From an uncultured Lachnospiraceae bacterium (GTDB lineage: Bacteria > Bacillota > Clostridia > Lachnospirales > Lachnospiraceae), in assembly GCA_947588675.1 (NCBI GenBank), contig CANPYY010000017.1:1-48550 (forward strand): DNA of 48,550 bases, written 5' to 3'. Position 1 is the stretch's first letter. Each line of letters starts with the position of its first letter. The notes beneath the pieces were generated by a model, which saw only the letters and a list, made by a program, of their open reading frames with translations, did no database searches and had not been told where the DNA came from. The position numbers and the translations under genes were made by a program. Below, in pieces: positions 1 to 48,550 of the stretch.

Positions 1-1
1 A

Positions 2-2305
2 AACTTATTTATCGGCATTCGGTGCGGAACATGCCAAGGCAGGCTTAAATGGCTGCCGGGAGCAGTTCTGGCATTTCTTATGCTGTGTGGGATTCTTTTT
101 GCCTTTCGGGATATAATGGCAGGGAATATCTGTCTGATATCCGCGGGGACGGCCGGTGCAGTGGTGATTCTTGCCTGTATGTTGCCGGACAGTGATTCTG
201 TTATTGGACGGGTAGCCAGAATGACTGTTTACGGAATCAGTGTTGCGGGCTTTCTGCTTTTGCTGATGTTTGTTGTAAATGGTTTTCTGGATACGGCTAA
301 CAGGGTAATTACGCTGTGGAATATGCGGTTTGATACTGAGGCAAGATTATTTAAGGTCAGCGGAAACATGTTTTCTTCCGCTGTGTTCTGGACTTTGATT
401 TCGGTACTGCTGTCTGTTTTTCTGGCTTTTGGAGTGTTAAGAAACCGGGTGGTTTTTCTGACTGTGTTGTTGTCCGGCTCATTGCTGTTTGCATTTGTTG
501 TCGGACGGTCTGCAGGCTGGGAAACGGTTCTGCTGTCGGGTATGGGTATTTTCGGTACATTTCTGTATGCGGCTGCTCCCGGAAGAATTTTGCAACCGGG
601 GGGATTACTGTGTATTTTTATGTCGGTAGCGGTGATGCTCGGGCTTGCGTTTGTTTTCAGGGAATATAATGGCGCGGAAACTTTGAGTAAATGGAAATTA
701 CAGGTACATGACCGGGTAGAGCAATTGCGATACGGAGAAGATTCACTGCCCGAAGGAAATCTGGAGCGGGCGCATGAACTGTTAGACAGTGAGGAGGAAA
801 TGCTTCAAATATCGGTGGATAGTCCACAGGAGCTTTATCTGCGCGGGTTTGTCGGTTCTGTATATCAAAATGACCGGTGGACTCCGCTTGTATGGGCGGA
901 TTATCAGGGAAAATATGAAGGGATTTTAGAATGGCTTACGGGACAGGATTTTGTTCCAATGGCGCAGTACGCAAAGTATGAACGCGCAGGCGGACAACAT
1001 GACGGCGGACAGACAGATACGGTAAAGGTAGAAGTAAAAAATGTCGGCGCATATCGAAAATATGTTTATAGTCCTGTTTCGCTATCTTCTTTGGAAGGTG
1101 CAGGAATAAAAGCAGAAAAGGATGCGCAGTTCATTTCAAAAAAAATATTTGGGGCAAAAAAATATGCGTTTGAAATGATAAACAGGGCGCCGACGGCTGA
1201 AAAATTTCTGACGCCGCAGTGGCTTGAAGCACCTGAAACGGCTGAGCAGGAGAAATACTGCGATACGGAGTCGGTCTATCATTCTTTTGTTAATGATAAA
1301 TATACGGAGGTCGATGAGAATATAAAAGACCTGATTCAGAAAAAGTTTTTTTCTGAATCGGAAGAATTTGCGGATTTTTCAGAAACTACAAAACAAATAC
1401 GGAGAGTTCTTAGAGCTAATGCCGAATATACGGATACTCCTTTGAAGTTACCGGAAGGAAAAGATATGGTGTCCTGGTTCCTTGAGGAAGCAAAAATGGG
1501 AAATGCGGTGCATTTTGCCACGACGGCGGTAATGGCTTATCGGACTGCGGGATATCCGGCCCGTTATGTGGAAGGTTATCATCTTACGGAAGAACGGTCG
1601 GAGGATATGGAGGATGAAGGGCTCAAAACGGTGACGCTTAACGGCAAGGATGCCCATGCATGGGTGGAAGTTTATATCTTTGGGGCAGGCTGGCTTCCGG
1701 TAGAAGTAACTCCGGGCATGTATACCGAGTCTTATACCGAGCAGATTGTAGAGGGAAAACCCTCGTATCAGATTGGAACGCATAAAGAAGACGAAGGGCT
1801 TAATCTGGAAGAAGGCGAGAGCCATGCAGGGGAGGAAAAAGAAGAAAACCCTGAAGAAAAAGAGAGGATTGTATATTTTATCCCGGAGGTGCTGTTACTT
1901 ACCGCCTACCTGTTATTTATTCTGTTCTTACTTTGTGAGGCGCAGCGCGCGGCGAGGATTTTTATACGCAGGAGAAAGAAGGGTAATTATGCAGGGAATG
2001 CGTACGGTGAAGCTGATAGAATGGAGCGTTTGCTTAGAATTGCCGGAATAAAGGGGAAGTATGACCATCCGTTTGAGATTGCAGAGCAGGTGGAGTGCTG
2101 TTTGCCGGGTATACGGGAGGCAGACTATCGCCGCGCAGTTGAACTTATACAAAAAGAGAAATTTGGCGGTCATGAATTGCGTCAGGGTGAAAGGTATACG
2201 TTAAGAAAATTTGACGGACGGCTGCGGGAAAGCCTTTATCGGAAAAAAGGCCTGGTTTTCGGACTGTTATTAAGATATTGGTATGCGGTGGAAAGGGACG
2301 GATAA
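2..2305 (+). CDS. Membrane-anchored transglutaminase-like protein (TgpA-like), 5' end outside window, catalytic Cys absent
   Basis: The reading frame is open from base 2, so the start probably lies upstream; the first ATG seen, at 80, falls inside a membrane segment. Several N-terminal hydrophobic helices are followed by a long extracytoplasmic region, a transglutaminase-like core (about bases 1490-1720), one more membrane helix (about 1860-1960) and a cytoplasmic tail. This is the layout of TgpA-type proteins, which usually sit beside MoxR and DUF58 genes. The core has PARYVEGY, the His of DAHAWVEVY (codon 1655-1657) and GWLPVEVTPG. However, the catalytic Cys expected in a GxCxHFA motif is Ala (GNAVHFA, codon GCG at 1505-1507), and the usual Asp of the triad region is Glu (codon 1703-1705). 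The fold is well supported. Classical transglutaminase or protease activity is doubtful. Confidence 0.85.
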   Translation, partial: NLFIGIRCGTCQGRLKWLPGAVLAFLMLCGILFAFRDIMAGNICLISAGTAGAVVILACMLPDSDSVIGRVARMTVYGISVAGFLLLLMFVVNGFLDTANRVITLWNMRFDTEARLFKVSGNMFSSAVFWTLISVLLSVFLAFGVLRNRVVFLTVLLSGSLLFAFVVGRSAGWETVLLSGMGIFGTFLYAAAPGRILQPGGLLCIFMSVAVMLGLAFVFREYNGAETLSKWKLQVHDRVEQLRYGEDSLPEGNLERAHELLDSEEEMLQISVDSPQELYLRGFVGSVYQNDRWTPLVWADYQGKYEGILEWLTGQDFVPMAQYAKYERAGGQHDGGQTDTVKVEVKNVGAYRKYVYSPVSLSSLEGAGIKAEKDAQFISKKIFGAKKYAFEMINRAPTAEKFLTPQWLEAPETAEQEKYCDTESVYHSFVNDKYTEVDENIKDLIQKKFFSESEEFADFSETTKQIRRVLRANAEYTDTPLKLPEGKDMVSWFLEEAKMGNAVHFATTAVMAYRTAGYPARYVEGYHLTEERSEDMEDEGLKTVTLNGKDAHAWVEVYIFGAGWLPVEVTPGMYTESYTEQIVEGKPSYQIGTHKEDEGLNLEEGESHAGEEKEENPEEKERIVYFIPEVLLLTAYLLFILFLLCEAQRAARIFIRRRKKGNYAGNAYGEADRMERLLRIAGIKGKYDHPFEIAEQVECCLPGIREADYRRAVELIQKEKFGGHELRQGERYTLRKFDGRLRESLYRKKGLVFGLLLRYWYAVERDG

Positions 2306-2376
2306 TATATAATTTCAGAGGAATTTGAATGTGGAGTTTTAATTCAAAAATAAATATACATATAAAGGAGGAAAAA

Positions 2377-4002
2377 ATGAAAGTAAAACACAAAATAAGC
2401 TGTGCATTTTTAATGCTTACAGTAGTTACAGCGGCATTTATGTCGTTCGGGTCTGTAACGGCATTTGCCGCGGAAACGGAAGAAATTGTCACTGCGCCGA
2501 ATGCGTATGCGACGCCGTGGGCTCTTGTTCCGCCGTTAGTTGCAATTATACTGGCGCTCATTACAAAAGAGGTTTACAGTTCTCTGTTTATTGGAATTTT
2601 AGTTGGCGCACTGCTCAACTGTAATTTTAATATAGAGACATCTGTAGTCCACATTTTCAAAGGCGGTATTATAAGTGTCTTATCGGACCCGTCTAACGTA
2701 GGTATTCTGGTATTTCTGGTTATACTTGGTACAATGGTCAGTCTTATGAACCATGCGGGAGGTTCGGCGGCGTTCGGGCGTTGGGCAGGTACGCATATCA
2801 AGACCAGGGTGGGCGCGCAGCTCGCAACTATTGTTCTTGGCGTCCTGATTTTTATTGACGATTATTTTAATTGTCTGACGGTTGGAAGCGTAATGCGTCC
2901 GGTTACGGACAAGCATAAAGTTTCACGTGCAAAACTTGCATATCTTATTGATGCGACGGCGGCTCCGGTATGTATTATTGCGCCAATTTCATCATGGGCG
3001 GCGGCAGTCAGCGGATTTGTAGAGGGCGAGGACGGACTGAGTGTATTTGTACGGGCAATTCCATACAATTTCTATGCTATCCTGACGATTGTTATGATGG
3101 TTGGGCTTGTTCTTCTCAAGTGTGAATATGGTCCTATGGCAAAGCATGAGAAAAATGCAATTAATGGCGACTTGTTTACGACAGGAAAAAGCCCGTATGA
3201 TGATATACAGGAAGATGAAAAAAATGTGCCGGACGGAAAGGTAAAAGATTTGTTAATTCCCATTATCAGCCTGATTGTCTGCTGTGTAATCGGTATGATT
3301 TATACAGGCGGTTTCTTTGAGGGAACGGACTTTATTACTGCATTTTCTAATAGTGACGCCTCTGTCGGCTTGTCAATCGGAAGCTTTTTGGGACTGGTTA
3401 TTACTATTATAATGTATATGTTCCGCAGGGTACTTTCCTTCCGTAAATGTATGGAATGTATACCTGAGGGATTCAAGGCGATGGTCCCTGCAATTATGAT
3501 ACTTACATTTGCCTGGACGCTTAAATCAATGACTGACGGTCTGGGAGCGGATGTATATGTGGCGTCGCTTGTGGAAGCCTCTGCTAATTCGCTTGTGAAC
3601 TTCCTGCCGGCTATTATTTTTCTGGTTGGATGTTTTCTGGCATTTGCAACGGGTACTTCCTGGGGAACTTTTGGAATCCTGATTCCGATTGTAGTGGAGG
3701 CGTTCTCCAAGACTAATCCGGAACTTATGATAATTGCCATATCTGCATGTATGGCAGGCGCTGTATGCGGTGACCACTGCTCGCCGATTTCCGATACTAC
3801 GATAATGGCTTCAGCCGGGGCGCAGTGCGACCATGTAAACCATGTATCGACGCAGCTTCCATATGCAATAGTAGCTGCAGCGGTATCTTTTGTTACATAC
3901 ATAGTAGCAGGATTTGCACAGACTGCATTTGTGGCGCTTCCGGTAGGAATTGTTATTATGTTAGCGGTGCTTATCGGGATTAAGAAACTGTCACATAATT
4001 AG
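2377..4002 (+). CDS. nhaC: Na+/H+ antiporter, NhaC family
   Basis: A 541-residue polytopic membrane protein of the NhaC antiporter family, expected to exchange cytoplasmic Na+ for H+ or a related substrate pair. The ATG at 2377 is preferred to the in-frame ATG at 2329 because AAAGGAGG lies just upstream. The protein then begins with a signal-peptide-like stretch (basic MKVKHK, hydrophobic core, then SVTAFAAE), an apparently cleavable leader before the first transporter helix. Typical family stretches are IDDYFNCLTVGSVMRP in the first half and ATGTSWGTFGILIPI plus CGDHCSPISDTTIMAS near the C terminus. The exact substrate cannot be fixed, because some relatives exchange organic acids or amino acids. 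A hairpin at 4027-4052 follows. Confidence 0.9.
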   Translation: MKVKHKISCAFLMLTVVTAAFMSFGSVTAFAAETEEIVTAPNAYATPWALVPPLVAIILALITKEVYSSLFIGILVGALLNCNFNIETSVVHIFKGGIISVLSDPSNVGILVFLVILGTMVSLMNHAGGSAAFGRWAGTHIKTRVGAQLATIVLGVLIFIDDYFNCLTVGSVMRPVTDKHKVSRAKLAYLIDATAAPVCIIAPISSWAAAVSGFVEGEDGLSVFVRAIPYNFYAILTIVMMVGLVLLKCEYGPMAKHEKNAINGDLFTTGKSPYDDIQEDEKNVPDGKVKDLLIPIISLIVCCVIGMIYTGGFFEGTDFITAFSNSDASVGLSIGSFLGLVITIIMYMFRRVLSFRKCMECIPEGFKAMVPAIMILTFAWTLKSMTDGLGADVYVASLVEASANSLVNFLPAIIFLVGCFLAFATGTSWGTFGILIPIVVEAFSKTNPELMIIAISACMAGAVCGDHCSPISDTTIMASAGAQCDHVNHVSTQLPYAIVAAAVSFVTYIVAGFAQTAFVALPVGIVIMLAVLIGIKKLSHN

Positions 4003-4026
4003 TATGGCAGATTAAAAATTTCTGAA

Positions 4027-4052
4027 GCAGCCTGCATTAAGCAGGCTGTTTT
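4027..4052 (+). terminator. Probable intrinsic terminator after nhaC
   Basis: CAGCCTGC (4028-4035) and GCAGGCTG (4041-4048) form a perfect 8-bp stem with an ATTAA loop, followed by a short TTTT tract. The U tract is weak, so some read-through into the downstream regulator gene is possible. Confidence 0.65.
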
Positions 4053-4069
4053 AGTAAAGGAGTAATAGA

Positions 4070-4771
4070 ATGGGCGAGAAAATCCTTGTAGTAGATGATG
4101 AAAAAGAAATAGCCGATTTAATTGAGGTCTATTTGAAAAATGATGGTTATACGGTATATAAATTTTATAATGGCGCCGATGCTTTAAAATGTATAGAAGA
4201 AACAAAATTAGATTTGGCCGTACTTGACGTAATGCTGCCTGATATTGACGGATTCCGCATCTGTCAGAAAATCCGTGAAAAGTATTTCTACCCGGTGATA
4301 ATGCTTACGGCAAAAACTTCGGATGGAGAAAAGATAATGGGGCTTACCATAGGGGCGGATGATTATATTACTAAACCATTTAATCCGCTTGAAGTTGTGG
4401 CAAGGGTAAAAACGCAACTGCGACGGTATATGAGATATAATAATTCTGCCGGGAAAAAAGAGGAAAGCCCGCATGAATATGATATCAGGGGACTTGTAAT
4501 AAATAAGGATAACCACAAATGTTTTTTATACGGAAAAGAGCTGCAGCTTACGCCGCTTGAATTTCAGATATTGTGGTATTTGTGTGAGCATCAGGGAATA
4601 GTAGTACCGTCAGAGGAGTTATTTGAGGCGGTGTGGGGTGAAAAGTATCTGAATAATAATAACACGGTTATGGCGCATATCGGGCGTTTGAGGGAAAAGA
4701 TGAACGACTCGGCAAAAAAAGCAAAATTTATAGTAAATGTATGGGGAGTTGGGTATACAATTGAAAAATAA
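4070..4771 (+). CDS. VanR-like OmpR-family response regulator
   Basis: A 233-residue response regulator with an N-terminal receiver domain and a C-terminal winged-helix DNA-binding domain. The acidic pocket is D9/D10, the phosphoacceptor is D53 (LAVLDVMLPD), and the conserved Lys lies in DDYITKPF. The sequence resembles VanR of glycopeptide-resistance systems, for example EIADLIEVYLKN and GLTIGADDYITKPF. AAAGGAG lies 7 bases before the ATG. The paired kinase gene overlaps its end, and a VanY-type carboxypeptidase follows. It is inferred to activate vanY through the repeats at 5880-5926. The similarity does not show vancomycin resistance, since no van ligase or VanX gene is in the window. Confidence 0.9.
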   Translation: MGEKILVVDDEKEIADLIEVYLKNDGYTVYKFYNGADALKCIEETKLDLAVLDVMLPDIDGFRICQKIREKYFYPVIMLTAKTSDGEKIMGLTIGADDYITKPFNPLEVVARVKTQLRRYMRYNNSAGKKEESPHEYDIRGLVINKDNHKCFLYGKELQLTPLEFQILWYLCEHQGIVVPSEELFEAVWGEKYLNNNNTVMAHIGRLREKMNDSAKKAKFIVNVWGVGYTIEK

Positions 4772-5885
4772 TGATTTTAAGGCTTTTAGGACAAAAATAT
4801 TTGTACGTTCGGTTGTAATGTTAGTAATATCGGGACTTACTGTTTATTTTGTGTATATACATATGTTTAAAGACCGGTTTGCCAATTATATGGTAGATTT
4901 TTTTCAGAATTTCCTGCATATGAATTATGATGAGGCATACAGCCTGTTCGGACAGATTTTCCGCAATAACAGGACTATGTTAATCTTAATATTTTTGGCA
5001 ATTATATTTTTGATTGTGTTCCGCATATATCTGAATTGGTTTACAAAGTATTTTGAGGAAATTAATAAGGGTATAGATAGTCTGATGATGGAAAATACCG
5101 GAGAAATATCTTTGCCATCTGAACTTTTTCCTATGGAACGAAAATTAAATACGGCAAAATATACTATTGAAAAACAAAAAAATGATATACTTACTGCCGA
5201 ACAGCGTAAAAACGATTTGATAATGTATCTTGCCCATGATTTAAAAACGCCGCTGGCCTCTGTTATCGGTTATTTGAATTTACTTAATGATGAAAAACAG
5301 ATATCGGAGGATTTGAGGGAAAAATATCTATCAATTTCATTAAATAAGGCGGAGCGTCTTGAAGATTTAATCAATGAGTTTTTTGAAATATCCAAATATA
5401 ATCTGACTGAGGTTACGCTTCAGTACAGCAGAATAGATTTGAAACGTATGATGGAAATGGTTGTATATGAATTTCAGCCAATGTTTAAAAAGAAAAATCT
5501 GGCCTGTAATATGAACGTACCGGACGATATCATAATAAAATGCGATGCGGATAAAATCCAGCGCGTGTTTGATAACCTGCTTAGAAATGCGGTGATTTAC
5601 AGTTATGACGGTACAGATATAGATATTGCGGTAACTGTACAAAATGAAAATATAGTAATTAAATTTATTAATCATGGCGATACGATTCCTAAAGAAAAAC
5701 TGGAAAGAATATTTGAACAGTTTTACAGGCTTGATTCCTCAAGAAGTACAGAAAGCGGCGGAGCGGGACTGGGTCTTGCCATTGCAAAGCAGATTATAGA
5801 ACTTCATGGCGGTTCTGTTGAGGCGGAAAGTAAAGATGATATAATTGAAATTAAGGTTATAGTGCCAGCCGTATGTAAATCGTAA
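4761..5885 (+). CDS. VanS-like sensor histidine kinase
   Basis: A membrane sensor kinase partnering the upstream regulator. Two N-terminal membrane helices bracket a short extracellular loop. They are followed by a linker, a HisKA domain with phosphorylated His in MYLAHDLKTPLASVIGYL (H159 from the start used here) and a HATPase domain with N box (NLLRNAVIYS) and G box (GGAGLGLAIAKQI). The HisKA region closely resembles VanS. The start is uncertain. The ATG at 4737 has no ribosome binding site; the TTG at 4761 has GGAG 12 bases upstream and gives MKNNDFK, a VanS-like N terminus, so it is preferred. Translation is probably coupled to the regulator. The activating signal is unknown. Confidence 0.88.
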   Translation: MKNNDFKAFRTKIFVRSVVMLVISGLTVYFVYIHMFKDRFANYMVDFFQNFLHMNYDEAYSLFGQIFRNNRTMLILIFLAIIFLIVFRIYLNWFTKYFEEINKGIDSLMMENTGEISLPSELFPMERKLNTAKYTIEKQKNDILTAEQRKNDLIMYLAHDLKTPLASVIGYLNLLNDEKQISEDLREKYLSISLNKAERLEDLINEFFEISKYNLTEVTLQYSRIDLKRMMEMVVYEFQPMFKKKNLACNMNVPDDIIIKCDADKIQRVFDNLLRNAVIYSYDGTDIDIAVTVQNENIVIKFINHGDTIPKEKLERIFEQFYRLDSSRSTESGGAGLGLAIAKQIIELHGGSVEAESKDDIIEIKVIVPAVCKS

Positions 5886-5926
5886 GTTTTTCGGTATTAA
5901 AACATAAGAAATTCTTGTATGAAAAC
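5880..5926 (+). promoter_or_regulatory. Putative VanR-type operator repeats upstream of vanY
   Basis: Three related elements lie just after the kinase gene: TCGTAAG at 5880-5886, CATAAGAAATT at 5903-5913 and TTGTATGAAAA at 5915-5925. They resemble the published VanR box, recalled as TCGTANGAAANTT. The shared G is 22 bp apart between the first two and 13 bp apart between the last two. Their position between the VanRS-like pair and vanY suits autoregulated activation of vanY. The matches are imperfect and were judged by eye. Confidence 0.4.
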
Positions 5927-5936
5927 AGATAAATGT

Positions 5937-5982
5937 AAACCTTGCTATTGGTACAATTGTAGTACTAAAGCAAGGTTTTTTT
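5937..5982 (+). terminator. Hairpin with T tract between vanS-like gene and vanY
   Basis: AAACCTTGCT (5937-5946) pairs with AGCAAGGTTT, and an inner TTGGTAC/GTACTAA stem with one G-U pair extends it. A run of T residues follows. It can end transcription from the regulator-kinase unit. If vanY has its own promoter in 5886-5936, the same hairpin would lie in the vanY leader and act as an attenuator. Confidence 0.75.
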
Positions 5983-6008
5983 ATTTGTTAAAGGGAGGCA
6001 TTAAATAA

Positions 6009-6683
6009 ATGAAGCGGCATGTATGGCGGATAACTGTTATTCTGTTTGTTATTGCATTATCAGGTATATTTTTAATAAATAAGAATACTTTTCAAAAGCG
6101 TGACAACATAGCGCATCATACTGCAGGAGGTGATAACGGCTGGAATCTTATACTGGTAAACCGCGATAATTATATTCCTGATGATTACGAATTAAAATTA
6201 ACGGAATTATCAAACGGACAGAAGGTTGATTCGAGAATATATCCCAAGCTGCAGGAAATGTTTGATGAAGCAAGGAAAGAGGGGCTTGGTTTATTTGTTG
6301 CTGCGGGATATAGGACAAGGGAAAAACAGCAGGAGCTTTTAGATGAAAAAATAAGAGAATATGAAAACGAGGGAAAGACGAAAAAAGAGGCTGAAAAACT
6401 AGCAAAAGAGTGGGTGGCAGTTCCGGGAACGAGCGAACACCAGATAGGTATTGCAGTTGATATTAATGCGGATACCAAAATAAGCGCAAGAGATGAGGTA
6501 TACGGCTGGCTTTCACATAACGCATATAAGTATGGATTTATACAGCGCTATCCATTGGATAAAAAGAATATAACAGGCGTTATAAATGAGCCGTGGCATT
6601 ACAGATATGTGGGAGCGGAAGCTGCTAAAGAGATGTATTCTAAAGGAATATGTCTGGAAGAATATATAATGTCATTGAATTAG
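6009..6683 (+). CDS. vanY: VanY-type D-alanyl-D-alanine carboxypeptidase (peptidase M15B)
   Basis: A 224-residue zinc D,D-carboxypeptidase that should remove the terminal D-Ala of peptidoglycan stem peptides outside the membrane. A single N-terminal hydrophobic segment (residues 8-24) acts as signal or anchor. The M15 zinc and catalytic residues are present: H144 and D151 in SEHQIGIAVDI, and E194 and H197 in EPWHYRYVG. The sequence is close to the VanY_B type (LSNGQKVDSRIYPKLQ, AAGYRT). AAAGGGAGG precedes the ATG. It follows VanRS-like genes, but no D-Ala-D-Lac or D-Ala-D-Ser ligase, VanX or VanT is present. Its role may therefore be cell-wall remodelling or a low-level response to wall damage rather than full glycopeptide resistance. 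Confidence 0.93.
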   Translation: MKRHVWRITVILFVIALSGIFLINKNTFQKRDNIAHHTAGGDNGWNLILVNRDNYIPDDYELKLTELSNGQKVDSRIYPKLQEMFDEARKEGLGLFVAAGYRTREKQQELLDEKIREYENEGKTKKEAEKLAKEWVAVPGTSEHQIGIAVDINADTKISARDEVYGWLSHNAYKYGFIQRYPLDKKNITGVINEPWHYRYVGAEAAKEMYSKGICLEEYIMSLN

Positions 6684-6893
6684 CAGCCGGCAAAATCAAA
6701 AACAATATGCAGTGATTTTGACGAGCAATTGGACGCAGTTGAGCAGGTGTGCGGCTGTCATATAAAATTTGATTTTTGCAGAAAGAATGTGGAAGAACTG
6801 TTAGAAGAAGAACCGTATTATGATAAAAAGGTAAAGGAGAGAGTAAGAGATATTATAATGAGCCGCGCAAGAAAATATCAATATTTGTTTTAA
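6684..6893 (+). pseudogene. Start-less coding-like ORF remnant directly after vanY
   Basis: The vanY frame stays open for 69 codons beyond its TAG stop and ends at TAA 6891-6893. The translation is protein-like: charged, with Cys residues (VCGCHIKFDFC), then a helical VEELLEEEPYYDKKVKERV and an RARKYQYLF end. There is no ATG before MSRARKYQYLF, and no ribosome binding site was seen. It may be the 3' remnant of a lost gene or a tail cut off vanY by a stop codon. The family is not recognised. Confidence 0.35.
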
Positions 6894-6911
6894 CCATTAT
6901 TTACTTGTCTT

Positions 6912-6938
6912 TTGAGTGAAATATTGTTAAAATATAAT
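6912..6938 (+). promoter_or_regulatory. Candidate SigA promoter for the amino-acid ABC importer
   Basis: A perfect TATAAT (6933-6938) stands about 44 bases before the binding-protein ATG, with TTGAGT at 6912-6917 as a possible -35 box at a short 15-bp spacing (16 bp if read as TTTGAG from 6911). The region is AT-rich and unoccupied by genes. Confidence 0.5.
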
Positions 6939-6981
6939 GTAGTTATAAATAACAATTTTATTAAGAAAGGAAGAAAAAAAT

Positions 6982-7830
6982 ATGAAAAGGAAAATAATTG
7001 CAGTTATTCTGATGGCAGTATGTGCTGTTTCAATGACAGCATGCGGAGGCTCGGGCGGCAGTAAAGCTGCAAAGGTTATCGACATTGACCTGACTGATGA
7101 AGACTATGCTTTCGGAGTGGATAAAGACCAGCCTGAACTTTTGGAAAAAGTAAATGATTTTGTAAAGAAAATCAAGGAAGACGGCACGCTTGAAGCGGTA
7201 TGTGACAAGTATTTCAGCGATGGCGAGCCGGAGGCGGTAACTTCTGCTGAACTTGATACTTCAAAGGAGCAGCTTGTAGTAGCTACAAATGCAGCTTTTG
7301 AGCCTTTTGAATATACGCAGGGCGACAGTTATTACGGAATTGATATGGAGATTGCGTCGCTGCTTGCAAAAGAACTTCAGATGGAACTTGTTATCCAGAA
7401 TATGGAGTTTGACGCCGTATGCCTTTCGGTAGGACAGCATAAATGCGATATAGCAATGGCGGGACTGACGGTAAATGAAGAAAGAGAAGAATATGTGACT
7501 TTCAGCGAGCCGTATTATAAGGCTTCACAAAGACTGATTGTACAGGGCGACGATACAACTTTTGATAAATGTACGGATGCGGCTTCCGTTGAAGAACTGT
7601 TAAATAAACTTACCGATAAAGATTCGATAGGAGTTCAGTCAGGAACTACGGGACAGTTTTATGTAGAAGGAGATGAAGACTGGGGATTTGCAGGACTTCC
7701 GGCAAAATGCGTTCCTTACCGCAACGGTTCGCTTGCAGTACAGGATATGCTTAACAATAATGTTAAATATGTAATAATTGATGCGGCGCCTGCTGAAGCT
7801 ATTACCGAGTCAATTAATGCCGTACAGTAA
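6982..7830 (+). CDS. Amino-acid ABC transporter substrate-binding lipoprotein, circularly permuted
   Basis: A 282-residue solute-binding lipoprotein for polar amino acids, delivering substrate to the permease and ATPase encoded next. The signal peptide ends in SMTAC with lipidated C21. The order of the fold is unusual. Residues 32-78 (EDYAFGVDKDQPELLEKVN then IKEDGTLEAVCDKYF) match what is normally the C-terminal end of family-3 binding proteins. The normal N-terminal strand (QLVVATNAAFEPFEY) begins only near residue 97, and the protein stops after YVIIDAAPAEAI, where the usual proteins continue into the segment found here at the front. A short GEPEAVTSAELD linker joins the old termini. AAGGAAG precedes the ATG. 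The substrate is not known. Confidence 0.92.
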   Translation: MKRKIIAVILMAVCAVSMTACGGSGGSKAAKVIDIDLTDEDYAFGVDKDQPELLEKVNDFVKKIKEDGTLEAVCDKYFSDGEPEAVTSAELDTSKEQLVVATNAAFEPFEYTQGDSYYGIDMEIASLLAKELQMELVIQNMEFDAVCLSVGQHKCDIAMAGLTVNEEREEYVTFSEPYYKASQRLIVQGDDTTFDKCTDAASVEELLNKLTDKDSIGVQSGTTGQFYVEGDEDWGFAGLPAKCVPYRNGSLAVQDMLNNNVKYVIIDAAPAEAITESINAVQ

Positions 7831-7867
7831 TTTTTATATACCATACATATAGATTGGAAAAGCAGAT

Positions 7868-8578
7868 ATGGGAAATTTTGGGCTGAAAATAGATAATTTT
7901 ATCAATATATTTATTGAACAGAACGGTTATGTAAAGGTTGTAGAAGGACTTAGGAATACTATTTTGATAGCTGTAAGCGGACTGATTATAGGTATATTAA
8001 TAGGAACGCTGATTGCAACGGTACGCGTGTTTCCGAAATACCGGCTTCTGCCAAGGATTCTTAACGGTTTCTGCAGCTTTTATGTGGCGCTGTTTCGCGG
8101 TACGCCAATGGTAGTACAGCTTCTGGTATTTTATTATGTAATGCTTCCTATTATGGGAATCCACCTTACCGGAGTAAGGGTATCCATGATAGTGTTTGGA
8201 TTAAACAGCGGAGCTTACATATCAGAGATAATGAGAAGCGGAATACAGTCGGTAGACCCGGGGCAGATGGAAGCAGGACGAAGCGTGGGACTTGGTTTTG
8301 GGGTTACAATGTGTAAGATAGTGATTCCACAGGCTGTGAAGAATATTCTTCCGACACTGGGTAATGAGTTTATTACATTGGTCAAGGAAACCTCGGTAGT
8401 CAGTTTTGTAGGGGCAACGGACCTTTATGTTGCATTTAATCTGATAGGAAGCAATAGTTATGAATTTATGGTTCCGTATCTTGTTATGGCGCTTATTTAT
8501 ATATTGCTTGTACTGTTGATTTCCCTGCTTATCAAATTGATGGAAAGGAGCCTGAAGAAAAGTGATAGAAGTAGTTAA
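7868..8578 (+). CDS. Amino-acid ABC transporter permease (HisM/GlnP family)
   Basis: A 236-residue inner membrane subunit of a polar amino-acid importer, with about five membrane helices. It has [12 protein letters not shown] near the middle and the EAA loop [22 protein letters not shown]-type motif (8270-8335) that contacts the ATPase. It begins 37 bases after the binding protein and overlaps the ATPase gene by 17 bases, so the three are one operon. Because only one permease gene is present, a homodimer is expected. Confidence 0.95.
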
Positions 8579-9326
8579 TCTTAAAAAAAGCTTCGGCGAT
8601 GTTTCAGTTCTTAACGGAATTAACATTACAATCAATAAAGGCGATATAGTGGCTGTTATCGGACCGTCCGGTTCAGGAAAAAGTACATTTCTAAGATGCC
8701 TTAACTGTATGGAGGACCCTACCGAAGGGAGTATAATATTTAATGGCGTGGATATTGCGGATATGAATGTGGATATCAATGTACACCGGCGTCATATAGG
8801 TATGGTTTTCCAGCATTTTAATCTGTTTAATAATAAGACGGTATTGGAAAATATAATGCTTGCGCCCGTATATGTAGCATGTAAGGATATGAAAAAAAAC
8901 AAAGGCGGAAAGCTTACGAAAAAACAGATTAAGGAAAATGCAAAAAAACAGGCGATGCAGTTATTAAAAAGGATTGGGCTTGAGGATAAAGCGGACGTGT
9001 ATCCTTCTACACTTTCAGGCGGACAGAAACAAAGGGTTGCTATCGTACGTGCTCTTGCAATGAATCCGGATGTAATTCTGTTTGATGAGCCTACTTCCGC
9101 GCTTGATCCGGAGATGGTGGGAGAAGTTCTGGAACTTATGAGGGAGCTTGCCAAAGAAGGCATGACGATGGTTATTGTCACGCATGAGATGGGATTTGCC
9201 AGAGAGGTTGCTAACAGGGTTTTGTTTATTGATGACGGCAGGATAAAGGAGGAAGGCAATCCGGAAGAATTTTTTGGAAATCCTAAGGACCCAAGGCTTA
9301 TAGATTTTCTGGCAAAAGTATTATAG
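8562..9326 (+). CDS. Amino-acid ABC transporter ATP-binding protein (GlnQ family)
   Basis: A 254-residue ATPase that energises the importer. It has Walker [11 protein letters not shown]-loop VFQHFNLF, signature LSGGQKQR, Walker B VILFDEP and switch His in IVTHEMGFA. The GTG start at 8562 lies 12 bases after AAAGGAG inside the permease gene. A lysine-rich insertion ([16 protein letters not shown]) lies between the Q-loop and the signature motif, where shorter loops are usual. Transcription should end at the strong hairpin 9350-9387. Confidence 0.96.
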
Positions 9327-9349
9327 AGTAAATATATAAAAAATTTATA

Positions 9350-9387
9350 TTACCCCGGGCAGATAACTGATACCCGGGGTAATTTTT
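9350..9387 (+). terminator. Strong intrinsic terminator after the amino-acid ABC operon
   Basis: TTACCCCGGG (9350-9359) and CCCGGGGTAA (9373-9382) form a perfect 10-bp GC-rich stem followed by TTTTT. Confidence 0.93.
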
Positions 9388-9409
9388 ACACAACTAAGTT
9401 ACATCTGGG

Positions 9410-9418
9410 TGCTATAAT
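9410..9418 (+). promoter_or_regulatory. Extended -10 promoter for the second two-component operon
   Basis: TGCTATAAT at 9410-9418 is a perfect extended -10 element. No good -35 box is seen at normal spacing, which suits an extended -10 or activator-dependent promoter. GGGAGG and the regulator ATG follow within 21 bases. Confidence 0.55.
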
Positions 9419-9438
9419 TACCGTGGGAGGTTTTTAAT

Positions 9439-10098
9439 ATGCAAAAAATACTTATTGTTGAAGATGAAGAACCTATATCGAATCTTATTAAAATTAATCT
9501 GCAGGATGAAGGTTATGAGTGTACGTGTGCATATACGGGGAAAGAAGGAGCAGATTATATAGAAAAAGAAATATTTGATTTGGTTCTTTTGGACATTATG
9601 TTACCGGAAATAAACGGTTATGAGCTTTTGGAATATATTAAACTGGTTGAAATGCCGGTTATATTTCTTACTGCGAAAGGAACTGTGGAAGATAAGATAA
9701 AGGGATTAAGGTCCGGCGCGGATGATTATATTGTAAAGCCCTTCCAGATAGGAGAGCTTATTGCAAGGGTAGAGGCCGTGTTAAGAAGATATGGGAAAAT
9801 TAATAAAAAACTTGTATTTGCCGATGTAGAACTCGATATGGTATCGAGAGTGGTAAGTAAAGGCGGAAAACAGATAGACCTTACTATCAAAGAATTTGAT
9901 TTGCTGGCGGAGCTTATACAAAATAAAAATGTCGCGCTGTATCGTGACAGGCTGTATGAAAAGGTGTGGGGAGAGGAGTTTTTAGGAGATACGAGAACGC
10001 TTGATTCGCATATACTCAGGCTCAGGAGGAAGCTTGGGTGGGAAGACAGAATAAAAACGGTATTCCGTGTAGGATATCGTCTGGAGGATATAGAATGA
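9439..10098 (+). CDS. OmpR-family response regulator
   Basis: A 219-residue regulator with an N-terminal receiver (acidic pocket E8/D9, phosphoacceptor D52 in LVLLDIMLPE, Lys in DDYIVKPF) and a C-terminal winged helix (LTIKEFDLLAEL, TRTLDSHILRLRRKLG). Its gene shares ATGA with the kinase gene, so the two are translationally coupled. The downstream exported proteins suggest an envelope-related target, but no binding site was identified. Confidence 0.93.
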   Translation: MQKILIVEDEEPISNLIKINLQDEGYECTCAYTGKEGADYIEKEIFDLVLLDIMLPEINGYELLEYIKLVEMPVIFLTAKGTVEDKIKGLRSGADDYIVKPFQIGELIARVEAVLRRYGKINKKLVFADVELDMVSRVVSKGGKQIDLTIKEFDLLAELIQNKNVALYRDRLYEKVWGEEFLGDTRTLDSHILRLRRKLGWEDRIKTVFRVGYRLEDIE

Positions 10099-11486
10099 AA
10101 CTGTTTCACAAAATATTTTTGTGTTTTATAGTAATATTCGGCGTTATGTTTTATGCGGTGGGTTATCTGCTTATTAATTTTGCGTATGAGAATGCTATAG
10201 AACAGGGGAAACAGTACGCCTTTCAGGAGTTTCAATATAACAAATATATATTGCAGTCGTTTCTTTATCTGGATAATGATTTTGCGGAAAAAGAAAATGC
10301 CTCGTTTGCGGATGTGAAACAGAATTTTACCGTTCCTGTAGCAATATATAAGAATGACAGGTCCTGTATATATACGAACCTTGAGGCTGAACCGACACTG
10401 TCGGAAGCCGCAGATTCCAATGATGACAGCATATCGTATCAGGTTGTGAGTTCGGGAAATAAAAGCGTAATTTTGGTATCTGACTGCGTGGCGCAGGGAA
10501 ATACGGAAGTTTATCTTGTGACCCAGACGGATATAAGCGACCTTGTAAGTACGCAGGATAGCATGGTTTCTTATTTTCAGAAAATTTATCTTATAATCAT
10601 ATGTTGCGCCTTCCCCGTGATATTTGTTTTGAGCGTACTTCTTGTCAGACCGATAAAACGTGTAAATAAAGCTACAGGACGTATTGCAGAGGGAAATTAT
10701 AAGGAAAGAATTAAGGTATCGGGGCGTGATGAGGTAAGTGAGCTTGCCGCCAATTTTAACCGTATGGCTGAGGCGGTAGACGAGAAAGTTACGGAGTTAT
10801 CTGATATTGCGCGTCAGAAAGAAGATTTTGCGGCTAATTTTGCGCATGAATTAAAAACGCCGCTTACTTCAGTGATTGGTTATGCTGACATGATGTACCA
10901 TAAAGAGCTTCCGCGGGAAAAGATAAAAAATGCCGCGGGTTATATATTAAGCGAAGGCATGAGGCTTGAAGCCCTGTCGCTTAAACTTATGGATTTATTT
11001 GTAATGGATAAACATGATTTCATAATGGAAGAAATGAGTGTAAGCGAGCTGTTTGAGGATTTGGAGCAGGGTATAGGACCGGTATGCGATAAATATGGGG
11101 CGAAATATCATATAGATATGGAGGAAGGGAGAATAAAGGCGGATTATGATTTGTTTAAAACTATGATATTAAATCTTGTGGATAATGCGGTGAAAGCGGA
11201 TAGCAGCGATATATGGATTAAGGGTGAGTCAGTAGAAAGAAAATATATAATTACCATTATGGATAATGGAAAAGGTATACCTCCGGACGAGCTTGGAAGG
11301 ATAACCGAAGCATTTTATATGGTAGATAAATCAAGGGCAAGAAAACAGCATGGCGCGGGACTGGGTATGGCGCTGGTTTCAAAGATTGTTGAGATATGCG
11401 GGGCAGGGATGAGTATAGAAAGTGACGGACATACAGGTACTAATATAAAAATTGTATTTTCACAGGAAGGAGTAAATAATGATTAA
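10095..11486 (+). CDS. HAMP-containing sensor histidine kinase
   Basis: A 463-residue membrane kinase. It has a membrane helix at about residues 5-28, an extracellular sensor of roughly 130 residues, a second helix, a HAMP domain (RPIKRVNKATGRIAEGNY), a HisKA domain with His251 in NFAHELKTPLTSVIGY, and a HATPase domain with N box NLVDNAVKA and G box HGAGLGMALVSKI. The ATG at 10095 is chosen because CTGGAGG lies 7 bases upstream and it overlaps the regulator stop by 4 bases; the longer in-frame start at 10038 has no ribosome binding site. The signal is unknown. Confidence 0.92.
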   Translation: MKLFHKIFLCFIVIFGVMFYAVGYLLINFAYENAIEQGKQYAFQEFQYNKYILQSFLYLDNDFAEKENASFADVKQNFTVPVAIYKNDRSCIYTNLEAEPTLSEAADSNDDSISYQVVSSGNKSVILVSDCVAQGNTEVYLVTQTDISDLVSTQDSMVSYFQKIYLIIICCAFPVIFVLSVLLVRPIKRVNKATGRIAEGNYKERIKVSGRDEVSELAANFNRMAEAVDEKVTELSDIARQKEDFAANFAHELKTPLTSVIGYADMMYHKELPREKIKNAAGYILSEGMRLEALSLKLMDLFVMDKHDFIMEEMSVSELFEDLEQGIGPVCDKYGAKYHIDMEEGRIKADYDLFKTMILNLVDNAVKADSSDIWIKGESVERKYIITIMDNGKGIPPDELGRITEAFYMVDKSRARKQHGAGLGMALVSKIVEICGAGMSIESDGHTGTNIKIVFSQEGVNND

Positions 11487-12372
11487 AAGGCATATCCATA
11501 CATTTTTTTCCATGATATTTGCAATAGTTTTTATATATGGAAGTACCTTATGTATGAATACTGTTTTAAAGCAGCGCCAGGATAAATTCCTTACCGAGAG
11601 CGGAGTGACTACGGTGCAGACGCCGGTAAAAGCATGGCAGGAGTTAGAAAGTACGGAAAGCGCTGATTCAGATAAAACAAGCGATTCTACATCAGTATTA
11701 TCAAATGAGCAGATAGAAGATGCCGTAAGAAGCTGGAATAACAGAACTACCGCCGTACTGCACAGTCCGGTAAAGGGGCAGATTTCGATGGAGAAAGCCA
11801 TCGATAAAAGTAAAGAGTGGCTGTGGGATATGGAAATAGATACAGGGAATAATGAAAGCCGGAGTGTATCTTATAATACAGATATTCTTGTGTATGCAAC
11901 GCTTGGTTATGCAACGCAGGATACGGATAATAAGAAAAGCAATATGAATGAACAGAAGGAGCCTTACTATAGTTTCTGGAATGTTCAGATAGAAGAAGGA
12001 GATATGAATGCGATATTATATGTAAATGCGGTTACCGGAAATGTATGGGGAGCGCATATTGATATAAAAACCGACGGCATGCATGTACCTTCTTATGACA
12101 GTATAGAAAAATTTTGGAATTTAGCGGGCATGAAGACGTCAAAGTCTGACTGGTTGAATATAAACGAAAAAGATATGCAGGCAATATATGAGTCGAATGA
12201 AGAACAGGTACATGCAGTAATGGAATGTGAACGCAGCACATACGTAAAGAATGAGATATCAGATTATAAAGGGGACAAAATATACACTGACTATGATTAT
12301 ATAACGGTGGAGTACCGGCTGGAAACAACACAGGAAGATTTTACAACTAAGGCAAAACTTTACAGCAAGTAA
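11479..12372 (+). CDS. Membrane-anchored extracytoplasmic protein of unknown function, linked to the kinase
   Basis: A 297-residue protein with one N-terminal hydrophobic helix (about residues 8-28), then an extracellular region with a Ser/Thr/Asp-rich linker (STESADSDKTSDSTS). The second half has a pattern reminiscent of PepSY or YycI-like folds: ISMEKAIDKSKEWL followed by a strand-rich AILYVNAVTGNVWGAHI. AGGAAGGAG precedes the ATG, which overlaps the kinase stop by 8 bases. Its place directly after a kinase recalls the YycH/YycI accessory proteins of WalK systems, so it may tune the kinase. That is inference from position and shape only. Confidence 0.75.
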   Translation: MIKRHIHTFFSMIFAIVFIYGSTLCMNTVLKQRQDKFLTESGVTTVQTPVKAWQELESTESADSDKTSDSTSVLSNEQIEDAVRSWNNRTTAVLHSPVKGQISMEKAIDKSKEWLWDMEIDTGNNESRSVSYNTDILVYATLGYATQDTDNKKSNMNEQKEPYYSFWNVQIEEGDMNAILYVNAVTGNVWGAHIDIKTDGMHVPSYDSIEKFWNLAGMKTSKSDWLNINEKDMQAIYESNEEQVHAVMECERSTYVKNEISDYKGDKIYTDYDYITVEYRLETTQEDFTTKAKLYSK

Positions 12373-12429
12373 TTAACAATATTTGTATACAATATAGATA
12401 CCATATATGAAAGGGGTATCTGTAAAAAG

Positions 12430-13338
12430 ATGAAAACAAATCTGGCGGCCGTTATAATATTCGTGGCAATTTTTGGATTTTGTGGGTGTACAAAAGAAAA
12501 GGATACAACAGTAGAAGGAATATTTTATAAGGAAACTTCTCCTCCCAGACAGACTATTGAAAGCACAATATCAGTGATGGAGAATAATGTGCCGGATAAA
12601 ATAAGACCGGCTTACCGGAATATAAAAAGACCGGTAAAAAGAACCAGAAAACAGTCTGTAAAAGAATTAAAAAAACTTGCCGTTTATGACAATGTGATTA
12701 AAGATATATATGATAACAGGCGGTATTATTCCGATAATATGCTTGAAGCGCTTGTAAATAATCCTGAAATGGAAGATTTTGTATATGGATATTTGGATTA
12801 TGGAATGAATGATTCAGGTAAACATGGTCTTACAGATGATGAGAAGAAAGAGAAATTTCCGCTGTTTATACAATGGGACGAAAGATGGGGATATGAGCCG
12901 TATGGCGATGATAGTAATATAGGGCTTGCAGGTTGCGGTCCTACGTGCGTATCCATGGTTTTGTATTATCTTACCGGAAATGAAAATCTTACTCCTGACA
13001 GAGTTGCAAGGTATAGCATGAAGAACGGATACTACATGAATGGAACGGGGACGGCATGGGCTTTGATAGATGATATGCCGGCGCTTTACAATATAAATGT
13101 GTCAAAACCTGAGCTTTCGGAAAGCGTAATGAAAAGGAATCTTGATAACGGAAACGTAATAATATGCGCAATGCGGCCCGGAGATTTTACAGTATCGGGA
13201 CATTTTATAGTTATATATGGTTATGATAAGGACGGATTTATGGTAAATGACCCTAACTGCATTGCAAGAAGTAAAAAAAGGTGGACTTATGGTGAAATAA
13301 GCTGTCAGATAAAAAGTATATGGTCATATTCGGCATAA
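12430..13338 (+). CDS. Exported C39-like (papain-fold) peptidase family protein
   Basis: A 302-residue exported protein. The N terminus is a signal peptide ending FGFCGC, a weak lipobox with C20 as possible lipid site. A basic linker rich in Arg/Lys/Pro (residues 50-80) precedes a C39-like domain from about residue 135 (FIQWDERWGYEPYG). Catalytic-type residues are present: C169 in AGCGPT, H258 in GHFIVIYGYD, and N273-D274-P275. Such single-domain C39_2 proteins are not bacteriocin exporters, and their substrates are mostly unknown. It lies 57 bases after the unknown protein and is probably part of the regulator-kinase operon. Confidence 0.85.
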   Translation: MKTNLAAVIIFVAIFGFCGCTKEKDTTVEGIFYKETSPPRQTIESTISVMENNVPDKIRPAYRNIKRPVKRTRKQSVKELKKLAVYDNVIKDIYDNRRYYSDNMLEALVNNPEMEDFVYGYLDYGMNDSGKHGLTDDEKKEKFPLFIQWDERWGYEPYGDDSNIGLAGCGPTCVSMVLYYLTGNENLTPDRVARYSMKNGYYMNGTGTAWALIDDMPALYNINVSKPELSESVMKRNLDNGNVIICAMRPGDFTVSGHFIVIYGYDKDGFMVNDPNCIARSKKRWTYGEISCQIKSIWSYSA

Positions 13339-13345
13339 TCTTTTC

Positions 13346-13374
13346 TTGACTAGCAATTATATGAGGTGTAAGAT
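13346..13374 (+). promoter_or_regulatory. Candidate SigA promoter for ilvE
   Basis: TTGACT (13346-13351) and TAAGAT (13369-13374) are separated by 17 bp. They lie between the C39-like gene and ilvE, with an AATGGAGG ribosome binding site downstream. Confidence 0.5.
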
Positions 13375-13428
13375 ATACTATAGAAATTTACTGAAAGACA
13401 AAATTATAGCAAATGGAGGTATAGATAT

Positions 13429-14457
13429 ATGGAACACAAAGATATTGACTGGTCAAACCTGGATTTCAGCTACAGAAAAACAAATAAAAGGTATGTAGCT
13501 AACTACAAAAACGGGGCATGGGATGAAGGCGCATTGGTTGAAGACGATACGATTACAATGAGCGAATGCGCGGGAGTTCTTCAGTATGCGCAGACAGTAT
13601 TTGAAGGGCTTAAAGCATATACTACTGAAGATGGAAGGATTGTAACTTTCAGACCCGACCTTAATGCTGAAAGGCTGGAGGCTTCGGCAAAACGTCTTGA
13701 AATGCCGGTATTTCCGAAAGACAGGTTTATAGAGGCGGTGAGTGAAGTTGTAAGCGCCAATAAAGAATTTGTTCCTCCATATGGTTCAGGAGCTACATTA
13801 TATATAAGGCCTTATATGTTTGGAATATCTCCGGTAATAGGCGTAAGCCCGGCAGAGGATTATCAGTTCAGAGTATTTTCTACACCGGTAGGTCCTTATT
13901 TTAAGGGCGGCGCAAAACCTATTACAATTAAGGTTAGTGATTTTGACAGGGCAGCTCCCTGCGGTACCGGTAACATAAAAGCAGGGCTTAATTATGCGAT
14001 GAGTCTTCATGCAATAGTTACAGCGCATAATGAAGGTTATGATGAAAATATGTATCTTGACCCCGGAACGCGTACGAAAGTTGAAGAAACGGGCGGAGCA
14101 AACTTCCTGTTTGTCACCAAAGATAATAAAATTGTAACGCCTAAGTCAGACAGTATACTTCCTTCTATTACAAGAAGGTCGCTTGTATATGTTGCGAAAG
14201 AGTATCTCGGACTGGAAGTTACAGAAAGGCCTGTATATCTTTCTGAAGTGGGTGATTTTGCAGAATGCGGACTCTGCGGTACGGCAGCGGTTATATCGCC
14301 TGTAGGAAAGATTGTTGACCACGGTAAGGAAATCTGCATGGCAAGCGGAATGGAAGCTATGGGTCCTGTTACAAAGAAACTTTATGATACGCTTACCGGA
14401 ATACAGATGGGACGTATAGATGCCCCGGAAGGCTGGATTCATGAGATTGAATGTTAA
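13429..14457 (+). CDS. ilvE: Branched-chain amino acid aminotransferase
   Basis: A 342-residue fold-type IV PLP aminotransferase that interconverts valine, leucine and isoleucine with their 2-oxo acids, using glutamate/2-oxoglutarate. The PLP lysine is K184 in CGTGNIKAGLNYA. VFEGLKAY near the N terminus and VEETGGANFLFV in the cofactor region are typical. Length and motifs fit the longer BCAT type found in eukaryotes and many Firmicutes. AATGGAGG precedes the ATG. The gene appears monocistronic, with a candidate promoter at 13346-13374 and a terminator at 14484-14520. No T-box leader was seen. Confidence 0.96.
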   Translation: MEHKDIDWSNLDFSYRKTNKRYVANYKNGAWDEGALVEDDTITMSECAGVLQYAQTVFEGLKAYTTEDGRIVTFRPDLNAERLEASAKRLEMPVFPKDRFIEAVSEVVSANKEFVPPYGSGATLYIRPYMFGISPVIGVSPAEDYQFRVFSTPVGPYFKGGAKPITIKVSDFDRAAPCGTGNIKAGLNYAMSLHAIVTAHNEGYDENMYLDPGTRTKVEETGGANFLFVTKDNKIVTPKSDSILPSITRRSLVYVAKEYLGLEVTERPVYLSEVGDFAECGLCGTAAVISPVGKIVDHGKEICMASGMEAMGPVTKKLYDTLTGIQMGRIDAPEGWIHEIEC

Positions 14458-14483
14458 TTATATAAGTAAATAACAGTTAAGTG

Positions 14484-14520
14484 ATGGGACATATGTCTTC
14501 TGAATACATATGTCCCATTT
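14484..14520 (+). terminator. Intrinsic terminator after ilvE
   Basis: ATGGGACATATGT (14484-14496) and ACATATGTCCCAT (14506-14518) form a perfect 13-bp stem. The T tract right after it is short, with another T run (14526-14530) a little farther on. Confidence 0.8.
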
Positions 14521-14547
14521 ATAGGTTTTTGGAACGGAGGTTAAAAA

Positions 14548-15741
14548 GTGCTATATAAAAAAGTATTGGTTTTTGCCGTCATGACTGTATTGTTTGCAGT
14601 ATTTGCATCCGGCTGTTCAAAAAAAGCGGACAAACTGTATAAAAACGGACAGGCTATGTATGAAGAAGGAAAATATGAGGAATCAGTCGCATGTTTTGAA
14701 GAAGCGATAGAAAGTAATCCTGATAAAGCGGAATACTATATATCATGCGGTATGGCGCTTGCCGCTCTCGGAAGATATGACGAAGCCCGCGAAAGGTATA
14801 TAGAGATTATCCGTGATACGGATAACAGAATAGTACGTGAAAATAATAAAAAAGCATATATGGGAATTGCCATATCATATTATCAGGAAGGGGTTTATGA
14901 CCAGGCAAAAGCTTACTTTGAACTTGCGCTTAAAGATAAAGAACTGTCTTCTGTTAATGAGGATATAAATGCCTATATTGCGGATTGTGAAATGTACCTG
15001 TTTGATTATGAGTCGGCATTAAAAAAATGGAATGAAATTATAGATGAAAATACAGAAAATGCGGGATACTATCTTGGCAGGGCAAAGGTCAATACGGCGC
15101 TTGGATATATTGAAGATGCGCAGAAAGATTATAAAAGCGCAATAGCTGAGGATAAAAACTGTTATCCGGCATATATAGGACTGTATCTGATGTTAAAAGA
15201 AGCGGGAAATGATGATGAGGCAGAAGAACTGCTTAATAAGGCGGTTGAATTATCTGAAAAAGATAAGGACAATATTTTATACAGTTCGATATTATATTAT
15301 TATGGAGGAGATGCCGAAAAGGCTCTTTCGGGATTGCAGGAAGCTTTGGAGGCAGGTCAGAACGAGGCGTATTATTATATAGGAAGAATAAGCCAGGACA
15401 ACGGCGATTATGAGGAAGCCGTATCAAATTATGAGAAATATAATGAAATGTGTCCGGGAAGTATAGGCGCGGATTATTGTAACCAGTATTCGGGCTGCCT
15501 TTTGGAACTGGAAAGATATGACGAGGCAAAGGAATGGATTTCAAAGGGAGTGCTTATGGCGGCGGGAAGCGTACGTCAGAAGCTTATGTTTAACGAGGTT
15601 GTCACATATGAAAAACTTGGGGATTATGACACTGCGGAACAGAAGGCGAAGGAATACCTGGAGTCGTTTCAGGATGAAAAAATGGAACAGGAGTATGAAT
15701 ATATAGAAACAAGATGTAAGGAAAAGAAGAATGCAGAATAA
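14548..15741 (+). CDS. TPR-repeat lipoprotein
   Basis: A 397-residue protein with a lipoprotein signal peptide (FASGC, lipidated C23) followed by about nine or ten tetratricopeptide repeats filling the rest. Clear units include EGKYEESVACFEEAIESNP, GRYDEARERYIEII and NGDYEEAVSNYEKY. Such repeats are scaffolds for protein contacts, so it is probably an outer-surface assembly or adaptor protein, with partner unknown. The start is GTG 14548, 8 bases after GGAGG. Its end overlaps the hflX start by 11 bases, so translation of hflX is likely coupled to it. Confidence 0.88.
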   Translation: MLYKKVLVFAVMTVLFAVFASGCSKKADKLYKNGQAMYEEGKYEESVACFEEAIESNPDKAEYYISCGMALAALGRYDEARERYIEIIRDTDNRIVRENNKKAYMGIAISYYQEGVYDQAKAYFELALKDKELSSVNEDINAYIADCEMYLFDYESALKKWNEIIDENTENAGYYLGRAKVNTALGYIEDAQKDYKSAIAEDKNCYPAYIGLYLMLKEAGNDDEAEELLNKAVELSEKDKDNILYSSILYYYGGDAEKALSGLQEALEAGQNEAYYYIGRISQDNGDYEEAVSNYEKYNEMCPGSIGADYCNQYSGCLLELERYDEAKEWISKGVLMAAGSVRQKLMFNEVVTYEKLGDYDTAEQKAKEYLESFQDEKMEQEYEYIETRCKEKKNAE

Positions 15742-16966
15742 TATATGCGAAAGAGTTTTGTTAGTGGGAGTATCTGTAGGAAATGAAGAAGAAACAAAGC
15801 AGTCGCTTCTTGAATTAAAAGAGCTTTCTTCTACTGCAGGCGCAGAGGTTGCGGGTATGGTTATACAGAACCGCAAACAGATACATCCGGGAACATATGT
15901 AGGAAAAGGTAAACTGGAAGAAATAAAAGAGATAATAGCGGATAAAGATATTGATACCGTTGTGTGTGACGATGAACTGTCGCCGGCGCAGCTCTGTAAC
16001 CTGAATGATTATCTGGATGTAAAAGTAATAGACAGAACTATTATGATACTCGATATATTTGCGATGCGCGCGGCTACCAGTGAAGGAAAGATACAGGTGG
16101 AGCTTGCCCAGCTTAATTACAATCTGTCGCGTCTTGTCGGGGTTAGAAGTTCCCTGTCGCGTCTGGGAGGCGGTATAGGAACGAGAGGACCCGGAGAAAA
16201 GAAACTGGAAATGGACAGGCGGCTTATAAGGGAGAGGATATCCGCATTAAACCATGAACTTGAAAATGTGAAAAAAAGCAGGGAAGTATCACGTAAAAAA
16301 AGAAACGAAAGCAAGATACCTCTTGTAGCTATAACCGGTTATACAAACGCGGGCAAATCTACTCTGCTCAACAGGCTTACAGATGCAGATATACTTGCAG
16401 AGGATAAACTTTTTGCCACGCTTGACCCGGTAACGAGGATATATAAGTATGAGAACGGACAGCAGATTCTTTTGACGGATACGGTAGGGTTCATTAATAA
16501 ACTTCCGCATCATCTTATAAACGCCTTCAGGAGTACGCTCGAAGAAGCAAAATACGCCGATGTGATTCTTCATGTCGCAGATATAAGCAATCCACGCGTA
16601 AAACATCAGATGGATGTTGTATATGATACTTTAAAGTCCCTGGGTGTTGTCAATAAAAAAATAATCACGGTATACAACAAGACAGATAAAGTTACGGACG
16701 AGATTATAACGGGAAGCGACAGAATAAGCGACAGTACGGTAAGGATATCGGCGAAAAACGGAGACGGACTGGAACATATGATGGATTGTATACTTGAAGT
16801 GTTGTATGGTGACATGAGGTATATTGAAACGGTAATTGCCTATAATGATGCGGGAAAAATACAGGGGATACGGACATATGGACAATTGCTGCAGGAAGAA
16901 TATACAAAAGACGGAATATTGATAAAGGCAAGAGTGCCGAAAGATATGGTGAATTATTTGTTGTAA
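15731..16966 (+). CDS. hflX: Ribosome-associated GTPase HflX
   Basis: A 411-residue GTPase that binds 50S subunits and splits or rescues stalled ribosomes. The N-terminal HflX domain has HPGTYVGKGKLEE and the conserved glycine-rich segment SRLGGGIGTRGPGEKKLE; a coiled region (IRERISALNHELENVKKSR) leads to the G domain. G motifs are GYTNAGKSTLLN (G1), DTVGF (G3) and NKTDK (G4). The ATG at 15731 lies within the end of the TPR lipoprotein gene, and an upstream GGAAAAGAAG could act as ribosome binding site. Confidence 0.96.
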   Translation: MQNNICERVLLVGVSVGNEEETKQSLLELKELSSTAGAEVAGMVIQNRKQIHPGTYVGKGKLEEIKEIIADKDIDTVVCDDELSPAQLCNLNDYLDVKVIDRTIMILDIFAMRAATSEGKIQVELAQLNYNLSRLVGVRSSLSRLGGGIGTRGPGEKKLEMDRRLIRERISALNHELENVKKSREVSRKKRNESKIPLVAITGYTNAGKSTLLNRLTDADILAEDKLFATLDPVTRIYKYENGQQILLTDTVGFINKLPHHLINAFRSTLEEAKYADVILHVADISNPRVKHQMDVVYDTLKSLGVVNKKIITVYNKTDKVTDEIITGSDRISDSTVRISAKNGDGLEHMMDCILEVLYGDMRYIETVIAYNDAGKIQGIRTYGQLLQEEYTKDGILIKARVPKDMVNYLL

Positions 16967-17011
16967 AAAATCATATATATAATCTGAATAAATTTACAGG
17001 TCATATAATAT

Positions 17012-17779
17012 ATGAAAAGAAAAATACCTGTTCTGATTTTTAGTATTCTTATTATTTTTATGTGCAGTCTTTGGGAATATAATGTCGGATATAAAAATTA
17101 TACTGACAGGGCGATGGACGTTGATGCGGAAAACGGAACTGAGATTGAACAGCCCGAAAAAAAGACGGCGTATATTACCTTTGACGACGGCCCCAGCGTA
17201 CTTACGGAGAAGATACTTGATATTCTTGAAAAAAATGGTGTGCGGGCTACATTTTTTCTTATTGGTAATCAGATAAACGACAATACCAGACCCATAGTTG
17301 CAAGGCTTATTAAAGACGGTAACCAGATAGGCGCGCATACTTATTCGCATGAGGCGCAGAAAATTTATGCGGATGCCGATTCATATTATAATGATATTAT
17401 GCAGGCGGAGAAAACAATTATACAAAACACCGGTATTGTACCGCTTGTGTACAGGTTCCCATGGGGGAGCAGCAATGGCTATATAAAACCGTACCGTAAG
17501 GAAATTATAAGACGTCTTGCGCTGAGAGGGCTTAGTTACTGTGACTGGAATGTAAGCGGTGAAGATTCTGTGGGACATCCTGTGGCATCGCAGATTATTG
17601 CAAATGTAAAAGCCAATTATTCCAAATACAATGAGCCGGTTATACTTCTGCATGATTCGGCGGGAAATAAGGCGACGGTTGAAGCACTTCCGGAAATCAT
17701 ATCTATGTATAAAGAAGCGGGATATGATTTCGGCACAATAAGCCAGAGAAGTAAAATATATCAGTGGAAACTTGATTAA
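17012..17779 (+). CDS. Polysaccharide deacetylase (NodB homology; peptidoglycan deacetylase type)
   Basis: A 255-residue exported or membrane-anchored carbohydrate esterase family 4 protein, likely removing acetyl groups from peptidoglycan sugars. An N-terminal hydrophobic helix (residues 5-21) is followed by the NodB domain with TFDDGPS (catalytic base and metal Asp), HTYSH (metal His pair), RFPWGSSNG and LLHDS. The ribosome binding site is weak (ACAGG about 12 bases upstream). The neighbour is a SpoIID-like gene, so a role in spore or cell-wall peptidoglycan is plausible, but the exact sugar (MurNAc or GlcNAc) cannot be told. Confidence 0.92.
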   Translation: MKRKIPVLIFSILIIFMCSLWEYNVGYKNYTDRAMDVDAENGTEIEQPEKKTAYITFDDGPSVLTEKILDILEKNGVRATFFLIGNQINDNTRPIVARLIKDGNQIGAHTYSHEAQKIYADADSYYNDIMQAEKTIIQNTGIVPLVYRFPWGSSNGYIKPYRKEIIRRLALRGLSYCDWNVSGEDSVGHPVASQIIANVKANYSKYNEPVILLHDSAGNKATVEALPEIISMYKEAGYDFGTISQRSKIYQWKLD

Positions 17780-17852
17780 AAGATAAGGTAACATACTATA
17801 AAGTCCATACATATAATATTAGTGATACATACGCATATATGAAGGAGATTGT

Positions 17853-19085
17853 ATGGATTACGGAAAATTAAGGGTGTATGTTACCACGGAAAGCAGAAAT
17901 CTTCCGATAGAAGGCGCGACGGTAAGAATTACAAATGAGAATGAGCCGGAAAATACAATTGAGGAAGTAAATACTGACCAGAACGGGCAGACACCGGAAA
18001 TAGAACTTGAGGCGCCGCCGATTGAATATTCGATGCAGCCGGGGGCAAATAAACCATATTCAGAATACACGATATATGTTACTGCGCCGGGGTATGAAAC
18101 AATGGAAGTAAACGGCGCGGAGATATTATCAGGGCAGCTTGCAATCCAAAATTCAAGACTGATACCTGTAGAACCGGAAAATCCGGAAAGCGCCGAGCTG
18201 TTTGTTATACCGGACCATACTTTGTGGGGAGATTATCCGCCGAAAATACAGGAAGACGAAATAAAACCTGTTAATGAATCGGGTGAAATAGTCCTTAGCA
18301 GGGTTGTTATACCGGAATTTGTAGTAGTGCACGACGGACCGCCTAATGATGCGGGAGCAATGAACTATTATGTGAGATATAAGGATTATATTAAAAATGT
18401 TGCGAGCAGTGAAATATATGCGACGTGGCCGGAAGAAACGCTTATTGCTAATATTCTGGCAATACAGTCTTTTACTCTTAACAGAGTGTACACAGAGTGG
18501 TACAGGAATAAAGGATATGATTTTACAATAACGTCGTCAACGGCATATGATCATAAGTGGATACCTGAAAGAAATATATTTGACAGTATATCGGATGTGG
18601 TTGACAGGATATTTTCAAGCTATCTTTCAAGACCGGATGTCGCCCAGCCGATACTTACCCAGTATTGTGACGGAAAACGGGTTACATGTCCGGGACTTTT
18701 ATCCCAGTGGGGTTCAAAGGAACTTGGTGATCAGGGATATTCTGCCATAAGTATTCTTCAGAATTATTACGGGAATACGATATATGTAAACAGCACTGAA
18801 ACCATATCGGGTATACCGTCGTCATGGCCCGGTACTAATCTTACAAATGGAAGTTCGGGAGAAAAAGTAAGACAGTTGCAGAACCAGTTAAATACAATAG
18901 CAGGCGCATATCCTCTTATCCCTCTTATATCGGTGGATGGGATATACGGACCTTCGACAGCCAATGCGGTAAGTGTATTTCAGGGAATATTTGGACTCGG
19001 GCAGACCGGTATCACAGATTTTCCTACATGGTATAAAATATCTGAAATATATGTTGCGGTAAGCAGGATAGCTGAATTTATGTAA
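17853..19085 (+). CDS. SpoIID-like protein with N-terminal beta domain and C-terminal peptidoglycan-binding domain
   Basis: A 410-residue protein in three parts. Residues 1-110 look like a carboxypeptidase-regulatory/transthyretin-like beta domain (KLRVYVTTESRNLPIEGATV). Residues about 150-310 match the SpoIID pattern: YIKNVASSEIYATWPEE, with the Glu aligned to the SpoIID catalytic Glu, then LIANILAIQSFTLNRVY, and LLSQWGSKELGDQGYS followed by ILQNYYG. Residues about 325-405 form a PG_binding_1 domain (GEKVRQLQNQLN, VDGIYGPSTANAVSVFQ). The probable action is peptidoglycan strand cleavage or remodelling, as for the SpoIID lytic transglycosylase. No signal peptide is visible, which is odd for a wall enzyme. 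AAGGAG lies 8 bases before the ATG; GTAACA-18-TATAAT (17788-17817) is a weak candidate promoter. Confidence 0.78.
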   Translation: MDYGKLRVYVTTESRNLPIEGATVRITNENEPENTIEEVNTDQNGQTPEIELEAPPIEYSMQPGANKPYSEYTIYVTAPGYETMEVNGAEILSGQLAIQNSRLIPVEPENPESAELFVIPDHTLWGDYPPKIQEDEIKPVNESGEIVLSRVVIPEFVVVHDGPPNDAGAMNYYVRYKDYIKNVASSEIYATWPEETLIANILAIQSFTLNRVYTEWYRNKGYDFTITSSTAYDHKWIPERNIFDSISDVVDRIFSSYLSRPDVAQPILTQYCDGKRVTCPGLLSQWGSKELGDQGYSAISILQNYYGNTIYVNSTETISGIPSSWPGTNLTNGSSGEKVRQLQNQLNTIAGAYPLIPLISVDGIYGPSTANAVSVFQGIFGLGQTGITDFPTWYKISEIYVAVSRIAEFM

Positions 19086-19107
19086 TTATTATAATAAAAA
19101 GTGTAGC

Positions 19108-19138
19108 GGGGAAGCAGTTTTTACAGTTGCTTCCCTTA
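19108..19138 (+). terminator. Probable intrinsic terminator after SpoIID-like gene
   Basis: GGGAAGCA (19109-19116) pairs perfectly with TGCTTCCC (19128-19135). The following T run is short and interrupted, so its efficiency is uncertain. Confidence 0.55.
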
Positions 19139-19156
19139 ACGTTTATAAGATTTTTC

Positions 19157-19184
19157 TTGAATAATTTATATTTTGCACTATAAT
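19157..19184 (+). promoter_or_regulatory. Candidate SigA promoter for the ABC exporter / RND cluster
   Basis: TTGAAT (19157-19162) and TATAAT (19179-19184) are 16 bp apart. The start codon at 19230 follows after a suitable leader. Confidence 0.65.
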
Positions 19185-19229
19185 AATTGTTAAATGTAAT
19201 TATGGATAATTATGGAGGAATGTGGACAA

Positions 19230-20990
19230 ATGAAAACATACAAAAAATACATCACGCCGTATTTGTACGCATTTATACTTGGACCTATACTTATGATAGT
19301 CGAAGTTATAGGCGAAGTAGTCATGCCAAAGCTTTTACAGCTTATCATTGATAATGGTGTAAACGGTGATGGTGGAACATCTTACATAATAAAAACGGGG
19401 CTTCTTATGATACTTACCGCAATACTTATGTTGCTCGGCGGTGTCGGAGGAGCGTTTTTTGCTTTTAAAGCATCAATTAATTTTGCAGGTGATTTAAGAC
19501 AGGATGTATTTGAAAAAGTGCAGCAGTTTTCATTTGCAAATATTGAAAAATTTTCTACGGGTTCACTTGTAACGAGGCTTACTAACGATATTACAAATAT
19601 GCAGAATGTTGTCGCGATGGCGCTTCGTATGCTGCTTCGCGCCCCCGGTATGCTAATTGGGGCGCTTATTATGGCGTTTATGATGAATGCCAGTCTTGCA
19701 GTGGTAATACTTATAGTAATACCTGTTCTTACGATTACAATTATAGTTGTAATGAGAAGCGCATTCCCGAAGTTTAATATTATGCAGAAGAAAATAGACA
19801 GGCTTAACAGCGTTGTACAGGAAAATATTACAAATGCAAGAGTGGTTAAGTCTTTTGTACGTGAAGATTTTGAAAAGGAAAAATTTTATGATGCAAATGA
19901 AGATTTGCGTAAAAAGAGCATGGAAGCTCTTAAACTTGTTGTGCTTATTATGCCTGTCATGACAATAGCAATGAATCTGACTACAATAGCAATCGTATGG
20001 TTTGGCGGTAATCAGATACTTTCAGGTATTATGCCTGTAGGCGAACTTACTGCATTTACAACATATACGGTACAGATACTTATGTCGCTTATGATGGTGT
20101 CCATGATACTAATTAACGGCTCAAGGGCGCTCGCTTCATCAAACCGTATAAAGGAAGTCCTTAATACGGAAATAGACCTGAACGATGATGAAGTAAGAAA
20201 CAGCGTGCTTTTGGGGAAAAATACTGCGCCTAAAGTGACAAGAGGGGAGATTGAGTTCAGGAACGTATCGTTCAGATATTATAAAAACAATAAGCATAAT
20301 GTGCTTAATAATATAAGTTTTAAAGTAAAACCCGGACAGATTGCAGGTATTATAGGCTCTACAGGTTCAGGAAAAACAAGTATGGTACAGCTTATACCAA
20401 GGCTGTATGATACCGACGAGGGAGAAGTTCTGGTGAACGGCGTCAATGTAAAAGATTATATGCTTGATGACCTCAGAAATGAAGTGGCTATGGTTCTTCA
20501 GAAAAATATTCTTTTTTCCGGGACAATAGAAGACAACCTCAGATGGGGAGATGAAAATGCTTCCATTGAAGATATTAAGAGAATAGCAGGATATGCGCAG
20601 GCGGACGGATTTGTAAGTTCATTCAGCGACGGATATAACACTTATCTTGAGCAGGGCGGTGTAAATGTATCCGGAGGACAGAAACAGAGATTGTGTATTG
20701 CGAGGGCGCTTCTTAAACATCCTAAAATACTTATACTGGACGATAGTACAAGTGCGGTTGATACAGCTACAGAAGCGGCGATAAGAGCTAATTTCCTTAA
20801 AGAAATTCCGGATACGACCAAAATTATTATTGCACAGCGCATATCGTCGGTAATAGACGCCGATATGATACTTGTTATGGACGAGGGAAGTATAGTAGGC
20901 TGTGGAACACATAAAGAACTTATGGAAACGTGCGAAACATACAAGGAAATATATTATTCCCAGATGGAAAAGGAGGCTTATGCAGTATGA
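19230..20990 (+). CDS. ABC exporter half-transporter, subunit 1 (degenerate ATPase site)
   Basis: A 586-residue fused membrane-plus-ATPase half transporter with six N-terminal helices, then an ATPase domain with Walker A GSTGSGKTS and signature VSGGQKQR. Its Walker B ends in ILILDDSTSAVD, with Asp instead of the catalytic Glu, and its switch position reads IIIAQRIS, with Gln instead of His. These changes are those of the non-catalytic half of heterodimeric exporters such as TM287/288. The ATG at 19230 is chosen because GGAGGA ends 10 bases upstream; the in-frame ATG at 19212 lies before that site. Subunit 2 overlaps by ATGA. Likely substrates are drugs, lipids or peptides. Confidence 0.95.
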   Translation: MKTYKKYITPYLYAFILGPILMIVEVIGEVVMPKLLQLIIDNGVNGDGGTSYIIKTGLLMILTAILMLLGGVGGAFFAFKASINFAGDLRQDVFEKVQQFSFANIEKFSTGSLVTRLTNDITNMQNVVAMALRMLLRAPGMLIGALIMAFMMNASLAVVILIVIPVLTITIIVVMRSAFPKFNIMQKKIDRLNSVVQENITNARVVKSFVREDFEKEKFYDANEDLRKKSMEALKLVVLIMPVMTIAMNLTTIAIVWFGGNQILSGIMPVGELTAFTTYTVQILMSLMMVSMILINGSRALASSNRIKEVLNTEIDLNDDEVRNSVLLGKNTAPKVTRGEIEFRNVSFRYYKNNKHNVLNNISFKVKPGQIAGIIGSTGSGKTSMVQLIPRLYDTDEGEVLVNGVNVKDYMLDDLRNEVAMVLQKNILFSGTIEDNLRWGDENASIEDIKRIAGYAQADGFVSSFSDGYNTYLEQGGVNVSGGQKQRLCIARALLKHPKILILDDSTSAVDTATEAAIRANFLKEIPDTTKIIIAQRISSVIDADMILVMDEGSIVGCGTHKELMETCETYKEIYYSQMEKEAYAV

Positions 20991-22933
20991 ACGAAGAAAA
21001 AAACGTAAAGCCTTCAGTCAATATTGAGAAAAGAGGCCCGGGGTTCGGACCGGGGAGAGGACCGGGAAGGAGAACTGCAAGACCGGTGGAGAAACCGGGC
21101 GATACTTCACATGCCGTAAAGAGGCTGTTCGGATATATAAGTCATGAGAAAGCGGCCCTTGCCATTGTATTTGTTTGTGTTATACTAAGTTCCGTTACCG
21201 CGCTGGCGGGTTCATATCTGTTAAGGCCGATAGTTAATACCCTTGCGGAAGACGTAAAAAATGTGGCGGGACTTGCCGTTAATTCGGAACATTACGGTAA
21301 TGCGCTGGCTTTAAGCGTAGGGCATCTTATAATAGGGATTGCTAAAATGGCGGCAGTGTATGCAATAAGTGTTGTGGCAACATATACTCAGGCAAGGATT
21401 ATGATAGGCGTGTCGCAGAAAGCGATAAGAAGTATAAGGAGCGACCTTTTTAATAAAATACAGACGCTGCCTATAAGGTTTTTTGATGAGAGAAGTACCG
21501 GCGAAATAATGAGTCGTTTTACAAATGATGTTGATGCGGTCGGAGAAATGCTTAACAATTCCGTGACGCAGATAATAAGCGGTACCGTTACAATAATCGG
21601 TACGCTGGCGCTTATGATATATACTAACTGGATACTTACGGTAATTACTATAGTATTTATACCGTTTATGCTGAAAGCGGGCGCTATAATAGCAAAGAGA
21701 AGCAGAAAGTTTTTCAGGGCGCAGCAGGCGGCCCTTGGAGCTGTAAACGGATATATTGAAGAAACAGTAACAGGACAGAAAGTAGTAAAAGTATTCTGCC
21801 ATGAAAAAAAGGTTATAGATGAATTTACCCAGCTTAATAACGACCTTCGCGCCAAACAGTTAAAAGCGCAGTTTTTCGGAGGTATAATGGGACCTGTTAT
21901 GGGTAATCTGGGGCAGATAAGTTATTCGGTTGTAGGAGCGATTGGAGGCATACTCTGCATTATAAAAAAGACAATAAAAATTGGCGGTTTGCGTTTTGTA
22001 ATAGGAGGTTTTGACATAGGCGGCGTGACGGTATTTGTAAATTTTTCAAGGCAGTTTTCAAGACCTATAAACGAGCTGGCAATGCAGGTAAATACACTTT
22101 TCTCAGCTCTTGCGGGCGCAGAACGAGTATTCGCGGTGCTGGACCTTTCTCCTGAAAAGGAAGATGCCCCCGGCGCAGTGAATATGAATGATATAAAAAT
22201 AGAAGGAAAAGTTGTATTTGAGAATGTTACATTTGGGTATAATCCTGATAAGACAGTTCTTTCTGATTTGTCATTATATGCAAAACCGGGTCAGAAAATT
22301 GCTTTTGTAGGTTCTACGGGAGCAGGAAAGACAACGGTAACTAATCTTTTAAACCGTTTTTATGATATTACAGAGGGAACTATTACAATAGATGACAGGA
22401 ATATTAAAGATTATACGAGGGAATCTTTAAGGAAGAATATAGCGATGGTTCTTCAGGATACGCATCTGTTTACCGGAACCGTCAGGGAAAATATAAGATA
22501 CGGGCGGCTTTCTGCGACTGATGAAGAAGTGGAAACCGCTGCGAAGATTGCAAGCGCGCATTCTTTTATTATGCGTCTTGAACATGGTTACGATACAATG
22601 ATTGAGGGCGACGGGGATAATTTAAGCCAGGGGCAGAGGCAGCTGCTTAATATTGCCAGAGCCGCAATATCCAAAGCGCCTATTCTTGTTCTGGACGAAG
22701 CAACGTCTTCAGTCGATACAAGGACTGAAAAACATATAGAGCACGGCATGGACAGACTTATGAAAAACAGGACGACATTTGTAATAGCGCACAGGCTGTC
22801 TACAGTAAGAAATGCGAACGCGATTATGGTACTGGAAAATGGTAAGATTATTGAAAGAGGAACTCACGAGGAGCTGCTTGGACTTAAAGGAAGATATTAT
22901 AAGCTCTATATGGGAATGCTGGAACTTGATTAG
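20987..22933 (+). CDS. ABC exporter half-transporter, subunit 2 (catalytic ATPase site)
   Basis: A 648-residue partner of subunit 1. A charged, Gly/Pro/Arg-rich N-terminal tail (residues 14-35, GPGFGPGRGPGRR) precedes the six-helix membrane domain and ATPase domain. It has Walker A GSTGAGKTT, Walker B ILVLDEATSSVD with the catalytic Glu, and switch His in VIAHRLS. Its signature motif is the altered LSQGQRQ, which pairs with the degenerate site of subunit 1. A helix-rich insertion is present in the membrane domain (KKTIKIGGLRFVIGGFDIGG), as in other proteins of this subfamily. The start at 20987 follows AAGGAGG and overlaps the previous stop by 4 bases. Confidence 0.95.
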   Translation: MNEEKNVKPSVNIEKRGPGFGPGRGPGRRTARPVEKPGDTSHAVKRLFGYISHEKAALAIVFVCVILSSVTALAGSYLLRPIVNTLAEDVKNVAGLAVNSEHYGNALALSVGHLIIGIAKMAAVYAISVVATYTQARIMIGVSQKAIRSIRSDLFNKIQTLPIRFFDERSTGEIMSRFTNDVDAVGEMLNNSVTQIISGTVTIIGTLALMIYTNWILTVITIVFIPFMLKAGAIIAKRSRKFFRAQQAALGAVNGYIEETVTGQKVVKVFCHEKKVIDEFTQLNNDLRAKQLKAQFFGGIMGPVMGNLGQISYSVVGAIGGILCIIKKTIKIGGLRFVIGGFDIGGVTVFVNFSRQFSRPINELAMQVNTLFSALAGAERVFAVLDLSPEKEDAPGAVNMNDIKIEGKVVFENVTFGYNPDKTVLSDLSLYAKPGQKIAFVGSTGAGKTTVTNLLNRFYDITEGTITIDDRNIKDYTRESLRKNIAMVLQDTHLFTGTVRENIRYGRLSATDEEVETAAKIASAHSFIMRLEHGYDTMIEGDGDNLSQGQRQLLNIARAAISKAPILVLDEATSSVDTRTEKHIEHGMDRLMKNRTTFVIAHRLSTVRNANAIMVLENGKIIERGTHEELLGLKGRYYKLYMGMLELD

Positions 22934-22959
22934 ATATAATTGGTAGAAGGAGATATTGC

Positions 22960-25900
22960 ATGACGAAATTTAGTGTAAAAAAACCATATCTGACAGTAGT
23001 TGCGGTAATTATTGTATTGGTAATAGGCGCAGTAAGCCTTTCCAAGATGAAGACGGATTTGCTTCCTGAAATGGGACTGCCGTATCTTATGGTTATAACT
23101 ACTGAGCCGGGCGCAAGTCCTGAAAAAGTGGAGGATGATGTCAGTAAACCGCTTGAGGAGAGGCTTGGAACAATAAGCGGAGTTAAAAATATTGTAAGTA
23201 ATTCTGCGGAAAATTACAGTCTTGTGATGCTTGAATTTGATTCCGGAACCAATATGGATTCGGCAATGGTAAAAGTATCGGAAGCCGTAAATATGGTTGA
23301 ACTGCCTGAAATAAGCGGTAAACCCAATATTATGGAAATAAGCATGGATATGATGGCAACAATGTATGCGACAGTCAGCTATGAAGACAAAGATATAGTT
23401 TCCATTACTGAATTTACGGAAGACGTTGTTATCCCGTACTTTGAACGGCAAGAGGGAGTTGCAAGCATTACGGAAATAGGCGCTGTCACACAGACAATGG
23501 AAGTAAGGCTTAATAAGAAAAAAATTGATAAACTTAATGAAGATATAGTCGTATATACAAACGATAAGCTTGCAGATGCCAAAAAAGATATAGATAAGGC
23601 TCAGGATAAGCTTGATAAAGCAAAAAAGAAACTTAACGACAGTGAAAGCGAGCTTTCGGGAAAACAAGAAGATACTAACAGCGAACTTTCAAAGGCGCTT
23701 TCACAGCTTGATAATGCAAAAGCGACAAAGGCGGCATACGAGGCTTCGCTTAACAGCATGAATGCAAGTAAGAGCGCGCTTGAAGCGGAAAAGAAAATAT
23801 ATGACGATAATAATATTGCGGGCAATTATCAGAACATAAATAATATGTTTGCCGGGTTTAAGACGTCGCTTGAGCAACCTGCGAAAATGTCGGGTATAAG
23901 TATTCCGGACAGTGTTGCCGATGCAGTAAACAATCCGGATAAGCTTAATGCTTTTACGGCCTGGATGGCGCAGCTTGGTTATGGAGAACAGGTTGCGGCG
24001 CTTAATTATGAAACGCTTCAGAACATATATAATATTGTAACGAAAAGAATACCTGAGATAGATGCTGAACTTGCTAATCTTGCAGTAGAGATAAAGGCGG
24101 TGGAGGCAGTAAATAAAAATATAAGCAGTCAGATGGCGCAAATGGATGAAAATTATGAAAAAGCGCTGTCCGGCGCGCTTAGCGCATCGTCGGGATTTGG
24201 TCAGGCCGGCGCGCAGATAGAATCGGGAAAGACAGGTATTGATGATGCAATAAAGGAACTTTCTGATGCAAGGGATAAATTTAAGGATTCAAAAAAGACT
24301 GCGCTCGATAATGCAAATCTGGATGCGCTTTTATCGCTGGATACGCTTTCAGGGCTTATATATGCGCAGAATTTTGCAATGCCGGCGGGTTATATAGATG
24401 ATAAAAATGATAATCAGTGGCTGCTTAAAGTGGGAGATGAATATGAGAGTGCGGAAGATATTGCATCAATGGTTCTTACAAAAAATGATGCCGTTGGAAA
24501 AATAAAACTTAGCGATGTTGCAGATATAACCATTGTTGACAACTCGGCTGACAGCTATGCAAAATATAACGGTAAAGATGCAATACTTCTTGCAATATAT
24601 AAAGCAAGTACGGCAAACACCAGTGAAGTATCCGAAAACTGTACAGAGGCTATAGATTATCTGGAAAATAAATATCCGGGACTTAGGATTGTGCCGTTCA
24701 GCGACCAGGCAACATATATATCAATGTTTCTTGAAAGCGTTCTTTACAGTATGCTGATAGGCGCTTTACTTGCAATCATTGTACTTGCGCTATTCCTGAA
24801 AAATGTAAAGCCTACTATTGTAGTAGCATTCAGTATACCTTTTAGCGTACTGTTTGCCATTATACTGATGTATTTTACGGGAATCAATATAAACGTAATG
24901 TCGCTTGCAGGACTGGGGCTTGCAATAGGAATGCTTGTGGATAACTCGATTGTGGTAATAGAGAATATATTCAGGCTGAGAAGTAACGGGATAGCGCCGG
25001 CGCGGGCTGCGGTGCAGGGCGCAAAACAGGTGGCCGCGCCTATAACGGCGTCTACTATTACAACTATATGCGTATTTTTACCGATGGTATTTACGGAAGG
25101 AATGGTAAGGGATCTTATGATTCCGTTTGCGCTTACCATATCGTACGCGCTTACCGCGTCGCTTCTGGTGGCGCTTACCGTTGTGCCGACGGTAAGTTCG
25201 GTACTGCTCAGGAAAACGGTTAGAAGGAAACAGCCGTTATTTGATAAAGTGCTTAATGTTTACCGTCATATTCTTAAATGGTGTTTAAAATATAAATTTG
25301 TACCGCTTATTGCCGCAGTGCTTTTACTTGTGTTCAGTATATATGAAGTGTTCAAAATGGGAATTGTTATGGTACCCAATATGTCAGGCGATACGATTTC
25401 GGTAACTGCCGAGATGCCCGAAGATACTGATAATGATACTGCTGTAGAAATAGCGGATAACGTACTTAATTCAATACTTGGAATAGAGGGAGTAAAGGAC
25501 GTCGGTGTCATGGACGGTATGGGAGCAGTAAATATGGTGGCAGGCGGAATTGCTTCAGGACAGGATGCGGAATTTAGGACATTTATGTATTATATAATAC
25601 CGGAAGAATCCGTAAACACAACAGATGAAATAAACGATATGCTTGATAAGATAAGGGAAGCTACCAAAGATGCAGGCTGTGATGTTACGGTAGGTTCACA
25701 GGAGGCTGCAACACAGTATATGTCAAGCGGAATATCGGTAAATATATATGGAGATGATACGGATACTCTTATAAATATAAGTAATGATGTAATGAAAATT
25801 ATGGAAGACATGCCGGGTATTACAAATATAACAAACGGACTTGAAGAAAGTACCAAGGTACTGCATCTTACTATTGATAAGGATAAGGCTGCTAAAAAGG

Positions 25901-26907
25901 GACTTAGCGTGGCGCAGATATATAATGAAATTAATGCGGGGCTTACGACGGATAAAACTGCGTCTGAGATAACAGTCAATAATTCCGGAATTGATATTAA
26001 TGTTATTGATGAAACCAAACCGCTTAATTATGAAAACCTTATGGATATGGAGCTCGAAGCTTCCACCTATAATTCAGACGGTGAAGAAGTTAAAAAAACC
26101 TATAAGCTTTCTGATTTTGCAACTAAGGAAATAACTGAAAGTGCGAATATAATAACCCGCGAAAACCAGAAGCAGTATATGACCGTTTCTTCAGAAATGG
26201 AAAAAGGCGAAAACGCAACTCTGGTATCCAGGGATTTGAAACCGCTTTTGGAGCAGTATGAGGCGCCCGAAGGATACAGTATTGAAATAGCGGGAGAATC
26301 GGAAGATGTTGCAGAGATGCTTAATCAGATGATACTTGCGATAGCGCTTGGTTTTCTGCTTATATATCTTGTAATGGTTGCGCAGTTTCAGAGTCTGTTG
26401 TCACCGTTTATAGTTATATTTACAATACCTCTTGCATTTACCGGGGGACTTTTGGGACTGCTGATATTCAAAGAGGAGATAAGCGCGCTGGCTCTTATGG
26501 GATTTATGGTTCTTATGGGTACGGTTGTCAATAACGGTATCGTATTTGTAGATTATGTAAACCAGCTTAGGATACAGGGGCTTGACAAGAAAAATGCGAT
26601 TGTTGCTTCAGGAGTAACAAGGCTCAGACCGATTATTATGACTGCCGTAACGACTATACTTGCAATGAGCAATATGGTATTTACAAAAGATGCCGGCTCC
26701 GCTATGGCTAAGGGAATGGCAATTGTTATTTCAGGGGGACTTTTGTATTCAACGCTGATGACGCTTATAATCGTTCCCGTAATGTATGATATATTATACA
26801 GGAAGCAGCCTAAAGTGATTGATGTCGGAGATGATTTGGACGATATTCCGAATGATGCGCAGGAGTATCTTCTCAGTCAGAAAGTAACTGAAGAAAACTC
26901 AGATTGA
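22960..26907 (+). CDS. RND-family efflux transporter (HAE1/AcrB-like) with large coiled-coil insertion
   Basis: A 1315-residue RND pump, against about 1030-1050 for AcrB. TM1 (VVAVIIVLVIGAVSLSKMKT), two extracytoplasmic porter regions and the two blocks of membrane helices are all present. Family motifs include GLAIGMLVDNSIVVIENI with its Asp in TM4, and ALMGFMVLMGTVVNNGIVFVDYV-type TM10 (26485-26555). Between residues about 185 and 470, after MEVRLNKKKIDKLN and before LIYAQNFAMPAGYI, there is an extra 280-residue Lys/Ala/Glu/Asp-rich helical region that looks like a long coiled-coil hairpin. It occupies the place of the DN docking subdomain. No separate membrane-fusion protein gene is adjacent. 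AAGGAG precedes the ATG, 26 bases after the ABC exporter. Confidence 0.93.
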   Translation: MTKFSVKKPYLTVVAVIIVLVIGAVSLSKMKTDLLPEMGLPYLMVITTEPGASPEKVEDDVSKPLEERLGTISGVKNIVSNSAENYSLVMLEFDSGTNMDSAMVKVSEAVNMVELPEISGKPNIMEISMDMMATMYATVSYEDKDIVSITEFTEDVVIPYFERQEGVASITEIGAVTQTMEVRLNKKKIDKLNEDIVVYTNDKLADAKKDIDKAQDKLDKAKKKLNDSESELSGKQEDTNSELSKALSQLDNAKATKAAYEASLNSMNASKSALEAEKKIYDDNNIAGNYQNINNMFAGFKTSLEQPAKMSGISIPDSVADAVNNPDKLNAFTAWMAQLGYGEQVAALNYETLQNIYNIVTKRIPEIDAELANLAVEIKAVEAVNKNISSQMAQMDENYEKALSGALSASSGFGQAGAQIESGKTGIDDAIKELSDARDKFKDSKKTALDNANLDALLSLDTLSGLIYAQNFAMPAGYIDDKNDNQWLLKVGDEYESAEDIASMVLTKNDAVGKIKLSDVADITIVDNSADSYAKYNGKDAILLAIYKASTANTSEVSENCTEAIDYLENKYPGLRIVPFSDQATYISMFLESVLYSMLIGALLAIIVLALFLKNVKPTIVVAFSIPFSVLFAIILMYFTGININVMSLAGLGLAIGMLVDNSIVVIENIFRLRSNGIAPARAAVQGAKQVAAPITASTITTICVFLPMVFTEGMVRDLMIPFALTISYALTASLLVALTVVPTVSSVLLRKTVRRKQPLFDKVLNVYRHILKWCLKYKFVPLIAAVLLLVFSIYEVFKMGIVMVPNMSGDTISVTAEMPEDTDNDTAVEIADNVLNSILGIEGVKDVGVMDGMGAVNMVAGGIASGQDAEFRTFMYYIIPEESVNTTDEINDMLDKIREATKDAGCDVTVGSQEAATQYMSSGISVNIYGDDTDTLINISNDVMKIMEDMPGITNITNGLEESTKVLHLTIDKDKAAKKGLSVAQIYNEINAGLTTDKTASEITVNNSGIDINVIDETKPLNYENLMDMELEASTYNSDGEEVKKTYKLSDFATKEITESANIITRENQKQYMTVSSEMEKGENATLVSRDLKPLLEQYEAPEGYSIEIAGESEDVAEMLNQMILAIALGFLLIYLVMVAQFQSLLSPFIVIFTIPLAFTGGLLGLLIFKEEISALALMGFMVLMGTVVNNGIVFVDYVNQLRIQGLDKKNAIVASGVTRLRPIIMTAVTTILAMSNMVFTKDAGSAMAKGMAIVISGGLLYSTLMTLIIVPVMYDILYRKQPKVIDVGDDLDDIPNDAQEYLLSQKVTEENSD

Positions 26908-26928
26908 GTATAAGCAGATGGAGGAAGT

Positions 26929-28224
26929 ATGTCGGAATATATAGTTGGAAATCTGGCTGAAAAAAATATTTTTGTAAAAGTTCCCGGTTCAAAGAGTATT
27001 ACGAACAGGGCGCTTATGATTGCTGCGCTTGGAAACGGTATGTCATATATAACGGGAATACAAAAAAGTGACGATTCGGAGCACTTTATAAAATGTCTTA
27101 TTAATCTGGGATTTGAAATAAAGGAAAAAGATGATACTATTACCATTAAGGGAAATGATGGCGAAGTTCCGAATAAGAAAGCGGAAATATATGTGGGGAG
27201 CGCCGGTACGGCGGCGCGTTTCCTTACGGCAATGCTTGCAATGTCAGACGGCGAGTATATTATAAACGCTTCAGAACAGATGCAGAAAAGACCCATGAAG
27301 GAGCTTATACGCGCGTTGGAACTGTGCGGCGCAGAGTTTGAATTTCAAAAGGACGCCTATTCGCTTCCGTTTAAAGTAAGAGGCATAGGAAACAAAGGGT
27401 ATAAGGAAGAATTAATATTTGATATAAATATTGATAAGAGCAGCCAGTATCTTAGCGCGCTTATGATGGCTGCGCCTATGACGCATAAAAAGACTGTTAT
27501 CAGGCTTACGGGTACGCGCAGCGCTAAATCTTATGTTGTTATTACTGAAAAAGTAATGCAAAAGTTCGGCGTTGATATAATACACGACCGTGAAAATGAA
27601 TATGTAATTGAGGCAGGAGCGTTATATAAAGGAATAGAATATTTTTGTGAACCGGACGTATCAGCGGCATGTTATTTTTATTCTATGGCTGCGGCATGCG
27701 GTGTGAGCGCAGTCGTACAGGGCGTCCATACCGACAGTATGCAGGGAGATATAAAGTTTATCAAAGTGCTTTCGGATATGGGCTGTAAGGTAATTGATAC
27801 TAACGAGGGAATATGCGTTACCGGAACAGGAAAGCTTAAAGGTCTTACGGTAGATATGAGTGATTTTTCAGACCAGGCGCTTACGCTTGCCGCAATAGCG
27901 CCGTTTACCGATACGGGCGTGACGATAACTAATGTAGGACATATAAGAAACCAGGAATCCAACAGGGTGATGTCAATGTATAATGAGCTTGTCAGGATGG
28001 GAATAGAATGTACTGCGTATGATGATGGAATTAAAATAGAACCCGGCGCGCCAAAGCCGGCGCTTATAAGGACATATAACGACCACAGGGTTGCGATGGC
28101 TTTTTCTGTTACCGGACTTAAAGCGGAAGGAATAAGGATAGATAACCCGGACTGTTGCAGGAAGACATTTCCGGATTATTTTGAGATTCTTGACGGACTT
28201 TGCAATTGTAACAATCATGACTGA
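26929..28224 (+). CDS. aroA: 3-phosphoshikimate 1-carboxyvinyltransferase (EPSP synthase)
   Basis: A 431-residue enzyme of the shikimate pathway that condenses shikimate-3-phosphate with phosphoenolpyruvate in the cytoplasm. Motifs are VPGSKSITNRALMIAAL at the N terminus, GSAGTAARFLTAML (the family GNAGTAxR region), RQ-type phosphate contacts in SSQYLSALMMAAP and the C-terminal NDHRVAMAF. GGAGG lies 7 bases before the ATG. It starts 21 bases after the RND gene. Its TGA stop overlaps the left end of the structured element at 28223-28383. aroE, two steps later in the same pathway region, lies downstream on the other strand. Confidence 0.96.
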   Translation: MSEYIVGNLAEKNIFVKVPGSKSITNRALMIAALGNGMSYITGIQKSDDSEHFIKCLINLGFEIKEKDDTITIKGNDGEVPNKKAEIYVGSAGTAARFLTAMLAMSDGEYIINASEQMQKRPMKELIRALELCGAEFEFQKDAYSLPFKVRGIGNKGYKEELIFDINIDKSSQYLSALMMAAPMTHKKTVIRLTGTRSAKSYVVITEKVMQKFGVDIIHDRENEYVIEAGALYKGIEYFCEPDVSAACYFYSMAAACGVSAVVQGVHTDSMQGDIKFIKVLSDMGCKVIDTNEGICVTGTGKLKGLTVDMSDFSDQALTLAAIAPFTDTGVTITNVGHIRNQESNRVMSMYNELVRMGIECTAYDDGIKIEPGAPKPALIRTYNDHRVAMAFSVTGLKAEGIRIDNPDCCRKTFPDYFEILDGLCNCNNHD

Positions 28225-28383
28225 AAGCCTGCGGATTGCTCCGTTGCGCTGCAACTTACGCAATCCTACCCATATTCGCATTTCAGCCTGTCGGCCTTCA
28301 TGCTCATATGGGTTAGCCCGTCCGATGTCCATACGCCGGTTCATGCAGGCATGACCGTCGATGGCCGCCGTCCGGAGGCTTTC
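28223..28383 (+). repeat. Compact GC-rich structured element with terminal inverted repeats (four-stem fold)
   Basis: A non-coding block of about 160 bases, clearly richer in G+C than its surroundings. The ends are an 11-of-12 inverted repeat, GAAAGCCTGCGG (28223-28234) and CCGGAGGCTTTC (28372-28383). Inside are three hairpins. The first pairs GGATTGC (28233-28239) with GCAATCC (28260-28266) around GTTGC-GCT-GCAAC. The second pairs ACCCATAT (28268-28275) with ATATGGGT (28306-28313), with nested GCAT/ATGC and GCC/GGC pairs and symmetric internal loops. The third pairs CCAT (28329-28332) with ATGG (28361-28364) around CGG/CCG and TCATG/CATGA. It may be a dispersed MITE-like repeat or a structured RNA. 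It matches no riboswitch or T-box known to me. Confidence 0.6.
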
Positions 28384-28405
28384 GTATATATATAAGGAGG
28401 AAATG

Positions 28406-30175
28406 ATGAAACGGATTATAGAACTTATTGAAGATAAGATGAAAAATTCATTTAAGGAAGCGGGATATGATGAAACTTACGGTACTGTTAATATATCTAA
28501 CAGGCCTGATTTGTGTCAGTATCAGTGTAACGGTGCAATGGCAGCGGCAAAAAGTTATCATAAGGCTCCGATAATGATTGCAAATGATGTAACGGCGCTT
28601 CTTAAAGATAATGTGGTATTTGAAAAGGTGGAGGCTGTTAATCCGGGATTTATTAATATTACGCTGGCGCCTAAGTTCCTTGCAGATTATATTGATGATA
28701 TGAGAAAATCAGATAAATACGGACTTGAGCCATGTGGGGATGTAAAAAAGATTATTGTTGATTATGGCGGACCGAATGTGGCAAAACCGCTTCATGTAGG
28801 ACATCTCAGGGCGGCCATTATCGGTGAGAGCGTTAAAAGGATTGCGCGTTACGTGGGCCATGATGTAATAGGAGACGTTCATCTCGGAGACTGGGGGCTT
28901 CAGATAGGTCTTATAATAACCGAACTTGAAAAAAGAAGTCCTGAACTTCCGTATTTTGATGAAAACTATACGGGAGAATATCCGGCCGAGCCTCCGTTTA
29001 CAATGAGCGAGCTTGAAGAGATATATCCGTGTGCGAGCGCATATTCAAAGGAAAATCCTGAATATCTTGCCAGGGCGCAGCAGGCTACGGCTGATTTTCA
29101 GAACGGAAAAAGAGGTTATATTGCGCTGTGGAAACATATCATAGATGTATCCATTCCCGATATAAAGAAAAATTATGATAAACTTAATGTTTCCTTTGAT
29201 TTGTGGAAAAAAGAAAGCGATGTGAAGGGTTATATTCCTGATATGGTAGAGATGATGAAGGAAAAAGGCTATGCATATGAAAGCGACGGGGCTATCGTAG
29301 TTGATGTTAAAGAGGAAAGTGATACTAAAGAGATACCGCCCTGTATACTTCTTAAATCAAACGGCGCAACCAATTATGGAACTACCGACCTTGCAACAAT
29401 CATAGAAAGAATACGCCTGTTTAATGCCGACAGGATTATATATGTTGTAGATAAAAGGCAGTCGCTCCATTTTGAGCAGGTATTCAGATGTGCAAGAAAA
29501 ACAGGACTTGTAAATGATGATACTGACCTTGTGTTCGTAGGTTTCGGAACTATGAACGGAAAAGACGGAAAACCGTTTAAGACGAGAGACGGCGGAGTGC
29601 TCAGGCTTGAAACACTGATTGCAGAAATAGGTGATGCAGTGTATGACAGAATAATGGAAAACAGAAATATGGATGAGCATGAAGCAAGGGAGATTGCAGC
29701 AAAAATAGGACTTTCTGCGTTGAAATACGGCGACTTGTCAAACCAGGCTTCCAAGGATTATGTATTTGATGTGGACAGGTTTATTTCTTTTGAAGGAAAT
29801 ACCGGACCTTATATATTGTACGTTATAGTGCGTATCAAATCAGTACTTGCAAAGTATAAGGAAATGGGCGGGGATATCAAAAAGAGCATGAAGATACTTC
29901 CTGCTGCCGGTAAGAGCGAGACGGATATATACCTGTGCCTGTCCAAATTCCAGGATTGTATTATGAGCGCGTATAAAGATAATGCGCCGCATAAGATATG
30001 TCAGTATATATACGAACTGTCAAATGCATTTAACAGCTTTTACCATGATAATAAGATATTGTCAGAAGAAAATGAGGAAAGAAAGGAATCATTCCTTGCG
30101 CTTCTTATGCTTGTAAAGGATATTCTCGAGCAGTGTATAGACCTTCTTGGTTTTGAGGCACCGGAAAAAATGTAA
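28406..30175 (+). CDS. argS: Arginyl-tRNA synthetase
   Basis: A 589-residue class I synthetase that charges tRNA-Arg. It has the N-terminal additional domain, the HIGH-type motif HVGHLRAAIIGES after VDYGGPNVAKP, the degenerate KMSK-region KPFKTRDGGVLRL, and the ArgRS anticodon-binding C-terminal domain (LSNAFNSFYHDNKIL) ending in M. The paired ATG codons at 28403 and 28406 follow AAGGAGG; the second has better spacing. The in-frame ATG at 28361 lies inside the structured element and is unlikely. The gene is complete and ordinary apart from the unusual leader. Confidence 0.97.
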   Translation: MKRIIELIEDKMKNSFKEAGYDETYGTVNISNRPDLCQYQCNGAMAAAKSYHKAPIMIANDVTALLKDNVVFEKVEAVNPGFINITLAPKFLADYIDDMRKSDKYGLEPCGDVKKIIVDYGGPNVAKPLHVGHLRAAIIGESVKRIARYVGHDVIGDVHLGDWGLQIGLIITELEKRSPELPYFDENYTGEYPAEPPFTMSELEEIYPCASAYSKENPEYLARAQQATADFQNGKRGYIALWKHIIDVSIPDIKKNYDKLNVSFDLWKKESDVKGYIPDMVEMMKEKGYAYESDGAIVVDVKEESDTKEIPPCILLKSNGATNYGTTDLATIIERIRLFNADRIIYVVDKRQSLHFEQVFRCARKTGLVNDDTDLVFVGFGTMNGKDGKPFKTRDGGVLRLETLIAEIGDAVYDRIMENRNMDEHEAREIAAKIGLSALKYGDLSNQASKDYVFDVDRFISFEGNTGPYILYVIVRIKSVLAKYKEMGGDIKKSMKILPAAGKSETDIYLCLSKFQDCIMSAYKDNAPHKICQYIYELSNAFNSFYHDNKILSEENEERKESFLALLMLVKDILEQCIDLLGFEAPEKM

Positions 30176-30193
30176 AGAAAACGGAGTGATAAT

Positions 30194-31495
30194 ATGTACA
30201 GAGATATTGACAGCCTTATTATATATCGTAAATCGGCGCAGAGCGGAATACTTGCGGATATGCGGGATATATTCTTTGATTTTCATAGCGGAAATTATGA
30301 TAAAGACGAGCTTACAGGCAGAATTTATACACAGATTAACAGTCTGTTAGACGTTGCTACCGATTATGGGTTTGACGGTAATCTGTGGCAGAATTATATT
30401 GCATATATACTTGCTTCAAGCGAGAATCCGTTTACGATTACATGCGAAAAGTCAGAGGCGCAGGAAGGTACGGTAAATGATTTTGTAAAAAATGACCTTG
30501 TGCATTTGCAGAATATATTAAAATACGATTTTTCCGAAATAGAGGAAGCTCTTGGTATAGACTGTTTTTTCAGGATTACGAATTACCGTTCCCTTGTTAA
30601 ACCTGAAAGAAGGTTTAACAAGAGTGTAAGCGACAAGGTGAAAATGCTTTCAGAGAGGCTTAACGGAGTGCTTACTCCTGATGATTTGTATCATATCGTG
30701 ACCGATTTTTACAGGAAATACGGCGTGGGAATGTATGGTCTTAATAAAGCGTTCAGGATAAAGAATAAGGATGGGAATGTACAGCTTGTACCCATAACGA
30801 ATACTTCTTCGGCAGAGCTTTCGGATCTTATAGGCTATGAATCGCAGAAGCAGAAGCTTATTGCCAATACAGAGGCGTTTGTACATAAAAAACGCGCCAA
30901 CAATGTCCTGTTATGCGGCGACAGCGGTACCGGTAAGTCAACAAGTATTAAGGCAATCCTTAATAAGTATTATGACGACGGACTCAGGATGATAGAAATA
31001 TACAAACATCAGTTTAAAGATTTATCAGCGGTACTTGAAATGATTAAGGACAGAAATTACAGGTTTATAATTTTTATGGATGATTTGTCTTTTGAAGAAT
31101 TTGAAACCGAATATAAATATCTTAAAGCGGTAATTGAAGGAGGTCTTGAAAACAGGCCCGACAATGTATTGATATACGCAACATCTAACCGCAGGCATCT
31201 TATAAAAGAAACATGGAAAGACCGTGCGGATATGGACGATGAACTGCATGTGAGCGATACTATGCAGGAAAAATTGTCGCTTGCGAAAAGGTTTGGCCTT
31301 ACGATATATTATGGAAGACCGGCAAAGAAAGAGTTTGACGATATAGTAAGAGGTATTGCAAAAAAATATCCTGAGCTTGACATGACGGAAGAAGAACTTA
31401 TTGCCGAGGCTAACAAATGGAGTATCTCAAACGGCGGATATTCGGGCCGTGTTGCTGAACAGATGATAATATCCAAATCAGGACAGAAGCTTTGA
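30194..31495 (+). CDS. DUF815-family AAA ATPase
   Basis: A 433-residue cytoplasmic protein. The N-terminal half is family-specific; the C-terminal half is a P-loop ATPase with Walker A GDSGTGKSTS, Walker B FIIFMDDLSFE, a sensor-like IYATSNRRHLI and a C-terminal helical part. Length and motifs fit the DUF815 family (YifB/ClpX-like fold, function not established). ACGGAGTGA precedes the ATG, 18 bases after argS. Its last 18 bases overlap the convergent aroE gene. Confidence 0.93.
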   Translation: MYRDIDSLIIYRKSAQSGILADMRDIFFDFHSGNYDKDELTGRIYTQINSLLDVATDYGFDGNLWQNYIAYILASSENPFTITCEKSEAQEGTVNDFVKNDLVHLQNILKYDFSEIEEALGIDCFFRITNYRSLVKPERRFNKSVSDKVKMLSERLNGVLTPDDLYHIVTDFYRKYGVGMYGLNKAFRIKNKDGNVQLVPITNTSSAELSDLIGYESQKQKLIANTEAFVHKKRANNVLLCGDSGTGKSTSIKAILNKYYDDGLRMIEIYKHQFKDLSAVLEMIKDRNYRFIIFMDDLSFEEFETEYKYLKAVIEGGLENRPDNVLIYATSNRRHLIKETWKDRADMDDELHVSDTMQEKLSLAKRFGLTIYYGRPAKKEFDDIVRGIAKKYPELDMTEEELIAEANKWSISNGGYSGRVAEQMIISKSGQKL

Positions 31496-32260
31496 GATAT
31501 TGTCAGTCAGTCTGTCTATAAGCGCAGCATAATCATCTTCATTGTCATAAAGTTTGGTTTTCATAAAATATTCGGAGGCATATACCGCCTGTGCTACAAG
31601 CATGGAAAGACCTCCGCAGTATACAAGCCCGAGCTCTTTTGCCTGTGTTATAAGCTTTGTATGTAAGGGATTATATATTACGTCAAGTACAGAGCTGCAG
31701 TTAGGATATTCTGTAATATCTATGGGTGAGGAATCAATATCCGGGAACATTCCTACAGGAGTAGTATTAACTATTATATCGGCATCCGAATGGAGCTTTT
31801 TACATTCGTCATACGTTACGCATCCCGGAGCTTCTTTATAATATACAGTTATGATATTACCGGCGTTAAGCGATTTGAGGGCGGCTATAATGGCTTTGCT
31901 TGCGCCGCCGCGTCCAAGTACGAGTACCTTTTTATTTTCTATCTGTATATTATGTTTTTGAAGCATATATATAAATCCGGCAAAATCGGTATTGTGTCCG
32001 ATATATTTTCCGTTTTCATTTACAATAGTATTAACTGCGCCGATAGAACGAGCGTTATCATCGAGGCCATCCAGATAAGGTATGACCTTTTCTTTATATG
32101 GAACCGTAACATTAATTGCCTCAAACGGTTTTTCTCTCATAAAAGAATCAAAATCTTCCTTTGATACGGGATGTATTTCATATTCATAGCCGGCTATGCT
32201 CTCATGAATCTGTTTTGAATAACTGTGCCCAAGCTTTTCGCCTATAAGTCCGTAACGCAT
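31478..32260 (-). CDS. aroE: Shikimate dehydrogenase
   Basis: A 260-residue NADPH-dependent enzyme reducing 3-dehydroshikimate to shikimate. Motifs are EKLGHSYSKQIHE (substrate Ser), NVTVPYKEKVIPYLD (catalytic Lys), GAVNTIV, the dinucleotide fold GRGGASKAIIAAL and DVIYNPLHTKLI. It is the only gene seen on the minus strand. TTGGAGGAAG lies just before its ATG, and TTGCAA-17-TACTAT is a good promoter. Its 3' end overlaps the DUF815 gene tail-to-tail by 18 bases, with no terminator between them. Confidence 0.96.
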   Translation of the reverse strand: MRYGLIGEKLGHSYSKQIHESIAGYEYEIHPVSKEDFDSFMREKPFEAINVTVPYKEKVIPYLDGLDDNARSIGAVNTIVNENGKYIGHNTDFAGFIYMLQKHNIQIENKKVLVLGRGGASKAIIAALKSLNAGNIITVYYKEAPGCVTYDECKKLHSDADIIVNTTPVGMFPDIDSSPIDITEYPNCSSVLDVIYNPLHTKLITQAKELGLVYCGGLSMLVAQAVYASEYFMKTKLYDNEDDYAALIDRLTDNISKLLS

Positions 32261-32294
32261 ATGCTTCCTCCAACTCTGTTTTTGTCTGCTTGTA

Positions 32295-32323
32295 ATAGTA
32301 CATCTTTTTTATCTGATTTGCAA
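32295..32323 (-). promoter_or_regulatory. Candidate SigA promoter for aroE
   Basis: On the minus strand TTGCAA (32323-32318) and TACTAT (32300-32295) are exactly 17 bp apart, about 35 bases before the aroE start. Confidence 0.65.
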
Positions 32324-32347
32324 CATTCTTTACATATTTCATTTTAG

Positions 32348-32375
32348 TCATATCTTAGATTCTTGGACATATATT
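32348..32375 (+). promoter_or_regulatory. Probable SigE promoter of the spoIIIA operon
   Basis: TCATATC (32348-32354) matches 6 of 7 positions of the SigE -35 consensus KMATATT. CATATATT (32368-32375) matches 7 of 8 of the -10 consensus CATACANT, with a 13-bp spacer. The spoIIIAA start is 21 bases downstream. SigE control of spoIIIA is established in Bacillus subtilis. Confidence 0.7.
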
Positions 32376-32396
32376 AGAGTATCGGAGGTTTTTGTT

Positions 32397-33338
32397 GTGG
32401 ACAAACTTGATGAAATATGCAGGATTTTAAGAGGAAAAGTTCAGATTATAATAAAAGGTATCAATCCGGACGTTTCGCTTTTGCAGGAAATACGCCTGCG
32501 TCCGGTACGGCCCCTTATTATAAAATATAACGGAAAGGAATATTATGCTTCAAAAAGCGGCAGAATGACGGAGAATATAAACGCTGCCTATATAGTAAGC
32601 GAAAACGATATACGTGATACATTCCATACGCTTAGCGAATTTTCGACGTATGCGTTTGAAGAAGAAATGAGGCAGGGTTATATAACAGTTGCAGGAGGCC
32701 ACAGGGTAGGTATAGCGGGAAAGACCGTTATTGAAAACGGCAGGGTAAAAAATATGAAGCATATATCATTTATTAATATCAGGGTTGCGAGTGAAGTGTA
32801 CGGCTGTGCAAACAGGGTGATGCCTTATCTGTTTGACGGTAGCAAAAATATGCTTCATACGCTTATTATTTCACCGCCCGGCGCGGGAAAGACGACGCTT
32901 CTTAGGGATATAGTCAGGCAGGTATCTGACGGAAGTTTTTTTGCGGGCGGAAAAAATGTCGGAGTTGTGGACGAGCGTTCAGAGATTGCGGCATGTTACC
33001 ACGGTGTTCCGCAAAACGACGTTGGAATAAGAACAGATGTAATAGACGGCTGTCCAAAGGCTGTCGGAATGATGATGCTTGTTCGTTCCATGTCGCCCGA
33101 CGTGATTGCCGTTGATGAAATAGGTACAAAAGAAGATATGGACGCGGTATTTTATGCAATGACCTGCGGCTGTTCCGTAATTGCCACGCTTCACGGAAAC
33201 GGGATTGAAGATGCGAAAAAAAACAGGCATATAATGTACCTGTTTAAAAGATTTCTTGTTCCGGGGTTTGATAAAAACGGAAAAAGAAGCATAGAGATAT
33301 ATGATGAAAAAGGGATGTTGTCAGGTGACAGAGATTAA
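32397..33338 (+). CDS. spoIIIAA: Stage III sporulation protein AA, secretion-type ATPase
   Basis: A 313-residue cytoplasmic ATPase of the SpoIIIA-SpoIIQ channel joining mother cell and forespore. It resembles type II/IV secretion ATPases: Walker A SPPGAGKTTLL, VVDERSEIA, and a Walker B-like DVIAVDEIGT. RRPLIIKYNGKEYY-type N-terminal residues fit the family. The start is GTG 32397, 8 bases after CGGAGG. It is the first gene of an eight-gene operon behind a SigE-like promoter and overlaps spoIIIAB. Confidence 0.97.
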   Translation: MDKLDEICRILRGKVQIIIKGINPDVSLLQEIRLRPVRPLIIKYNGKEYYASKSGRMTENINAAYIVSENDIRDTFHTLSEFSTYAFEEEMRQGYITVAGGHRVGIAGKTVIENGRVKNMKHISFINIRVASEVYGCANRVMPYLFDGSKNMLHTLIISPPGAGKTTLLRDIVRQVSDGSFFAGGKNVGVVDERSEIAACYHGVPQNDVGIRTDVIDGCPKAVGMMMLVRSMSPDVIAVDEIGTKEDMDAVFYAMTCGCSVIATLHGNGIEDAKKNRHIMYLFKRFLVPGFDKNGKRSIEIYDEKGMLSGDRD

Positions 33339-33849
33339 AATTGCGGGAGCTGCGCTTATTCTTGTATCTGCTGCAGCAATAGGATGGGTTTTCGGAGAAA
33401 GAGCAAAAAGGGAAATAAAAGTTCTTTTATCATTAAACAGGTGTCTTATGCTGTTTGAATCGGAAATACGCTATTCGATGTCCACAATAAAAGATATATG
33501 CGTCAGGCTGTCGGAAGCGGATGAATTGTGGTCGGATTTTTTTGGACTCGTAGCGGAGGGCATAAGTGCGGACTCATTGAACGCGGACGCCGGCTCGGTA
33601 TGGGAGAAAGCAGTAGAAAAGTCTGATATTTCGGAAACTCTTGATGATGAAGATAAGGCGTGGCTCATACGGTTTGGAAGTGAACTTGGAAACAGTGACA
33701 GAGAAAGTGAACTTGGAAAAATCAATATGTATATTGATTATACAAAAAACAGGCTCCTATGTCTTGAAAAGAATATAAATGAGAGAGTAAGGCTGTGCAG
33801 GCTGCTTGGTGTGACGGCAGGTGTATTTATAACAATACTTATAGTATGA
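33325..33849 (+). CDS. spoIIIAB: Stage III sporulation protein AB
   Basis: A 174-residue membrane protein, GspF-like in secretion-system terms, with an N-terminal helix (GAALILVSAAAIGWVFG), a helical cytoplasmic region (LMLFESEIRYSMSTIKDI) and a C-terminal membrane helix. The GTG at 33325 is preferred, with AAAAAGGGA about 10 bases upstream; an in-frame ATG at 33301 would add MMKKGCCQ without a good ribosome binding site. It overlaps the spoIIIAA end by 14 bases. Confidence 0.94.
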   Translation: MTEIKIAGAALILVSAAAIGWVFGERAKREIKVLLSLNRCLMLFESEIRYSMSTIKDICVRLSEADELWSDFFGLVAEGISADSLNADAGSVWEKAVEKSDISETLDDEDKAWLIRFGSELGNSDRESELGKINMYIDYTKNRLLCLEKNINERVRLCRLLGVTAGVFITILIV

Positions 33850-33861
33850 GGTTAAAATGGT

Positions 33862-34056
33862 ATGTCAATAAGTTTGATATTTAAAATAGCGGCGGTAGGT
33901 ATACTGGTATCGGTATTGAGTCAGGTTTTGAAACATTCCGGTCGGGAGGAGCAGGCTTTTATTACAAGTCTTGCGGGACTTATACTTGTCCTTTTATGGA
34001 TTGTGCCATATATAGCGGAGTTGTTTGAAACTATTCAGGAGTTGTTTTCGTTATGA
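33862..34056 (+). CDS. spoIIIAC: Stage III sporulation protein AC
   Basis: A 64-residue protein with two membrane helices, the usual length for SpoIIIAC. It has SLIFKIAAVGILVSVLSQVLK and the RE-QAF start of the second helix. GAGG lies 10 bases before the ATG at 33862. It shares ATGA with spoIIIAD. Confidence 0.94.
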   Translation: MSISLIFKIAAVGILVSVLSQVLKHSGREEQAFITSLAGLILVLLWIVPYIAELFETIQELFSL

Positions 34057-34436
34057 TTAAGATATGTGCCATAGGAATAGTTACAATACTTGTGGCGGTT
34101 TTTGCAAAAAGCATAAAGAATGAATACGGAATATACGCGGGAATCGCAGGAAGTATTCTCCTTATGTATCTGGGAATAAGAAAATTTTCGGGAATACTTG
34201 ATATTATAAGCAAGTGTACAAGTTACATATCCATTGGGCCAAGCTACATGGAAATACTTATAAAGATGCTTGGTATAGCATATATAGCGGAATTTGCGGC
34301 AGGAGTAAGCAGGGATGCAGGTTATTCGGCTATTGCGGCGCAGATAGAACTTATAGGAAAGCTCAGCATACTGCTTATAAGCACGCCGATAATTGAAACG
34401 CTGTTAAATACTATATTTTCCTTTATGAACAGTTGA
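34053..34436 (+). CDS. spoIIIAD: Stage III sporulation protein AD
   Basis: A 127-residue polytopic membrane protein of the spoIIIA channel, similar to SpoIIIAC in its first half. Family-typical stretches are KIIGIAYIAEF-like (MLGIAYIAEFAAGVSRDAG) and AQIELIGKLSILLISTPI. It overlaps spoIIIAC by 4 bases and ends 32 bases before spoIIIAE. Confidence 0.95.
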   Translation: MIKICAIGIVTILVAVFAKSIKNEYGIYAGIAGSILLMYLGIRKFSGILDIISKCTSYISIGPSYMEILIKMLGIAYIAEFAAGVSRDAGYSAIAAQIELIGKLSILLISTPIIETLLNTIFSFMNS

Positions 34437-34468
34437 CATAGTATAAAGTAACGGGAGGGACGTGATGG

Positions 34469-35515
34469 GTGGACGGTTATAATGTTGATTTTAGCGCAGT
34501 AGATAAAGTTTTGAAAGATATAACGGACAGTAAGGAAAGCTTTGGACAGTATGTCGATATGATTATAAGCGGAAATGAAAAGTTTTCATTTGAGGGACTG
34601 TTTAATAATATAGCGGGTATATTTAAAAGTGAAATTGCCGGCGTAAAGGGATTGTTTGCGGAAATGATTGTAATCATAATCATAGCTTCAATATTTATTA
34701 ATTTTTCCAAATCGCTTAAAAGCAAACAGGTATCTGAAACCGGATTTTATGTAACCTATATGCTTATGTTTATGCTTTTATCGGTAACCTTTATGCGGCT
34801 TACGGATACCGCGGGGGATATACTTGATAATCTGCTTGCGTTTATGCAGGCGCTTATACCGTCGTTTTTTCTTACTGTCACGTACATAACCGGAAGCAGT
34901 ACGGCAGTTGTGTTTTACCAGTCTGCGCTCGGCGTGATAGGAATAGTTGATATGTGTATTGTTAAAATATTTCTTCCCGCCGTCAATATGTATTTTATAT
35001 TTGCAATGTTAAATCCACTGCTTTCGGAAGACTTTTTTTCAAAACTGATTACGCTTATGGAAAAATTTATTTCCTGGGGGTTAAAAGGGGTATTTACTCT
35101 TGTTGCGGGAATAGGGCTTATGCAGGGCATGGTTATTCCTGCAGCGGAAGGAATGAAAAGAGGAATTTTTGGAAAAGCATTATCCTCCGTTCCGGGAGTT
35201 GGCAATACTGTAGGGCAGGTGGCGGAATCGGTATACGGTGCGGGAATACTTATAAAAAACGCAGTAGGAGTTTCCGGACTTATTGTAATTGTTGTAATAT
35301 GCGCGGTTCCGATGGTGAAATTTCTTGTATATTCGCTTGTTATGCAGGCAGGCGCGGCAATAACGCAGCCCGCGGCTAACGATGAAAGGATGATAGATTG
35401 TCTGTCGGCCGCGGCAAAAGCATCAAAAATGCTGTTTTACGTTGTGGGTATGGCGGCAGTGCTGTTTATTATAACAATTGCAATCGTAACTCTTTCTACA
35501 GGGATAGGAATGTGA
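34469..35515 (+). CDS. spoIIIAE: Stage III sporulation protein AE
   Basis: A 348-residue membrane protein with several helices, the largest membrane part of the channel. Recognisable parts are LIPSFFLTVTYITGS, MEKFISWGLKGVFTLVAGI and the alanine-rich TQPAANDERMIDCLSAA. GGAGGG lies 9 bases before the GTG start. The long N-terminal extracytoplasmic region has no obvious signal peptide beyond the first helices. Confidence 0.95.
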   Translation: MDGYNVDFSAVDKVLKDITDSKESFGQYVDMIISGNEKFSFEGLFNNIAGIFKSEIAGVKGLFAEMIVIIIIASIFINFSKSLKSKQVSETGFYVTYMLMFMLLSVTFMRLTDTAGDILDNLLAFMQALIPSFFLTVTYITGSSTAVVFYQSALGVIGIVDMCIVKIFLPAVNMYFIFAMLNPLLSEDFFSKLITLMEKFISWGLKGVFTLVAGIGLMQGMVIPAAEGMKRGIFGKALSSVPGVGNTVGQVAESVYGAGILIKNAVGVSGLIVIVVICAVPMVKFLVYSLVMQAGAAITQPAANDERMIDCLSAAAKASKMLFYVVGMAAVLFIITIAIVTLSTGIGM

Positions 35516-35518
35516 TAT

Positions 35519-36097
35519 ATGGATACTGTATATGAAACAATACGTAATATAAGCGTGTTTATTATTCTTACTACAATAGTAAATAATATCCTGTCGGAAA
35601 ACTCATATAAGAAATATGTACGTTTTTTTTCGGGCCTTGCAATGATTATTATAATAATAAAACCTGTATTTAATATTATGTACGGAGGTGAAAACATATT
35701 TTCCGGCATCAAAATAAACGCCCTTAAAATAGACAGGGATGAACTTGAAGAAGAACTGAAGATGTATGGCGAAACAGCGGAGGACAAAATAGAGGAGGAG
35801 TACCGGAAAGTAATTGACGAATCGCTTGACGTAATTGCGGCGGGGCACGACCTTGTCATAACTGATAAAAGCATAAATATTGATATGGATTCGGAGTCCG
35901 AAACTTTTGGCATGATAGAGGCGGTATTTATAAAGACTGCGGAAAAAGGCTCAGATAACAAAACGGATATAAGTAATATACAGATAGATTCTGACGGCAA
36001 TGTTTACAGTAATGCAGGGAAAGTAAAACAGGATAAGCTTGCAGAGGAAATTGCAGAATATTATGGTATTGATAAGAATAAGGTGGAGGTGTACTGA
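35519..36097 (+). CDS. spoIIIAF: Stage III sporulation protein AF
   Basis: A 192-residue protein with two N-terminal membrane helices (ISVFIILTTIVNNIL and FFSGLAMIIIIIKPVFNIM) and a soluble, mainly acidic C-terminal domain of ring-building-motif type. It starts 3 bases after spoIIIAE and its stop overlaps the spoIIIAG start. Confidence 0.93.
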   Translation: MDTVYETIRNISVFIILTTIVNNILSENSYKKYVRFFSGLAMIIIIIKPVFNIMYGGENIFSGIKINALKIDRDELEEELKMYGETAEDKIEEEYRKVIDESLDVIAAGHDLVITDKSINIDMDSESETFGMIEAVFIKTAEKGSDNKTDISNIQIDSDGNVYSNAGKVKQDKLAEEIAEYYGIDKNKVEVY

Positions 36098-36690
36098 TGC
36101 AGGTTAAAAAGATATGGGATAAGCTTGTGAAAAATATGGGTATTCCAAAGCTTATACTTGTTATGGCGGCAGGTATTGTGCTTGTTTTTTTATCGGCAGC
36201 AGATTTTATGGGCGGGAATAAAAACGACGGCAAGATTAAGAAAAATGAAACTGTAACGGATAATTCTTCTAAAAACACGAAAACTGATGATAAAAGCGAA
36301 TATACAGAACTTCTGGAAAAACAACTGGAAGAAACGCTGGCGAAAGTAAGCGGGGTTGGAAAAGTAAAGGTAATGATAACGCTTGAGGCATCTTCGGAAA
36401 AGGTAACTCTTAGCGACCCGTCATATTCAAGCGACAGTATATCCGAGAATGATGCTTCGGGAGGCACAAGAAACGAGCAGAGTACAAAGAGCGAGCCCGA
36501 AACTGTTTTTGAAGAAAACGACAATAAAAAAAGCCCCTATGTAGTTAAGGAGCTTGAACCTAAGATAAAGGGCGTGGCCGTAGTTGCGCAGGGCGGTGAT
36601 AATATTACTGTAAAAAAGGAAATAATTGAAGCCGTTATGGTATTATTTGGACTCGAATCACATAAGATTAAAGTAATGAAGCTGGAATAA
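36097..36690 (+). CDS. spoIIIAG: Stage III sporulation protein AG
   Basis: A 197-residue channel ring protein: one N-terminal membrane helix (LILVMAAGIVLVFLSA), a charged linker, then a ring-building motif domain (LAKVSGVGKVKVMITLEAS; KIKGVAVVAQGGDN; KKEIIEAVMVLFGLESHKI). SpoIIIAG forms the large ring in the intermembrane space in B. subtilis. An insertion rich in Ser/Asn/Asp/Lys (DPSYSSDSISENDASGG) splits the domain, as in its homologues. GGTGGAGGTG precedes the ATG. Confidence 0.96.
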   Translation: MQVKKIWDKLVKNMGIPKLILVMAAGIVLVFLSAADFMGGNKNDGKIKKNETVTDNSSKNTKTDDKSEYTELLEKQLEETLAKVSGVGKVKVMITLEASSEKVTLSDPSYSSDSISENDASGGTRNEQSTKSEPETVFEENDNKKSPYVVKELEPKIKGVAVVAQGGDNITVKKEIIEAVMVLFGLESHKIKVMKLE

Positions 36691-36709
36691 TAGTTTTGGA
36701 GGATAAGTA

Positions 36710-37468
36710 TTGAAAAAGATATTTGGAAAAAATCAGGTGATTATATCGGCGCTTGCAATAATGATTGCAATAGCGGGATATTTATCAATTACGCAGGACA
36801 AAACGGAAGAAGCGGTAAATCTTGTAGGCGACAGCGGCACGTCAAACGGGGAACTGATATATGACATATCTGAGGATGATTTGGGCGATAACGCAGGTTA
36901 TGAGTATACGGATTCGGGCGATGTAGTACTTGCAACCGAAGAACCGTCTGATAATAATGAAGCAGAACCAACGCCTTCCGATGCGCAGGCTGAAAGTACG
37001 GCTCAGCCGGATGGTACAACACAGACGGCAGCCTCTGATAATGCAGGTTCTGAAATGCAGACGTCTGAAAATGTAGGAGAGGCAGTGCTGGTTTCAAGTA
37101 CGATAGGTTCCGAGTATTTTGATTCGGCTAAACTGTCCAGGGAACAGACCCGTTCAAAAAATAAGGAAATTCTTATGGAGATTATAAACAGTTCTGTGGC
37201 AACCGATACCCAGAAAGAGGATGCTGTAAATGAAGTGATTGGACTGACGTCTGATTCCGAAAAGGAAAATGCGGCGGAAACAATGCTTGGAGCCAAGGGA
37301 TTCGGTGAGTGCATAGTAAGCATAGAAGACGGAAAGGTTGACGTTATAGTAAATGCAAATAACCTTACGGAAAAGGATATTGCGCAGATAGAAGATATAG
37401 TGAAAAGAAAAACTGATGCAGCCGCTTCCGATATAGTTATTACGCCCGTAGGAGTGACGGGGCAATAA
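36710..37468 (+). CDS. spoIIIAH: Stage III sporulation protein AH
   Basis: A 252-residue mother-cell membrane protein whose extracellular domain binds SpoIIQ (or its Clostridial counterpart) across the septum. It has an N-terminal helix (VIISALAIMIAIAGYLSI), an unusually long, acidic Glu/Asp/Thr/Pro/Ala-rich linker (residues about 30-130), and the YscJ/FliF-like C-terminal domain (FDSAKLSREQTRSKNKEIL, EKENAAETMLGAKGF). The start is TTG 36710, 6 bases after TTTGGAGGA. It is the last gene of the operon; no terminator was seen before the yqhY promoter. Confidence 0.95.
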   Translation: MKKIFGKNQVIISALAIMIAIAGYLSITQDKTEEAVNLVGDSGTSNGELIYDISEDDLGDNAGYEYTDSGDVVLATEEPSDNNEAEPTPSDAQAESTAQPDGTTQTAASDNAGSEMQTSENVGEAVLVSSTIGSEYFDSAKLSREQTRSKNKEILMEIINSSVATDTQKEDAVNEVIGLTSDSEKENAAETMLGAKGFGECIVSIEDGKVDVIVNANNLTEKDIAQIEDIVKRKTDAAASDIVITPVGVTGQ

Positions 37469-37484
37469 TAAAAAATAAAAACTG

Positions 37485-37513
37485 TTTTCAAATCAGGGTT
37501 TATTTGGTATAAT
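37485..37513 (+). promoter_or_regulatory. SigA promoter for yqhY-nusB cluster
   Basis: TTTTCA (37485-37490), a 17-bp spacer and TATAAT (37508-37513) with an extended TGG in front. This gives the vegetative yqhY-nusB genes a promoter independent of the sporulation operon. Confidence 0.7.
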
Positions 37514-37554
37514 ATAACCATTAATGAGCAAATGTATTTCGTTAGGAGGTCATT

Positions 37555-37950
37555 GTGGTTATGAAAGAGCAGGAAGTTAAACAGGTATATAAGACTCTTA
37601 ATATATGCCATGACGGTTTTGGAGAGGTACAGATTTCTAATGAGGTTGTAGCCAGTATTGCAGGACTTGCAGCATTGGAAGTAAAGGGAGTACAGTCCAC
37701 TATCGGCTCTATTACCAAGGAAATAGCAGGAAAGTTTGGAATAAGGAATTTTGGTAAAGGCGTAAAGGCTGTTATTGAAGGCGATGAAGTAACAGTCGAT
37801 ATGAATCTTAATATGAATTATGGATATAACATACTGAAAACCTGCAAACAGGTTCAGGAAAAGGTTAAACAGGCAGTAGAGAGCATGACGGGGCTTTCTG
37901 TCGGTAATGTAAATATTCATATTGCAGGAGTTGCAATAGACAAAGAATAG
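37555..37950 (+). CDS. yqhY: Asp23/Gls24 family envelope stress response protein (YqhY)
   Basis: A 131-residue protein of the Asp23/Gls24 (DUF322) family, which in B. subtilis lies next to acc genes and nusB and is linked to lipid metabolism and envelope stress. It has EVQISNEVVASIAGLAALEVKGV at 37625-37690, then VTVDMNLNMNYGYNI and VGNVNIHIAGVAI. AGGAGG lies 5 bases before GTG 37555 and 11 before ATG 37561; either could be the start. Confidence 0.94.
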   Translation: MVMKEQEVKQVYKTLNICHDGFGEVQISNEVVASIAGLAALEVKGVQSTIGSITKEIAGKFGIRNFGKGVKAVIEGDEVTVDMNLNMNYGYNILKTCKQVQEKVKQAVESMTGLSVGNVNIHIAGVAIDKE

Positions 37951-38040
37951 AAAAATATATTTACTTAAGAAGACGCTGTCGTAAACAGACCGGTTCATGG
38001 TTGTTGCGGCAGTATCTTGTTGAAAGGTCAGGATTTACGT

Positions 38041-38457
38041 ATGACTAGACGTGAGATTAGAAAACATCTGTTTTGTATTATGTTTGATGCAGGATTTTAC
38101 GGTAAGGATGAATACGACGAACAATTTGATATGTATTGGGATGCTCTGGAAGAAACGCCTGAAGATGATATAAAGAATGAGATATACGATAAGTTTACTG
38201 CAATTATGGAAAAATGTCCCGAAATTGATGAGGTCATTGATGCAGATACGAGAGGCTGGAAGATTGAAAGGCTCTGTACGGCAGACGTCAATATACTCAG
38301 AATAGCGATATATGAAATGAAATGGGATGATTCGGTGCCGCTTCGTGTGGCTATAAATGAGGCGGTTGAGCTTGCCAAAATATATGGAACGGACCACTCT
38401 CCGGGATTCATAAACGGTATATTGGGAAGCGTTGCAAAACAGTTTGGAGAAGAATGA
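38041..38457 (+). CDS. nusB: Transcription antitermination protein NusB
   Basis: A 138-residue RNA-binding factor that with NusE (S10) binds boxA of rRNA transcripts. The family start [18 protein letters not shown] and C-terminal [15 protein letters not shown], then [13 protein letters not shown], are clear. The ATG at 38041 is chosen; an in-frame TTG at 38017 would add eight residues. The ribosome binding site is modest (AGGTCAGGA). It overlaps xseA if that gene begins at 38454. Confidence 0.96.
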
Positions 38458-38459
38458 TT

Positions 38460-39683
38460 ATGGAGCAGATATATACGGTTTCACAGGTAAACGGTTACAT
38501 TAAGCGTTTATTTGTCCGTGAGCAGGTGCTGTCGGGCATTGTAATCAGAGGTGAAGTTTCCAATTGCAAGTATCATTCGTCGGGGCATATATATTTTACG
38601 CTTAAAGATAATGTAAGCAGGCTTGCGTGCGTAATGTTTGCGGGCAACAGAAGCGGGCTTTCCTTTACGTTAAAGGACGGGATGGAGGTTGCCGCAGCAG
38701 GCAGCATAGGAGTATATGAACGCGACGGTAAGTACCAGTTATATGTTTCGCGCGTATATGAGGATGGGACAGGCATATTATATGAGCGTCTTGAAAAATT
38801 AAAACAAAAGCTCTTAGAAGAAGGGCTTTTTAGCGATAGTCATAAGAAACAGATACCTTATTATGCAAAAAAGGTTGGTATTGTCACTGCAGATACGGGC
38901 GCAGTAATAAGAGATATTGTAAATGTGGCAGGAAGGCGTAATCCGTATGTACAGCTTGTATTATATCCGGTGAGCGTACAGGGGGAAGGCGCAGCGGAGT
39001 CAATTGCCTGTGGAATTAAAAAAATGGACAGCCTTGGCATGGATGTTATTATTGTAGGACGCGGAGGCGGCTCTTTTGAAGACTTATTTGCATTTAACGA
39101 AGAAGTGACGGTAAGGGCGATATATGAATGCAGAACTCCTGTTATATCGGCAGTAGGGCATGAAACAGATACTACATTATCTGATTACGCCGCGGACCTC
39201 AGGGCTCCGACGCCGTCTGCGGCAGCAGAACTTGCGGTATGCGAACTGTCGCAGGTATATGCAAAGATATCTGATTATAAAAGGGCATTGGAGCGTTATA
39301 TATCGGTAAGTATTGAAAACAGGAAGAACAAGCTTGATATTATAAAATCACGCATGGAATATCTTAAACCTGATGAAATAATAAGGCAAAAACGCCAGTA
39401 TCTTGCCGATATATTGGATGACCTGATGAGGATAATCATGCTTAAAGAGGAGAGAAGCAGACAGCGTCTTATGCTTTTATCTGAAAAACTTAATATTCTG
39501 TCGCCGCTTAAAAGGCTGTCAGGCGGATATTCATATGTTACGCTTAAAGACGGACAGGCGCTTGAAAGTATAAAACAGGTAAAAAAGGACGACTCGCTTG
39601 TAATTAACCTTGCGGACGGAAAGATATATGCCGTAGCAGAGGATATGAATAAAGGAGAAAGTTATGGCAAAATTAGAGGATGA
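38460..39683 (+). CDS. xseA: Exodeoxyribonuclease VII large subunit
   Basis: A 407-residue catalytic subunit of the single-strand exonuclease, acting with XseB. It has an N-terminal OB fold (VREQVLSGIVIRGEVSNCKYHSSGHIYFTLKD in 38510-38610), the central domain with VGIVTADTGAVIRDI, IIVGRGGGSFEDLFAFN and SAVGHETDTTLSDYAADLRAPTPSAAAEL (39145-39235), and a helical C terminus. Either ATG 38454 (sharing ATGA with nusB) or ATG 38460 can be the start; GGAG at 38446 favours 38460. Confidence 0.96.
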   Translation: MEQIYTVSQVNGYIKRLFVREQVLSGIVIRGEVSNCKYHSSGHIYFTLKDNVSRLACVMFAGNRSGLSFTLKDGMEVAAAGSIGVYERDGKYQLYVSRVYEDGTGILYERLEKLKQKLLEEGLFSDSHKKQIPYYAKKVGIVTADTGAVIRDIVNVAGRRNPYVQLVLYPVSVQGEGAAESIACGIKKMDSLGMDVIIVGRGGGSFEDLFAFNEEVTVRAIYECRTPVISAVGHETDTTLSDYAADLRAPTPSAAAELAVCELSQVYAKISDYKRALERYISVSIENRKNKLDIIKSRMEYLKPDEIIRQKRQYLADILDDLMRIIMLKEERSRQRLMLLSEKLNILSPLKRLSGGYSYVTLKDGQALESIKQVKKDDSLVINLADGKIYAVAEDMNKGESYGKIRG

Positions 39684-39855
39684 TTTTAAGAAACTCGAAA
39701 AAATAATTGAAAGTATGGAAAATAATGAGCTGTCGCTTGAGGAGGCTTTCAAAGCATATGAGGAAGGCGTTAAACTTGTGGCTGAGTGCAATGAACAGAT
39801 TGATAAAGTGGAAAAACAGCTTATTATTTTAAACGGCGACGAGGTGTGTGAGTGA
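39664..39855 (+). CDS. xseB: Exodeoxyribonuclease VII small subunit
   Basis: A 63-residue helical protein of standard length for XseB: LEDDFKKLEKIIESMEN, then ELSLEEAFKAYEEGVKLV. AAAGGAG lies 6 bases before the ATG, inside the end of xseA (20-base overlap). It overlaps ispA by 4 bases. Confidence 0.96.
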   Translation: MAKLEDDFKKLEKIIESMENNELSLEEAFKAYEEGVKLVAECNEQIDKVEKQLIILNGDEVCE

Positions 39856-40736
39856 TTATGCAGGATACAACCGCTTATATTGAAGATGTTTTAAAAAAGT
39901 ATCTTCCAAAAAAGGAAGGATACCAGAAAATAATATTTGAAGCCATGGAATATGCGCTTATGGCGGGAGGTAAAAGGCTTCGTCCGCTTTTTATGTATGA
40001 AGTTTATGTGATGTTTGGAGGAACGGATAAAAAGGTTATTGAGCCATTTATGGCGGCAATGGAAATGATACACACATATTCGCTTATACATGACGACCTG
40101 CCGGCAATGGATGACGACGAATACAGACGTGGCAGGAAAACTACGCATATTGTATATGGAGAGGCAATGGGAATACTTGCAGGCGACGCGCTTCTTAATT
40201 ATGCTTATGAAACGGCGTTGTCAGCTTTTGATAATACATGCGATACGAAAAATGTAATAAAAGCTCTTTCGGTGCTTGCAAAAAAGGCGGGAGTATTCGG
40301 AATGGTCGGCGGACAGGTTGTGGATGTGGAAATGAATGCGCAGGTTCCTGAGCCGGTAGTGCTTGATTTCATATACCGCCTTAAAACAGCAGCGCTTTTA
40401 GAAGCGTCATTTATGATAGGAGGCATACTTGCCGGTGCAACCGAGGAAGAAACAGAGGCGCTGGAAATGATTGCGCGTAACGTCGGGATAGCTTTTCAGA
40501 TACAGGATGATATACTCGATGTGACAAGCTCTACGGAGGTGCTCGGCAAGCCGGTCAACAGCGATGAAAAAAATGATAAGACGACGTATGTTTCCTTTTT
40601 TGGAATTGATAAGGCGAAAACAGACGTAAAAAAATATTCGGAGAAAGCGGAAGATATTTTATCGGGACTTAATGTAAAAGGCGACAGGACTACTATAAAG
40701 AAACTTATAGAATCTCTTATTTACAGAGAAAAGTAG
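39852..40736 (+). CDS. ispA: Polyprenyl synthase (farnesyl/geranylgeranyl diphosphate synthase)
   Basis: A 294-residue trans-isoprenyl diphosphate synthase that elongates DMAPP with IPP. It has GGKRLRP, the first Asp-rich motif HDDLPAMDDDEYRRG and the second FQIQDDILD, with a Lys-rich C-terminal end. The start is GTG 39852 (GAGG 7 bases upstream) overlapping xseB; ATG 39858 is an alternative. dxs, the first enzyme of the same pathway, follows. Confidence 0.95.
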   Translation: MIMQDTTAYIEDVLKKYLPKKEGYQKIIFEAMEYALMAGGKRLRPLFMYEVYVMFGGTDKKVIEPFMAAMEMIHTYSLIHDDLPAMDDDEYRRGRKTTHIVYGEAMGILAGDALLNYAYETALSAFDNTCDTKNVIKALSVLAKKAGVFGMVGGQVVDVEMNAQVPEPVVLDFIYRLKTAALLEASFMIGGILAGATEEETEALEMIARNVGIAFQIQDDILDVTSSTEVLGKPVNSDEKNDKTTYVSFFGIDKAKTDVKKYSEKAEDILSGLNVKGDRTTIKKLIESLIYREK

Positions 40737-40778
40737 GACTTGTTTTTCTGGTAATATATTCATGTGAGAGGATAAAAA

Positions 40779-42659
40779 ATGTATAATATACTTGAGCAGA
40801 TTCAGAAACCAAATGATATAAAAAATATAAATCCGGCGCAGTACAAGGAACTTGCAAAGGAAATACGTACATGCCTGATAAGGAATGTAAGTAAGACCGG
40901 GGGTCATCTTGCATCTAATCTGGGGGTTGTAGAGCTTACAATGGCGATACATCTATGTCTTTCGTTTCCGGAAGATAAGGTTATATGGGATGTAGGGCAT
41001 CAGTCTTATGTCCACAAGATATTGACGGGAAGAAAAGATATGTTAAAGAACCTCAGGCAGCATGACGGAATAAGCGGTTTCCCAAAAATGTGCGAGAGCG
41101 ATTCAGATGCCTTTAATACGGGACATGCTTCCACTTCGGTATCTGCAGCGTTAGGCTATGCTTTCGCAAGACAGCTTCAGGATAAGAATAACAGGGTGTT
41201 TGCGGTAATAGGCGACGGTTCAATGACAGGAGGAATGTTTTTTGAAGCCCTTAACAATGCCGTGAACCTTAAATCAAATATGGTAATAATAATGAACGAT
41301 AATAACATGTCAATTTCAAGAAATGTAGGCGGCATGTCGGGTTATCTTACAAAGTTAAGGACAGACGACAGGTACAGACAGTTTAACGACAATGTAAAAG
41401 GCGCGATAAAAAGCATACCGGGAATAGGAGATTCAGTAGTTGAGAAAGTAAGCCGTTCAAAAAGTTCCATAAAAAGGCTTATGATTCCGGGAATGATGTT
41501 TGAGGATATGGGACTGACTTATATCGGACCTGTAGACGGACATAATGTAAATGAGCTTGTAAAGACATTTAAAGATGCAATGCGTATGAACGCGCCTGTA
41601 GTGATACATGTAAAAACAAAAAAAGGCAAAGGCTACAGACTGGCTGAGGAAAACCCTTCATATTTTCATGGTATAGAACCTTTTGTCGTAAAATCGGGCG
41701 AGTTAAGGAATAAGACTTCTGACTGCAGGCCTACATATACACAGGTATTTGGAAATAAGATATGCGAGCTTGCAAGAAAGGATGAAAGTATTGCGGCGAT
41801 ATGCGCGGCCATGCCGCAGGGTACGGGACTGACTGATTTTGCTGAAGAATTTAAGGACAGGTTTTTTGATGTGGGAATAGCTGAAGAACATGCGGTTACT
41901 TTTGCCGCAGCGCTTGCGTCGGACAATATGAAACCTGTCGTTGCTATATATTCAACGTTTCTACAAAGGTCGTATGACCAGATTCTGCACGATGTCTGTA
42001 TATGCGGACACCATGTCGTGTTTGCGATAGACAGGAGTGGAATTGTAGGAAACGACGGGGAAACACATCAGGGCATATACGATATTTCGTATCTGACAAG
42101 CATACCGAACCTTACTGTAATGGCGCCGAAAAACGACGTGGAATTTGAAAATATGTTAGAGTATGCTTTATATCAGATTGACGGTCCTGCAGCCATACGT
42201 TATCCAAGAGGAAAAGTATATGACGGTCTGCATGAATATAATGAACCTGTGGAATATGGAAAGGCTGAAATCATACAAAAAGGCGGGAAAATTATGCTTC
42301 TTGCTTTTGGAAGCATGGTAAGCAAGGCGGTAAATGTATGTAATATGTTATATGATGAGTGCGGTATAAAAGCAACGCTTGTAAATATGAGGTTTGCAAA
42401 CCCCATAGATTATGAGTTGATAGACGAATTGTGCAGGACGCATGATACGGTTGTTACGCTTGAGGAAAATATATTATCGGGAAGCCTTTCGGAGCATATT
42501 GCATCACACCTCATGTGGAAAGGCTGCGCGCATATAAAATGTATACCGGTTACTTTGCCGGATTCTTACATAGAGCATGGGGCGCAGGAGGCGCTTAGGG
42601 AAAAATACGGACTCGGGGAGAAAGATATATTTGATAAAATAAGGGGAACGATAAGTTGA
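40779..42659 (+). CDS. dxs: 1-deoxy-D-xylulose-5-phosphate synthase
   Basis: A 626-residue thiamine-diphosphate enzyme making DXP from pyruvate and glyceraldehyde-3-phosphate, the first step of the MEP isoprenoid pathway. It has SKTGGHLASNLGVVELT, the ThDP motif GDGSMTGGMFFEALNNA with NDNNMSIS, FDVGIAEEHAVTFAA in the pyrimidine domain and a transketolase C-terminal domain. GAGAGGA precedes the ATG. Its stop overlaps the tlyA start (TTGA). Confidence 0.97.
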   Translation: MYNILEQIQKPNDIKNINPAQYKELAKEIRTCLIRNVSKTGGHLASNLGVVELTMAIHLCLSFPEDKVIWDVGHQSYVHKILTGRKDMLKNLRQHDGISGFPKMCESDSDAFNTGHASTSVSAALGYAFARQLQDKNNRVFAVIGDGSMTGGMFFEALNNAVNLKSNMVIIMNDNNMSISRNVGGMSGYLTKLRTDDRYRQFNDNVKGAIKSIPGIGDSVVEKVSRSKSSIKRLMIPGMMFEDMGLTYIGPVDGHNVNELVKTFKDAMRMNAPVVIHVKTKKGKGYRLAEENPSYFHGIEPFVVKSGELRNKTSDCRPTYTQVFGNKICELARKDESIAAICAAMPQGTGLTDFAEEFKDRFFDVGIAEEHAVTFAAALASDNMKPVVAIYSTFLQRSYDQILHDVCICGHHVVFAIDRSGIVGNDGETHQGIYDISYLTSIPNLTVMAPKNDVEFENMLEYALYQIDGPAAIRYPRGKVYDGLHEYNEPVEYGKAEIIQKGGKIMLLAFGSMVSKAVNVCNMLYDECGIKATLVNMRFANPIDYELIDELCRTHDTVVTLEENILSGSLSEHIASHLMWKGCAHIKCIPVTLPDSYIEHGAQEALREKYGLGEKDIFDKIRGTIS

Positions 42660-43471
42660 AAGAAAGACTTGACGTAATACTTGTAAACAGAGGTCTTGCG
42701 CCTTCCAGAGAAAAAGCAAAGGCGCTTATAATGTCCGGAAACGTATTTGTCAGGGGACAGCGTGAAGATAAGGCCGGCACGGGAATAGATATTAATGCTG
42801 ACATAAGCATAAAAGGAAGGACTTTAAAATATGTAAGCCGCGGCGGACTGAAGCTTGAGAAAGCAATAGATATATGGAAACCCTGTATTTCAAAAAAAGT
42901 GTGTATAGATGTTGGAGCTTCTACTGGAGGATTTACGGATTGTATGCTCCAAAACGGAGCATACAGGGTATATGCAATAGATGTTGGAACTAATCAGCTT
43001 GCGTATAGTTTAAGACAGGATGAACGGGTTGTCTGTATGGAAAGAACCAATATCAGATATGTTACCAGAGAAGATATACCGGAAAAGGCGGATTTTGTAT
43101 CTGTAGATGTTGCATTTATATCTCTTAAAAAAGTGCTGCCGCCGGTATATGAACTTATGAAAGATGACGCAGAAATAGTATGCCTTATAAAACCTCAGTT
43201 TGAAGCAGGACGTGAGAAGGTGGGGAAAAAAGGCGTAGTGCGTGACAGTAAAGTTCATTTGGAAGTAGTAAACGATATAATGATTTATGCGGCAAAACTC
43301 GGTTATAAAATACTGGGACTTTCGTATTCGCCGATAAGGGGACCGGAGGGAAATATAGAATATCTGCTTTATATGCAAAAATGTCTTAAATGCGATGAAA
43401 AGAGCAATGATTTGGATGAACTTATGAAACTTGCAGAAAGCGTAGTGAGTGACGCTAATTCTGTTCTTTAG
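42656..43471 (+). CDS. tlyA: TlyA-family rRNA 2'-O-methyltransferase / S4-domain protein
   Basis: A 271-residue protein with an N-terminal S4 RNA-binding domain (ERLDVILVNRGLAPSREKAK) and an FtsJ-like methyltransferase domain (VSRGGLKLEKAI, CIDVGASTGGFTDCML with the AdoMet glycine loop, DVAFISLKKVLP and LIKPQFEAGREKVGKKGVVRD). TlyA methylates 16S/23S rRNA in mycobacteria; in Firmicutes the target is less clear. The start is TTG 42656 overlapping the dxs stop, with AAGGGGAA upstream. Confidence 0.95.
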   Translation: MKERLDVILVNRGLAPSREKAKALIMSGNVFVRGQREDKAGTGIDINADISIKGRTLKYVSRGGLKLEKAIDIWKPCISKKVCIDVGASTGGFTDCMLQNGAYRVYAIDVGTNQLAYSLRQDERVVCMERTNIRYVTREDIPEKADFVSVDVAFISLKKVLPPVYELMKDDAEIVCLIKPQFEAGREKVGKKGVVRDSKVHLEVVNDIMIYAAKLGYKILGLSYSPIRGPEGNIEYLLYMQKCLKCDEKSNDLDELMKLAESVVSDANSVL

Positions 43472-43482
43472 GAGGAATGGAA

Positions 43483-44337
43483 GTGAACAGGTTTTGTGTA
43501 ATAGCCAATACGGATAAAAAAAATGCGTACCGGACGGCAATGGCGATATCGGATTATTTGAAAAAAAAGGGATGTTTTTGTACTGTCATTGAAAATATTC
43601 TTAAAAAAAAGGATATCAATACAACTTATACTGACAGTAAAAATATTTCGGAAGATACGGAATGTGTGATTGTACTTGGGGGAGATGGTACAATGATACA
43701 GGCGGCGAGTGATATTGCGGTAAAGGATATACCTATTTTTGGGATTAATCTCGGGGGCGTGGGTTTTCTTACCGAATCAGACCCTGAAAATATGTGGGAA
43801 GATATTTGCAGCCTTATAAACGGGCATTACCGTGTTGAAAAAAGAATGATGCTGTCAGGAAACATCATGGCGGGCGAAAAAGGTTATTCCTGCATTGCGC
43901 TAAATGATTTTGTTGTATCAAAACGTGACGTTGGAAAACTTATAGGTTTCGATTTGTATGTAAATGACGTTTTTCTTGATTCATTTTTTGCAGACGGAAT
44001 AATAATATCAACGCCTACGGGCTCTACGGGATATAATTTGTCTGCCGGAGGACCGATATTATCGCCGCAGATTGAATCAATATGCGTTACTCCGATATGC
44101 CCGCATTCATTAAATGACAGAAGTTTTGTAATAAGCGGTGAAGATAAGGTGCTTATCAGGCTGACGGAAGGTAAAAATTCGGCGGTTGACAATGCCATAA
44201 TTATTTCTGACGGAAGGAATGTAAAAGATATAGTAAGCGGCGATTCGGTTAAAGTTCAAAAATCTGAGTATTATACGAAGATTATTTTAAAGGAAAATAC
44301 CAATTTTTATCATCGTATGAGAACCAAACTTAACTGA
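43483..44337 (+). CDS. nadK: NAD kinase
   Basis: A 284-residue enzyme phosphorylating NAD to NADP. It has VLGGDGTMIQAA, FGINLGGVGFLTE, the diacidic/Asn segment ALNDFVV and TPTGSTGYNLSAGGP (43992-44055). The GTG at 43483 is chosen because AGGAGG (43470-43475) is 7 bases upstream; the ATG at 43477 would sit directly against that site. The first residues MNRFCVIANTDK fit the family. Confidence 0.96.
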   Translation: MNRFCVIANTDKKNAYRTAMAISDYLKKKGCFCTVIENILKKKDINTTYTDSKNISEDTECVIVLGGDGTMIQAASDIAVKDIPIFGINLGGVGFLTESDPENMWEDICSLINGHYRVEKRMMLSGNIMAGEKGYSCIALNDFVVSKRDVGKLIGFDLYVNDVFLDSFFADGIIISTPTGSTGYNLSAGGPILSPQIESICVTPICPHSLNDRSFVISGEDKVLIRLTEGKNSAVDNAIIISDGRNVKDIVSGDSVKVQKSEYYTKIILKENTNFYHRMRTKLN

Positions 44338-44347
44338 GGAGGCTGAA

Positions 44348-44806
44348 ATGAAATCTGACAGGCATAACAGAATTATAGAACTTGTTACAAAAAACGATAT
44401 AGAAACCCAGGAAGAACTCGCAGCCTATCTTAAAGAAGACGGATATGACGTTACACAGGCTACCGTGTCGAGAGATATACGGAAACTTGGGCTTATGAAA
44501 GTTCCTGCGGCGGCGGGAAAGCAGAAATATGCAGTTACAAATAATTTTTACGATGTTACAGGGAAAAAATATATACATGTTATGAAAGACGCTGTAATTT
44601 CAGTTGAAAGGGCGGAAAATATAATAGTGATAAAAACCGTATCGGGAATGGCAATGGCGGTAGCGGCTGCAATAGACGCGCTTGAGATAGAGGAAATAGC
44701 AGGAAGCATAGCCGGTGATGATACGATAATGTGCGCGGTAAAAAGCACATCCCTGGTAGACGGTGTGATAGAAAGCATATCAGAATACGTAGGTCCTTTG
44801 ATGTAA
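44348..44806 (+). CDS. argR: Arginine repressor ArgR/AhrC
   Basis: A 152-residue transcription factor of arginine metabolism. The N-terminal winged helix (RIIELVTKNDIETQEELAAYL, VTQATVSRDIRKLGLMKVP) is followed by the arginine-binding hexamerisation domain with the Asp pair region GSIAGDDTIMC. GAGGAGG precedes the ATG. It usually precedes recN in this cluster; here yebC follows. Confidence 0.96.
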   Translation: MKSDRHNRIIELVTKNDIETQEELAAYLKEDGYDVTQATVSRDIRKLGLMKVPAAAGKQKYAVTNNFYDVTGKKYIHVMKDAVISVERAENIIVIKTVSGMAMAVAAAIDALEIEEIAGSIAGDDTIMCAVKSTSLVDGVIESISEYVGPLM

Positions 44807-44861
44807 TCTGATATGTTATAAATAATAAAAAATATATTTTATAATACTGGAGGAAGAAATA

Positions 44862-45596
44862 ATGTCCGGACATTCAAAATTTGCTAATATTAAGCATAAG
44901 AAGGAAAAAAACGACGCAAAAAGAGGAAAGATTTTTACAATCATAGGGCGTGAAATTGCAGTTGCAGTAAAAGAAGGCGGGGCTGACCCGGCAAATAACA
45001 GCAAGCTGCGGGATGTGATAGCGAAAGCAAAGGCTAATAACATGCCTAACGATACCATTGAGAGAGGAATTAAAAAAGCGGCGGGAGATGGCAACGCCGC
45101 CAATTATGAAAACATAACATATGAAGGATATGGACCGAACGGTACGGCTATTATCGTAAGAACGCTTACGGATAATAAGAACCGTACAGCTTCAAATGTC
45201 CGCAATGCTTTTACAAAAGGCGGCGGAAATGTGGGAACGACAGGATGCGTTTCCTATATGTTTGATGAAAAGGGACAGATAATAATTGACCGCGGGGAAT
45301 GTGAGCTTGAACCGGATGATATTATGATGATGGCTCTTGATTTCGGGGCAGAAGATTTTTCAGAAGAAGACGACAGTTACGAGATACTTACTGCTCCGGA
45401 GGATTTCAGCAGTATACGCGAGTCGCTCGAAAAAGAAGGAATTGCCATGGTATCTGCGGAGGTTACAATGATTCCTCAGACATATGTCGAACTTAAAGAT
45501 GAGAATGATATTAAAATGATGAACCGTATCATTGACCTTCTGGATGATGATGACGATGTACAGGAAGTATATCATAATGCGGAAGGCTTGATATAG
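44862..45596 (+). CDS. yebC: YebC/PmpR-family protein (TACO1 family)
   Basis: A 244-residue protein, the standard family length, starting [22 protein letters not shown]-like with conserved [18 protein letters not shown]. The middle has [23 protein letters not shown] and the end [11 protein letters not shown]. Members have been described as transcription regulators (PmpR) and, more recently, as helping translation of proline-rich stretches. TGGAGGAAG precedes the ATG. A possible -10 TATAAT lies about 25 bases upstream, without a convincing -35. Confidence 0.95.
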
Positions 45597-45636
45597 AAGG
45601 CGAAGACATGTTTTATTAAAAAAGGAAAGGAGTATT

Positions 45637-48348
45637 ATGCAAAGGTGTAGATGTTTTATAAGAAATGTAATGGGGATTACTTTTGGGATTTTTGCATCTT
45701 TAGTCATTATGGTATCGGTACGGGCGGCGGACGATGAAGCGCTGCAGTTTTCAAAGGATTCGGGCTACTACAGCCAGTCGTTTGATTTGACGATAAGCGC
45801 GCAGCCGGGGTATACAATATATTATACTACCGACGGAAGCAAGCCGCAGCCGGGAGATACTTCGACTAAACAGTATACCGGACCGATAAGAGTTGCGGAC
45901 CAAAAAAATACGGAGCCGGTTCTTACAAGGTCGGAATATGCAAACCAGTTTGTAGTATCGGACGGTTGGAACGGGGCGTATGTGCCATCCAAATCAAATC
46001 TTGACAGAGCTTCTATAATAAGGGCGGCAGGAGTTGATGCTTCAGGCGCTATGACGCTCGTGTCTACGAGGACATATTTTATCGGTAATAATATTAAAGA
46101 GGCTTATAACGGATGCGCTGTAATGTCGATTGTTACTGACCCCGATAACCTTTTAGACGGTAAGACCGGAATATATGTGCTGGGCGATGCTTACAATTCC
46201 CTGTATTATCCGGGAGATAAAGAACTGGAGGAATATGCTAACTTCATGCAGCATGGACAGGAATGGGAACGTTCTTCCTATATGGAATTTTTTAACGGAG
46301 AAGATACTGCAGATGTATCCCTTGGTGTGGGAATAAGAATCCATGGCGGATATTCAAGGCGTAACCAGCAGAAAAGCATTAATGTATATTTCAGGGAAGA
46401 TTACGATTACGGAACAAAGAATCTTAAAGGATATGAACTTATACCTGATTCGGGAAAGAACAAATATAAGAACGTAATGTTGAGGAATGGCGGTAATGAT
46501 GCAGATATCACCAAGTTTCAGGATGTATTTATCCAGAGTATGGTAACGGATAAAAATTTTACAACCCAGGCGGCAAGACCATGTATGCTTTATCTGAACG
46601 GAGAATACTGGGGATTATATAACCTTACCGAAAAATATAGCGATAAATACCTTGAGGAGCAGTTTGACGTAAATAATAAGAATGTTATTGTATATAAAGA
46701 TATGGAAATTGACGAGGGCGAAGATTTGGACCCTGACGGAAATGCTCTTAAAGAACTTCTTGCGCTCGGCAATCTGGATATGACGAAGGAAGAAAATTAT
46801 AAGAAATTCCAGGATATGGTCGATATAGACAGTTACATAGATTATTATGCAACGGAAGTGTATATATGCAATAATGACTGGTGGAGCGGCACAAATGACG
46901 AAACGCCTAATAATAATATTGAGTTTTGGAAAGTTGCGGACCCTTCGCAGGAAGATGCTTCCAATCCGTACGCAGACGGTAAATGGAGGTATATGTTATT
47001 TGATACCGAATGGTCTATGGGCATATATAATTCAAATGAAGCGGGCGCATATTATGATTCAATAAAATATCATGCAATGGGTGAAGATAACGGGAAAGGC
47101 GACCCTGTATTTAAAGCTCTTATGAAGAACAGCGATTTCAGGATGCGGTTTACGAACGCCCTTCTGGATGTAAGAAACTGGAACTTTGAATATAACCGCG
47201 CTTCAGCCGCGCTTGATAAAATGACGGCAATATATACGCCGCTTATGGAAAAGAACCGTATAAGGTGGAATACGGGAAACGTATCGGGCGGTGTAAATAA
47301 CATGAGAAACTTTTTAAAGAACAGACCCGGTTATATATTTACAATGCTTGAAAATAATATGCAGGAACTTAAAAATAATGAACGGTCTGAAGTTAATCTA
47401 TGGGACAATATAGGCAGTTCGGATTGTATAAAAATAAATACGATAGTGCCCGATATATCAAAATCATGGAACGGCGAGTATTACAGGGCATATCCTATAA
47501 CGGTTAAAGCTAATGCAGTTTCCGGTTATGATTTTGACCACTGGGAAATAACGGGCGCAAAGGCAGAGGATGAAAATGCGCAGGAAACAAAAGTAACGCT
47601 CAATGACGCTAAAGTATCAATACAGGCAATATACAAGGATGCTGAAGGCGATATACCTGTTCCGTCTGCAACGCCGACACCTACACCTAAGCCGGTTCCG
47701 TCCCCAACTCCTGCTCAGGGCGGAGGAAACTGGCCATGGGGCGGAGGAAACACACCGGGAGACAGTACTCCGGCTCCTTCAGACAAACCGCAGCCGACGG
47801 CAACTGCAGACGTATCACCTACGCCTACAGCAGAACCGCCTAAAGCCAATGATTTGGATAATAAGACGCCGGTTGACACATCAAACGCAGGCGTTCAGAG
47901 TCCCGGTGGAAATACGGCGCAGTATGAAGCAGGATATAAGTTTACTTACAATGGCGGCATATACATAGTAACGGCAGAAGACAGCGTGAGCCTGATTGGA
48001 GTTGAAAACAAAAATATTACTTCATTTGAAATAGAAGCTTCGATTACGGTTTCAGGTAAAGTATTTAACGTTACTAAGATAGGAAACAGTGCATTTGCAA
48101 AATGTAAGAAGCTTAAAAGAATTGTCATTGGCAGTAATATAGAAATAATAGGAAAGAAAGCATTTAAAGGCTGCGCCAAACTTAAAAGCATTACGATAAA
48201 ATCCGTAAAGCTCAGTAAGGCAGGTAAAAAATCATTTGCCGGAATCAATAAAAAAGCAAAAATAAAAGTTCCCAAAAAGAAGCTTAAAGCATATAAAAAG
48301 CTGTTAAAAAATAAGGGACAGAAAAAAACTGTAAAAATAAAGAAATAA
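45637..48348 (+). CDS. Secreted CotH-kinase domain protein with chitobiase-like N domain and BspA-type repeats
   Basis: A 903-residue secreted protein. After a signal peptide (ending near VRAADD) come: a chitobiase C-terminal-like domain (residues about 33-85, GYTIYYTTDGSKPQPGD); a CotH kinase domain (about 125-590); an InlB-type repeat (about 625-672, YDFDHWEITGA); a Pro/Thr/Gly-rich linker (about 673-750); and BspA-type leucine-rich repeats (about 770-850, IGNSAFAKCKKLKRIVIG) with a very Lys-rich tail. CotH features seen are GIRIHGGYSRRNQQKS (ATP-contact Arg/Lys), YWGLYNLTEKYSDKYL, CNNDWW and LFDTEWSMG (metal Asp). CotH of Bacillus phosphorylates spore-coat proteins; here an exported location suggests a surface substrate. 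No LPXTG anchor is present. GGAAAGGAG precedes the ATG. Confidence 0.9.
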   Translation: MQRCRCFIRNVMGITFGIFASLVIMVSVRAADDEALQFSKDSGYYSQSFDLTISAQPGYTIYYTTDGSKPQPGDTSTKQYTGPIRVADQKNTEPVLTRSEYANQFVVSDGWNGAYVPSKSNLDRASIIRAAGVDASGAMTLVSTRTYFIGNNIKEAYNGCAVMSIVTDPDNLLDGKTGIYVLGDAYNSLYYPGDKELEEYANFMQHGQEWERSSYMEFFNGEDTADVSLGVGIRIHGGYSRRNQQKSINVYFREDYDYGTKNLKGYELIPDSGKNKYKNVMLRNGGNDADITKFQDVFIQSMVTDKNFTTQAARPCMLYLNGEYWGLYNLTEKYSDKYLEEQFDVNNKNVIVYKDMEIDEGEDLDPDGNALKELLALGNLDMTKEENYKKFQDMVDIDSYIDYYATEVYICNNDWWSGTNDETPNNNIEFWKVADPSQEDASNPYADGKWRYMLFDTEWSMGIYNSNEAGAYYDSIKYHAMGEDNGKGDPVFKALMKNSDFRMRFTNALLDVRNWNFEYNRASAALDKMTAIYTPLMEKNRIRWNTGNVSGGVNNMRNFLKNRPGYIFTMLENNMQELKNNERSEVNLWDNIGSSDCIKINTIVPDISKSWNGEYYRAYPITVKANAVSGYDFDHWEITGAKAEDENAQETKVTLNDAKVSIQAIYKDAEGDIPVPSATPTPTPKPVPSPTPAQGGGNWPWGGGNTPGDSTPAPSDKPQPTATADVSPTPTAEPPKANDLDNKTPVDTSNAGVQSPGGNTAQYEAGYKFTYNGGIYIVTAEDSVSLIGVENKNITSFEIEASITVSGKVFNVTKIGNSAFAKCKKLKRIVIGSNIEIIGKKAFKGCAKLKSITIKSVKLSKAGKKSFAGINKKAKIKVPKKKLKAYKKLLKNKGQKKTVKIKK

Positions 48349-48364
48349 TATAAATAATACGGAT

Positions 48365-48414
48365 AAAGAGGAGCTCTGCTTAATTATTAGAAGTTTGCGG
48401 CGGCTCCTCTTTTT
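48365..48414 (+). terminator. Intrinsic terminator after the CotH gene
   Basis: AAAGAGGAGC (48365-48374) pairs with GCTCCTCTTT (48403-48412) and runs into a T tract. The 28-base loop is long. Confidence 0.8.
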
Positions 48415-48442
48415 AATTCGCCCGGCATGGGCGAATTAAAAA
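48410..48442 (+). repeat. Perfect 14-bp inverted repeat beside the terminator
   Basis: TTTTTAATTCGCCC (48410-48423) and GGGCGAATTAAAAA (48429-48442) are perfect inverted copies with loop GGCAT. The structure can end transcription on the minus strand and overlaps the CotH terminator, so the pair may form a two-way terminator for a convergent gene beyond the window. The remaining 108 bases hold no ORF I can support; a 7-bp inverted repeat AATTGCA (48491-48497) / TGCAATT (48515-48521) is present. Confidence 0.6.
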
Positions 48443-48550
48443 GGGTGCAAGTTCCGAGCGCGCAAAGCGTACAGGATATAAACCGCCCCAAATTGCAGAG
48501 TAATGTATTTTCATTGCAATTCATAAGAAAAAACTATTAATTGTTTACAA

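Follow-up and report, generated by a model that had tools for sequence, protein, structure and literature searches.

A Clostridiales-1 (RF01699) copy between aroA and argS in a Lachnospiraceae bacterium probably belongs to a family of mobile DNA elements

A structured noncoding block between aroA and argS in an uncultured Lachnospiraceae bacterium is a new copy of an already catalogued family, Clostridiales-1 (RF01699). The block was studied in a window of 48,550 nucleotides, meaning the whole stretch of DNA that was analyzed (contig CANPYY010000017.1, positions 1 to 48,550). We consider it probable (roughly 0.7) that the block is an old, immobile-looking copy inserted between the two genes in antisense orientation and that the family is a non-autonomous mobile element. 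Rfam types RF01699 as Gene; sRNA. The family was defined by Weinberg et al. in 2010 (PMC2864571), where the passages concerning it describe it as probably RNA and probably neither cis-regulatory nor a riboswitch; those passages do not mention dispersal, terminal repeats, or target duplications, whereas here the family looks mobile. In the relevant excerpts, PMC7302867 names Clostridiales-1 once, in a remark on dimer-rich paralogs, and PMC7682815 includes it in a data set. PMC4081043 was considered as a further RF01699 paper and rejected, as the match in its excerpt is a coincidence of gene number. Titles found in a literature search for miniature inverted-repeat elements in Lachnospiraceae look unrelated.

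RF01699 is the sole Rfam match in the whole window. The cmscan alignment covers model positions 1 to 166 of 166 and scores 101.9 bits against a gathering cut-off of 48 (E 4.8e-22). The window copy shares with the family this end-to-end match above the curated cut-off, a fitting taxon, and four paired stems, P1 to P4, with 56 of the 62 model pairs being standard. Because the match is on the minus strand, the element is antisense to aroA and argS. The features of the locus are as follows.

26929..28224, plus strand: aroA, upstream host gene (open reading frame; Pfam EPSP_synthase, E 4.5e-101)
28223..28383, minus strand: Clostridiales-1 (RF01699) element, full length (cmscan)
28377..28383, minus strand: 5' arm of the outer stem P1, GAAAGCC (fold, Rfam alignment, and repeat search)
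28317..28376, minus strand: P2, a long hairpin with apex G(CCTG)C (fold and Rfam alignment)
28268..28313, minus strand: P3, a hairpin with a conserved ATGAG / CGAAT internal loop and apex C(GACA)G (fold, alignment, and repeat search)
28233..28266, minus strand: P4, a hairpin with arms GGATTGC / GCAATCC (fold and Rfam alignment)
28223..28229, minus strand: 3' arm of P1, GGCTTTC, with a two-base overlap with the aroA stop codon (repeat search and Rfam alignment)
28406..30175, plus strand: argS, downstream host gene, with a start at 28403 or 28406 (open reading frame; Pfam arginyl-tRNA synthetase domains)

The original prediction, made from the sequence alone, had delimited the same block base for base, and its description of the architecture holds. 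The GC-rich composition that made the block stand out amounts to 58% G+C, against 35 to 50% in 160-base windows clear of the match. The predicted inverted-repeat ends are 13-nt arms at 28223 to 28235 and 28371 to 28383 with 12 of 13 positions complementary (92%); these are terminal inverted repeats as in a miniature inverted-repeat transposable element (MITE), although the repeat is not TGATRCC. The three inner hairpins are P4, P3, and P2, and the middle one, P3 (arms 28268 to 28281 and 28300 to 28313), carries the symmetric internal loop. The proposed four-way junction agrees with the minimum-energy folds of 28215 to 28390, which on both strands consist of a closing stem and three hairpins. 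Folding is stronger for the minus strand (-80.7 kcal/mol, z -6.3, 0 of 200 shuffles equally good) than for the plus strand (-67.9 kcal/mol, z -3.9, 1 of 200). Both ends also lie where they had been placed: the aroA stop TGA occupies 28222 to 28224, so the block overlaps it by two bases, and ten bases past the right end, at 28394, comes the start of AAGGAGG, the ribosome binding site of argS. The statement that no named family fits was wrong. The suggestion of a dispersed MITE-like repeat or a structured RNA came close, in that copies of the family are scattered, one of its forms bears terminal repeats and target duplications, and its covariation is heavy; further copies and covariation, whose joint absence had been named as the refuting outcome, were thus both found.

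Comparison with relatives suggests that the element is an insertion. An argS relative is present in all 10 genomes of the genus, and 5 of the 10 contain Clostridiales-1, with 28 matches genus-wide. None of the 9 other genomes has a match on its argS contig, so the window copy looks like an insertion. Seven of the nine other junctions were readable, and all are short and element-free, including those of the closest relatives, G007 and G006; the remaining two are those of G001, with a different gene upstream of argS, and G005. Judged from these sites, the element most likely arrived in the window's lineage. At its end, the window aroA exceeds the genes of G007 and G006 by a few codons. No direct repeat flanks the two junctions of the window copy, so the target duplication of a MITE is absent there, and the multiple copies per genome of a MITE are likewise not seen, with 1 copy in the window's 2.37-Mb genome, a draft of 95% completeness from which repeats can drop out. 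To the right of the element, argS is 98 to 100% identical to that of G007 from 28534 to 30083 (500-base windows over 28501 to 30000), and identity elsewhere in the 34 kb compared is about 69 to 89%; going by this identity profile, a recent recombination tract of nearly argS alone begins about 150 bases right of the element.

Elsewhere, Clostridiales-1 copies sit behind varied genes. A sample of 299 genomes (298 genera) of the bacterial family gave matches with E of 0.001 or less in 161 genomes, from 161 genera, and none were found in fourteen control genomes. Four one-contig genomes, scored more fully, hold 92 (G279, with 144 of 177 candidates scored), 31, 20, and 10 matches. Among the matches listed, the P4 hairpin pattern hits many named Lachnospiraceae. 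Of 18 such loci checked against Rfam, 13 have a match over the cut-off, including Eubacterium ramulus strain 21, Lachnospiraceae bacterium GAM79, a Butyrivibrio, and Catenibacillus scindens; the other 5 do not, so P4 occurs there without the whole element. Cultured carriers of a full-length copy include E. ramulus strain 21 and strain ATCC 27753, the latter listed as Lactobacillus rogosae (L244 and L224). Head-to-tail arrays of two or three copies in the same orientation are present in G071, G037, G213, G220, G104, and G279. A search with a single type A query copy (L032) gave no match in plasmids and, among phages, 17 unannotated faecal contigs labelled phage that are perhaps bacterial DNA.

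Several individual loci deserve separate mention. In G008 and G005, two species of the genus to which the window belongs, the related copies L007 and L008 follow seemingly the same gene, so some copies may be inherited in place. Copies lie 8 to 74 nt from T-box leaders in four genomes (G200 1356879-1357156, G290 1703146-1703423, G279 2088574-2088842, and G203:C107 98470-98796), a proximity that may be due to chance; two of the four are directly downstream of the leader in the same direction. In G290, the right flank of L069 holds a second, partial element (P3 and P4 only) adjoining the full copy, and in L057 and L003 the 3' part is tandemly repeated.

The copies fall into distinct forms. Among 127 distinct copies with flanks, 52 have a 3' extension that closes with a second inverted repeat, 31 have the typical 5' end only, and 44, which we call type B and which include the window copy, have neither feature. 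The true ends of the form with the 3' extension are TGATRCCAGGGTCAAAAG and its inverse. Exact 5-bp direct repeats stand at the ends of 25 of 53 non-redundant inverted-repeat pairs 180 to 215 bp apart, and exact 6-bp repeats at those of 10 further pairs (35 of 53 in total, none double-counted), against shuffled-flank means of 1.5 (maximum 7) and 0.3 (maximum 3), respectively. We take inverted repeats with 5- to 6-bp duplications as the signature of DDE-type transposition; on that footing the TGATRCC form transposes like a MITE, and these ends and duplications show that it is mobile. The site of one copy (L075) is empty in 8 relatives. Short versions of 71 to 112 bp keep both inverted repeats with much of the interior gone, several with target duplications (L138, L124, L150, L154 at 71 bp, L122, L147, L099, and L139). 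Within type B, the window copy belongs to a GAAAGC group, with a variable outer stem and no duplication, and its six best hits include L162, L219, L282, L172, and L182, with 71 to 82% identity over 94 to 126 bases. Another member of the group, L168, has a seeming 7-bp flanking repeat, identified by eye. Type B copies may have spread by another route than the TGATRCC form.

An autonomous partner was sought in five genomes by searching for TGATRYCAGGGTCAAAAG with up to 2 mismatches. The single contig of G241 has 17 forward and 17 reverse sites, which face each other only at 188 to 196 bp (six pairs) or 8.4 kb. Sites lacking a near partner were considered as autonomous ends and rejected, the loci inspected there being single ends, truncated copies, or derivatives produced by deletion. 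When 393 loci were scanned less strictly, 13 inverted-repeat pairs 600 to 3500 bp apart emerged, and the 8 reading frames scanned between such pairs belong to ordinary host-gene families, with no transposase among them. The listed copies split between replication strands as 26 of 51 in G279 (which has 92 matches altogether), 7 of 13 in G241, 2 of 9 in G290, and 2 of 4 in G200, with an origin near position 0 that fits the GC-skew flip in G279 and G241. This lack of replication-strand bias among the listed copies speaks against single-strand transposition, which we reject for now.

Two classes of known repeats invite comparison. Like MITEs, the TGATRCC form is short, with terminal inverted repeats, a target duplication, and many copies, but the window copy has neither the duplication nor the TGATRCC repeat, and Clostridiales-1 differs from MITEs in keeping a specific four-stem interior. 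REPs are described in PMC3733652 as 20- to 40-bp palindromes sorted by end tags. REP/REPIN elements with their RAYT enzymes are likewise dispersed palindromic repeats between genes; Clostridiales-1 differs in its length of about 160 bp and in the terminal repeats and 5- to 6-bp duplications of one form, and the window copy, at 161 bp, falls outside the REP range as judged by length.

Covariation was detected in 24 of 26 consensus pairs. Heavy covariation is the usual proof of RNA function. In the window copy, 24 of the 62 model pairs are changed on both sides and still paired, 30 are unchanged, 2 are changed on one side, 3 are broken, and 3 are gapped. The sequence of P1 varies among copies, yet its positions 2 to 6 are Watson-Crick paired in 41 to 44 of 44 type B copies; these positions were counted from the ends because the alignment is poor across P1 and most of P2, which the first consensus omits.

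The pairing is of an unusual kind, since G-U pairs, the usual intermediates of paired changes in RNA, are nearly missing. Across 56 copies they make up 96 of 3404 minimum-energy pairs (2.8%) and 28 of 1396 consensus cells (2.0%). Controls drawn from 16 carrier genomes gave 78 of 693 folded pairs (11.3%) and 27 of 514 consensus pairs (5.3%) for TPP riboswitches (26 of 28 matches, five of them below the Rfam cut-off, with two excluded for long insertions) and 306 of 2105 (14.5%) and 103 of 826 (12.5%), respectively, for 30 T-box loci; the gap to TPP is therefore smaller in consensus pairs than in folded pairs. The stems of 23 tRNAs, placed by a crude rule, have 23 G-U pairs in 254. Because every G-U pair corresponds to an A-C mismatch on the opposite strand, low G-U means that pairing is maintained on both strands.

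The hairpin loops are specific to one strand. In 118 non-redundant elements (of 172), 328 hairpins include 94 C(GNA)G, 38 C(GNNA)G, and 74 G(CTTG)C loops, 206 in all on one strand, and the complementary GNA/GNNA motif occurs once. Under DNA parameters, with which real elements again give 94 and 38, shuffled elements have GNA/GNNA loops in 12 of 785 hairpins. In 23 of the 38 GNNA loops the third position holds C or T, and the motif is therefore distinct from the GNRA loop of RNA. With RNA parameters, the better-folding strand is that of Rfam in 111 of 118 elements; with DNA parameters, the count is 114 of 118. Extraordinarily stable DNA mini-hairpins are reported in the relevant excerpt of PMC4686876 to have GNA or GNNA loops with G-C pairs, the same loop consensus as in Clostridiales-1, although those were synthetic oligonucleotides, and such loops may be stable in RNA as well. 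The scarcity of G-U and the one-strand loops together suggest that the fold is maintained at the DNA level, not as RNA alone, and they lower the RNA reading of the fold. Template switching in replication can create and repair such stems, according to PMC8794818. Two-sided and one-sided cells within genomes, which count copies rather than events, number 71 to 28 in G279, 49 to 48 in G290, 21 to 41 in G241, and 0 to 5 in G036, and such uneven ratios argue against template switching everywhere.

Type B copies tend to start at the stop codon of the preceding gene. Among those with a sense gene on the 5' side, 20 of 26 start at its stop, where uniform insertion predicts 7.1 (0 of 20000 simulations as many), with a stop counted when it lies at most 7 nt ahead of the element or inside its first 40 nt and with neighbors of at least 100 and at least 80 codons taken from a simple ORF caller. 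Two of these 20 stops lie 28 to 31 nt inside the element, and 18 lie within 7 nt. In a second set, chosen by its P4 hairpin, 10 of 15 start at a stop, with 2.3 expected; with only stops within 7 nt either side, the counts are 18 of 26 and 7 of 15. For the second set, 29 of 81 matches without a recognizable P1 were dropped, and in the remaining 52 P1 was taken as the longest perfect inverted repeat of at least 5 bp, which is perhaps wrong for some; one of the 52, not type B, shares a left junction with the first set. Copies with both inverted repeats prefer stops only weakly (4 of 16, 1.2 expected), and the remaining form, neither type B nor both-repeat, has 4 of 8 at a stop (2.2 expected). For antisense genes lying at the 3' end of the element, stops show no excess (4 of 15 against 5.2 expected and, in the second set, 2 of 11 against 0.6). 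The window copy, antisense to both of its neighbors, is oriented opposite to the type B copies that start at stops.

Several upstream proteins end, in our reading, as expected of full-length housekeeping proteins, and behind a gene that we presume to be metK the stop is at the same C-terminal position as in relatives; stop placement is thus not simply truncation. In L132, the stop TAG of the upstream gene consists of a T and the first two bases of the element, at the same C-terminal position as in L207 and L211. The inverted repeat of type B copies runs on into the host flanks, with 1.64 contiguous pairs against 0.46 after shuffling (0 of 2000 as high), compared with 0.95 against 0.80 (79 of 2000) for other copies. 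In L174, the outer stem extends several base pairs into the flanks, with a 5' T-run mirrored by a downstream A-run.

In the reading we prefer, a DDE-type transposase supplied in trans would move the element, and ageing copies would lose the outer repeat and drift while the four-stem fold stays. The fold would be kept by processes acting on DNA, namely, template-switch repair of palindromes and/or a step involving folded DNA, in which case covariation alone would be no proof of RNA function. Between aroA and argS the element would be a structured spacer, and a specific regulatory role for either gene is unlikely. We infer the enzyme, the path from the TGATRCC form to type B, and whatever function the fold has. 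Against this reading stand the single window copy, lacking duplication and TGATRCC repeat, the absence of a transposase from the frames scanned, the possibility that type B spread otherwise, the lack of replication-strand bias and the uneven two-sided changes, and the narrower consensus-pair gap to TPP. A stronger version, in which Clostridiales-1 is mainly a mobile DNA element with its function in the folded DNA strand and one form is fixed at stop codons with an outer stem mirroring the gene end, we hold only tentatively, as doubtful.

It is unlikely that each copy is instead a functional noncoding RNA gene or mRNA element, with type B in 3' untranslated or intercistronic mRNA, for example, as a shield against 3' exonucleases. 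The covariation, the better folding of the Rfam strand with RNA parameters, and the orientation-specific stop placement in both sets all speak for such an RNA, but that strand preference is as evident with DNA parameters, the stop counts rest on a simple ORF caller, the both-repeat form prefers stops weakly, G-U pairs are nearly missing, and the window copy is antisense to aroA and argS. Rather improbable, in our estimate, is an outer stem built partly from host sequence, with the element either entering an inverted target at gene ends or terminators or creating one there, and with a 3' arm that would thus copy the gene end as its reverse complement. The extension of the type B repeat into the flanks, the mirrored runs of L174, and the shared stop of L132 fit that origin; an old palindrome growing by template switch would look alike, and the comparisons, with relatives about 68 to 85% identical, yielded no empty site close enough to reveal the target as it was prior to insertion. 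A cis-regulatory argS leader or aroA 3' element peculiar to this operon, the former being a function raised by the original prediction, accounts for the overlap with the aroA stop and the spacing to the argS ribosome binding site, and the plus strand also folds, but the family is read on the minus strand, all nine genus relatives lack it near argS, and copies elsewhere follow varied genes; the leader reading is unsupported and largely refuted, and an element of this kind very improbable.

On the non-autonomous mobile element reading, Clostridiales-1, an orphan Rfam family found in common gut bacteria, looks like a mobile repeat and not an ordinary small-RNA gene. If its covariation stems from DNA-level processes, this would be a caution for covariation-based RNA discovery, and a scarcity of G-U pairs could be looked for at little cost in other orphan families as a test. 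Placement at stop codons raises a testable choice between an element that picks gene ends and one that is kept because it protects the upstream message.
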